The translations under genes were made by a program, and so were the position numbers. DNA of 42,837 bases from Oxalobacteraceae bacterium (GTDB lineage Bacteria; Pseudomonadota; Gammaproteobacteria; Burkholderiales; Burkholderiaceae_D): assembly GCA_900299005.1 (NCBI GenBank), contig OMID01000035.1, positions 1 to 42,837 of the forward strand. Reading direction: 5' to 3'. The notes under the pieces are model-generated. The model was given only the letters and a program-made list of their open reading frames with translations, had not been told where the DNA came from and did no database searches. Below are positions 1 to 42,837 of the stretch, piece after piece. Numbering within the stretch: position 1 is the stretch's first letter; each line of letters begins with the position of its first letter.

Positions 1-162
1 ACCCAGCTGTTCTTCCAGCTGACGTATTTGCGCACTCACCGCAGATTGCGAGCGAAAGGATTTTTCTGCGGCGATGCGGAAACTCGCGTACTCGCCCACC
101 ATCAGGAAGGTTTGCAGCAGCTTGAGATTGACGTGGGATAGCGAACTGGTAACGGACTTCAT
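1..162 (-). CDS. LysR-family transcriptional regulator, N-terminal part (cut by window edge)
   Basis: Only the first 54 codons lie in the window; the gene runs off the left edge. The peptide starts MKSVTSSLSHVNLKLLQTF and continues through a LysR-type winged helix-turn-helix: residues about 12-54 contain the usual L-LQTF start, an A-S-F-R-I-A-A-E turn, and the recognition-helix pattern S-Q-S-A-V-S-A-Q-I-R-Q-L-E-E-Q-L-G. LysR proteins are cytoplasmic DNA-binding regulators that often control the divergently transcribed neighbour. Here the neighbour is a CoA transferase starting at 473, so it is the obvious candidate target. The effector domain is outside the window, so the ligand is unknown. 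The ATG at 162 is chosen because the family normally begins a few residues before the HTH. Confidence 0.85.
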   Translation of the reverse strand, partial: MKSVTSSLSHVNLKLLQTFLMVGEYASFRIAAEKSFRSQSAVSAQIRQLEEQLG

Positions 163-243
163 CAGACAGGACTTCTTAAACTGTTAATGCGAGATTTTGA
201 ATGGATTAATGAGAAGAGATACTTCGATAGCGCGAAACCAGAC

Positions 244-262
244 TATGCACTAAATCTGCATA
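244..262. promoter_or_regulatory. Inverted repeat, candidate LysR-type operator
   Basis: TATGCA (244-249) and TGCATA (257-262) form a perfect 6-bp inverted repeat around a 7-base A/T-rich centre. It lies in the gap between a LysR-family gene and its divergent neighbour, where LysR proteins usually bind. It does not match the strict T-N11-A spacing, so assignment to this regulator is inference. Confidence 0.35.
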
Positions 263-281
263 ATCAACAACAATAAGTCAT

Positions 282-311
282 TTGTCGAATCAGCCACAGG
301 GGGCCTACAGT
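282..311 (+). promoter_or_regulatory. Weak sigma70-like promoter candidate for the CoA transferase leader
   Basis: TTGTCG (282-287) and TACAGT (306-311) each match four of six consensus bases with an 18-base spacer. Transcription would begin near 318, just before the first of three stem-loops, giving a leader of about 155 bases. Hand-found and of low certainty. Confidence 0.25.
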
Positions 312-324
312 CTGGTCCCAACAA

Positions 325-406
325 GGCGGCAACAAGATCGCCACGTTACATAAATCAAGACGGCAGCAAGACCGTCCCCCGTTTAGAAGGCGGCAGCAAG
401 ACCGCC
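325..406 (+). promoter_or_regulatory. Three consecutive stem-loops with paired stem changes and a near-identical loop
   Basis: Three 18-base hairpins occur at 325-342, 359-376 and 389-406. Each has a 5-bp stem and an 8-base loop. Stems are GGCGG/TCGCC, GACGG/CCGTC and GGCGG/CCGCC; loops are CAACAAGA, CAGCAAGA and CAGCAAGA. Where the second stem changes G to A on the left, the right arm changes C to T, so pairing is kept. The first stem contains a G-T pair, which is stable only in an RNA read from the plus strand. They lie in the probable 5' leader of the CoA transferase gene. I do not recognise a known riboswitch or RNA family. They may be a structured regulatory RNA, a repeated protein-binding site, or a small repeat. 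Confidence 0.55.
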
Positions 407-419
407 GTTTGAATACTTG

Positions 420-446
420 ACTTTCCTGACCCTGCGTCAGGAAAGT
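420..446. promoter_or_regulatory. 11-bp perfect inverted repeat upstream of the CoA transferase
   Basis: ACTTTCCTGAC (420-430) and GTCAGGAAAGT (436-446) are exact reverse complements around the 5-base centre CCTGC. The element ends about 16 bases before the GAGGAG ribosome site and 26 bases before the GTG start at 473. No T-run follows on either strand, so it is not a normal intrinsic terminator. A repressor operator or a translation-controlling hairpin fits better. Confidence 0.5.
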
Positions 447-472
447 GGCGCAAGGAAGACTGAGGAGACATC

Positions 473-1702
473 GTGGGAACAGCAGCAAACGCGCAAGGCC
501 AGTCAATCGCACAGGCCGGCGCGCTCGAGGGATTGCGCGTGCTGGATATCGCAACCTTCATTGCTGCTCCCTTTTGCGGCACCATACTCGGCGATCTCGG
601 TGCCGAGGTCATCAAGATCGAAATGCCGGGCGCGGGCGATTCGCTGCGCAAGTACGGCACCCCTACCGAATGCGGTGACACGCTGGTCTGGCTTTCGGAA
701 GCGCGCAATAAAAAAACCATCACACTGGACTTCCGCAAACCGGAGGGCGTCGAGCTTTTCAAAAAGCTGGTCGCAGAGAGCGACGTGGTGCTGGAAAATT
801 TCCGCCCCGGCACACTCGAAAAATGGGGTATCGGCTACGAAGCGCTCAAGGCCGTCAATCCCACCCTGATCATGTTACGCATCAGTGCGTACGGTCAGAC
901 CGGACCGAAACGTCAGGAACCCGGTTTCGCTCGCATTGCGCATGCCTTTGGCGGACTCTCTTACCTTTCCGGTGAACCCGATGGACAACCCGTGGTGCCC
1001 GGATCGACTTCCGTTGCTGACTATGCCTCCGGCATGTGGGGCGCCATCGGCGTGCTCGCTGCACTGCGCGCGCGAGATCGCAAAGGCATTGGTCAGTTCA
1101 TCGATCTCGGCCTGTATGAATCCGTGTTCCGACTGCTCGATGAGATGGTACCGGCGTATGCAAAATTCGGTTATGTGCGTGAGCGCATGGGTGCGGACAC
1201 GCATGCTGCGGTACCCCACAGCCACTACCAGACCGGCAGTGGCGAGTGGGTAGCCCTGGCCTGCACCAGCGACAAGATGTGGGAGCGCTTCACCCGGTTG
1301 ATGGGCAAACCTGAGCTTGCAGAGAAATACCCAACCAGCGCGATCCGTGTCGAGAACCGGCATACGGTCAACGGCATTGTCGCCGACTGGATCGGCAGTC
1401 TGCCACTCGACAAAGTGCTCGAAGAAGCCAGCAAGGGCGAAGTGCCCTGCGCACAAATCTATTCAATCAAGGATATTTTCAGCGACGAGCATTACGCGGC
1501 TCGCGGCAACATGATGACGGTGCAAGATGAGCGTGCCGGCGAGCTAGTGCTGCCCGCACCGGTGCTCAAACTCTCCGAGACGCCCACCGTCTTCAAGCAT
1601 GTGGGCAGAGCACTCGGCGCCGACAATGACACCGTCTATCGCGACGTGCTGGGGCTGACCCAGGAACAGTTGCGCTCTTTCGCCGATGCCGGCGTGATCT
1701 AA
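473..1702 (+). CDS. CaiB/BaiF (family III) CoA transferase
   Basis: A 409-residue cytoplasmic enzyme expected to move CoA between an acyl-CoA donor and a carboxylic acid, activating the acid for catabolism. The N-terminal L-E-G-L-R-V-L-D-I-A-T-F-I-A-A-P block, the D-L-G-A-E-V-I-K-I-E segment and K-K-T-I-T-L-D-F-R-K-P-E-G are classic for family III. Asp183, in a V-A-D-Y-A-S-G context, matches the position of the family's catalytic aspartate. Length is normal. The start is GTG at 473, supported by GAGGAG about 5 bases upstream. A binding protein gene follows after 11 bases, so the acid may be imported by that system. The substrate is not deducible. Confidence 0.9.
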   Translation: MGTAANAQGQSIAQAGALEGLRVLDIATFIAAPFCGTILGDLGAEVIKIEMPGAGDSLRKYGTPTECGDTLVWLSEARNKKTITLDFRKPEGVELFKKLVAESDVVLENFRPGTLEKWGIGYEALKAVNPTLIMLRISAYGQTGPKRQEPGFARIAHAFGGLSYLSGEPDGQPVVPGSTSVADYASGMWGAIGVLAALRARDRKGIGQFIDLGLYESVFRLLDEMVPAYAKFGYVRERMGADTHAAVPHSHYQTGSGEWVALACTSDKMWERFTRLMGKPELAEKYPTSAIRVENRHTVNGIVADWIGSLPLDKVLEEASKGEVPCAQIYSIKDIFSDEHYAARGNMMTVQDERAGELVLPAPVLKLSETPTVFKHVGRALGADNDTVYRDVLGLTQEQLRSFADAGVI

Positions 1703-1725
1703 CCACTAAAGGTATGGGGGCCGAG

Positions 1726-2940
1726 ATGACAAATCAAGTTAAAACGCTGGTTGCAGCAACCTGCAGCGCTCTTGCGCTGGGCTGGGGCGCCACCGCCGCC
1801 GCCCAAGTCTCCGACGATGTGGTCAAGATTGGTTTTATCACGGACATCAGCGGCCCCTACTCCGATACCGACGGTACCGGCGGCGTGGAAGCCGTGAAGA
1901 TGGCGATCGAAGATTTTGGTGGCAAAGTCAATGGCAAGAAAATCGAATTCATTTATGCCGATCACCTAAACAAAGCCGATATCGCTGCCAGCAAAGCGCG
2001 CGAATGGTTCGACGCGCAGGGTGTGGACATGATTCTCGGAGGCGCGAACTCGGGTGCCGCGCTGGCGACAGCAAAAGTCGCTCTCGACAAAAAGAAAACC
2101 TACATCAATGTCGGCGCTGGCACGGCGCGACTGACCAATGAAGAGTGCAATCCTTACACGATTCATTATTCCTATGACACCGTCGCACTGGCCAAGGGTA
2201 CTGGCGGTGCGGTGTTTCGCCAAGGCGGCAAGAGCTGGTATTTCATCACTGCCGACTACGCATTTGGCGCCTCGCTCGAAGGCGATACCACGCGGGTGAT
2301 CAAAGCCAATGGCGGCAACGTGCTCGGCTCGTCGAAGCATCCGGTCGGTGCTTCGGATTTCTCCTCCTTCATGCTGCAGGCGCAGGCATCGAAGGCGCAG
2401 ATCCTGGGACTGGCAAATGCCGGCGATGACCTGGTGAATTCCATCAAGACCGCGAACGAGTTCGGTGTCAAGAAATCCATGAAGATCGCTGCCCTGCTGA
2501 TGTACCTGAGCGATGTGCACGCCCTGGGTCTGCAACTGACCCAGGGCATGCTCCTGACCGATGCCTGGTACTGGGACACGAATGACACGACCCGCGCATG
2601 GGGCAAGCGTTACTTTGAGCGCGTGAAAAAAATGCCCAACAGCGGTCATGCCGGCGACTACTCGGCGGTCACCACTTACCTGAAGGCTGTCAAAGCGACA
2701 GGCACGGATAATCCGGAGAAGGTCATCGCCTGGATCAAGGCTAACAAGATCAATGACGTGTTCGCCCAGAACGGTTATGTCCGTGCGGACGGGCGCATGG
2801 TGCACGACATGCATCTGGTCCAGGTGAAAACCCCCGCTGAATCGAAACAGCCGTGGGATTATTTCAAGTTGATCGAGACAATTCCCGGTGAGCAGGCATT
2901 CACGACAAAAGAAGAAAGCAAATGCGTTAACTGGAAGTAG
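1726..2940 (+). CDS. ABC transporter substrate-binding protein, branched-chain amino acid (Liv) type
   Basis: A periplasmic binding protein of the Peripla_BP_6/LivJ family. A Sec signal peptide is visible (MTNQVKTLVAATCSALALG, cleavage probably after A-A-A), followed by V-K-I-G-F-I-T-D-I-S-G-P-Y, the usual first strand. Members bind amino acids, amides or aromatic and short-chain acids. An ATG at 1714 is also in frame; I prefer 1726 because it gives a basic signal-peptide start and has GGGGG 5 bases upstream. No permease or ATPase adjoins it, so it is an orphan that may use the Liv permease encoded at 30205-34350 or one elsewhere. Position directly after the CoA transferase suggests a shared substrate. 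Confidence 0.88.
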   Translation: MTNQVKTLVAATCSALALGWGATAAAQVSDDVVKIGFITDISGPYSDTDGTGGVEAVKMAIEDFGGKVNGKKIEFIYADHLNKADIAASKAREWFDAQGVDMILGGANSGAALATAKVALDKKKTYINVGAGTARLTNEECNPYTIHYSYDTVALAKGTGGAVFRQGGKSWYFITADYAFGASLEGDTTRVIKANGGNVLGSSKHPVGASDFSSFMLQAQASKAQILGLANAGDDLVNSIKTANEFGVKKSMKIAALLMYLSDVHALGLQLTQGMLLTDAWYWDTNDTTRAWGKRYFERVKKMPNSGHAGDYSAVTTYLKAVKATGTDNPEKVIAWIKANKINDVFAQNGYVRADGRMVHDMHLVQVKTPAESKQPWDYFKLIETIPGEQAFTTKEESKCVNWK

Positions 2941-3064
2941 TACCGCATAACAAGATAAGAGAGCGAGTGCGCCAGCAGTAAACAAAAACAAAGAAGCGCA
3001 GGGACCAAGGTCCACAAAACTTGCCAATGCAGTGGGAGGAACCGGATCCCCACCGGTTCATTAA

Positions 3065-3094
3065 AGGCGATCTCTGATCGCCTGTTGTTTTTTT
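3065..3094 (+). terminator. Intrinsic terminator after the binding protein gene
   Basis: AGGCGATC (3065-3072) pairs perfectly with GATCGCCT (3076-3083) around a 3-base loop, followed by GTTGTTTTTTT. This is a good rho-independent terminator. It separates the CoA transferase/binding protein unit from the oxidoreductase genes starting at 3165. Confidence 0.85.
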
Positions 3095-3164
3095 AAAGGG
3101 TGAGGCATCCCCGCGTCTGATCTGGGATGGTGCTCCCGGCAATCAAAGAAAAAACTATCAGACC

Positions 3165-4772
3165 ATGCCCAAGCAATACGACCTGATCATCATCGGCGCC
3201 GGCTCAGCCGGCTGTGTGCTGGCAAATCGGCTCTCCGCGACATCATCGCGTCGCGTGCTCCTACTGGAAGCCGGACCGGAAGATAGCAATCTCTGGACAC
3301 GCATCCCCGCTGGAGTGCCTCGGGTAGTCGCAAACAAGAAAATCAGCTGGGGTTATCTAAGCCAAGCTGAACCTGGACTGAATCAACGACAGCTCTTTCT
3401 GCCCCGTGGCCGCCTGGTGGGTGGCACCAGCTGCATCAATGGCCACGTGTACATGCGCGGAACGCCGGCTGATTATGATGCGTGGCAGGCTGCCGGCAAT
3501 CCGGGCTGGGGCTGGAACGATGTGCTGCCCCATTTCAAGCGCACAGAAACGCATCATCTCGGGGAATCCGCACTGCATGGCGGCAGCGGCGAGTTGCATG
3601 TCACGCCTGTCATGGAACCCCACCCCGCCTCGCAGGCGTTCATCGAGGCTGCTGTAGCGAACGGCATGTTGCCGAACACTGATTTCAACGGACCCACTCA
3701 GGAAGGCGTCGGCTATCTGGAACTGATGATCAACGACGGCGTGCGGTCTTCCACTTCCCAGGCTTTCCTGAAACCGGTCCGACACCGCGCAAACCTGCAG
3801 GTGCAGACGAATGCGTTGGTTGAAAAAATTCTGCTGCAAGGCACGCAGGTCAAAGGGGTACGCTTTCGGGTCAATGGAGTCTCGCATGAGGTACTGGCAC
3901 CTCAGGTGGTGCTGTCGGCAGGTGCGATCAATTCACCCCAGGTGCTGATGCTCTCTGGCATAGGCGATCCACAGGCATTGCAGAGGCATGGGCTGCCGAC
4001 ACTGCATGCCTTGCCCGGCGTCGGGCAGAATCTGCAGGATCATGTCTATGCGCACTGCCTGGTCAGTGTCGATGACAACTTCTCGCTCAACCGCAAAATC
4101 TCCAGTAACCTGCGCATGGTGCCGGAAGTACTGCGCTACCTGTTCACACGACGTGGTTTGCTCACTTCAGCAGCGGCACAGGTTGGCTTGTTTACCTCGT
4201 CACAGGTACATGGTCCGCGCATCGATCTGCAGATACAGATGCGTCCGTTCAGCATGCTGGGCAAAGGTGGCATGTACCGTGCTGATCCAGCACCTGCCGT
4301 CACTGCCTCCTGCGGGCTGCTGCAGCCCTTCTCGACCGGCGTGGTTCAGCTGGCCTCGGCCGACCCGGCCGCGCGTGTGCTGATCTATCCGCGTTTACTC
4401 AGTGATGAGCGCGACCTGATGCCCTTGGTGCGAGGCATGCGCATCATGCGGGCCTTGTTTCACAGCGAACCCTTTGCGTCACGCATGAGAGCGGAGCTAA
4501 TGCCAGGGCCGCAATGCCAGTCGGATGAGGATATGATCGCCTACCTGCGCGAGCAGGCGCAGTCGATGTACCACCCAACGGGCACCTGCCGGATGGGTAA
4601 CGACGCCATGGCAGTCGTCGACCATCGTTTGCGCGTAAGAGGCCTGCAGGGACTGCGCATTGCCGATGCCGCCGTCATGCCGCGCGTCCCTTCCGGAAAC
4701 ACGAATGCACCCGTTATCATGGTGGCCGACAAGGCGGCCGCCATGATGGCGGAGGACTGGCAAGGCACCTGA
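3165..4772 (+). CDS. GMC-family FAD-dependent oxidoreductase (choline/alcohol dehydrogenase-like)
   Basis: A 535-residue flavoprotein of the glucose-methanol-choline family, which oxidises alcohols to aldehydes. The FAD dinucleotide motif G-A-G-S-A-G is at residues 11-16, followed by the E-A-G-P-E-D segment. The GMC signature around G-R-L-V-G-G-T-S-C-I-N-G is present, and the C-terminal H-P-T-G-T-C-R-M-G carries His470, with N-T-N-A-P at about 512-516 matching the active-site asparagine region. There is no signal peptide, so it is probably cytoplasmic. The ribosome site is weak. An aldehyde dehydrogenase begins 47 bases downstream, forming a natural alcohol-to-acid pair. The substrate is unknown; choline is only one possibility. 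Confidence 0.9.
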   Translation: MPKQYDLIIIGAGSAGCVLANRLSATSSRRVLLLEAGPEDSNLWTRIPAGVPRVVANKKISWGYLSQAEPGLNQRQLFLPRGRLVGGTSCINGHVYMRGTPADYDAWQAAGNPGWGWNDVLPHFKRTETHHLGESALHGGSGELHVTPVMEPHPASQAFIEAAVANGMLPNTDFNGPTQEGVGYLELMINDGVRSSTSQAFLKPVRHRANLQVQTNALVEKILLQGTQVKGVRFRVNGVSHEVLAPQVVLSAGAINSPQVLMLSGIGDPQALQRHGLPTLHALPGVGQNLQDHVYAHCLVSVDDNFSLNRKISSNLRMVPEVLRYLFTRRGLLTSAAAQVGLFTSSQVHGPRIDLQIQMRPFSMLGKGGMYRADPAPAVTASCGLLQPFSTGVVQLASADPAARVLIYPRLLSDERDLMPLVRGMRIMRALFHSEPFASRMRAELMPGPQCQSDEDMIAYLREQAQSMYHPTGTCRMGNDAMAVVDHRLRVRGLQGLRIADAAVMPRVPSGNTNAPVIMVADKAAAMMAEDWQGT

Positions 4773-4819
4773 CTGAATCTGCTGCGACACGACCCCCTGC
4801 TGAACCCTCGGAGAGAACA

Positions 4820-6295
4820 ATGAAAACCTACCAGCACTACATCGACGGACAGTATGTCGATCCCATCGGCAAGGAATGGATGGACACCGTCAATCCCTAC
4901 ACCGGCAAAGCCTGGGCGAAGATTCCCAAAGGCTGCGCGAAAGATGTGGATCGCGCGGTGCTGGCGGCTAAGCGCGCCATGACCGAGGGACCCTACGCAA
5001 AAATGACGGCGACCGAGCGCGGCAAGATGATGCTGCGTCTGGCTGAACTCGTAGCCCAACATGCGGAGCGTCTTGCCGAGGTCGAGGTGATGGATAACGG
5101 CAAGCTGATCGCTGAAATGCGCGGCCAGATGAACTATCACCCCGAATGGTGGCGTTATTTCGGCGGACTGGCGGACAAGCTGGAAGGCTCGGTGATGCCG
5201 ATCGATAAGCCGGATATCTTCGCCTTCTCGCGTCATGAGCCTGTCGGTGTAGTGGGCGCTCTCACCGCATGGAATTCGCCACTGCTGTTCGTCGCATGGA
5301 AATGCGCGCCCGCGATTGCGGCGGGCTGCTCGGTGGTTATCAAGCCCTCGGAATTCACTTCGGCCTCTTCACTGGAATACGCCGCACTGACCAAAGAAGC
5401 AGGCTTTCCGGACGGTGTGTTCAACGTGGTGACTGGTCTCGGACCGGATGCCGGCTCGGCGCTGGTTGATCATCCGGATATCGCAAAGATCACCTTCACC
5501 GGCTCGGACGCCACCGGTGCGCGCATCTATGCGCAAGCGGCAAAGACCATGAAGCGCGTGACACTCGAACTGGGTGGAAAATCGCCGAACATCGTTTTCG
5601 ACGACTGCAATCTCGACAAGGCGGCAGCCGGTGTGATCTCGGGCATCTTTGCTGCCACGGGTCAGACCTGCATCGCCGGGTCTCGCCTGCTGGTACAAAA
5701 CTCGATCAAGGATGCCTTCACGAAAAAAGTCGCCGAGCTGGGCGCGACCGCACGCAAGGGCGATCCCATGGCCGCTGACACCAACATCGGTCCGGTGACC
5801 ACGCCTGCCCAGTACCAGAAAATTCTCGATTACATTGATATCGCCAAAAAAGAAGGCGCTACCTGCATTCTCGGTGGCGGCCCCGCCCCTGATTTGCCGG
5901 GCGGCCAATTTGTCGAGCCAACCATCTTTACCGACGTGAAGCCCGAGATGCGCATCGCCCGCGAGGAAGTCTTCGGCCCGGTGCTGTCCATCATCGGCTT
6001 TGACACGGAAGACGATGCGATCCGTCTGGCGAATGATTCCATCTATGGTCTCGCGGCCGGCGTGTGGACCGAGAACATTGGCCGTGCGATACGCATGTCC
6101 AAAGCGCTGCGTGCAGGCACGGTCTGGGTGAATACCTATCGCGCTGTCAGCTACATGATGCCGTTTGGCGGCATGAAGCATTCGGGTATCGGTCGCGAAA
6201 GCGGCATGGAATCCGTGCTCAGCTATCTTGAAACCAAGAGCACCTGGATCTCGTATGCCGAGGGTGCACCTGCGAATCCTTTCATCATGCGCTAA
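4820..6295 (+). CDS. Aldehyde dehydrogenase family protein, NAD(P)-dependent
   Basis: A 491-residue soluble enzyme oxidising an aldehyde to the acid. The Rossmann segment F-T-G-S-D-A-T-G, the general-base Glu250 in L-E-L-G-G-K-S-P-N, and the nucleophile Cys284 in G-Q-T-C-I-A-G-S are all present, as is the cofactor/active-site block A-R-E-E-V-F-G-P-V. Length is normal. The start at 4820 has GGAGAGAAC just upstream. It lies between a GMC oxidoreductase and a zinc alcohol dehydrogenase, so it probably takes the aldehyde made by one or both. It resembles betaine-, hydroxymuconic- or aromatic-aldehyde dehydrogenases, but sequence alone does not choose between them. Confidence 0.93.
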   Translation: MKTYQHYIDGQYVDPIGKEWMDTVNPYTGKAWAKIPKGCAKDVDRAVLAAKRAMTEGPYAKMTATERGKMMLRLAELVAQHAERLAEVEVMDNGKLIAEMRGQMNYHPEWWRYFGGLADKLEGSVMPIDKPDIFAFSRHEPVGVVGALTAWNSPLLFVAWKCAPAIAAGCSVVIKPSEFTSASSLEYAALTKEAGFPDGVFNVVTGLGPDAGSALVDHPDIAKITFTGSDATGARIYAQAAKTMKRVTLELGGKSPNIVFDDCNLDKAAAGVISGIFAATGQTCIAGSRLLVQNSIKDAFTKKVAELGATARKGDPMAADTNIGPVTTPAQYQKILDYIDIAKKEGATCILGGGPAPDLPGGQFVEPTIFTDVKPEMRIAREEVFGPVLSIIGFDTEDDAIRLANDSIYGLAAGVWTENIGRAIRMSKALRAGTVWVNTYRAVSYMMPFGGMKHSGIGRESGMESVLSYLETKSTWISYAEGAPANPFIMR

Positions 6296-6332
6296 TCACA
6301 AGCAACCCTCACTCACCACACCAGGAGACCCC

Positions 6333-7382
6333 ATGAAAGGCCTTGTGTTCGCAGGCGACCGCAAGGTCGAATTGCAAGCGTTTCCCGATCCGTCACCCGG
6401 CCCCAATGAGGTCGTGCTGGAAATCAAGGCCTCGGGCATGTGCGGCAGTGATCTGAAGGTATACCGCGCCCCACCGGGTGAAGGCCTGAAAAACCTCGGC
6501 TACACCGAGGCAATGCACGTGATTGCCGGGCACGAGCCGTGCGGCGTGGTGGTCGCCGTGGGTTCCAACGTCAATCCCAAGCAAGCCTATGTCGGCCAGC
6601 GGGCGATGGTGCATCACTATCGTGGCTGTGGTGCCTGTACGCACTGCGCGACGGGGTGGCAGCAGATGTGCGTGGAAGGGGTTGCCGAGATCTACGGCAT
6701 CACCGGCCATGGCGCCCATGCACGTTATATGAAATGCCCGGCCAACACCATCGTCGAGCTTCGCGAAGAACTGTCGTTTGAAACCGGCGCTGCGATTGCC
6801 TGCGGCACGGGTACTGCCTGGGCCGCACTGCACCGTCTGCAGATGACGGGCGATCAGACGATTGCGATCTTCGGTCAGGGTCCGGTCGGACTGTCGGCAA
6901 CGCAGCTGGCCATCGCCATGGGCGCGCGCGTGATCGCGCTGGACATCAGCGAAGAAAGGCTCGGCCGGGCAAAGGCGTTTGGCGCGGAGGAAATCATCAA
7001 TCCCTCCAAGACCGATGCTGTCGCTGCAATTCGCCAGCTCACCCACGGCCTCGGCGCGCATGCTTCAATGGATACGTCCTCCTCCCCCGACGCGCGTCTG
7101 CAGTCCGTCCAATGTGTGCGCAGCTGGGGCAAGGCTTGCTTCGTCGGCGAAGGCGGATCCGTCAGCATCGATGTCAGCCGCGACATGCTGCGCCGTCAGG
7201 TGACCGTCATGGGTTCCTGGACCTTCTCCACCGTCGGGCAAAAAGCCTGCAATGACTTCATCGCCGATCGCAAGATCAATGTCGACGGACTGTTCACGCA
7301 CCGCTGGAGGCTTGATCAAGGCGAGGAGGCTTACCAGATCTTCGATCAGCAACACTCGGGCAAAGGTGTGTTTCTGATGTGA
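6333..7382 (+). CDS. Zinc-dependent alcohol dehydrogenase (medium-chain family)
   Basis: A 349-residue NAD(P)-dependent dehydrogenase. The catalytic zinc site is Cys37 (G-M-C-G-S-D) and His67-Glu68 (G-H-E). The structural zinc site is the four-cysteine block C99, C102, C105, C113. The nucleotide-binding motif is G-Q-G-P-V-G. The start at 6333 is set by AGGAG about 5 bases upstream; the open frame extends further 5' but overlaps the preceding gene and lacks family similarity. It is third in the oxidoreductase row with GMC and ALDH. Resembles threonine, sorbitol or aryl-alcohol dehydrogenases; substrate unknown. Confidence 0.9.
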   Translation: MKGLVFAGDRKVELQAFPDPSPGPNEVVLEIKASGMCGSDLKVYRAPPGEGLKNLGYTEAMHVIAGHEPCGVVVAVGSNVNPKQAYVGQRAMVHHYRGCGACTHCATGWQQMCVEGVAEIYGITGHGAHARYMKCPANTIVELREELSFETGAAIACGTGTAWAALHRLQMTGDQTIAIFGQGPVGLSATQLAIAMGARVIALDISEERLGRAKAFGAEEIINPSKTDAVAAIRQLTHGLGAHASMDTSSSPDARLQSVQCVRSWGKACFVGEGGSVSIDVSRDMLRRQVTVMGSWTFSTVGQKACNDFIADRKINVDGLFTHRWRLDQGEEAYQIFDQQHSGKGVFLM

Positions 7383-7441
7383 GATACCGGGCGCTCGGGC
7401 ACCGGCTGCCAATTAGCAGGCAATCGCTAGCGCCGATGGCT

Positions 7442-8488
7442 TCACTCTGCCGACGAGCTTGCCTCGCGATGACGGTAACGGATGGATGACCCTACCGATG
7501 CCAGGATGAATGCCACTCCCAGCAGGCCAGTCACCAATTCCGGTACATGGTACTTCACACTGGCAAACATAATCAGCGCCAGTATGCCGATCGCATAATG
7601 CGCCCCATGCTCCAAAAAAACGTACTCGTCCAGTGTTCCCTGTCGCACGAGATAGACGGTCAGGGAGCGAACGAACATCGCGCCTATAGCCAATCCCAGC
7701 ATGATGATCACGACATCGTTGGTAATCGCGAATGCACCGATCACGCCATCGAAAGAGAAAGACGCGTCCAGTATTTCCAGATACAGAAAGCCACCGATAC
7801 CACCACTTTTGACCACGGAGCCCACGTTGACTTCCGTCGCGCCATCGCGCTCGAGCAGAGCGCTCAGGAAATCAACCGCGACATAGACGATGACGCCCCA
7901 GACGCCCGCAATCAGGACAACAAATTCCTGATCCGGCTCGACCAGGGCAAGACTACTGATCACGACCAACAGCGCGACTAACACCGGCACTGAGCCTATC
8001 TTGCCCAGAGTCGCCAGCTTGGCCTCGATGTGGCCCAGCCAGTGTAATTCCTTGGCCTCATCCATCAGAAAATTCAACGCAACCAGCAGCAGAAAGATAC
8101 CGCCGAATACAGCGACTTCATCGTGATGTCGGCTGAGATAGGCTGAGAATTGCTTGGGGTCGCTGAGTGCAAGGTTCCACACCTCGCCAATGCCGAGATC
8201 TGCTGCGGTGGCTACGATCACCAGCGGGAAGATCAGTCGCATGCCAAATACGGCGATCAGAATGCCGACCGTCAGAAAAATACGCTGCCAGAACGCATCC
8301 CAGTGCTTCAGCACCGAGGCATTGACCACGGCGTTATCGAAAGACAGCGACACCTCCATCACGCCGAGGATGAGCGCAATGCCGAACGCTGTCAGTGCAG
8401 CCGTCAGCCCCCCATGGGCATATCCCCACCATGCGGCAAGGGCAAGACAAAGTATCGATACAAGAAATGAAGTACTGAAGTGTTTCAC
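7442..8488 (-). CDS. DUF475 / TerC-superfamily integral membrane protein
   Basis: A polytopic inner-membrane protein of 348 residues with about eight or nine hydrophobic segments. Two internally related acidic motifs are visible, S-L-S-F-D-N-A-V-V-N-A near the N terminus and A-S-F-S-F-D-G-V-I-G-A in the second half, as in the TerC/DUF475 group. TerC relatives are linked to metal (manganese) handling or tellurium resistance; the exact role of DUF475 is not established. The start is taken as GTG at 8488 because GGAGG lies 7 bases upstream; ATGs at 8512 and 8506 are in frame but have no ribosome site. The gene is convergent with the alcohol dehydrogenase and seems unrelated to the catabolic genes. 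Confidence 0.88.
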   Translation of the reverse strand: MKHFSTSFLVSILCLALAAWWGYAHGGLTAALTAFGIALILGVMEVSLSFDNAVVNASVLKHWDAFWQRIFLTVGILIAVFGMRLIFPLVIVATAADLGIGEVWNLALSDPKQFSAYLSRHHDEVAVFGGIFLLLVALNFLMDEAKELHWLGHIEAKLATLGKIGSVPVLVALLVVISSLALVEPDQEFVVLIAGVWGVIVYVAVDFLSALLERDGATEVNVGSVVKSGGIGGFLYLEILDASFSFDGVIGAFAITNDVVIIMLGLAIGAMFVRSLTVYLVRQGTLDEYVFLEHGAHYAIGILALIMFASVKYHVPELVTGLLGVAFILASVGSSIRYRHREASSSAE

Positions 8489-8620
8489 AGCACGCCTCCG
8501 AAGCATGGGCATCCGCCCCGACTGGGGGCGGGCGGGAATCTATCAAAGAACGCGCGGTAAAGAGACGATGCCCGTCAATCCGAAGGGTTAATCTTCTGGT
8601 GATGATATTTTTTATTAATT

Positions 8621-8938
8621 TCACAAGGTGGGACCCCAGGGGGCGGCCAGCAAAAGTTTGTTTTCCTGAGAGGCGACCAGCGGTCTGACCTTTTGCGCAA
8701 AAGCGAGGAATTGCTCATCAGCGAACAAGCCTGCCCAGAATGCGCGGCGATCAGCATCATCCTCGAACTTCCACAGATGAACCAACTGATGCAGCGCACC
8801 GACATCGCCAGTGAAATAAGCGATCAGTTTTTTCGGGTGTCGCTCGATGGCAGGCCAGCCCTCTTTTTTGTACAGCTCGACCACGTCGCCCATCTTGCCG
8901 ACAATGATCTGGTAAGTCCGCATTTCGTAGATCGCCAT
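8621..8938 (-). CDS. NIPSNAP family protein
   Basis: A 105-residue soluble protein beginning MAIYEMRTYQI, the hallmark opening of NIPSNAP domains (E-x-R-x-Y), followed by a G-W-P-A-I-E segment and V-H-L-W-K-F-E-D-D-A-D-R-R-A-F-W. It belongs to the dimeric alpha/beta-barrel fold. Bacterial members occur frequently in catabolic clusters, but a reaction is rarely assigned. GAGGAGACATC precedes the ATG, a strong ribosome site. A possible operator dyad lies at 8992-9005. Function unknown beyond the family. Confidence 0.88.
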   Translation of the reverse strand: MAIYEMRTYQIIVGKMGDVVELYKKEGWPAIERHPKKLIAYFTGDVGALHQLVHLWKFEDDADRRAFWAGLFADEQFLAFAQKVRPLVASQENKLLLAAPWGPTL

Positions 8939-9411
8939 GATGTCTCCTCGCTGGGGTGTGTTGCTGCTCTGATGTGTTGATATTCTGGTGAGTCAATGTA
9001 TTGACACCAGTCGATACCTCTTTGGGATGCCGGGATATTACCTGATGCCATTTTGCTTTCTGCTCAATGACCGCCTCGGATCCCCCGCTGGTCTGCCGCA
9101 CCGAGCTTGCCGGTGCCTTTGGCCTTACTAACCCGACTGAAAAGGCCAAGATGGGCTGAACGCGGAAGGGTCGTCGGGGCAATACCGTTTATCATGCGGC
9201 TAGTGCTTGCTGCTGCCGTTATGGCCCAGCCCCATCAGCCGCCACGCAGGACACACTGAACACAAACCCCGGGTCAAGGCGAGCCCGGATGGCTGTGCGA
9301 TGCGCTCACTGAATAAAAAAAACGGCGGGGCATCATTGTGCACAAGCGCGAGCTCGCAGCTTTTTAATCAACCCGTACTTCCCTCACTTTGCCTAGAACT
9401 GGAGACGACTT
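8939..9411. other. Divergent intergenic region (NIPSNAP / gamma-glutamyltransferase)
   Basis: A 473-base gap between divergent genes. It holds the dyad GTCAAT-GT-ATTGAC at 8992-9005 near the NIPSNAP gene and an A-run at about 9317-9324. Small open frames here overlap each other, lack ribosome sites and resemble no family. I see no further gene, RNA or mobile element. Confidence 0.6.
8992..9005. promoter_or_regulatory. Inverted repeat upstream of the NIPSNAP gene
   Basis: GTCAAT (8992-8997) and ATTGAC (9000-9005) form a perfect 6-bp inverted repeat with a 2-base centre, 54 bases upstream of the NIPSNAP start. It contains TTGAC on both strands, so it could overlap a -35 element. A small-dyad operator is possible; the regulator is unknown. 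Confidence 0.3.
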
Positions 9412-11031
9412 TTGGACATTACCACCGGCCGCCCGGCCACGCTCGCCCCGAACGGCATGGTCACCTGCCCACATGCACTGGCTTCCCAAGCCGGTGTCGA
9501 GGTATTGCGTGCCGGTGGTTCGGCTGTCGATGCCGCCATTGCCACCAGCGCGGTGCTGTCAGTAATCTATCCGCACATGGTGGGCATCGGGGGGGATGCC
9601 TTCTGGCTGATTCATGAAGCCGCAAGTGGTGAGGTGCGTTTCCTTAATGGCGGAGGACGCGCCGCCGCGTCGGCCAGCATCGACTACTTCAGCAGCCGCG
9701 GCCTGAAGGAGATTCCATTTCGCGGCATCCTGCCGGCCAGCCTGACCACGCCGGGTTCTGTGGACAGCTGGTGCGAGGCGCATGCAAGCTATGGCAGGCT
9801 GCCGCTATCCCGTAATCTGCAATCAGCGATCGCTTATGCTCGCGCGGGTTTCCCCGTGACCGCAAGGCTGGCCGGCTGGATCGCAAGGACAGCAGACGAG
9901 CTGAAAGCCGAACCGGATGCCGCCGCCATTTTTTTAAAAAATGGTGTTCCTGTCGCCGGCTCGCTGATCCGCAATCCCGGACTGGCCAACACCCTGGAAA
10001 CCATTGGTCGGGAGGGCCGGCACGGTTTTTATGAGGGCGATGTCGCCGATGCGCTAGCCAGTTATGTCGCACAGCGCGGTGGCTTTTTCACGGCAGCCGA
10101 TTTGCAGGCGCAGCGCGCGGAGTGGGGCGTGCCGCTGGTGGGTCAGTATCACGATCTCACTTTGTATCAGACGCCAGCACCCACGCAAGGTTTTGCCGTT
10201 ATCGAAATGCTGAACCTTGTCGAACCCTACGACCTGCATAAAACGGGCTTCCTCGGCCCCGATCATGTGCACCTGCTGGTGCAGGCCAAACAGATCGCCT
10301 ACCACGATCGTGATCGTCATATCGCCGACCCCAAATTCTCGGAGGTTCCGATGGACCGGCTGATCTCGAAAGGCTACGCCAATGAGCGCCGCGCGCTGAT
10401 TGATCCGGCCCGTGCACTTCCCTGGGACAAGGTTCCTTCGTACGGCAGTCTGTCGGGCGACACGGTGTAAATCGCCGTCGTGGACAAGGAGGGCAATGCG
10501 GTATCGCTCATTCATAGTCTGTACGGCGGCTTTGGCTCAACCGTCGTTGCGGGAGACACGGGGGTGGTGCTGCAAAATCGCAGCGCCTACTTTTCGCTCG
10601 ATCCCTCACATCCGAACAAGCTCGAGCCCGGCAAGATTCCTCTGCACACACTGATCGCCTCGATAGGCAAGCGCCACGGCAAGCTCTGGAGCGTGGTGGG
10701 CTGCATGGGTGCGGACGGACAGCCCCAGATACAACTACAAGCCTATGTGGCGATGATGGATTTCGGTTGCGACATTCAGCAAGCACTGGAAGCGCCGCGC
10801 TGGCTGTCTGGCCGCTTCGCCATTGGCGAAGCGCGCGATACGCTGCATATCGAGGGACGTTTCCCCACCCAGACACTACAGACACTCGAAGAACGCGGCC
10901 ATACGCTAAATCGCTGGCCGGCATGGAATGAACTGGCCGGTCATGCGCATGGCATCACGATCGATCCGGTCAGCGGCGTGAAATCAGGCGGATCCGATCC
11001 GCGCAGCGACGGCGCAGCGATCGGTTATTGA
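9412..11031 (+). pseudogene. Gamma-glutamyltransferase family protein interrupted by an in-frame TAA
   Basis: The reading frame 9412-11031 encodes a full-length (about 539-codon) gamma-glutamyltransferase-like enzyme, but TAA at 10468-10470 stops it after 352 codons. The frame continues unchanged on the other side. The N-terminal part has the family start (G-M-V-T-C-P-H-A-L-A-S) and the V-G-I-G-G-D-A-F block. The second part has V-V-D-K-E-G-N-A-V-S-L-I and ends G-G-S-D-P-R-S-D-G-A-A-I-G-Y, as intact enzymes do. Intact members self-cleave before a threonine in a G-D-T-V-Y context to form two subunits. Here G-D-T-V is followed by the stop, so the predicted nucleophile Thr351 remains on the first fragment and the small subunit would lack it. 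The start is TTG with GGAGA upstream. It could be a recent pseudogene, stop readthrough, or a base error. Confidence 0.82.
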
Positions 11032-11097
11032 GCGCGGACGGCGTAAGCGAGGGCGGCTGCTACACTGGCCGTCTGATCATCCACGCAGGAGACCGCC

Positions 11098-12159
11098 ATG
11101 TCCCACGCCCCTCGCTGGAAGCACCGACCCCCGGGGTCGAATTGGGGGGATTTTGGCCCCGACGATCAGTTGGGTCGCTTGAATCTGATCACTCGCGAAA
11201 AAATCCTGCAGGGCATGGCCGAGGTACGCGAAGGACTTGCATTCAATCTGAGTCTGCCGCTTGATGTCCCCGGCGGTAATGTGCTCAATCCACGCCGCTT
11301 CCCGCCTGTGCTGCGTCCGACACTGCGAAATCGTCAGCCCAATTTGAACTATGTGCTCGCCCGAGATGATCCCTCGCACACCGATATCATCAGCGACGAC
11401 CTCGTTATTCTCCACACGCAGTACAGCACGCAATGGGACAGTCTGGCTCATGTCGGCTCACTATTCGACGCCGATGGTGACGGACATCCCGAGGCGGTGT
11501 ATTACAACGGTTATCGTGCCGGAGAACATATTCACGGACCGGATGCCTCTTCCGATTGTGGAGCGTTTGATCTGCCGGCGATCGGACAGCAATCCACCTC
11601 ACCAGCCCGAGCGCTAGGCGTAGAGCACAAGGCAGCCCACTGTGTGCAGGGACGTGCCGTCATGATCGACCTTCATGCCCACGTGGGTGATGCGCGGGTG
11701 AACATCGACTATGCGATGCTGCAGGAAATTATCGACAAAGATCAGCTCGAGATAGCGCCAGGCGACATGGTCTGTTTGCATACCGGATTTGCAGAAGTGC
11801 TGCTCGGCATGAACCGTCACCCAGACGGCGAAAGACTCGCTGCCAGCTGTGCGGTACTCGAGGGGCGCGATCCCAGACTACTTCAATGGATTACGGAATC
11901 TCAACTCTCGGTACTTATCGCAGACAACTACGCGGTCGAAGCCCATCCAGCGTCACCTCACGATGGACATTGTGCCTCACTCCCTTTGCATGAACATTGC
12001 CTGTTTAAGCTCGGCATCCACCTCGGAGAGCTATGGCATCTGACACCACTGGCGCGGTGGCTACGCCGTCACCAACGCTCACGTTTCTTGCTGACTGCGC
12101 CTCCTTTGCGATTACCAGGCGCCGTCGGTTCACCCGCCGCCCCAGTGGGCACCGTATAG
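11098..12159 (+). CDS. Cyclase family protein (kynurenine formamidase-like metal hydrolase)
   Basis: A 353-residue member of the cyclase family (PF04199), which includes kynurenine formamidases and other metal-dependent amide, lactone or ester hydrolases. The W-G-D-F-G-P-D-D-Q-L-G-R-L-N-L-I start is typical of the long subgroup. The usual H-x-G-T-H-x-D-x-x-x-H metal motif appears as Y-S-T-Q-W-D-S-L-A-H, with Gln112 where the histidine is expected and Asp114 and His118 kept. A downstream A-D-N-Y-A-V-E segment and the terminal F-L-L-T-A-P-P-L-R-L-P-G are also family-like. GCAGGAGACCGCC precedes the ATG. It begins 66 bases after the broken gamma-glutamyltransferase and could share its promoter. 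Substrate unknown. Confidence 0.88.
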   Translation: MSHAPRWKHRPPGSNWGDFGPDDQLGRLNLITREKILQGMAEVREGLAFNLSLPLDVPGGNVLNPRRFPPVLRPTLRNRQPNLNYVLARDDPSHTDIISDDLVILHTQYSTQWDSLAHVGSLFDADGDGHPEAVYYNGYRAGEHIHGPDASSDCGAFDLPAIGQQSTSPARALGVEHKAAHCVQGRAVMIDLHAHVGDARVNIDYAMLQEIIDKDQLEIAPGDMVCLHTGFAEVLLGMNRHPDGERLAASCAVLEGRDPRLLQWITESQLSVLIADNYAVEAHPASPHDGHCASLPLHEHCLFKLGIHLGELWHLTPLARWLRRHQRSRFLLTAPPLRLPGAVGSPAAPVGTV

Positions 12160-12593
12160 CCCGCGTGATCAAGCGCCTCGAGTGCTTGGCGAATGGTGTG
12201 CTGAGGATCTACACAGCTGCGCTAGCGTAGTGGACACTGTAGATCCCAGCGTTCGCTGGGATGACGATGTTGAGGCTAGTGGAGTGTGCTGTGGATCCCA
12301 GCTTTCGCTGGGATGACGGTGTTGGGGCTAGTGGGGTGGGCTGTGGATCCCAGCGTTCGCTGGGATGACGGTGTTCGGGGTTGCGGGGTGGGCTGTGGGT
12401 TTCAGCTTTCGCTGGGATGACGGTGTTCGGGGTTGCGGGGTGCGCTGTGGGTTTCAGCTTGCGCTGGGGTGACGGTGTTGGGGCAACGGCCGCCCAAACC
12501 CCCGCCCAGACCTGTCATCCCAGCGAAAGCTGGGATCCATCGCCGCATCGGGCCAGTGTCCGCTCACCCCGGGTCCGTCCGGTGATGCAAATC
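12160..12593. other. Intergenic region between convergent genes, filled by palindromic repeats
   Basis: This 434-base gap lies between the 3' ends of the cyclase gene (plus) and an aminotransferase gene (minus). A weak 7-bp stem (12170-12176 with 12182-12188, one G-T pair) without a T-run follows the cyclase gene. The rest is the 52-bp tandem array and inverted copy at 12239-12540, listed separately. Open frames across the array are repeat artefacts. Confidence 0.7.
12239..12540. repeat. 52-bp tandem repeat array of a REP-like palindrome, plus an inverted copy
   Basis: A 20-base near-palindrome of the type ATCCCAGCGTTCGCTGGGAT recurs at 12243, 12295, 12347, 12399 and 12451, exactly 52 bases apart. 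The connecting sequence (GACGGTGTTSGGG, then a G-rich stretch ending GGGCT or GCGCT) is repeated too, so whole units were duplicated. Units four and five share a decayed left arm (GTTTCAGC). A sixth copy at 12517-12536 is in inverted orientation. The same palindrome recurs at 23682-23960. No open frame or transposase is associated. It fits a REP/MITE-like dispersed element; effects on termination or mRNA ends of the two convergent genes are possible. Confidence 0.85.
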
Positions 12594-13796
12594 TCAAACG
12601 CGATGCTTGTTGATGAAATCCGTCATGCGCTGCAGACCCGCCCTGATCGCCTCGTCCGAGGCGGCGTAGCTAAAGCGGATATGCTGGCCATCGCCCTCCA
12701 CGCGGGGACCGAAATGAATATCGGCCAACACGGCCACACCGGCCTCGTTGAGTAGTCGACGACGAAATTCTTCTGAATCCCTCGCGCCAATCAGTGTGCA
12801 GGCCTCGGTGATATTGGGCCACACATAGAACGCGCCGCCCGGGCTCTTGCAACTCACGCCGGGCACCTCATTGAGCAAACCGACAATCAGTTCGCGACGC
12901 TGGTGGAAGATCTCGCGCATGCGATTGGCCTCATCCTGCGGGCCGTTCAACGCCTCGATACCCGCCCATTGCGTAATCTGCGATGCGCAGGATTCCGTAT
13001 TGGTAATCCAGGTGGTGAAGTAGGGCGCGAGCTTTTTGTTGGCAATGAATCCGAGGCGCCAGCCCGTCATTGCCCAGGTCTTCGAACAGCCATCGGAGAT
13101 AATGGTGCGTTCCTGCATGCCCGGCAGTGAGGCGATGGAGACAAACTCGCCATCATAGATCAGGCGGCCATAGATCTCGTCAGCGAAGACCCATACCTGC
13201 GGATGCTGGCGCAGGATGTCGGCGATCGCTTCCATGTCGTTTTTGGGAATGATGCCCCCGGTCGGATTCTGCGGCGAGTTCAGGATCAGCAGCTTAGTCT
13301 TGGGCGTGATCTTCTCGGCCAGTTCTTTAGGATCGAAGCTGAAATTGCGTGACTCGCGCAGATAAATCGGTACGCCCACCGCGCCGTTGGCCTTGATTTG
13401 CGATTCATAGATAGGGAACCCCGGCACCGGATAAATCACCTCGTCACCTGCGCCATAGTCAGTCGTCGAGAGTATCGAGTAGCCTATGAAAGGCTTGGCA
13501 CCCGCCGCAACGACGACATCATCAGCCTCAACCTGAATGCCGCGCGTGCGGCTGAAATCATCGGCCACTGCCTGACGCAACTCGGGAATGCCCGCCGATG
13601 GCGTGTAGCCATGCTTGCCCTCGCGAATCGCTTTGACACCCGCATCCTGGATATTCATCGGTGTATGAAAATCTGGCTGACCGATGCAGAAAGAAATGAT
13701 GTCGCGACCCTCGCGGATCAGCTTGTTGACCTCTGCGAGTACGATAAAGGCATTCTCCGTACCCAGGCTTTGCGCTCGTTGACTGACCTTGGCCAT
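12594..13796 (-). CDS. Class I/II PLP-dependent aminotransferase (aspartate-aminotransferase fold)
   Basis: A 400-residue fold-type I aminotransferase. Key residues are visible: S-P-Q-N-P-T-G with Asn177, A-D-E-I-Y with Asp206 (pyridine nitrogen), and the PLP lysine Lys239 in S-D-G-C-S-K-T-W-A-M-T-G-W-R-L-G. The C terminus has F-S-Y-A-A-S with the substrate-binding arginine region (H-I-R-F-S). The start at 13796 is chosen because GGAGA lies 5 bases upstream; an ATG at 13817 is in frame but has no ribosome site. It diverges from a Liv-type binding protein gene at 14014, suggesting use of an imported amino acid. Amino-acid specificity cannot be read. Confidence 0.92.
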   Translation of the reverse strand: MAKVSQRAQSLGTENAFIVLAEVNKLIREGRDIISFCIGQPDFHTPMNIQDAGVKAIREGKHGYTPSAGIPELRQAVADDFSRTRGIQVEADDVVVAAGAKPFIGYSILSTTDYGAGDEVIYPVPGFPIYESQIKANGAVGVPIYLRESRNFSFDPKELAEKITPKTKLLILNSPQNPTGGIIPKNDMEAIADILRQHPQVWVFADEIYGRLIYDGEFVSIASLPGMQERTIISDGCSKTWAMTGWRLGFIANKKLAPYFTTWITNTESCASQITQWAGIEALNGPQDEANRMREIFHQRRELIVGLLNEVPGVSCKSPGGAFYVWPNITEACTLIGARDSEEFRRRLLNEAGVAVLADIHFGPRVEGDGQHIRFSYAASDEAIRAGLQRMTDFINKHRV

Positions 13797-14013
13797 GGTG
13801 TCTCCGGTATCTTTCATTGTGTGTTTTTGGTCATTCGCATAGTTCAGGAGGCAGTCACCGCTTGAAGTCAGGCGAAAAGGTTCGCTATGCTACCAAGAGC
13901 TGTTTGATTGTTCCACCGTGGCGCACGCTGCCCACGTGCAGAAACACCGGCCTGATCGCCACAAGTATTAACTTTTTAAAAACAACATCCCACCCGATAG
14001 AAAGCGAGTCGCC

Positions 14014-15171
14014 ATGAACCGTCGTGCCTGCCCTGCCCTGATGTCCCCCGCCGTGCTGTCCTCGATACTATTGGCGCTCCTGGGTACAGCGCAGGCGCAG
14101 GAAGTTATCATCAAGATCGGACATGCCGGGCCCCTCACGGGCAACATCGCACACCTTGGCAAGGACACCGAAAACGGTGTTCGCATGGCGCTCGACGAGA
14201 TGAACGCGAAAGGCCTCACCATCGGCGGCAAGAAGGCCAAGTTCGTGATGGTCTCCGAAGATGACGCAGCAGATCCCCGGCAGGCCACGCTGGTGGCGCA
14301 GAAGCTGGCCGATGGCAAGGTGCAAGGCCTGATCGGTCATGTGAACTCCGGCACGACGATTCCCGCATCGAAGATTTATCACGATGCGGGTATTCCGCAA
14401 ATCTCGCCCTCGGCCACCAATCCGAAATATACCCAGCAAGGCTACAAGACAGCTTTTCGCGTCGTAACTAATGATGCGCAGGCAGGCAGCGTGATGGGGC
14501 GCTATGCGGCTGACACCCTGAAACTGAAAAATGTAGCGGTCGTCGATGATCGCTCGGCTTACGGGCAAGGATTAGCGGATGAATTTCTTAAGTCGGCCAA
14601 ATCTGCGGGCATCACTATCGTGAGCCGTCAGTTCACCAATGACAAGGCCACCGATTTCAGTGCAATCCTCACTTCGATTAAGGCCAAGAACCCGGACGCG
14701 ATCTTCTTTGGTGGCATTGATGCCGTCGGTGGTCCCATGCTTCGTCAAATGAAACAACTGGGTATCAAGGCAAAATTCATGGGGGGTGATGGCGTATGCT
14801 CGGAGCAGATGCCCGTGCTGGCCGGTGAAGGCCTTCTGGACGATATCGTGATCTGTTCCGAGCCTGGCGGTATCGAACCCTCGCAGCAGAAGATCATGGA
14901 TGATTTCCGTGCCCGCTACCGCAAGAAATTCAACAGCAACGTGCAGATCTATGCGCCTTATGCGTATGACGCCGCCATGCTGATGATGGAAGCCATGAAG
15001 AAAGCCGACTCGTCCGATCCGGCGAAATATCTGCCGGTGATGGCCAGCAGCAAACATCAGGGGGTGACCGGTTCGATCGAATTCGATGCCAAAGGGGATG
15101 TGAAGAACAGTGCTCTCACGCTCTACACCTTTCGCAACAAGAAGCGCGAGCAGCTGGCCGTCGTGCGCTAG
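14014..15171 (+). CDS. ABC transporter substrate-binding protein, branched-chain amino acid (Liv) type
   Basis: A 385-residue periplasmic binding protein of the LivJ/LivK family. A Sec signal peptide (hydrophobic stretch to A-Q-A) precedes E-V-I-I-K-I-G-H-A-G-P-L-T-G. The core carries D-D-A-A-D-P-R-Q-A, V-N-S-G-T-T-I-P-A-S and S-A-T-N-P-K-Y, close to true branched-chain amino acid binders, more so than the other two in this window. The ribosome site is modest (AAAGCGAG). No permease adjoins. It diverges from an aminotransferase gene, which fits amino acid uptake and transamination. Confidence 0.9.
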   Translation: MNRRACPALMSPAVLSSILLALLGTAQAQEVIIKIGHAGPLTGNIAHLGKDTENGVRMALDEMNAKGLTIGGKKAKFVMVSEDDAADPRQATLVAQKLADGKVQGLIGHVNSGTTIPASKIYHDAGIPQISPSATNPKYTQQGYKTAFRVVTNDAQAGSVMGRYAADTLKLKNVAVVDDRSAYGQGLADEFLKSAKSAGITIVSRQFTNDKATDFSAILTSIKAKNPDAIFFGGIDAVGGPMLRQMKQLGIKAKFMGGDGVCSEQMPVLAGEGLLDDIVICSEPGGIEPSQQKIMDDFRARYRKKFNSNVQIYAPYAYDAAMLMMEAMKKADSSDPAKYLPVMASSKHQGVTGSIEFDAKGDVKNSALTLYTFRNKKREQLAVVR

Positions 15172-15302
15172 GCCATGTGCCACGCACACAGGCTCGGTTC
15201 GACGGTGCGTCCTCTTCCGTCATGCGGCTTCAGGTGTGATATTTTTTCACGCATCATGATGAACGACACATCCTCACGGCACAATCGCTTGCCTGCCCGC
15301 CC

Positions 15303-16196
15303 ATGACCCTACCGTCCTATCTCGAAGATCAGTTGATTTCGCTGCCTGGCACTGACAGGCAGCGCACGCTGCGGATATGGAACCCCACTGGCAGAAAAGC
15401 GCTCATTGTGGGCATTCACGGCGGCATGTCCCATTCGGGTGACTACGCAACGGTAGGCGAATTTTTTAAAAGCCGGGATATCGTGACCCTGAGCGTCGAT
15501 CTGGCCGGCCACGGCGAACAAAAAAGAATCTTGCTCACCGACTTCGACGCGTTTCTCGATGATGTCGAGGCGATGCTCGAATTTGCCGCTACCCGCTTCC
15601 CCGCACTGCCTGTGTTTATCACGGGTCATTCAATGGGTGGGCTGATTGCTGCCCATTTCGCCCTGTCCGAGCGCGCACAACGTTGGCAGGTGCGCGGAAT
15701 GATATTGTCCTCGCCTTATTTTGCGAACGCGATCCCGGTACCTCGGGTATTGGTCGTACTATCGGGAATCCTCTCGACGCTACTCCCACGCGCCAAGGTC
15801 CCGATGGAGAGCGTAACGAATGTTCTGACTCGAGATCCCGAGATCACGATGCGGCATCATCAGGATGAAGCATTGCAGCGGCGGGCAAGCGAGGCCAGCT
15901 TCGGCTTTGGTCACGCGCTGCTCGAGGCACAGGCCCGACTGAGAAAACACGGCGCATGGAAGCAATTACCTGTGTTTGCCGCCATCGCTGGAAACGACAA
16001 GCTCGCCGACTCGGCAGTGGCTATCGAATGGCTGAAAAAAATCGACGGCCATCTCCTGACATTGCGGCATTTTCCGGAGCATTTTCACGAAAACTTCAAC
16101 GAACCCGACCGCGATCTGCTCTTTGCCGACATCCTGGCATGGATGAATGCCCTGCTGGAACCCGCGTCGCAGATGGCGACCGGCGATCGTGCGTAG
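15303..16196 (+). CDS. Alpha/beta hydrolase, serine aminopeptidase S33 / monoacylglycerol-lipase-like
   Basis: A 297-residue alpha/beta-fold esterase or lipase. The nucleophile elbow is G-H-S-M-G-G with Ser110, the probable acid is Asp232 in A-G-N-D-K-L-A-D, and the histidine is His262 in F-H-E-N-F-N-E, matching the H-E-x-x-N-E pattern of lysophospholipase/monoglyceride-lipase relatives. G-I-H-G-G-M-S-H-S-G-D-Y forms the oxyanion region. There is no signal peptide. The ATG at 15303 has no clear ribosome site and lies 131 bases after the binding protein gene. Substrate unknown; esters or lactones made by other enzymes here are candidates. Confidence 0.88.
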   Translation: MTLPSYLEDQLISLPGTDRQRTLRIWNPTGRKALIVGIHGGMSHSGDYATVGEFFKSRDIVTLSVDLAGHGEQKRILLTDFDAFLDDVEAMLEFAATRFPALPVFITGHSMGGLIAAHFALSERAQRWQVRGMILSSPYFANAIPVPRVLVVLSGILSTLLPRAKVPMESVTNVLTRDPEITMRHHQDEALQRRASEASFGFGHALLEAQARLRKHGAWKQLPVFAAIAGNDKLADSAVAIEWLKKIDGHLLTLRHFPEHFHENFNEPDRDLLFADILAWMNALLEPASQMATGDRA

Positions 16197-16249
16197 TACG
16201 CATGAACGTCTCCGTTCTTGGCGATCACCTGACCACCTGCCAATGACGT

Positions 16250-16999
16250 TTAGTGAATGTGAAGCCCGCCATTCACATCCAGCACAATCCCAGTGACGAA
16301 GCGTGACATATCGCTGCACAGATACACAAAGGCATCGGCGATATCCTGCGGCGTTCCCAGTCTGCCGAGCGGCGCGGAGTCCGCAACACGCTGCTTGCCA
16401 GCGTCATCGATCTTGCCAATCAAGAGCTCTGTTTCAATCAAACCCGGCGCGACCGCATTCACGCGAATGCCATCGGGTCCCAGCTCACGCGCCATCGCCT
16501 TGGCCAGTGTCTGCACGCCGCCCTTAGCAGCAGCGTAGTGCGGGCCACCGAGCACGCCACCACCCCGCTGTGCAGCGACCGAGCCCATGCAGGCGATTGC
16601 CCCGGTTTTGCGTGAGCGCAGGTGCGGCACCAGCGCACGCGACATGTTGTAGGCGCCACGCAGGCTGACATCTAGCACCAGATCGTAATCATCCATCGTG
16701 CTGTCCATGAGGCGCTTGCTCTGGCTGACGCCGGCATTATTGACCAGGATGTCCACGTGACCGAAGTCGGCAATGATGTTCTGGACGATCTGCTGACACT
16801 GGGCTGCATCCCGAACATCACAGGCATAGCCCCGATGTTCGCTGCCAATCGCTTTGGCCGCCGCCTGCACAGCGCCCTCATCCAGATCAAGCAGCGCCAC
16901 CCGCGCGCCCTCGTCGGCAAAACGTCGCGCAGTCGCCCAGCCTATCCCTTTCATGGAGGCCGCACCGGTCACGATGGCTATCTTGTCTTTCATGAGCAT
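16250..16999 (-). CDS. SDR-family NAD(P)-dependent oxidoreductase (FabG-like)
   Basis: A 249-residue classical short-chain dehydrogenase. The cofactor motif is [10 protein letters not shown] (11-20), the N-N-A-G motif is at 87-90, and the catalytic residues are Ser140, Tyr155 and Lys159 (Y-A-A-A-K). The insertion of M-K in the glycine motif is slightly unusual but seen in relatives. CGGAGA lies 9 bases before the ATG at 16999. It starts 20 bases after the MDR oxidoreductase gene on the same strand, so the two are probably co-transcribed. Confidence 0.92.
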
Positions 17000-17019
17000 G
17001 ATGATGGTTCTCCGTTGAA

Positions 17020-18048
17020 TCAGAATCCTGAAATGACGACCTTGCCGAAGTGCGCACCACTGGCCAGATGCAAGAAAGCCGCCTGCGCATCGTCGAGCGC
17101 GAATTCACGGTCCAGCACCGGCGTGATGCGATGGGTCTCTATCGCGCGGTTCATCTGCTCAAAGCGCGCTTTGGAGCCGACAGCAATGCCTTGAACACGA
17201 ATCATCGGTCCGATCATCTGCCGAAGCGGTATCGTGGCCTCATAACCGGCGACAAAACCCACCACCCCGACAAAGCCGCCGAACGCCGTTGCAGCAAGCG
17301 ATTGGGGCAAGCTCGCGCCGGCGGTCTCGACAACGATATCCACGCCTCGGCCGCCTGTGAGTTCCTTGACCTTGACGTCCCAGTTGGTGTGCGTCTTGTA
17401 GTTGATCGTCATGTCGGCACCCAAGGTCTTGGCACGCGCCAATTTTTCATCACGAGACGATGTGATGATGACGGTCGCACCAGCGGCCTTGGCAAATTGC
17501 AGCGCAAACAAAGACACACCGCCTGTCCCCTGCAGTAACACGGTATCACCCGGCTTGATACCACCTTCCTGCAGGGCAGACCATCCGGTCAGGGCCGCAA
17601 TCGGCAACGTCGATGCCTCCAGATCGGACAGGGATAACGGTGGCGCGACGGCTTCTTCGGCAGGCACCGCAATGTACTGCTGAAGTACACCCGTTAGCGG
17701 CATGCCCAGTGTTTGACGGAAGCGCTGCTGCGGCGTCGGCTTGCCGTCATACCAGCCTTGCGTGTACACCGGCGTGACACGGTCTCCCACCGTCCATTGC
17801 GTGACGTCCTCCCCCAGTTCGACGACCGTGCCACAGGCATCCGAGCAGGGCACTAGCGGCAGCGGAAGACCAGGAATGTAATTACCTCCCAGGACAGCGA
17901 GGTCGCGGTAATTGAGGCTGGCGGCTGACACCCGGATGAGGATTTCGCCCCGCCTGGGACGCGGCACCTCAAGTTGTACAGCGTTGAAAGCATCGAGCGA
18001 AAAAGCGTGTGCAGCCATGCCTTTCATGGTGGCGGGGAGTGGGGTCAT
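17020..18048 (-). CDS. Zinc-independent MDR alcohol dehydrogenase / quinone oxidoreductase-like
   Basis: A 342-residue medium-chain dehydrogenase/reductase lacking both zinc sites, like quinone oxidoreductases. The R-V-S-A-A-S-L-N-Y-R-D segment is characteristic, S-D-A-C-G-T-V-V-E-L-G-E-D follows, and the cofactor site is L-L-Q-G-T-G-G-V-S. NADPH-dependent reduction of an enone or oxidation of an alcohol is expected. CCGGAG lies 6 bases upstream of the ATG. It forms a pair with the SDR at 16250-16999 and may be the tail of the transporter operon ending at 18228, after a 179-base gap. Confidence 0.9.
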   Translation of the reverse strand: MTPLPATMKGMAAHAFSLDAFNAVQLEVPRPRRGEILIRVSAASLNYRDLAVLGGNYIPGLPLPLVPCSDACGTVVELGEDVTQWTVGDRVTPVYTQGWYDGKPTPQQRFRQTLGMPLTGVLQQYIAVPAEEAVAPPLSLSDLEASTLPIAALTGWSALQEGGIKPGDTVLLQGTGGVSLFALQFAKAAGATVIITSSRDEKLARAKTLGADMTINYKTHTNWDVKVKELTGGRGVDIVVETAGASLPQSLAATAFGGFVGVVGFVAGYEATIPLRQMIGPMIRVQGIAVGSKARFEQMNRAIETHRITPVLDREFALDDAQAAFLHLASGAHFGKVVISGF

Positions 18049-18227
18049 CCTGATCTCCGGAGTTTTATCTAGGTTATCTCGGCCAGCGTCGGCTGGGAGC
18101 CAACGCCGGGTTGCGGCATTACCGGACCCCGCATTGTGAAGTGCCCGTCAGTACGAGGGTATTTGCATTTATTTGATACGGCGTTAAACGGCCTCGTGGC
18201 GCTTCGGTGTAGTGGCCTCGCAAACAC

Positions 18228-18965
18228 TTATCGGGCATGCTGGGTGAGGCGTTCAAATCCGGCATTGAGACCGAGCGCCATAACCAGCAACAGCACGGAC
18301 AATGCCGAGAGCGTGACACTGTCATTGAGTTCCATCGCATTCATCAGCAAAAACCCCAGTCCTTTTTGCGCGCCGAACATTTCACCAATCAGCACACCCA
18401 GCAGTGTCAGCGATGCACCCAGCTTCAAGCCCGAGAGCACCGAAATTCGAATAGACGGCAGCACGACGTGCCGCAGGCAGGTGGCACGCGAGACGCCCAT
18501 CGCCTGCGCAGACTTCAGCTGTATCAGCGGAAGCTGTCGCACAGCGCCCAGAGTAAACAGCAACACCGGCAATACCCCATGCAAAAAGCCGAACACCAGC
18601 TTGGAGGAGACCCCCAATCCACAGACCAGTAGCACCAGAGGGTAAAGCGTCACCTTGGGCAGCGAGGCCAACGCACTGAGGAATGGCTCCATCACCTCTC
18701 CGGCAGGCCGACACACGCCCATCAGCACACCAGCCACCACGCCGACCAACGCTGCCAGTGCAAACGCTGCCACCCACACCGATACCGTGACTGCCGCATG
18801 CGACCACCATCGGGTGCCCAGCAGTAAATCAGCGATCCGCTGCGCCGTCTCGATGGGCGATGCCAGCGCCTCGGTGCCATAGATATGATGTATCAACGCC
18901 CACAGTACCAGCAGCGCAATGAGCGCACGCCAACGATCGACCCGCGCATGGACAGCGTCACGCAT
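18228..18965 (-). CDS. ABC transporter permease (SsuC/TauC type), second of two
   Basis: A 245-residue inner-membrane permease with about six hydrophobic segments. The cytoplasmic EAA loop is recognisable around S-A-Q-A-M-G-V-S-R-A-T-C-L-R-H-V-V-L-P-S. Its ATG at 18965 shares one base with the TAA of the preceding permease gene (TAATG), and GGGAG precedes it, so the start is firm; the frame open to 19016 is not used. Sequence differs clearly from the neighbouring permease, so a heterodimeric channel is likely. Confidence 0.9.
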   Translation of the reverse strand: MRDAVHARVDRWRALIALLVLWALIHHIYGTEALASPIETAQRIADLLLGTRWWSHAAVTVSVWVAAFALAALVGVVAGVLMGVCRPAGEVMEPFLSALASLPKVTLYPLVLLVCGLGVSSKLVFGFLHGVLPVLLFTLGAVRQLPLIQLKSAQAMGVSRATCLRHVVLPSIRISVLSGLKLGASLTLLGVLIGEMFGAQKGLGFLLMNAMELNDSVTLSALSVLLLVMALGLNAGFERLTQHAR

Positions 18966-19741
18966 TACCGGGCTCCCAGAGTGGCGCGATGACGAAGCAC
19001 ATGGCGCTCCATCCACAGCAGCATGAGCTGCACGCCACCCGACAATACCAGTACCAGCAGCATCAGCGCATACATGGTGCGCAGATCGAAATCGTTATAC
19101 GCATACGCAATGGCATGACCAAGACCATGGGTCGATAAAATGAATTCTGCCGCAATGACGCCAATGACTGCGTAGGTCGCTGACAATTTGAAACCGGTCA
19201 TCAGGGAAGGTAATACCGCCGGCAGCACGAGATTGAACAGCGTGCGTGTTCGCGACACGTGCATCAGTCGTGCGGACTTGATGAACGCGGCTGGCAGCTT
19301 GTCCAGACCATCAACTGTATTGACCGCCATCGCAGCGAAGGCAAACAACATGCCAATGGCAACGACCGGGCGTTGGTTCAGGCCAAACAAGGCAATCAGT
19401 ATGGGATAAAACGCAAAGACCGGCACCGCATACCATGAAGACACCACCGGTTGCAGCACAGCACGCACGCGGGGATGGCGGTGCATCAGCCCGCCGACCG
19501 CCATGCCCAGAATGACTGCCAGCAGCAGCGCCTCTACAATGCTGACCCCCGTGGCCATCAGGTCGACCGTGATCTTCCCGTAGCTGAGCAATTGCCAGAG
19601 CGTGGAGATCATGATCAGCGGACTCACCATCACCTGCGGCTGGATCCAGCGAAGCTCGCACGCCAGCTGCAGCAGCATCACCAGGAAGACAGCCAGCCCC
19701 AGTCGCATCATCAGGATTGATGGGAAACGCGGCATGGTCAC
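18965..19741 (-). CDS. ABC transporter permease (SsuC/TauC type), first of two
   Basis: A 258-residue permease with about six membrane segments and an EAA loop near S-A-R-L-M-H-V-S-R-T-R-T-L-F-N-L-V-L-P-A. The GTG at 19741 overlaps the stop of the ATPase gene in a GTGA arrangement; an ATG two codons later (19735) is an alternative start. It belongs to the nitrate/sulfonate/taurine class of importers. It lies between the ATPase gene and the second permease, coupled by overlap on both sides. Confidence 0.9.
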   Translation of the reverse strand: MTMPRFPSILMMRLGLAVFLVMLLQLACELRWIQPQVMVSPLIMISTLWQLLSYGKITVDLMATGVSIVEALLLAVILGMAVGGLMHRHPRVRAVLQPVVSSWYAVPVFAFYPILIALFGLNQRPVVAIGMLFAFAAMAVNTVDGLDKLPAAFIKSARLMHVSRTRTLFNLVLPAVLPSLMTGFKLSATYAVIGVIAAEFILSTHGLGHAIAYAYNDFDLRTMYALMLLVLVLSGGVQLMLLWMERHVLRHRATLGAR

Positions 19742-20529
19742 ATCCGCATGGCCACCTGCGCTTCATCGCGCAGCACGGACCACAGCACATTCACTTGCCG
19801 GGCGAAATTCGGATTTGCCGTAATTCCCGCATCGCGCTCACGCGGCCATCCAGTGCAGAGCTCATGCTTGAGCAAACCTGGACGCGCACTCATCACCAAG
19901 ATGCGATCAGAGAGCAGCACGGCTTCTTCCAGGCTGTGGGTAATCAACAGGATGGTGGCGCCACTCTGACGCCAGAGCGCCAGTAGCTCTTCTCCCATGA
20001 GCAAGCGTGTCTGCGGGTCGAGGGCTGCGAAAGGTTCATCCAGCAACAGCCACTGCGGGCGCATGACCAGCGTGCGAGCGATCGACACGCGCTGACGCAT
20101 GCCACCGGAAAGCTGCGCGGGATAATGATCTTCAAAACCATTCAAGCCGACCTGAACGATCGCAGCATCCACGCGCGCGGCAATATCGGCAGCGCTCAGC
20201 GCTTGTCTTCCATGTCGGAGTCCAAAGGCAATGTTGTTGCGTACCGTCAGCCAAGGGAAACTGGCATCCTGCTGAAATACCATGCCGACCTGAGGGGGCA
20301 CCTGGCCATCAACCCGCTGTCCGTCAAGCATGACCTCGCCCGATGTCGCCCGCATCAGTCCGGAAACGCAGTCGAGCAAGCTGGATTTGCCGCATCCCGA
20401 AGGACCGACGATGGACACCAATTCACCTGCAGCGATCGAAAAGCTCAGCGGCCCGAAGGCATGCGTGTCAGGCTGGCCGGCACGACGGTAAACCAGCGAC
20501 AGTTGATCCACTGTCAGTGCGACAGTCAT
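19738..20529 (-). CDS. ABC transporter ATP-binding protein (nitrate/sulfonate/taurine class)
   Basis: A 263-residue ATPase. Walker A is G-P-S-G-C-G-K-S-S (42-50), the Q-loop is near F-Q-Q-D (85-88), the signature is L-S-G-G-M (140-144), and Walker B is L-L-L-D-E-P (161-166), with T-H-S as the switch histidine. The F-P-W-L-T-V segment after the Q-loop is typical of SsuB/TauB. Its ATG at 20529 overlaps the TGA of the binding protein gene (TGATG). Confidence 0.95.
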   Translation of the reverse strand: MTVALTVDQLSLVYRRAGQPDTHAFGPLSFSIAAGELVSIVGPSGCGKSSLLDCVSGLMRATSGEVMLDGQRVDGQVPPQVGMVFQQDASFPWLTVRNNIAFGLRHGRQALSAADIAARVDAAIVQVGLNGFEDHYPAQLSGGMRQRVSIARTLVMRPQWLLLDEPFAALDPQTRLLMGEELLALWRQSGATILLITHSLEEAVLLSDRILVMSARPGLLKHELCTGWPRERDAGITANPNFARQVNVLWSVLRDEAQVAMRM

Positions 20530-21488
20530 CAGTGCTTGAGGAAACTACGGTCGATCAACTTCGACCAATCAGGCGCGCCGTCCAGCACGCCCATCAGCTT
20601 TAGTCCTTCTGCCATCGCATTCATGCCCGAGAGATCGAACTCGCCATTGCTCCAGTAGTGCGCCTTTGCCATGGCCAGCATGGCTTCCTCCATGACCTTC
20701 GGATCGAAGGCGTAGACTTTGGAGACAATCGCGGCCGCTTCTTTGGGATTTTGATAAATGAATTCAACCCCGCGTCGACGTCCCTCGATGATCGCTTTCA
20801 GCTTCTCGGGATGCGCCTTCGCAAATTCGGCCGTGGTCACACCAACCGTCTGCGTCACATTCGCCTGAGGCAGAAGATCACGCGCATGGAACAGCACGCG
20901 GAATTTTGCCTTGTTCTGAGAATACACGGGCTCGCCCAAGTAGGCGGCATCAACGGCCTTTTGTTGCAGCGCCGTGATCTGCGCGCCAATGCCACCGACG
21001 GCAACTCGATCGACAGCATTCACTTTCTGATGATTCAGCACCAGAATCGACACCATGTCGGTGACGCTTTTGGCCGTGGTGTAGCCGAGTTTTTTACCCT
21101 TGAGATCCTGCACGCTCTTCAGCGGTGAATCCGCAAGCGTGACCCACACCATGTCGGCGAGGTTTTGCACACCGCCACACACCAGGCGAATATCCATCCC
21201 CTCACGGGCGGCAGCAATGGCAGCACCCAACGCTACTTCGCCAAAAGGCAAACCACCCTGAATCACGTTGCGTACGGTGGTGCCTCCCCCCTTGGAACTA
21301 AGCACGCCATCAATCTCGATACCCGCCTGTTTGAAGTAGCCCTTCTCCATCGCCACCGCATACGGCGCACCGTATAACAGCACACCCCAGTGGGTGACTG
21401 ATATTTGATCGCCTGCGATGGCCGGGCTGAACATCAGCAGCAGCGGCCATAAGAAAAAAAATGCGCCTCGTCTGAACCGCTGCATCAT
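20529..21488 (-). CDS. ABC transporter substrate-binding protein, NMT1/SsuA type
   Basis: A 319-residue periplasmic binding protein. A basic start (M-M-Q-R-F-R-R-G) and hydrophobic stretch to S-P-A-I-A form a Sec signal peptide. The mature part opens D-Q-I-S-V-T-H-W-G-V-L and contains A-M-E-K-G-Y-F-K-Q-A-G-I-E, a signature of the NMT1/THI5-like group that binds sulfonates, thiamine precursors, riboflavin or aromatic acids. AAGGGG precedes the ATG. It is the first transporter gene after the SDR (gap 23 bases). The ligand is not deducible. Confidence 0.9.
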   Translation of the reverse strand: MMQRFRRGAFFFLWPLLLMFSPAIAGDQISVTHWGVLLYGAPYAVAMEKGYFKQAGIEIDGVLSSKGGGTTVRNVIQGGLPFGEVALGAAIAAAREGMDIRLVCGGVQNLADMVWVTLADSPLKSVQDLKGKKLGYTTAKSVTDMVSILVLNHQKVNAVDRVAVGGIGAQITALQQKAVDAAYLGEPVYSQNKAKFRVLFHARDLLPQANVTQTVGVTTAEFAKAHPEKLKAIIEGRRRGVEFIYQNPKEAAAIVSKVYAFDPKVMEEAMLAMAKAHYWSNGEFDLSGMNAMAEGLKLMGVLDGAPDWSKLIDRSFLKH

Positions 21489-21511
21489 GCTGCATTACCC
21501 CTTGGATCGGA

Positions 21512-22249
21512 TCAGCCCGGCAGGAAAGCAGCGAGCTGCTTTTCCAGACCCTTGGGGTCTTCTTTCAGCGCGCCATTGATCCAGCCTGTCATGTCGCCGA
21601 CGTAAATATCTTCCTCGCCGCTGTGAACGCCTGCCAAAATGGCCTGCGCGACTTCGGCGGTGGTGTTCTTCGGACCATCGTAGCCTTTGGCCATGTCGGT
21701 ATCGACCGCACCAGTCATTACCGCGTGTACCACCGTGTTCTGCGCTGCCAGCTCGGCACGCACGCTCTCGGTCATGCGCAGATTCGCGCCCTTAGATGCG
21801 CTATAAGAGCCATAGGCAGGAATGGTGGCCTTGGCAACGATAGAGACCACATTTACCAGTGCGCCACCGCCATTCGTTTTAAGCACAGGTGCGAACGCAC
21901 GGCACATGGCGAGCGTGCCGAAGTAATTGGTCTCCATCTCTGCACGCGCCGCCTGAAGTGATGAAGCAGCAATGCAGCCGGATGCATAGTTGGCACCGGC
22001 GTTGTTGATCAACAGGTTCACGTCCTTGCAGTGCGCGGCCGCGGCAGCCACCTGCGCCTCGTTGGTGATATCGAGCGCTATGGCCTCGACCTTGCCGCCA
22101 CCTGCGGCGACCAGGGCTTTGATGCCATCGGTATTGCGCGCCGCAGCATAGACTTTGTGCGCACCAGCGGCGAGCAGCGCCTCCACGACGGCGCGGCCCA
22201 CGCCGCGATTAGTGCCTGTCACGAGGGCCACGCTGTTCTTGATATCCAT
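21512..22249 (-). CDS. SDR-family oxidoreductase
   Basis: A 245-residue short-chain dehydrogenase. T-G-T-N-R-G-V-G is at 11-18, N-N-A-G at 82-85, and the active site is Ser136, Tyr149 and Lys153 (Y-S-A-S-K). The ATG at 22249 is preceded by AAGGAGACG; the frame is open far upstream but crosses the divergent promoter region, so the longer version is rejected. It heads the minus-strand operon with the NMT1-type transporter and diverges from the hydrolase fusion gene at 22380. Confidence 0.9.
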   Translation of the reverse strand: MDIKNSVALVTGTNRGVGRAVVEALLAAGAHKVYAAARNTDGIKALVAAGGGKVEAIALDITNEAQVAAAAAHCKDVNLLINNAGANYASGCIAASSLQAARAEMETNYFGTLAMCRAFAPVLKTNGGGALVNVVSIVAKATIPAYGSYSASKGANLRMTESVRAELAAQNTVVHAVMTGAVDTDMAKGYDGPKNTTAEVAQAILAGVHSGEEDIYVGDMTGWINGALKEDPKGLEKQLAAFLPG

Positions 22250-22379
22250 CTTGTCCGTCTCCTTCTTGTTATAGGTGTGGGTCCAGCCTGCGTATGCTAC
22301 CGTATCGGCCGAAGCCGGCGTGCAATCCCACTGCGACCGTTGCCAGATTTCTGAAAAGTTAGCCACAAGGACACGATAT

Positions 22380-23639
22380 ATGAACAATAACGGCTCCCAT
22401 TCCATTAGCTCCCGCATGATCAAGATTGATGCCAGCGATGGCAGTGGCAAGTTCGGCGCGTATCTCGTCAAACCCGCTTCGGGCAAAGGCCCTGGTCTCG
22501 TGATCGCGCAAGAGATTTTCGGCATCAACCTCAGCATGCGGCAGATCGCCGACTATTATGCCGAGGAAGGCTATATGGTACTGGTGCCAGATCTATTTTG
22601 GCGTCAGAAGCCAGGCGTGCAGCTGGGCTACACACCGGAAGACTGGCAACAGGCTTTCGCACTCTACCAGGGCTTTGATGAAGACCTTGGCGTCGAAGAT
22701 ATTCAAGACACCATCACGGCGCTGCGCGAGATGAAAGGCTGCACCGGCGATGTCGGTGTGCTGGGCTTCTGCCTCGGCGGCAAGCTCGCTTATCTGTCTG
22801 CTTGCCGCACCGATGTCGATGTCGCAATTGGTTATTACGGGGTCGGTATCGAGAATGCGCTGAAAGAAGCGGCACATATCGAATGCCGCCTGGTGCTGCA
22901 CCTCGCCGGCCTCGACAACTACTGCCCGCCCGAAGCCCAGGAAAAAATCAAAAAACGTCTGGGCAAACACGAGAGCATGGAAATTTACGTTTACCCTGAA
23001 GCTGATCACGGCTTTGCGCGACCAAGCGGCGAGCATTATCACAAGCCATCGGCGTTAATGGCACACCAGCGCAGCATTGCCGCCCTGCGTGAGGAAATCG
23101 GCCCGCACTACGACCTGTCAGCCCTGTGGGACAAGCATTGCGAGTCCGAGTTCGCGACGCGCAACGTGGACGACACCATGGCAACCATGGTCGCCGAACC
23201 GTACGTGAATCACATACCGACCATGACGGGGGGTGTCGGTTACAAGGATTTATATCGCTTCTACCAGCACCATTTCGTCAACAGCAATCCCCCTGACACG
23301 TCACTGGTGCCCATCTCGCGCACCGTCGGCACGAACCAGGTCGTCGATGAAATGCTGTTCTGCTTTACCCACACCTGCGAAATCCCATGGATGCTGCCGG
23401 GCATACCACCGACGGGCAAGCGCGTAGAAATACCCCTGCTGGCCGTGGTGAAGTTCCGTGGCGACAAGCTCTATCATGAGCACATTTACTGGGATCAGGC
23501 GAGTGTGCTGGTGCAGATCGGGCTGCTTGATCCCACAGGCTTGCCAGTGGCCGGCGCGGCGCAAGGCAAGAAGCTGCTTGATGAATCGCTGCCGTCAAAT
23601 ACGTTGATGGCAAGCTGGCGCGAATCTGAGGGGAAGTGA
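22380..23639 (+). CDS. Dienelactone hydrolase fused to a C-terminal NTF2/SnoaL-like domain
   Basis: A 419-residue two-domain protein. Residues about 12-240 are a dienelactone hydrolase: Glu45 (Q-E-I-F-G), nucleophile Cys131 (G-F-C-L-G-G), Asp179 and His210 (E-A-D-H-G-F-A). The C-D and D-H spacings (48 and 31) equal those of the classic Pseudomonas enzyme as I recall it. Residues about 245-405 look like an NTF2/SnoaL-fold domain with an aromatic Y-R-F-Y-Q-H-H-F segment and V-V-K-F-R-G-D-K-L-Y-H-E-H-I-Y-W-D, typical of that fold. The start at 22380 has AAGGA 8 bases upstream. The hydrolase domain would open a lactone or enol ester; the second domain may isomerise or hydrate the product or only help oligomerise. 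Confidence 0.85.
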   Translation: MNNNGSHSISSRMIKIDASDGSGKFGAYLVKPASGKGPGLVIAQEIFGINLSMRQIADYYAEEGYMVLVPDLFWRQKPGVQLGYTPEDWQQAFALYQGFDEDLGVEDIQDTITALREMKGCTGDVGVLGFCLGGKLAYLSACRTDVDVAIGYYGVGIENALKEAAHIECRLVLHLAGLDNYCPPEAQEKIKKRLGKHESMEIYVYPEADHGFARPSGEHYHKPSALMAHQRSIAALREEIGPHYDLSALWDKHCESEFATRNVDDTMATMVAEPYVNHIPTMTGGVGYKDLYRFYQHHFVNSNPPDTSLVPISRTVGTNQVVDEMLFCFTHTCEIPWMLPGIPPTGKRVEIPLLAVVKFRGDKLYHEHIYWDQASVLVQIGLLDPTGLPVAGAAQGKKLLDESLPSNTLMASWRESEGK

Positions 23640-24028
23640 GGTCAGGGTCACTCTGCTGGCTTGACCACAGAGTGGCGATGGATCCCAGCGTGCGCTGGGA
23701 TGACGGTGGATGGGAGCATCCCACAGCAGAGGGTCGGTGAAGGAGTGGCGATGGATCCCAGCGTGCGCTGGGATGACGGTGGTGAGGGGATTGCGGCGCT
23801 AAGGGCTGCTTTACACCGTCGCCCCAGCAGCTATGGACCAGTGCCACTGTGTAGAACCGTCCACCCACTAACTACGGGCACAGCAACCGTTTAAACCGCC
23901 CAGCAAGCAAGTGCCGGCAATACCACTGTTTAGAACCGTCATCCCAGCGCACGCTGGGATCCATCGTCAAACACGAACACCCCAACCATCTGACGCACAT
24001 CGCTTTAGCCTTGGACAAAAACAGCCCC
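23640..24028. other. Intergenic region with three palindromic repeat copies
   Basis: A gap of about 389 bases between two plus-strand genes. It contains three copies of the window's palindromic repeat (23682-23701, 23755-23774 and, inverted, 23941-23960). No promoter, RNA or coding region was convincingly recognised in the remainder. Confidence 0.6.
23669..23964. repeat. Three copies of the ATCCCAGC..GCTGGGAT palindrome (two direct, one inverted)
   Basis: ATCCCAGCGTGCGCTGGGAT occurs at 23682-23701 and 23755-23774, with flanks GAGTGGCGATGG and GACGGTGG shared by both copies 73 bases apart. The reverse orientation, ATCCCAGCGCACGCTGGGAT, is at 23941-23960 with the complementary flank CATCG. The layout, direct copies then one inverted copy, mirrors the array at 12239-12540. 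No coding capacity. Confidence 0.85.
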
Positions 24029-25096
24029 ATGATCATCGAACCCCTGACCAATCCTCGACCTGTCGAACTCCCTGACAACCCCGGCTTCGGCGTGCTGTAC
24101 ACCAACCGCATGTTCGTGCAGCAGCACACGTTGGACAAAGGCTGGCATGATTCGCGTGTGACGGCGTTTGGTACCATAGTGATGCACCCGGTCGCGCAGA
24201 TCCTGCATATCGGCCTGGCTATCTTTGAAGGCACCAAGGCGTATCGCCGCCCGGATGGGAATATCAATTTATTCCGCGTCGATCGCAACATGGCAAGGCT
24301 TAATCGCTCTGCCGAACGGCTCGGGATGCCACAGGTCGATGCAGCCTCCCACATCGGCTATATCGAATCACTGGTAAAGCTCGAGCACGAATGGGTACCC
24401 ACACTGCCCGGCTGCTCGCTTTATATTCGTCCGGTCATCTTCAGCACTGAACCCACGCTGGAGGTGCGGGTCGGTCGTGAATTCATGCATTACATTTTTC
24501 TCAGTCCGGTTGGTCCTTACTTCGCGAAAGGCTTCAACCCGGTGTCGGTGTATATCTCACATGAGTATGTGCGTGCTGTGCGTGGTGGCACGGGCGAGGC
24601 CAAGACGACGGCCAATTATGCGGGTACGGTGTGGGTGGCCGAGCAGGTACGTCAGCAAGGCTATCAGCAGGTGTTGTGGCTGGATGCGATCGAACGTCGC
24701 TACATCGAAGAGGTGGGCGCAATGAATATCATGTTCGTTCGCGATGGAAATCACATCATCACCCCAGCATTGTCGGGCAGCATACTGCACGGCGTCACGC
24801 GTGAGTCAGTACTACAGCTGGCGCCGGATCTCGGTTTGAGCGTCAGCGAAGAGCGCATTGATGTTGACGAGATGCTGGCAGATATAGAAAGAGGCCGTAT
24901 CACTGAGGCCTTCGGTGTGGGCACAGCAGCCGTTATCTCCCCAGTTGGAAAATTTGGCTACAAAGGCAAGGAGTATCGGATTAATGATGAGCTCACCGGC
25001 CCCGTTGCACAAAAACTCTACACTGCGCTGACTGACATCCAATACGGACGTGCTCCAGACCCCTATGGATGGACCCGACAGATCAAGATCACTTGA
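24029..25096 (+). CDS. Branched-chain amino acid aminotransferase-like (class IV PLP enzyme)
   Basis: A 355-residue fold-type IV aminotransferase of the long IlvE/BCAT form. The PLP lysine is Lys192 in G-G-T-G-E-A-K-T-T-A-N-Y-A-G-T, and E-E-V-G-A-M-N-I-M-F-V and T-P-A-L-S-G-S-I-L-H-G-V-T-R are the expected cofactor and phosphate-binding blocks. It would interconvert leucine, isoleucine or valine and their keto acids. A TTG at 24011 in the same frame is an alternative start; neither has a clear ribosome site, so the first ATG is given. It lies 35 bases before two crotonase genes, which fits branched-chain acid catabolism. Confidence 0.88.
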   Translation: MIIEPLTNPRPVELPDNPGFGVLYTNRMFVQQHTLDKGWHDSRVTAFGTIVMHPVAQILHIGLAIFEGTKAYRRPDGNINLFRVDRNMARLNRSAERLGMPQVDAASHIGYIESLVKLEHEWVPTLPGCSLYIRPVIFSTEPTLEVRVGREFMHYIFLSPVGPYFAKGFNPVSVYISHEYVRAVRGGTGEAKTTANYAGTVWVAEQVRQQGYQQVLWLDAIERRYIEEVGAMNIMFVRDGNHIITPALSGSILHGVTRESVLQLAPDLGLSVSEERIDVDEMLADIERGRITEAFGVGTAAVISPVGKFGYKGKEYRINDELTGPVAQKLYTALTDIQYGRAPDPYGWTRQIKIT

Positions 25097-25131
25097 AGCA
25101 GCGCCGAGCGTAAAACGATGCGAGAGACACC

Positions 25132-25953
25132 ATGAGCCATCATCTGCTGCAGAGCCGCGAGGATAAGGTCGTGGTGCTCACGCTGAATCGCCCAGATTCG
25201 CTCAACAGCCTGTCGCTACAAGCCGTGAAGGACCTGCTGGACGCTCTGCAGGAATTGCGCAACGACGACAGCGTGCGCGCCCTGCTGATCACGGGCGCGG
25301 GACGTGGGTTCTGCACCGGGTGGCAGCTGGGACCGGATGAGGTGAGTGCCTCGCCAGATGAATCCTTCGGCACGCGGCAGTCAAGCCTGATGGCGGCATA
25401 TTTCAATCCGGTGATCCAGACCTTTCATGATCTGCCTTTTCCGGTGGTGGCAGCCGTCAATGGTCCGTGCGCCGGTGCTGGCGTGAGCATTGCGTTGGCT
25501 GCTGATCTGGTGCTGGCTGCCGAGTCAGCGTACTTCATGCTGACTTTCTCGCCTCGCCTGGGGTTGATACCAGATTTGGGCGCCACCTGGAAACTACCCC
25601 GTTTGATCGGCTGGGCACGCGCCCAAGCCGCAACCCTGCTCGGCAACAAGATATCGGCCCACGAGGCCGCAGCCTCCGGCATGATCTGGCGCTGCCTGCC
25701 CGATGCCTCGCTGATGACCGAGGCAAGGGAGGTCGCCGCCCTGCTCGCAAAAGGTCCCCCGGGCATTGCCCGCGAAGTGCGGCATGCGTATCACGCCTCC
25801 TCAACCAATACGCTCGCCGAGCAAATGGAGTACGAGCGTCTGCGACAGCGTGCACTGCTTGACGCCGAAGCGTTTCAGGAAGGATTGAGCGCTTTCGCAG
25901 AAAAACGATCGCCTGATTTTTATAAAAACGAATCGCCCAAGACAAGGAAATAG
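25132..25953 (+). CDS. Enoyl-CoA hydratase/isomerase family protein (PaaG-like)
   Basis: A 273-residue crotonase-fold enzyme. L-N-R-P-D-S-L-N-S-L, the oxyanion segment G-A-G-R-G-F-C-T-G, N-G-P-C-A-G-A-G-V-S-I-A-L-A-A-D and L-G-L-I-P-D-L-G-A-T-W-K-L-P-R are all visible. The Asp in I-P-D, rather than Glu, resembles PaaG-type isomerases more than classical hydratases. GAGAGAC precedes the ATG. It ends 2 bases before the next crotonase gene, so the two are co-transcribed and may act in sequence on one acyl-CoA. Confidence 0.9.
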   Translation: MSHHLLQSREDKVVVLTLNRPDSLNSLSLQAVKDLLDALQELRNDDSVRALLITGAGRGFCTGWQLGPDEVSASPDESFGTRQSSLMAAYFNPVIQTFHDLPFPVVAAVNGPCAGAGVSIALAADLVLAAESAYFMLTFSPRLGLIPDLGATWKLPRLIGWARAQAATLLGNKISAHEAAASGMIWRCLPDASLMTEAREVAALLAKGPPGIAREVRHAYHASSTNTLAEQMEYERLRQRALLDAEAFQEGLSAFAEKRSPDFYKNESPKTRK

Positions 25954-25955
25954 GC

Positions 25956-26828
25956 ATGAACTACGAGACTCTGAACTGCGAACTGTCCGAGCACATCCTG
26001 ACCGTTACGCTGAATCGTCCCGACAAGCTCAATGCGTTTACCGTGACCATGGCCAATGAGCTGATCGCCCTGTTCAATCACGCGAGTGAAGATGATGCGG
26101 TGCGCGCAATTATTGTCACAGGCGCGGGACGCGCCTTCTGCGCCGGGATGGATCTCGCGGTATCGGGCAATGTGTTCGGACTGGATGAATCGCAGCACCC
26201 GACCCTGCAAGACATGCACGAGCGTCTTGAAGATCCCGTCATCGTCAAGGGGGTGCGCGATACAGGAGGCCGTGTGTCCTTATCGATCTTCAATTGCAAA
26301 AAACCAGTGATCGGCGCGATCAATGGCGCCGCCGTCGGCGTGGGGGTGACGATGCAGCTGCCGATGGACATACGGCTTGCCTCCGAACAGGCAAAGTTCG
26401 GCTTTGTGTTTGGCAAGGTCGGCATCGTTCCCGAGGCGTGCTCAACCTGGTTCCTTCCACGTCTGGTCGGGCTCGCAAAAGCGATGGAGTGGGTACATAC
26501 GGCCGAGATTTTTGGTGCGGACGAGGCGCATCGCGCGGGTCTGGTAAAAGAAGTCCTGCCTGCAGACCAGCTGATGACGCGCGCACGCGAGCTTGCCCGC
26601 ACGCTGGCTGAACGCTCACCGACTTCGATGGCGATGGCGCGCCAGATGATGTATCGGAACAGCGCATTCAGTCACCCGCTCGAGGCACACAAGGTGGAAT
26701 CTCTGGCCATGTTCTACGCCAGCATTGAAGATGGCAAAGAAGGCGTGGCGGCATTCACCGAGAAACGCCAACCGGCGTTCAAGAGCCGGGCGTCGGCGAT
26801 GCCGGATTTTTATCCCTGGTGGGGATGA
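25956..26828 (+). CDS. Enoyl-CoA hydratase/isomerase family protein
   Basis: A 290-residue crotonase-fold enzyme with L-N-R-P-D-K-L-N-A-F, the oxyanion segment G-A-G-R-A-F-C-A-G-M-D-L, I-N-G-A-A-V-G-V-G-V-T, and G-I-V-P-E-A-C-S-T-W-F-L-P-R, where Glu occupies the position of a catalytic acid in hydratases. AAGGAA inside the previous gene's end serves as ribosome site. It differs from its neighbour, so it is not a recent duplicate. The C terminus ending P-D-F-Y-P-W-W is seen in a proteobacterial subgroup of unassigned specificity. Confidence 0.9.
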   Translation: MNYETLNCELSEHILTVTLNRPDKLNAFTVTMANELIALFNHASEDDAVRAIIVTGAGRAFCAGMDLAVSGNVFGLDESQHPTLQDMHERLEDPVIVKGVRDTGGRVSLSIFNCKKPVIGAINGAAVGVGVTMQLPMDIRLASEQAKFGFVFGKVGIVPEACSTWFLPRLVGLAKAMEWVHTAEIFGADEAHRAGLVKEVLPADQLMTRARELARTLAERSPTSMAMARQMMYRNSAFSHPLEAHKVESLAMFYASIEDGKEGVAAFTEKRQPAFKSRASAMPDFYPWWG

Positions 26829-26960
26829 GCGCAATCGTACCAGCCGGTTACCCCGAAGCGCTGACCCGATGTCCCCGGAGGTGTTGGGGGCGTCTTACCA
26901 GCGCAACGCAACGCTTCGCGAGTTTCATGTTGTCAGAGCTGGCTTGGTTTATCCATGACG

Positions 26961-28364
26961 CTACAGAGAATTCACAAAAGCGATCAGATCCTCACGTTCC
27001 TGCGACTTCATCTTTGCAAATTTGTCGCGTGACGCTTTTGCCTCGCCGCCATGCCAGAGGATCGCCTCGAGCACGTTGCGCGCCCGACCATCATGCAAGA
27101 GGTGCGTGCTGCCATTGACCTGCATCGACAGCCCCAGTCCCCACAGCGGCGGTGTGCGCCAGTCGCGCGGCCCAGCCTTGAAATCAGGGCGTCCATCAGC
27201 GAGGCCCTCGCCCATGTCGTGAATTAGCATGTCCGTGTAGGGACGAAAACGCCGATTCGAGAGCTGCGGCAGCGCCGGGAATTCGCTGGTGCGTAACTCG
27301 GGCACATGACATTGCGCGCACTGTGCTTTGGCAAATAATCGCCCGCCGCGTCGGATCTCGGCCTTGTCCTGTTCGCGCGGCGCGGGGGCATCCAGTGCCA
27401 TCACCCAGAAGTTCAGATCATTGAGCATCTGCTCGCGCAATTCGATCTTGTCGCCGGGGAGCATGTCCTTGCAGCCTTGTTGTACCGGTGGACAGTTTTG
27501 CCTCGGATAGATCGATGAGGTCACGCCCATGTCCGCGTGAAAAGCAGCCGCGATCTGCTGGCGAATACCTGGCTGGTTAGCCTTCCAGCCAAAACGACCG
27601 ATCGCGGTCTTGTCATTGATATCGTCACGGACATAGTTGATTCGACCATTGAGTTTTTTCGCTTTCTGCGCCTTGGCCATGGCAAGGATGTCTTTGTCAC
27701 TCACCGCTTCGAGATAGCCCAGACCAAAAATTACGCGAGAATTACGCAGCGAGGTCATCACCTCATCGCCTAGTTCACCAAAGTTCAAGTTCTCGACGCG
27801 GATCTGTGGTTTGCGTAATTCGATCTCGGTGCCGTCCGTCAGCGTGACCGGGGGCGCAAGCCAATCGACAAATACATCAGCCTCGCCCTGTCGGATATGG
27901 TTTTTGTCGGTCGTGATCACATCAAAAAGCTGCAACTGATCACCGTAGTGAGGATGCGGATTCGGTTTGCCCTGTGGTGTTTCGCCGGGAATCGAGATGC
28001 GCAAAAGCTGCTGCACCAACGGCGTATTGCGTACTTCGGTGGTGCGGCCACGACCGGCCTGCACATGACAGGCAGCACAGGCATTCGCAAGGAAGGTAGG
28101 CCCCAGCCCCCACTCCAGCATGGCCTGTGGCCTCAGGTACTCCCAATTGGGTATCTTCAGCTGCGGGAAAACCACCCACGACGTCATGAAAGCTTTTTCG
28201 CCTTCCCGGAACATCGTGAGCTGCGCCGGGTTCAGCTCAGCCATGGGCTGCATGTAGACCCGATGAGGTTCAACTTCCTTGCGCTCTGCGGGCGCATCTG
28301 CGGACTGGATCAGACCGGCGGGCAGCAGTATGGCCAGCGCGAGAAAAAGACGGGTTTTTTTCAT
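26961..28364 (-). CDS. Di-haem oxidoreductase, DUF1111 family (periplasmic cytochrome c peroxidase-like)
   Basis: A 467-residue exported protein. A Sec signal peptide (M-K-K-T-R, hydrophobic stretch to Q-S-A-D-A) leads a mature chain with two covalent haem sites: C-A-A-C-H at 96-100 and C-A-Q-C-H at 349-353. The family, often called thiol oxidoreductase or di-haem oxidoreductase, is related to MauG/cytochrome c peroxidases; its reaction is uncertain. The frame stays open upstream to 28736, but the signal peptide and family similarity begin at 28364. It is alone on the minus strand, with a 455-base gap before the divergent Liv operon. Confidence 0.9.
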   Translation of the reverse strand: MKKTRLFLALAILLPAGLIQSADAPAERKEVEPHRVYMQPMAELNPAQLTMFREGEKAFMTSWVVFPQLKIPNWEYLRPQAMLEWGLGPTFLANACAACHVQAGRGRTTEVRNTPLVQQLLRISIPGETPQGKPNPHPHYGDQLQLFDVITTDKNHIRQGEADVFVDWLAPPVTLTDGTEIELRKPQIRVENLNFGELGDEVMTSLRNSRVIFGLGYLEAVSDKDILAMAKAQKAKKLNGRINYVRDDINDKTAIGRFGWKANQPGIRQQIAAAFHADMGVTSSIYPRQNCPPVQQGCKDMLPGDKIELREQMLNDLNFWVMALDAPAPREQDKAEIRRGGRLFAKAQCAQCHVPELRTSEFPALPQLSNRRFRPYTDMLIHDMGEGLADGRPDFKAGPRDWRTPPLWGLGLSMQVNGSTHLLHDGRARNVLEAILWHGGEAKASRDKFAKMKSQEREDLIAFVNSL

Positions 28365-28416
28365 GGTGTCTCGGGTCCCGACCGCCGGTAGTGACGTCGG
28401 CTCTTCTGTTTTTTTT

Positions 28417-28445
28417 GACTTTACGAAAATCTGCCTCGACTTTAC
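28417..28445. promoter_or_regulatory. Direct repeat GACTTTAC, two-turn spacing
   Basis: Two identical octamers start 21 bases apart, about two helical turns, between the divergent di-haem gene and Liv operon. This spacing suits a dimeric activator, but eight bases is short and chance is possible. Confidence 0.25.
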
Positions 28446-28459
28446 ATGATGAAGGTCAA

Positions 28460-28510
28460 AATTCTCCGGCATGAGGGGGCGCGCTCGATCACCGCAGGAT
28501 GCGGAGAATT
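28460..28510. promoter_or_regulatory. 9-bp inverted repeat in the divergent promoter region
   Basis: AATTCTCCG (28460-28468) and CGGAGAATT (28502-28510) are perfect reverse complements with a 33-base spacer; similarity extends a few bases inward (GGCAT versus GCAT). It could be a paired operator or a large hairpin in the Liv operon leader. The regulator is unknown. Confidence 0.35.
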
Positions 28511-28819
28511 GCCGTTCAGGCAAGGGGCACCAACCCGCACCGGTGCGCAAGGGAACCCGCCGAACAAGCCTGGGCTTGGGCGGTCTTGGCCTGCACAGAT
28601 ACCGTATACTCGATTCGATTTGACTCGGTTCATTCAGGCTTTTCGGAGAGGTTCGGTGAGAAGCGCTGTGCTGCGGTACAGCATAAAAAGCTGCTTCATC
28701 AAAAATAAACTGCGCCGGTAAAACACCGCATAGCATTGCTCTGGCATGACGCTACCGGTTGAACAAGCAACCCGCCGCGATGCCATCGGGCGAGCGCACA
28801 TAACAAAGGAGACAAGACC

Positions 28820-30109
28820 ATGGGCATCAAGGGCGACAACAAGACCTCCCCTACGCAGCATCCCCAGCAGCAGCGTCGCAAACTGCTTCAGAGCGCCACG
28901 GCGATAGCCGGCATGGCCACGCTGGGGTTTCCCTATATTTCGCTCGCTCAGAACAAGCCCATTCGCGTCGGCATGCCCACCATTTTGTCGGGCCGAGTAG
29001 CGATGCTTGGCCAGTCATCGACCAATGCTGCACAAATGGAAGTCGACAAATTCAACACCGCGGGTGGTCTCGGAGGACGCAAGATCGAACTCGTCATTCG
29101 GGATTCCAAAGGGCAGCCGCAAGAGGCAGCGCGCGTGGCGCGCGAGTTGGTGACGGCAGAAGGTTGCGAAATCATTGTCGATGCCGAGGCCTCATCTGGC
29201 GCATTCGCCGTGCACGAAGTAGCGCGTGATCTGGGTGTACTGGTGATTCATACCTGCTCCGAGACTTCTGCGCTCTCGGCCGATCCCAAGCTGCGCACGC
29301 CGCTGGCCTTCCGTTGCGCTCGTCAGGGTATTCATGACGCGGTGATCGGCGGTGCTTATGCCGCCAAAGTCGCCAAAGAAAAAAACCTCAAGCGCTGGAT
29401 GACCTGCTCGCCCGATTATGCGTATGGCCGCGACACTACCGCCGAGTTCATCGACTATCTGAAATATTTCAACAAGGATATCGACGTGATTGGCGATGTC
29501 TGGCCGAAGCTCTTTCAGGCCGACTACAGTGAGAACATCACCCGTCTGCTGCAAGGTAATCCCCAAGCCGTGTATTCGTGCCTGTGGGGGGGTGATCTGA
29601 CCTCGTTCATCGATCAGTCAAACATCTATGCTTTATTCAAGGATCGCCAGTTCTTTGGCGTGAACATGGCCGACTATGCAGTGCTGCACAACGTCAAAGC
29701 TGTACCCCTCGGTCTGCATTCTGGCAATCGCTACCTGAAGAGCTTCCCGAACAATCCAGGCAACGCAGCCTGGTCAAATGCCTATCAGGCCAAGTACAAA
29801 GATCTGCCGCTGAACTGGGCCTGGCAGAATGCCGCGTGCATACAGTTCCTGACCACGGCTATCAAGAAAGCCAACAGTACGGAAGGCAAAAAGGTCGCCG
29901 CCGCACTAACCGGACTCACTATCGATTCACCGTTTGGCGCGAATGGCAAGTTGACGATGCGCGCCGAGGATCACACGCTGGTCGATTACGCGCTCGGCTG
30001 GGGCGAACTGTCGGGCAAAGAGCCTTTCATGGCCAATCCGGTACCGGGCAACTGGAAGCAGATTGCGGAGCTCGAAGCCGAATGGAAAAAACGCAAGGGA
30101 TTTGCCTAA
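28820..30109 (+). CDS. ABC transporter substrate-binding protein, Liv type, with Tat-like signal
   Basis: A 429-residue periplasmic binding protein, the first gene of a complete Liv-type operon. The N terminus has Q-R-R-K-L-L-Q-S-A followed by a hydrophobic stretch ending S-L-A-Q: a twin-arginine-like signal, in contrast to the Sec signals of the other two binding proteins here. The mature part opens I-R-V-G-M-P-T-I-L-S-G-R and continues with the Peripla_BP_6 pattern, including D-S-K-G-Q-P-Q-E-A-A-R-V-A-R-E-L. AAAGGAGA precedes the ATG. The amide- or urea-binding branch of the family is a possible relation, but the ligand is unknown. Confidence 0.9.
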   Translation: MGIKGDNKTSPTQHPQQQRRKLLQSATAIAGMATLGFPYISLAQNKPIRVGMPTILSGRVAMLGQSSTNAAQMEVDKFNTAGGLGGRKIELVIRDSKGQPQEAARVARELVTAEGCEIIVDAEASSGAFAVHEVARDLGVLVIHTCSETSALSADPKLRTPLAFRCARQGIHDAVIGGAYAAKVAKEKNLKRWMTCSPDYAYGRDTTAEFIDYLKYFNKDIDVIGDVWPKLFQADYSENITRLLQGNPQAVYSCLWGGDLTSFIDQSNIYALFKDRQFFGVNMADYAVLHNVKAVPLGLHSGNRYLKSFPNNPGNAAWSNAYQAKYKDLPLNWAWQNAACIQFLTTAIKKANSTEGKKVAAALTGLTIDSPFGANGKLTMRAEDHTLVDYALGWGELSGKEPFMANPVPGNWKQIAELEAEWKKRKGFA

Positions 30110-30132
30110 GACGCTGATGTCGCGCTTACCGT

Positions 30133-30158
30133 CCCCGACGCAGCAGCAAGCATCGGGG
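30133..30158 (+). promoter_or_regulatory. Intercistronic hairpin between binding protein and permease genes
   Basis: CCCCGA (30133-30138) pairs with TCGGGG (30153-30158) around a 14-base loop. No T-run follows. Such hairpins between binding protein and permease genes commonly stabilise the upstream message and lower downstream expression. That role here is inference. Confidence 0.4.
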
Positions 30159-30204
30159 CACCGGTCACGCTGTAATCCACCAGCCCGCCTTTCCGGAGTA
30201 TTGA

Positions 30205-31113
30205 GTGAATCCGACCGCACTGCTTGAATGCGTAAGCTCGATGTCCTGCATCGTGACGCAATTATCCACCGGCCTGATTGTCGGCGCGCTGCTATTTCTG
30301 GTGGCCGCGGGTTTGACACTGATCTTTGGCGTGCTGGGTATCGTGAATTTTGCGCACGGCTCGTTCTACATGCTTGGCGCTTATCTGGCGCTGACAGCCT
30401 ATCGCTTCTCGGGAAGTTTTTTCATCGCCATCCTCGCAGCGGGTGTCGGCGTCGGGCTGTTCGGCTTGATCTTCGAGCGCTTCTTCATGCGCCGGGTATA
30501 TAACGCTGACGTACTCATGCAGCTGCTGGTGTGCTACGCGCTGGTATTGATGATGGATGATCTGGTGAAGATCGTTTGGGGCACGGAGTTCCAGTCAATG
30601 GGCATGCCAGACGCCTTCCAGGCGCCGCCGCTGTTTATCCTCGGAGGCATCGTGCCACTGTTTTATGTGTACCTGATCGGCGCCGCGGTACTCATCGCAC
30701 TGGTGCTGTGGGCGATACTGAACCACACCCTGATGGGAAAAATCGTCCGTGCAGCGGCACAAAACCCGACGATGACCTCGGCCCTGGGTCTGAACACCAG
30801 CCTGATCTACGCGGGGGTGTTTGCCTTTGGTGGTGCGCTCGCCGGCATGGCCGGCGGTCTGGCGGCACCTGTGCGCTCCATGTCGCCGGGGATGGGATTT
30901 TCTATTCTGATTGAATCATTCATCGTGACCGTCATCGGTGGCATGGGCTCGGTGAGCGGCGCCCTGGTGGGCGCGCTGCTGATCGGATTAATTCGCGCCT
31001 TTGGCACGATCGGATTTCCCTTGTTCGTAGAAGGCCTGATGTTCATCGCCATGGCACTGATTCTGATACTGCGCCCGAACGGACTGCTGGGCAAGGAAGG
31101 CAGGAGCGCATGA
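30205..31113 (+). CDS. Branched-chain amino acid-type ABC transporter permease, LivH-like
   Basis: A 302-residue inner-membrane permease with about eight hydrophobic segments. The L-T-L-I-F-G-V-L-G-I-V-N-F-A-H-G-S-F-Y-M segment near the N terminus is the LivH hallmark, and a late G-G-M-G-S-V-S-G-A-L-V-G-A segment is the conserved cytoplasmic loop region. The start is GTG at 30205 with CCGGAG 6 bases upstream. The last codons overlap the LivM-like gene (ATGA). Confidence 0.93.
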   Translation: MNPTALLECVSSMSCIVTQLSTGLIVGALLFLVAAGLTLIFGVLGIVNFAHGSFYMLGAYLALTAYRFSGSFFIAILAAGVGVGLFGLIFERFFMRRVYNADVLMQLLVCYALVLMMDDLVKIVWGTEFQSMGMPDAFQAPPLFILGGIVPLFYVYLIGAAVLIALVLWAILNHTLMGKIVRAAAQNPTMTSALGLNTSLIYAGVFAFGGALAGMAGGLAAPVRSMSPGMGFSILIESFIVTVIGGMGSVSGALVGALLIGLIRAFGTIGFPLFVEGLMFIAMALILILRPNGLLGKEGRSA

Positions 31114-32078
31114 AATCCGTGAGCCTTCGCACCGATGTACTCTGGGCGCTGGCGGCGCTGGTGCTGCTGGCATTACTGCCTGCGCTGACCTCTTCTCGCG
31201 TACTGCTCGATTATGTGATTCGCCTGGCGGCCATGGGGATTTTTGCCACCTCGCTGAATATCCTAATCGGCTACGGTGGGCTGGTGTCCTTCGGTCATGC
31301 GATGTTCTTTGGCGGTGGCGCGTATGCGTTTGCCTTGATGATGCAAAAGACGAGTGCCAGTATTCCTGTGGCCATGATTGTCGCCATCCTCTTTTGCGCG
31401 ATCATGGGGCTGATGGTGGGAGCGATCTGCGTGCGCCTCAAAGAGATTTATTTTTCTTTCATTACTCTGGCTTTCCAGATGCTGCTCTACAGTGTGATCC
31501 TGACCTGGACCTCGCTGACCGGCGGCGATCAGGGACTCACCGGCGGGATACCGCGCGCCCCTTTTTTCGGCATTCACCTCTCTGATCCGAAACAGTTCTA
31601 TTGGTTTTCCTGTGTGCTCGGCATTGGCAGTCTGCTGCTCATGCGAATGATTTTGCAATCGCCCTTTGGTTACACGCTGCGCATGGTGCGTGACAACGCC
31701 GAGCGTGCCCGCTACCTGGGCATCGATGTATGGCGCGTGAAATTGTATGCCTTCATTCTGGCCGCATCGCTGGCTGGCGTGGGCGGTATTGTGATGGCGC
31801 TTTTTGTCTCGGGGGCCTTTCCCGAGTTCGGCTACTGGACCATGTCGGGCGAGGCCACTTTCATGATCATGATGGGTGGCCTGCATTCGTTCATGGGTCC
31901 GGTGGTAGGCGCCGGACTGCTGCTACTGTTCAATGACGTGATCACCCGCAGCACCGAGTATCACGGCCTCGCACTGGGTATCGTAGTGCTGCTGTTCGCA
32001 CTTGGATTTAAGCGCGGCATTACCGACTTCGCGCAACAACTGATCAATACCATCAAGAACAAGGGAGACGCCCCATGA
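31110..32078 (+). CDS. Branched-chain amino acid-type ABC transporter permease, LivM-like
   Basis: A 322-residue permease with about eight to ten membrane segments. L-I-G-Y-G-G-L-V-S-F-G-H-A-M-F-F-G-G-G-A-Y is the LivM signature, and R-M-V-R-D-N-A-E-R-A-R-Y-L-G-I-D is the ATPase-contacting loop. Both ends are coupled by ATGA overlaps: with the LivH-like gene upstream and the embedded SDR gene downstream. Confidence 0.93.
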   Translation: MKSVSLRTDVLWALAALVLLALLPALTSSRVLLDYVIRLAAMGIFATSLNILIGYGGLVSFGHAMFFGGGAYAFALMMQKTSASIPVAMIVAILFCAIMGLMVGAICVRLKEIYFSFITLAFQMLLYSVILTWTSLTGGDQGLTGGIPRAPFFGIHLSDPKQFYWFSCVLGIGSLLLMRMILQSPFGYTLRMVRDNAERARYLGIDVWRVKLYAFILAASLAGVGGIVMALFVSGAFPEFGYWTMSGEATFMIMMGGLHSFMGPVVGAGLLLLFNDVITRSTEYHGLALGIVVLLFALGFKRGITDFAQQLINTIKNKGDAP

Positions 32079-32857
32079 GCAAGAAACCCCTGACGGTCGT
32101 CACCGGTGGCGCAAGCGGGATCGGTGCGGCCTGCGTGCGCCATCATGTGCAGCGTGGTGACGAGGTGATCGTGCTCGATTTGCCTGCCGGCTGGTCGGAC
32201 CACAAAGGTAAGGAGATGGGGGTCACAGCTTTCCATGCCTGCGACGTGCTGGATGACCAGCGCGTGCGCGATCTTGCCGAACTCATCGAGAACGCGCATG
32301 GGCCGATTGACTATCTCATCAATAGCGCAGGCATCTTGCAGCGCAAGCTGCCCCCAGAGCAGCTGCCGATGGATCACTGGGATGCCGTAACCAATATCGA
32401 CTTGCGTGGCACCTATCTGTGTTGCGCCGTATTCGGCGCGCGAATGGCGGCCCGTGGGTACGGCGCCATCGTGAACATCGCCTCGGTCACCAGCTTTCGT
32501 TCATCGCCACTGCATGCCTACGGTCCGGCGAAAGCCGCGGTGGCCTCACTGACCATGGGACTGGCCGCAGAATGGGGACGCTCTGGCGTGCGTGTGAATG
32601 CCGTTGCGCCGGGCTTCACTCTGACCGAAGGTTTGCAAGCCGCCATTGACCGCGGCGATCGCGATCCCGCCGAACTGTGCGCGCCGTCCGCCATGAACCG
32701 GCTGGTCATGCCGGACGAAGACGCGGATGGGATCGGCTTTCTGCTCTCCGATGCTGCGCGCGCAATCACCGGCATCACCATGCCGATCGACTGCGGCTGG
32801 CTGTGCGGTAGCAACTGGGACACCTGGGGCGGCATGCAAGGCCCGCGCAAATCCTGA
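32075..32857 (+). CDS. SDR-family oxidoreductase embedded in the Liv operon
   Basis: A 260-residue short-chain dehydrogenase. T-G-G-A-S-G-I-G is at 10-17, N-S-A-G at 83-86 (Ser replaces the second Asn), and the active site is Ser137, Tyr149 and Lys153. The C terminus ends in a Trp-rich stretch (G-W-L-C-G-S-N-W-D-T-W-G-G), uncommon in FabG-like enzymes and likely to help line the substrate pocket. Its ATG overlaps the LivM-like stop (ATGA), and the LivG-like gene starts 33 bases after it. Being translated with the permease, it probably oxidises or reduces the imported compound. Confidence 0.92.
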   Translation: MSKKPLTVVTGGASGIGAACVRHHVQRGDEVIVLDLPAGWSDHKGKEMGVTAFHACDVLDDQRVRDLAELIENAHGPIDYLINSAGILQRKLPPEQLPMDHWDAVTNIDLRGTYLCCAVFGARMAARGYGAIVNIASVTSFRSSPLHAYGPAKAAVASLTMGLAAEWGRSGVRVNAVAPGFTLTEGLQAAIDRGDRDPAELCAPSAMNRLVMPDEDADGIGFLLSDAARAITGITMPIDCGWLCGSNWDTWGGMQGPRKS

Positions 32858-32890
32858 GCCTATTCTGGTGACCACTAACACGGACAACCC

Positions 32891-33643
32891 ATGCTGAGAG
32901 TCGACAAGCTTCGCAAATCCTTCGGCGGCGTGGTCGCAACCTCGGATGTATCGATTGATTTCCCCGCTGGCTCATTGTCAGCCGTCATTGGCCCCAACGG
33001 TGCGGGCAAGACCACCTTTTTCAATCTGATCTCCGGTGGCTTGCAGCCCGATTCCGGGCGTATTCTGCTCGATGGCGAGGATATCGTCGGTTTGCCCAGC
33101 AGCGAGATCGTGCGCAAAGGCATAGGTCGCGCGTTTCAGGTTGCCAAACTCTTCAAATCACTTACCGTTGAAGAATCTCTGCGCGGTGCGCTGCAATCAC
33201 CACTGGGTCAGTCGCTGCAGATACGTGGACGCTTCCCCACCACCGACACACGAGACCGCGCGCAGGCAGTGATGGAACAACTCGGTCTGCACGACAAGGC
33301 CACTATCATCAGCGGTAATCTCTCGCACGGCGACCAGAAACTGCTCGACATCGCATTGGCGCTGGTCCTCGAACCCAAGGTACTGCTGCTTGATGAACCC
33401 GTGGCAGGCATGGGACCCGAGGAACGCTGGCAGATGATTGATACGGTCTATGCGTTATGGAAAAAAGGTGGGCTGACAGTCGTGCTCATCGAGCACGATA
33501 TGGACATCGTATTCAAGGTATCGCAGCATATTCATGTACTTTCTTATGGCAAGCTGCTCGCGCACGGAACACCTCAGGAGATCCGCAATAACCCGGCCGT
33601 GATCGAAGCCTACCTGGGCACACCGAAGGAGGCGCGCGCATGA
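32891..33643 (+). CDS. Branched-chain amino acid-type ABC transporter ATP-binding protein, LivG-like
   Basis: A 250-residue ATPase. Walker A is G-P-N-G-A-G-K-T-T (34-42), the signature is L-S-H-G-D (144-148), which is the variant normal for this LivG/UrtD subgroup, and Walker B ends L-L-D-E-P (166-170) followed by V-A-G-M. I-E-H-D-M-D holds the switch histidine. The ATG at 32891 lacks a strong ribosome site. It overlaps the LivF-like gene by four bases (ATGA). Confidence 0.94.
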   Translation: MLRVDKLRKSFGGVVATSDVSIDFPAGSLSAVIGPNGAGKTTFFNLISGGLQPDSGRILLDGEDIVGLPSSEIVRKGIGRAFQVAKLFKSLTVEESLRGALQSPLGQSLQIRGRFPTTDTRDRAQAVMEQLGLHDKATIISGNLSHGDQKLLDIALALVLEPKVLLLDEPVAGMGPEERWQMIDTVYALWKKGGLTVVLIEHDMDIVFKVSQHIHVLSYGKLLAHGTPQEIRNNPAVIEAYLGTPKEARA

Positions 33644-34350
33644 GTGACATGCTCAATGTGACGGCGCTCGATGTGAGCTATGGCAGCAGCCAGGTACTTT
33701 TCGGACTGAAGCTGAACGTCAATCGAGGTGAAACACTGGCGCTACTGGGACGAAACGGCGCCGGCAAGAGCACCACCATGAAAGCCATCGCTGGCGTGAT
33801 ACCTGCCAAACGTGGCAGTGTCGCACTGGAGGGTAAGTCGATCACGGGGCAACCCTCGCACAGGATCGCGCGCGCCGGCATCGGCTTTGTGCCGGAAGAT
33901 CGCCAGATCTTCACCGAGTTATCCGTTGACGATAATCTGCGCATCGCCACCAAGCGTGGCGCGCACGGCGAGCAAGACTGGAGCATTGATCGCGTCTACG
34001 ACATGCTCCCGCTACTAAAACCCCTGCGCGATCGTCTGGGTGGACAACTCTCTGGCGGTGAACAACAGATGCTTACCATTGGTCGCTCATTGATGGGCAA
34101 TCCCAGTTTGCTCCTGTTGGATGAACCCAGCGAAGGACTGGCGCCGATCATGGTGCAAAAAATTGGAGAACTGGTTGATGACCTGCGCAAGCTCGGCACT
34201 ACCATCGTGCTGGCCGAGCAAAACCTGCATTTCTGTCTTGGCCTGGCAGATCGCGCCGTTGTGATCGACAAAGGTGCTGACGTGTTCGAGGGCAGTATCC
34301 GGGAGCTGGAAGCCAATGCGGAAGTAAAGCAGCGCTATTTGTCCGTATGA
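33640..34350 (+). CDS. Branched-chain amino acid-type ABC transporter ATP-binding protein, LivF-like
   Basis: A 236-residue ATPase with Walker A G-R-N-G-A-G-K-S-T (37-45), signature L-S-G-G-E (137-141) and Walker B L-L-L-L-D-E-P-S-E-G-L-A-P, the LivF-type ending. V-P-E-D-R-Q-I-F follows the Q-loop region. It is the last gene of the Liv operon, ending 10 bases before the convergent monooxygenase gene; no terminator is visible in that gap. Confidence 0.95.
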   Translation: MSDMLNVTALDVSYGSSQVLFGLKLNVNRGETLALLGRNGAGKSTTMKAIAGVIPAKRGSVALEGKSITGQPSHRIARAGIGFVPEDRQIFTELSVDDNLRIATKRGAHGEQDWSIDRVYDMLPLLKPLRDRLGGQLSGGEQQMLTIGRSLMGNPSLLLLDEPSEGLAPIMVQKIGELVDDLRKLGTTIVLAEQNLHFCLGLADRAVVIDKGADVFEGSIRELEANAEVKQRYLSV

Positions 34351-34360
34351 CGGCAGAACC

Positions 34361-35983
34361 TCAGCGCCTTAGGCTGAAACCCTGATAGCCGGCCCGGGTA
34401 CGCTCTTCGACAATCTTGCGGTAATTGGCAAACCCGCCCGCATAGGGCATGAACACACGCGGTTTGCCGGGCACATTGGCACCGAGATACCACGAATGGG
34501 TGGCACTCGGCAGCAGTGTCGCACTGGCCGCCGCATTCACTGCCAACACCCAGTCATCGGCGGCCTGCTCTTCTGCCTCGATGCGCCGCACGCCATGCTG
34601 GCGCAGATGCGCGATGCAATCGGTGATCCAGTCCACGTGGTGCTCGATTGCGGGCGGCATATTGCACAATACCGAGGGACTCCCGGGACCCGTCACGGTG
34701 AACATGTTGGGAAATCCGGGCACCTGCAGGCCAAGGTAATTGCGCGGCCCCGCCTGCCATGCCTCGCTCAGCTTGAGTCCACGATCCCCTTCGATGTCCA
34801 TCTTGAGCAACGAGCCGGTCATGGCATCAAAGCCTGTCGCAAAGACGATGATATCCAGCGCATAGTCTTTTTCGGTCGTCTTGATGCCTGAAGGCGTAAT
34901 CCGCTCGATCGGTTGCGTCCGAATATTAACCAGCTGTACGTGCGGCAGGTTATAGGTTTCAAAATAATGCGAATCCACCGGCGGGCGCTTGGCCGCAAAA
35001 GGATGATCAATATCTGCCAGCAGCTCCGCTGTGACGGGATCCTTGACGATGGCGCGTATCTTGCGACGAATGAAATCAGCCACCAGATGGTTTGCCTTGG
35101 CATCTAGCAGGGTATCGCGAAACTCCGCGCGAAACGCAAGCCCGCCTTTCTGCCAGGCAGACTCCAGTATCTGCTCGCGCTCATGGTCAGTGACATCGAA
35201 CACCGAGCGATCTTTGATATAAAAAGGATGCGCGTTCGTATTCGACTTCATGATGAGTTCAATATCGTTCGCATGTGCTTTAGCGTAGCGCTTGAACTCG
35301 TCTGTCAGCGGCGCATTACGCGCGGGTATGCTGTAGTTCGCCGTTCGCTGAAATACCGTGAGCTGCTTTGCCTGTGCAGCAATCACGGGTATCGCCTGAA
35401 TGCCCGTCGAACCCGTGCCGACCACTCCCACACGCTTGCCCGTGAAATCCACTCCCTGGTGCGGCCACTGGCCCGTGTGGTACCAATCGCCCTCAAAATC
35501 ATTTAACCCGTCAATCTTGGGGACATTGGCAGATGACAGACAGCCAACGGCCGTGATGAGATAGGTGCAGCGGAAGGTGTCATGGGTCTCGGTTGAGACG
35601 GTCCAGCGATTGGTGGCGTCATCATAGCGGGCTGATCTCACGCGCGTGTTGAGCTCAATATCCCGACGAAGATCAAATCGATCAGCGACATGATTCAGGT
35701 AGCGGAGTATCTCGGGCTGCTCTGGATATCGCTCAGTCCAGTGCCATTCCTGCAGCAGCTCTTTCGAAAAATAGTAGGAATACGAATGGCTCTCGGAATC
35801 ACAGCGTGCGCCGGGATAGCGATTCCAGTACCAGGTACCGCCAATACCCTCGGCTGCCTCGAGCACGCGAACCTTCAAGCCTAGCTTGTCGCGCAAGGAG
35901 AGCAGTTGGTAAAGACCGGAAAAACCGGCACCGATGATGAGCGCATCAAATTCCTGCGCTGCGCCTGAGGTCCCGAGAGTCAT
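34361..35983 (-). CDS. Flavin-containing monooxygenase, Baeyer-Villiger type
   Basis: A 540-residue FAD/NADPH enzyme. The first dinucleotide motif is G-A-G-F-S-G (18-23), the second is G-T-G-S-T-G (189-194), and between them the Baeyer-Villiger fingerprint F-x-G-x-x-x-H-x-x-x-W-P is complete (Phe163, Gly165, His169, Trp173, Pro174). The G-G-T-W-Y-W-N-R-Y-P-G-A-R-C-D block is typical of cyclohexanone and phenylacetone monooxygenases. The reaction expected is ketone plus oxygen to ester or lactone. No strong ribosome site precedes the ATG. The hydratase gene upstream on the same strand is 147 bases away. Confidence 0.93.
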   Translation of the reverse strand: MTLGTSGAAQEFDALIIGAGFSGLYQLLSLRDKLGLKVRVLEAAEGIGGTWYWNRYPGARCDSESHSYSYYFSKELLQEWHWTERYPEQPEILRYLNHVADRFDLRRDIELNTRVRSARYDDATNRWTVSTETHDTFRCTYLITAVGCLSSANVPKIDGLNDFEGDWYHTGQWPHQGVDFTGKRVGVVGTGSTGIQAIPVIAAQAKQLTVFQRTANYSIPARNAPLTDEFKRYAKAHANDIELIMKSNTNAHPFYIKDRSVFDVTDHEREQILESAWQKGGLAFRAEFRDTLLDAKANHLVADFIRRKIRAIVKDPVTAELLADIDHPFAAKRPPVDSHYFETYNLPHVQLVNIRTQPIERITPSGIKTTEKDYALDIIVFATGFDAMTGSLLKMDIEGDRGLKLSEAWQAGPRNYLGLQVPGFPNMFTVTGPGSPSVLCNMPPAIEHHVDWITDCIAHLRQHGVRRIEAEEQAADDWVLAVNAAASATLLPSATHSWYLGANVPGKPRVFMPYAGGFANYRKIVEERTRAGYQGFSLRR

Positions 35984-36130
35984 GCTGCACCATGCGTTAA
36001 TATTTTCATATCTTCATGAGGTGACTGGGGTGCACATCGCCATGGGGCGAATTTTTTCATCAAAAGCGTGGGCTAGCTTGCGGAAACCGCCCTGCACACC
36101 GCCGGTCCAGACCACTGCCCGTTGAAGTCA

Positions 36131-36943
36131 TCATGCCGAAAAACGGCAGCCCACCTGACCCAGCTTCCCAAAGTCGGCGTGCACCACATCGCCCGATTGG
36201 ACCTTGACCGGAATGCGGCAGGTGCCGGTTGTCACGAACTGGCCAGCTTTCATTGTCATGCCCATCGATGAGAGTTCGTTGACACTCCAGGTCAATGCTA
36301 CGCGCGGATCGCCCAGCACATTGCGGCCGTAGCCGGAATCGATGGTCTCGCCGTTGAGGGAGACGGCGATCGGCTCATTCAGGTAGTCGAAATCTCGCCA
36401 GTCGTTCGCCGAGGCGCCGAGGATAAACAGGCAAGCGCAGGCATTGTCGGCAATCAGTTGCGCCGCACCCACCTTGACGAAATCTTCGTAGCGCGAATCC
36501 GGTATCTCGATTGATGGATGCACAGACGCGACGGCAGCCAGCACCTCGTCCACGTGGTAGTCGGTTGCGCGCGGCGGGAGATCTTGGGCAAACCGGAAGG
36601 CAAACTCGATCTCGGCCACATGCATCAGATTATTCTGTAGCGATACCGTTGCGCCCACCGGCAGCACCCGGTCCTGATAAATACGGCCCGCGAGCGGACC
36701 ATCGACATTGATATGGCGCTGGCCATCGGTACTGGTGGCGGCGATCTTCCAGCCCGACACGGTCTGGCCATTGACCTGCTCGAATGCCTGCTGCACCGCA
36801 TAGCCCTCCCGGCGAGTCGCGGGACGGATATTTTCTGGCAGCGCAGCAAAACGGCCCTTACCGATCCAGAGACCATGCAAGAGTCGAGCGGCTTCCTGCT
36901 GATCGGCCGTGGGGGAAAGGGTGCTGGAATGGGGGGTACTCAT
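36131..36943 (-). CDS. 2-keto-4-pentenoate hydratase-like protein (FAH superfamily)
   Basis: A 270-residue enzyme related to MhpD hydratases and 4-oxalocrotonate decarboxylases. Metal-site residues are Glu111 and Glu113 in V-A-E-I-E-F-A-F, with Glu146 in H-P-S-I-E-I-P-D-S-R, the family hallmark. These enzymes add water to, or decarboxylate, 2-hydroxy-dienoic acids from ring cleavage. AGGACGAG precedes the ATG. It diverges from the phytanoyl-CoA-dioxygenase-like gene, with two dyads in the shared gap. Confidence 0.88.
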   Translation of the reverse strand: MSTPHSSTLSPTADQQEAARLLHGLWIGKGRFAALPENIRPATRREGYAVQQAFEQVNGQTVSGWKIAATSTDGQRHINVDGPLAGRIYQDRVLPVGATVSLQNNLMHVAEIEFAFRFAQDLPPRATDYHVDEVLAAVASVHPSIEIPDSRYEDFVKVGAAQLIADNACACLFILGASANDWRDFDYLNEPIAVSLNGETIDSGYGRNVLGDPRVALTWSVNELSSMGMTMKAGQFVTTGTCRIPVKVQSGDVVHADFGKLGQVGCRFSA

Positions 36944-36970
36944 GTCTCGTCCTGTTCTTGTTTTAGTAAT

Positions 36971-36985
36971 GGGTAAATCTTACCC
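36971..36985. promoter_or_regulatory. Inverted repeat GGGTAA-ATC-TTACCC, candidate operator
   Basis: A perfect 6-bp inverted repeat around a 3-base centre, 28 bases upstream of the hydratase start and in the divergent gap. The size and symmetry suit a dimeric repressor of GntR or similar type. No regulator gene lies next to it. Confidence 0.4.
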
Positions 36986-37006
36986 CTCGAAGGGCCGCCA
37001 CTGGGC

Positions 37007-37019
37007 TTTGTAATACAAA
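37007..37019. promoter_or_regulatory. TTTGT-AAT-ACAAA dyad matching the FadR-type GntR operator pattern
   Basis: TTTGT (37007-37011) and ACAAA (37015-37019) are perfect inverted repeats around AAT. The core fits the T-N-G-T-N3-A-C-N-A pattern known for FadR-subfamily GntR regulators, which often control organic-acid and sugar-acid genes. It lies about 93 bases before the dioxygenase start. Which regulator binds is unknown. Confidence 0.45.
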
Positions 37020-37111
37020 AAGAGATCTTCACACAAATTCTCAAGCGAGGCCAAACCGGTTAAGCTCCCAGTCTGAGCAGCTCCGACAATAACCATTCCG
37101 AGGAGACGAGC

Positions 37112-37954
37112 ATGCCCTCCATTTTCACCCCTGAGCAGCAGCTTGCTTACGAACGCGACGGGTATGTGCTAGTGCGTTCCCTGTTTGATCAGGAAGAGAT
37201 CGCCATACTGCGCAGGGCAATCGAAACTGATCCCCAACTGCACGCCAGCCTGTACGACCGTCGTGATTCCTCCGGAAAGTCCACGCGGATGGCGACCTGG
37301 AATCATCCCGGCGAGAGCGTCTACGGTCTGGCGGCGCGCTCTCATCGCGTCGTGGACACCATGGAATCCATGTTGGGTGGCGAGGTCTATCACTATCACT
37401 CCAAGCTGACGGCCAAGGAACCTTTGGAAGGCGGCGCCTGGGAATGGCATCAGGACTATGGCTACTGGTATCACAATGGCTGCGTGTTCCCCTACATGGC
37501 CAGTGTGATGCTCGCGCTAGACAAGACCACGCGCGAGAACGGCTGCCTGCAGGTGATACGCGGGTCGCATCATGCGGGGCGAGTTGAGCATGGCGTTCTG
37601 CCGGGCGAGCAAGTGGGCGCCGATCCACGCCGCGTGGACGAGATGCTCAAAACCCTGGAACTGGTCTACTGTGAAATGGAACCCGGCGACGGCTTGTTCT
37701 TTCATTCGAACGTGATGCATCGCTCGGACCAGAATCGTTCACCCAACCGGCGCTGGACCGTGCTGTTCTGCTATAACGCGGCGCGCAATAATCCCTACCG
37801 GGAGCATCATCACCCGCAATACACACCACTTAGCAAAGTCAATGACGATGCAATCAAAATCGCCGGCGTGAGGTATTCGGAGGATTCGGAGGATTATTTC
37901 CGCAAGAATTTTTCTAATCCCCCTGAGCTGAAAAAAACCATGTCGCCGACCTGA
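37112..37954 (+). CDS. Phytanoyl-CoA dioxygenase family protein
   Basis: A 280-residue Fe(II)/2-oxoglutarate oxygenase of the PhyH family. The metal triad is visible as His113 and Asp115 (W-H-Q-D) and distal His203 (V-M-H-R-S-D), with an Arg at 213-214 positioned to hold 2-oxoglutarate. The N-terminal Y-E-R-D-G-Y-V-L-V-R-S-L-F segment is typical. Hydroxylation of a small acid, amine or acyl-CoA is expected. The ribosome site is GAGGAG. It leads two dehydratase genes, the first 37 bases downstream, and diverges from the hydratase gene. Confidence 0.9.
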   Translation: MPSIFTPEQQLAYERDGYVLVRSLFDQEEIAILRRAIETDPQLHASLYDRRDSSGKSTRMATWNHPGESVYGLAARSHRVVDTMESMLGGEVYHYHSKLTAKEPLEGGAWEWHQDYGYWYHNGCVFPYMASVMLALDKTTRENGCLQVIRGSHHAGRVEHGVLPGEQVGADPRRVDEMLKTLELVYCEMEPGDGLFFHSNVMHRSDQNRSPNRRWTVLFCYNAARNNPYREHHHPQYTPLSKVNDDAIKIAGVRYSEDSEDYFRKNFSNPPELKKTMSPT

Positions 37955-37991
37955 ACAACAAAAAAGACGACCCCAAGGAGACTCTGCCCTC

Positions 37992-39722
37992 ATGAGTAAC
38001 GACAACAAAAAGAACAAACCGCTGCGCAGCACCGCATGGTTTGGCAAGCCCGATAAAGATGGCTTTTTGCATCGCAGCTGGACCAAGGCATCAGGGCATC
38101 CGCATGATCAGTTCGATGGCCGTCCCGTCATCGGCATCTGTAACACTTTTTCGGATCTTACCTCCTGCAATAGCCACTTCCGCACGCTGGCCGAGTATGT
38201 GAAGCGTGGCGTGTATGAAGCGGGTGGCTTTCCACTCGAGTTCCCGGTGATGTCGCTCGGCGAGGCGCAACTGCGACCCACCGCCATGCTCTTCCGGAAT
38301 CTGGCGAGCATGGACGTAGAAGAGTCGATACGTGGTAACCCAATCGATGGCGTTGTGCTGCTAATGGGATGCGACAAGACCACGCCCTCGTTGATGATGG
38401 GCGCTGCCAGCTGCAATCTGCCGACCATCGGTCTGTCCGGCGGCCCTATGCTGAATGGCAAATTCCGCGGCGAGGACATCGGTTCGGGGACGGGTGTCTG
38501 GATGATGTCCGAGATGGTGCGCGCAGGGCAAATGACCCAGGAAGAATTTATCGAAGCCGAATCCTGCATGAACCGTTCTCACGGCCACTGCATGACCATG
38601 GGTACAGCCTCGACAATGGCGAGCATGGTCGAGGCACTGGGCATGGCGCTGCCGGAGAATGCCGCCATCCCCGCCGTGGATGGACGTCGCAATCGCTTGG
38701 CACAACTGACCGGACGACGAATTGTGCAGATGGTGAAAGACAATCTCACCATGGACAAAATCATGACCCGCAAGGCCTTCGAAAATGCCATCAAGGTGAA
38801 TGCGGCCATTGGTGGCTCCACCAATGCGGTCGTCCACCTGTTGGCGATGGCTGGGCGCATGGGTGTACCACTGACGCTGGAGGACTGGGACAAGCTCGCC
38901 AGCCAGTTGCCTTGCCTGTTGAACCTGCAGCCCTCGGGCAAGTACCTCATGGAAGACTTTTTCTACGCCGGGGGCCTGCCGGCGCTGATGAAAGAGATTT
39001 CGACAGAGCTGCACCTCGATGCCCTGACCGTGAACGGCAAAACCCTGGGCGATAACATCAAGGATGCGCCCTGCTACAACCGCGACGTGATCACGCCCCT
39101 GGCCACGCCTTTCAAGCCGGCAGCGGGGATTGCCGTATTAAAGGGTAATCTCGCCCCTGATGGCGCCGTCATCAAGCCATCGGCCTCGTCACCCCATCTG
39201 CTCAAGCATCGCGGGCGCGCAGTAGTCTTCGAGAGCACCGAGCATTTTCGCGAGCGCATTGAGGACGACCATCTGGATATCGACGAAAATTGTGTGATGG
39301 TGCTGAAGAACTGCGGCCCGGTGGGTTACCCCGGTATGGCCGAGGTAGGCAACATGGCTTTGCCAAAGAAAGTCCTGAAAAAAGGCATCACCGACATGGT
39401 TCGCATCTCGGATGCGCGCATGAGTGGCACCGCCTATGGCACTGTCGTGCTTCATGTGTCCCCTGAAGCCAGCATTGGTGGCCCGCTGGCACTGGTAAAG
39501 GATGGTGACATGGTGGAGCTGGATGTACCGGCACGACGCCTGCATCTGGATGTGAGCGACGAAGAACTCGCTCGCCGCAAAGCGGCGTGGCAGCCGCCGC
39601 AAAAACCTGCGCGCGGCTATGTGAAGCTCTACGTCGAGCACGTTCAGCAGGCACATCTTGGCGCGGATCTCGACTTTCTGGTCGGCGGCAGCGGCGCCGA
39701 GGTGCCCCGCGAATCGCACTAA
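37992..39722 (+). CDS. IlvD/Edd-family dehydratase, sugar-acid (arabinonate/xylonate) type
   Basis: A 576-residue Fe-S dehydratase. Candidate cluster ligands are Cys59, Cys127 (M-G-C-D-K-T) and Cys200; Lys129 and Ser478 (R-M-S-G-T) match the metal-binding lysine and base serine. As I recall, these ligand positions coincide with those of the Rhizobium L-arabinonate dehydratase, and the length is close, so a sugar-acid role is more likely than valine/isoleucine synthesis. It would convert a 2,3-dihydroxy acid to a 2-keto-3-deoxy acid. AAGGAGA precedes the ATG by 10 bases. An intrinsic terminator follows. The exact sugar acid is not certain. Confidence 0.9.
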   Translation: MSNDNKKNKPLRSTAWFGKPDKDGFLHRSWTKASGHPHDQFDGRPVIGICNTFSDLTSCNSHFRTLAEYVKRGVYEAGGFPLEFPVMSLGEAQLRPTAMLFRNLASMDVEESIRGNPIDGVVLLMGCDKTTPSLMMGAASCNLPTIGLSGGPMLNGKFRGEDIGSGTGVWMMSEMVRAGQMTQEEFIEAESCMNRSHGHCMTMGTASTMASMVEALGMALPENAAIPAVDGRRNRLAQLTGRRIVQMVKDNLTMDKIMTRKAFENAIKVNAAIGGSTNAVVHLLAMAGRMGVPLTLEDWDKLASQLPCLLNLQPSGKYLMEDFFYAGGLPALMKEISTELHLDALTVNGKTLGDNIKDAPCYNRDVITPLATPFKPAAGIAVLKGNLAPDGAVIKPSASSPHLLKHRGRAVVFESTEHFRERIEDDHLDIDENCVMVLKNCGPVGYPGMAEVGNMALPKKVLKKGITDMVRISDARMSGTAYGTVVLHVSPEASIGGPLALVKDGDMVELDVPARRLHLDVSDEELARRKAAWQPPQKPARGYVKLYVEHVQQAHLGADLDFLVGGSGAEVPRESH

Positions 39723-39759
39723 GTCACACCACCATGCCAAGCCCGGCCGCTGCACGAGC

Positions 39760-39789
39760 GGCGCTTCCTGTCGAGGGAGCGCCTTTTTT
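39760..39789 (+). terminator. Intrinsic terminator between the two dehydratase genes
   Basis: GGCGCTTCC (39760-39768) pairs with GGGAGCGCC (39775-39783), nine pairs including one G-T, around a 6-base loop, then TTTTTT (39784-39789). This is a strong rho-independent terminator. A second small stem (39747-39751 with 39757-39761) overlaps its first two bases. Confidence 0.88.
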
Positions 39790-39827
39790 CTGTCCGAGAC
39801 CCCTCATTCAAAAACAAAAAATACCGT

Positions 39828-41366
39828 ATGTCGACTCCTACTGCCCCCTTCATTCGCCTGCATCCGCAAGATGACGTGCTGATCGCCCGCCAGCAGCTGG
39901 TGGGTGGCACGAGCGTCGAGAACATTCTGGTCAAAGGTCTGATACCTGCAGGTCATAAGGTCGCCATACGCGATATCGCGACCGGTCAGCCGATCCGCCG
40001 CTACAACCAGATCATCGGCTTTGCCAGCAAGCCGATACAAGCGGGCGAGCATATTCATGTGCATAACTGCATTATCGGTATCGATAAAGGTCGCTTCGAG
40101 CGCGACTACGCATTCTGTGCAGACGTTCAGCCCGACAAGCCGCGCCAGCATCGCGATTTCATGGGTTATGTTCGCAAAAATGGACAGGTCGCCACGCGTA
40201 ACTATATCGGGGTACTCTCCAGCGTGAATTGTTCAGCGACAGTAGCGCGCGGCATTGCCGATTTTTTCTCGCGTCGATTGAACCCGGACGCATTGAAGAA
40301 CTTCACGCAAATTGATGGTGTGGTGGCACTCACACACGGTACCGGCTGCGGCATGGATAGCAGCGGTCCGGGCATACAGCTACTGCGACGCACGCTGGCC
40401 GGCTACGCCACGCATGCCAACTTCGCCGGCGTTCTGGTGGTGGGTCTGGGCTGCGAGAGCAATCAACTCGCCGCCTGGCTGGATCACAGCCATCTGGCTG
40501 AAGGTCCGCTACTTAGAACATTCAATATTCAGGACAGTGGCGGCACGGCGAAAACCATCGAGAAAGGTATCGCCCTGATCCACGAAATGCTGCCAATCGC
40601 TAATGCGTGCGCGCGCGTTCCCTGTGATGTATCGCATCTCACCGTAGGTCTTCAGTGTGGTGGCTCGGATGGTTACTCGGGCATCAGCGCAAATCCCGCG
40701 CTCGGCGCAGCGGTCGATCTGCTGGTAGCGCATGGCGGCACGGCGATTTTGTCTGAGACGCCGGAAATCTATGGCGCCGAGCATCTGCTCACGCGCCGCG
40801 CCATTACCCGGGAAGTCGGTGAGAAGCTGGTGCACCGCATCCGCTGGTGGGAGCACTACACCGCGATCAATGAAGGCGAGATGGACAACAATCCGTCACC
40901 GGGCAATAAGGCGGGTGGCCTCACCACCATTCTCGAGAAATCCCTGGGCGCGGTGGCCAAGGGGGGCACCACCAATCTGCGCGCCGTCTATGAGTATGCA
41001 GAACCGGTGAGAGAGCATGGCTTCGTCTACATGGACACACCCGGCTACGACCCGGTGAGCGCCACGGGTCAGGTGGCCGGCGGCGCCAAGCTGATCTGCT
41101 TTACCACGGGTCGCGGCAGTGCCTATGGCTGCGCGCCCTCGCCTTCGCTGAAGTTGTCCACCAATTCGGCACTCTGGCTTCGCCAGCAGGATGACATCGA
41201 CATCAACTGCGGCGAGATCATTGACGGTACCAGTGACCTCCAGCAGATGGGTGAGCGAATCTTCGACCTGATGATCGCTACAGCATCCGGGCAGTCCAGC
41301 AAAAGCGAGCAACACGGCTATGGGCAAAATGAATTCGTCCCCTGGCAGATCGGTGCGGTGATGTAA
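39828..41366 (+). CDS. UxaA-family dehydratase (altronate/galactarate dehydratase-like)
   Basis: A 512-residue protein with an N-terminal SAF-type domain (residues about 8-80, ending H-V-H-N) and a large C-terminal UxaA dehydratase domain (G-Y-V-R-K-N-G-Q-V-A-T-R-N-Y-I-G-V, H-G-T-G-C-G-M, and Q-C-G-G-S-D-G-Y-S-G). Such enzymes dehydrate altronate, galactarate or similar hydroxy acids, with iron. Length equals the full two-domain form. No ribosome site is visible before the ATG, and a terminator lies 38 bases upstream, so it may have its own promoter or rely on readthrough. Pairing with an IlvD-type enzyme suggests sugar-acid catabolism. Confidence 0.9.
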   Translation: MSTPTAPFIRLHPQDDVLIARQQLVGGTSVENILVKGLIPAGHKVAIRDIATGQPIRRYNQIIGFASKPIQAGEHIHVHNCIIGIDKGRFERDYAFCADVQPDKPRQHRDFMGYVRKNGQVATRNYIGVLSSVNCSATVARGIADFFSRRLNPDALKNFTQIDGVVALTHGTGCGMDSSGPGIQLLRRTLAGYATHANFAGVLVVGLGCESNQLAAWLDHSHLAEGPLLRTFNIQDSGGTAKTIEKGIALIHEMLPIANACARVPCDVSHLTVGLQCGGSDGYSGISANPALGAAVDLLVAHGGTAILSETPEIYGAEHLLTRRAITREVGEKLVHRIRWWEHYTAINEGEMDNNPSPGNKAGGLTTILEKSLGAVAKGGTTNLRAVYEYAEPVREHGFVYMDTPGYDPVSATGQVAGGAKLICFTTGRGSAYGCAPSPSLKLSTNSALWLRQQDDIDINCGEIIDGTSDLQQMGERIFDLMIATASGQSSKSEQHGYGQNEFVPWQIGAVM

Positions 41367-41379
41367 GAGGGGGCAGCAC

Positions 41380-41793
41380 GTGGAGCCACTGATGATGCTC
41401 GTGGTCTGCCTGTCGAATTGCGGGCCTGGCCTTTCCCGGGACGACGAACTGGGCGCGCTGGCCGGGAGTTACGCGCAGCTGTGCGCAGAAATGCAGTACC
41501 TGAAACAGCATCATTGCCCCGAACTTCAGATACCGGTGATGCTCCAGTGCGTAAACGAGGTCGAACGCAACTTGAGCCTCAAGCGCAGCCGCGAATTCCG
41601 CGAAGGCGTGAAAGTGCTGATGCAGCGCTTTCCGCTCGAGCTGCCGCCGCTGGTGCAGCAGAAGTTCAATCGCGCTCTGCCACGCAACGAGAACGATACC
41701 TACAAAGCCTGCCTATGGCTGGCGCAGGAAAATAGTCAGCAGCGATTCCAGCAGCTGCAGACCATTCGAGGGCTGGAAAAACGCCGGGACTGA
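41380..41793 (+). CDS. Small protein of unknown function
   Basis: A 137-residue protein that I do not recognise. It starts with GTG at 41380, with GAGGGGG about 6 bases upstream; ATGs at 41392 and 41395 are alternatives. The first 15 residues are mildly hydrophobic (M-M-L-V-V-C-L), then the chain is Gln- and Glu-rich and probably helical. Five cysteines are spread through it (two early, two in the middle, one late). No lipobox fits well, and export is doubtful. It follows the UxaA gene by 13 bases, so it is probably translated from the same message, and is convergent with the ion channel gene. Confidence 0.6.
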   Translation: MEPLMMLVVCLSNCGPGLSRDDELGALAGSYAQLCAEMQYLKQHHCPELQIPVMLQCVNEVERNLSLKRSREFREGVKVLMQRFPLELPPLVQQKFNRALPRNENDTYKACLWLAQENSQQRFQQLQTIRGLEKRRD

Positions 41794-41835
41794 AGAGCTT
41801 CTACAGTGCTCTGGGCCCGTTTGGCCACGACCGCC

Positions 41836-42741
41836 TCAGGCCAGTCCCTTTTCCTCACGCACCTGAGCCGCGATGGCTTCGACCTGTTCATCACTCATGC
41901 CCAGTCTGGCTTTGAGCTCTTCGAGCTTCAAGCGCTCTTCGTCGGTGACGATCCCGTCGGCCAGCGCCTCGCGGATCTCCATCTCGTACATCACGGCCCG
42001 GCGCTCAACTTGCGTGGTGTACGCGGTGGCCACCACCCCGGTCAGGATCGCGGCCAGCGCAATGCCCAGGACTTGAGTCAGCACGACGAGCACCGTGCCA
42101 AACAGGGACTGCGGGTCAGCGTTACCCCAGCCAGAAATGATCGTTAACAGGTACCACTTCATGGTGGCTGGTATCGACGGAAATACCTCGGGCTGGAGGT
42201 GACCTTCAGCGATGTAAATCAGCGAGGAGCACAGCAAACAGGAGATCAGCAGCAGGAACAAGGCCGAAGTAAAGGAATCCCGCTCGGCCTTGACGGCCTC
42301 GACGAGATCGGTCAGCGCGCTGTTGTAGCGCGAGAGCTTAAAGATGCGCATGAGCCTGAACAGCCGCAGGAAGCGCAGATCGAGGCCCGGGAACAATAAC
42401 TGCAAATAAAACGGCACGGTGCCAAAGAAATCAATGAATCCATAGAAGCTGAAAATATATTCTTTACGGCCACGCCAGGACCCACCCTCCTCGGTCTGAT
42501 ATTTGACGCCGTACGACCACACTCGCAATACATACTCAGCCGTGAAGATCATCACGCTGATCACATCAAAAATATGGAAGACATCAGCATAGGCCTCGTG
42601 CAGTTCATGCACGGACTCGAGGATGATCGCGATCACATTCAGTACCACCACGGTGGCAATGAAAATTTCGCAATAACGTGCCGCTTTTTCCTCGACCGAA
42701 CCATCAAGGATCTTGTACAGGCGTGTCTGAAAGGATTTCAT
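41836..42741 (-). CDS. Voltage-gated-type ion channel with atypical selectivity filter
   Basis: A 301-residue six-segment cation channel. S1-S3 lie at about 22-115; S4 is D-L-R-F-L-R-L-F-R-L-M-R-I-F-K-L-S-R (121-138) with a basic residue every third position. The pore helix and filter read L-L-T-I-I-S-G-W-G-N (198-207), where potassium channels have T-V-G-Y-G-D. S6 follows at about 213-242 (G-I-A-L-A-A-I-L-T-G-V-V-A). The C-terminal tail, about 245-301, is charged and helical with A-L-A-D-G-I-V-T-D-E-E-R. Tyr is replaced by Trp and Asp by Asn in the filter, so potassium selectivity is not assured. Confidence 0.88.
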   Translation of the reverse strand: MKSFQTRLYKILDGSVEEKAARYCEIFIATVVVLNVIAIILESVHELHEAYADVFHIFDVISVMIFTAEYVLRVWSYGVKYQTEEGGSWRGRKEYIFSFYGFIDFFGTVPFYLQLLFPGLDLRFLRLFRLMRIFKLSRYNSALTDLVEAVKAERDSFTSALFLLLISCLLCSSLIYIAEGHLQPEVFPSIPATMKWYLLTIISGWGNADPQSLFGTVLVVLTQVLGIALAAILTGVVATAYTTQVERRAVMYEMEIREALADGIVTDEERLKLEELKARLGMSDEQVEAIAAQVREEKGLA

Positions 42742-42837
42742 GATTATTTGTGCGGATGCATCCGCTGCATCGCTCCTGTGGATGGATATCGACCTTAAGG
42801 CGCGACCCGCAGCGACCCGGCCAATAATTTTTAATTA

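What the first reader, a model, noticed from the sequence alone, without database searches (positions are those of the whole stretch)
325..406. Three tandem stem-loops with compensatory stem changes and a near-constant loop in the CoA transferase leader
Sequence shows three 18-base hairpins (325-342, 359-376, 389-406), each a 5-bp stem and 8-base CARCAAGA loop. The stem of copy two changes a G-C pair to A-T on both sides, and copy one has a G-T pair that is stable only in plus-strand RNA. Loop conservation with stem covariation suggests selection on RNA structure. With the further 11-bp dyad at 420-446 they fill a leader ending at the ribosome site. I know no riboswitch or RNA family with this design; possible roles are a multi-site protein-binding leader or a small RNA.
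Basis: partly seen in the sequence, partly recalled or inferred. Interest (0 to 1): 0.7.

Follow-up and report, generated by a model that had tools for sequence, protein, structure and literature searches.

The report
Conserved hairpins at an mRNA's start
A small RNA hairpin, present once or three times just after the predicted start of one bacterial metabolic message, is kept in four related bacteria, which points to a local, so far undescribed control or protection element for that message.

Summary
Three 18-nt hairpins (5-bp stem, CARCAAGA loop) lie at 325-342, 359-376 and 389-406, in the leader of a family III (CaiB-type) CoA-transferase gene. They are not random and not a genome-wide repeat. 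In the genus, 4 of 21 genomes hold a close ortholog; all 4 carry the hairpin at the same place, three copies in two genomes, one in two. All 40 stem pairs of the 8 copies are standard, and 2 of the 5 pairs change on both sides, although fourfold-degenerate sites of the gene are near saturation (39-46% identity to the window). A conserved promoter beside a divergent LysR-type gene predicts a transcript start near 318-320, so the first stem starts about 5-7 nt from the 5' end. No Rfam family matches, and no other convincing locus came up in 392 family genomes. A conserved triplet, a conserved 11-bp dyad, a small RNA and a Betaproteobacteria-wide family are not. Best mechanism: a 5'-proximal structured leader that protects or regulates the mRNA, perhaps through a loop-binding factor. 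Effect and factor are inferred, not shown.

The parts
325..342 (+). hairpin copy 1, GGCGG-CAACAAGA-TCGCC; the copy that aligns with the single hairpin of G003 and G008
359..376 (+). hairpin copy 2, GACGG-CAGCAAGA-CCGTC (pair 2 is A-U)
389..406 (+). hairpin copy 3, GGCGG-CAGCAAGA-CCGCC
420..446 (+). 11-bp perfect dyad with 5-base loop and no T-run after it; not kept in relatives (G017 differs there, G003 and G008 lack the stretch)
282..287 (+). predicted -35 hexamer TTGTCG; 18 nt before the -10 hexamer here, 17 in G017, G003, G008 and G345
   Evidence: read by eye from the sequences; conservation; not listed by the consensus scan (8 of 12 matches, the scan asks for 9)
306..311 (+). predicted -10 hexamer TACAGT; transcript start inferred near 318-320
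   Evidence: read by eye; start not mapped
244..262 (+). conserved dyad TATGCACTAAATCTGCATA, possible LysR-type regulator site, centred about 66 bp before the inferred start
   Evidence: position typical of LysR-type sites (passage in PMC8407307); the dyad itself holds T-N13-A, not the exact T-N11-A box; dyad imperfect in G017 and G008
1..162 (-). 5' part of the divergent LysR-type regulator gene, cut by the contig end
   Evidence: start codon at 162-160 read from the sequence and by alignment with L036; family by its ortholog in L036
464..467 (+). Shine-Dalgarno-like GGAG
473..1702 (+). family III (CaiB-type) CoA-transferase gene, GTG start
   Evidence: PF02515, E 1e-111
1714..2940 (+). ABC-type substrate-binding protein (Peripla_BP_6), next gene in all 4 genomes
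   Evidence: order in L036, L037, L038 from the ORF lists (family there judged by sequence likeness, not scanned)

Best explanation
The element is a cis-acting structured 5' leader of the CoA-transferase operon mRNA, which is probably under the divergent LysR-type regulator. The unit is one hairpin (stem RRCRG/YYGYC, loop C-R-N-Y-A-M-G-A) that starts about 5-7 nt from the predicted 5' end; in the window and in G017 there are three units. Most likely it acts after transcription has started: the hairpin near the 5' end shields the mRNA from 5'-end-dependent decay (RppH/RNase E), and the partly fixed loop suggests that a trans factor, probably a protein, recognises it and tunes decay or ribosome access. 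Shown here: the hairpins, their conservation at one locus, the paired changes, the conserved promoter-like block upstream. Inferred: the transcript start, LysR control, the effect on decay or translation, the loop-binding factor.
For: All 4 genus members with a close ortholog (own, 91, 84, 82%) have the hairpin in the same place. 40 of 40 stem cells pair in 8 copies; 2 of 5 pairs change on both sides; 4 of 500 column shuffles reach the observed pairing, and slid structures pair at most 57.5%. For the orthologous first copy alone, in an alignment made without structure, 20 of 20 cells pair, 31 of 500 shuffles reach it, and slid structures pair at most 45%. Fourfold sites of the gene are 39-46% identical to the window and 17 of 178 fourfold columns are invariant over the 4 genomes, against 5 of 8 loop columns and 5 of 10 stem columns of the first copy; the binomial chance for the loop is 0.0003 at that rate and 0.012 at the three-lineage rate of 37 of 179. 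Between the -10 hexamer and the first stem base there are 13, 13, 12 and 11 nt (sequences). A hairpin at the 5' end can stabilise bacterial mRNA (passages of PMC3997798).
Against: No transcript data. In folds of the whole predicted leader the stems do not always dominate: pair probabilities about 0.3, 0.99, 1.0 (window), 0.8, 0.48, 0.01 (G017), 0.98 (G003), 0.65 (G008). Only 4 genomes and 8 copies, some of them duplicates, so the counts are not independent events. The loop is not clearly more fixed than the arms. The next ortholog, G345 (73%), keeps the promoter layout but not this loop. The same decay review says that rpsO mRNA and T7-transcribed lacZ mRNA are not stabilised by sequestering the 5' end. 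A pure 5' cap does not explain the loop, and no binding protein was identified.
Confidence: 0.47

Rival explanations
1. Passive 5' stem-loop stabiliser only: any hairpin would do, and the loop likeness reflects common descent and duplication.
For: Position next to the predicted 5' end in 4 of 4 genomes; copy number varies (3, 3, 1, 1); loop and arms about equally fixed; the fold of the G345 leader holds a different 5-bp hairpin.
Against: 5 of 8 loop columns invariant against 17 of 178 fourfold columns.
Confidence: 0.25
2. DNA-level operator: 18-bp inverted repeats bound by a dimeric transcription factor in the initially transcribed region.
For: Inverted repeats next to a regulated-looking promoter; 5 of 10 arm columns are invariant; minus-strand hairpins fold about as well.
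Against: The spacer is as fixed as the arms, unusual for an operator; arm changes are paired and the 4 non-Watson-Crick cells are all G-U on the plus strand, which a DNA palindrome does not favour.
Confidence: 0.13
3. Target of an antisense or trans small RNA that pairs with the CARCAAGA loops.
For: Exposed, A-rich, repeated loops (sequence).
Against: No candidate RNA was sought; loop positions 2, 3, 4 and 6 vary between copies.
Confidence: 0.07
4. Small-molecule aptamer (riboswitch) of the guanidine-II type, with hairpins as binding modules.
For: Repeated small hairpins upstream of a metabolic gene; mini-ykkC was once thought protein-binding for the same reason (passage in PMC2864571).
Against: Single hairpin in 2 of 4 genomes; loops not self-complementary (seen in the sequence); no plus-strand terminator-like site in 100-600. 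Alternative folds at the ribosome site were not tested systematically.
Confidence: 0.05
5. No RNA function: a duplicated sequence whose pairing is accidental.
For: Few genomes; another tandem repeat with palindromes lies in the window.
Against: Paired changes and loop constraint at near-saturating divergence.
Confidence: 0.03

Closest known systems
5'-terminal mRNA stem-loop stabilisers (ompA, papA type)
   Same: hairpin a few nt from the predicted 5' end
   Different: here the loop is partly fixed and the hairpin may be repeated three times; no decay data
mini-ykkC / guanidine-II riboswitch
   Same: small repeated hairpins with conserved loop bases in a 5' leader
   Different: 8-nt C-R-N-Y-A-M-G-A loop, not ACGR; one hairpin can suffice; different genes
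ANTAR target hairpin pairs
   Same: short tandem stem-loops with conserved loop bases
   Different: 8-nt loop, not the 6-nt loop with A1 and G4; no terminator seen
pan motif (Weinberg 2010, passage)
   Same: simple hairpin, mostly in tandem, before metabolic operons
   Different: no stem with two bulged A; here one genus, one locus
MAEB motif of Burkholderia (recalled, paper not held)
   Same: by recall, repeated hairpins before metabolic genes in a Burkholderiales genus
   Different: could not be compared; by recall at many loci there, at one locus here

Membership tests
any Rfam 15 family | covariance-model score at gathering threshold | tested here: not met
   0 matches in the whole window; three chance-level matches for 150-600 at E up to 10
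ANTAR target | two hairpins with 6-nt loops, A at 1 and G at 4 | tested here: not met
   8-nt loops CAACAAGA/CAGCAAGA; definition from passages of PMC3369931
ANTAR target | second hairpin overlaps an intrinsic terminator | tested here: not met
   the only terminator-like site found in 100-600 is on the minus strand
guanidine-II riboswitch | two stem-loops with ACGR loops | tested here: not met
   loops differ; one hairpin in G003 and G008; ACGR from a passage of PMC2864571
guanidine-II riboswitch | ligand binding | not testable with these tools
   needs in-line probing
5' stem-loop stabiliser | stem within a few nt of the transcript 5' end | tested here: inconclusive
   stem 11-13 nt after the predicted -10 in 4 genomes; start not mapped
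5' stem-loop stabiliser | longer mRNA half-life | not testable with these tools
   needs a decay assay
DNA operator | half-site letters kept, spacer free | tested here: inconclusive
   arms 5 of 10 and spacer 4 of 8 columns invariant over 8 copies; arm changes are paired
MAEB motif | consensus hairpin of that motif | not tested
   paper not held; the 10 of 21 papers listed by a word search show no such motif in title or abstract start

The most novel reading that the evidence does not exclude
A dedicated, locus-specific RNA-binding regulator reads a C-R-N-Y-A-M-G-A octaloop (perhaps a C-G pair with a bulged A under a 5-nt loop) at the very 5' end of one catabolic mRNA, and the lineage has tuned its strength by changing the number of sites between one and three.
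Probability: 0.2. Interest if true: 0.6.

Novelty: new variant of a known kind. Interest (0 to 1): 0.42.

Why it matters
If true, it is a very small conserved leader element tied to one operon. An Rfam scan misses it, and it is too short to stand out in a whole-genome scan; it was reached from one window and its orthologs. Copy number one or three in close relatives makes it a natural test of what repeating an RNA site does. It would also add a post-transcriptional layer to a CoA-transferase operon that is probably LysR-controlled.

Tried and rejected
Genome-wide repeat: rejected, CGGCARCAAGAYCG is exact only at the three copies in the own genome.

Wider family, single-hairpin model R1. On 21 genus genomes it gave 8 strong matches (29.8-36 bits), all at the CoA-transferase leader; the next best was 24.5 bits (at most 150 first-look candidates per genome were scored). 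Of 13 weaker loci looked at, 11 lie inside an open frame of over 100 codons, one (L123) does not, and for one (L140) the script read the wrong place; the other weak rows were not looked at. On 392 family genomes there were 27 matches at E up to 0.01: the same 8 and 19 others (stricter filters, 19 candidates scored per genome, so a weak second locus could be missed). Score alone does not separate them: G066 reaches 30.9 bits, above G008's 29.8. Of those 19, 18 sit in stop-free stretches of 155 codons or more (G066's in 629 and, its second, in 418), the nineteenth (L155) in 119. These 8 copies built the model, so their scores are no independent test.

Tandem model R2, on 399 order genomes (14 candidates scored each) and 21 genus genomes (150 each): known arrays 72-77 bits (the window's copies 1-2, 34 nt apart, only 32), next best other genome 34.1 bits; 74 of 399 order genomes, own included, passed E 0.02, so its E-values are too kind. 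Eleven loci were inspected (10 of those fetched, 1; 8 alignments printed); none looked like a second leader array, and two (L172, L174) look like terminators.

More orthologs. Of the 80 loci kept, L036-L038 (the contigs of G017, G003, G008) have the hairpin; R1 on the other 77 gave 18 matches at E up to 5, best 18.9 bits, none on the plus strand within 600 bases before the gene. An earlier run on 9 loci, G345 and G138 among them, gave at most 13.9 bits. I read the upstream DNA of 15 of the 80; for L090 the printed stretch lay inside the gene. The motif scan in that script missed G003 and G008, whose loops I saw by eye and then scored. 34 genomes of G345's genus gave only G345.

Also set aside: plasmids, no match. 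Terminator: no run of five T after any of the three copies. One repeat-coded leader peptide: the window's copies are 34 and 30 nt apart, so not in one frame (in G017 they are 30 and 30 apart). CsrA-type sites: no GGA in the loops. These three are from reading the sequence.

Full report
What is there. The RNA fold of 300-480 has all three, with energy -62.3 kcal/mol against a shuffled mean of -51.7 (sd 4.4; z -2.4; 3 of 200 shuffles as good). No shuffle of 5000 gave two like-looped hairpins.

Setting. The downstream gene is a family III CoA-transferase (PF02515), followed by a periplasmic binding protein, a GMC oxidoreductase and an aldehyde dehydrogenase. No row shown by NCBIfam for the five proteins scanned passes its cut-off; the best for the CoA-transferase is succinyl-CoA:mesaconate CoA-transferase at 241.5 bits against 700. 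On the other strand a LysR-type gene starts at about 162 and is cut by the contig end; its ortholog in L036 is a full LysR-like protein, followed there by a CitE/RipC-like lyase. L037 and L038 show the same order (families there judged by likeness). A citramalyl- or malyl-CoA type pathway is a guess from these neighbours.

Relatives. Of 21 genus genomes (own included) 4 have a match at E up to 1e-100: own, G017 (91%), G003 (84%), G008 (82%). Their leaders hold: G017 GACGG-CAACAAGA-TCGTC, GGCGG-CACCAAGA-CCGTC and GGCGG-CGCCAAGA-CCGCC; G003 GGCAG-CACTAAGA-CTGTC; G008 GACAG-CAATACGA-CTGTC. G003 and G008 have one copy each. L034 and L035 showed the wrong side of the gene; L037 and L038 are the same contigs in the right direction.

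Covariation. Eight copies, 40 cells, all standard pairs. Pairs 1 and 3 never vary; pair 2 is AU:3 GC:3 GU:2; pair 4 is GC:6 AU:2; pair 5 is GC:6 GU:2. 'Further pair types' (4) and 'pairs changed on both sides' (2) are not unusual against shuffles (491 and 39 of 500 reach them); share paired, changed cells and covariation score are (4 of 500 each). For the 4 orthologous first copies the figures are weaker: 31 of 500 for those three measures, 186 and 356 of 500 for the other two. The tool warns that such shuffles ignore relatedness; the slid controls (at most 57.5% and 45% paired) keep it, but they favour a structure derived from these sequences.

Constraint. Fourfold sites: 98 of 211 identical (window-G017), 75 of 182 (window-G003), 74 of 191 (window-G008). 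Across the 4 genomes 17 of 178 fourfold columns are invariant; in the leader alignment, 42 of 52 columns of the promoter block, 7 of 8 around the -10, 5 of 8 loop columns, 3 of 5 and 2 of 5 stem columns, and 1 of 5 columns of the 3' flank. The chance of 5 or more of 8 is 0.0003 at the four-genome rate and 0.012 at the three-lineage rate of 37 of 179. Over all 8 copies, 4 of 8 loop and 5 of 10 stem columns are invariant: the loop is held above the coding background but no more than the arms, and what marks the arms is that their changes are paired. C1 and G7 of the loop never vary and could pair with A8 bulged; the fold gives this pair about 0.4 of the time when the stem forms.

Promoter. A block at 242-293 and a TACAGT-like hexamer are conserved; the -35/-10 spacing is 18 in the window and 17 in G017, G003, G008 and G345 (read). 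The dyad 244-262 is centred near -66 if the start is near 319; LysR-type sites are often around -65 (passage in the introduction of PMC8407307). The consensus scan did not list this promoter: TTGTCG/TACAGT match 8 of 12, and the scan asks for 9.

Limits of range. Counts are in Tried and rejected. G345, outside the genus, has the gene (73%) and the promoter layout; its leader fold has another hairpin without this loop. In G138 (62%) the 500 bases upstream looked coding and held no such loop. The genome searches drew 392 and 399 genomes from larger groups, so other carriers may exist.

Mechanism. Arms that change in pairs, with G-U on one strand only, fit an RNA hairpin better than a DNA operator, but the operator is not excluded. 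The place at the predicted 5' end fits control of decay. Passages in a decay review (PMC3997798) say that a hairpin, ribosome site or bound protein at or near the 5' end can stabilise long downstream regions (said of B. subtilis, more than of E. coli), and that an added 5' hairpin stabilises bla mRNA and impedes RppH; the same passages say that rpsO and T7-transcribed lacZ mRNAs are not so affected. The loop constraint asks for something more, and a bound factor is the simplest guess. Against this, whole-leader folds make some copies weak (window copy 1 about 0.3, G017 copy 3 0.01), and the 11-bp dyad of the window is not a conserved part.

Known kinds. No Rfam family. ANTAR targets fail on loop features (passages of PMC3369931), and so does guanidine-II (listing and abstract starts only; ACGR loops from a passage of PMC2864571). 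The pan motif and the early view of mini-ykkC were seen as passages of PMC2864571. MAEB is recalled only. My word searches for this design in print were made, in an open-licence library; their listings show no description of it, which is a weak negative.

Noticed in passing
window 12237-12484; also 23683-23773: A 52-bp tandem repeat (4.8 copies, 89% matches) carrying palindromes such as TCCCAGCGTTCGCTGGGA; two more palindromes TCCCAGCGTGCGCTGGGA lie at 23683 and 23756. It looks like a dispersed palindromic repeat.
   Followed up: no
L172 (G607) 1501-1550: A hairpin GGCGG-CACAAAGA-CCGCC followed by six T in a distant genome: terminator-like, with a similar loop, a reminder that single hairpins of this kind arise in terminators.
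   Followed up: partly
L036 647-1606, L037 705-1664, L038 742-1701: A CitE/RipC-like C-C lyase gene lies next to the LysR gene in the relatives (L036 scanned, the others alike by sequence); the window's contig ends before it.
   Followed up: partly
L123 around 1501: The weak hairpin match in G016 lies outside open frames of over 100 codons, amid a short repeat (gaagacagtactggacgta twice), perhaps another intergenic repeat.
   Followed up: no
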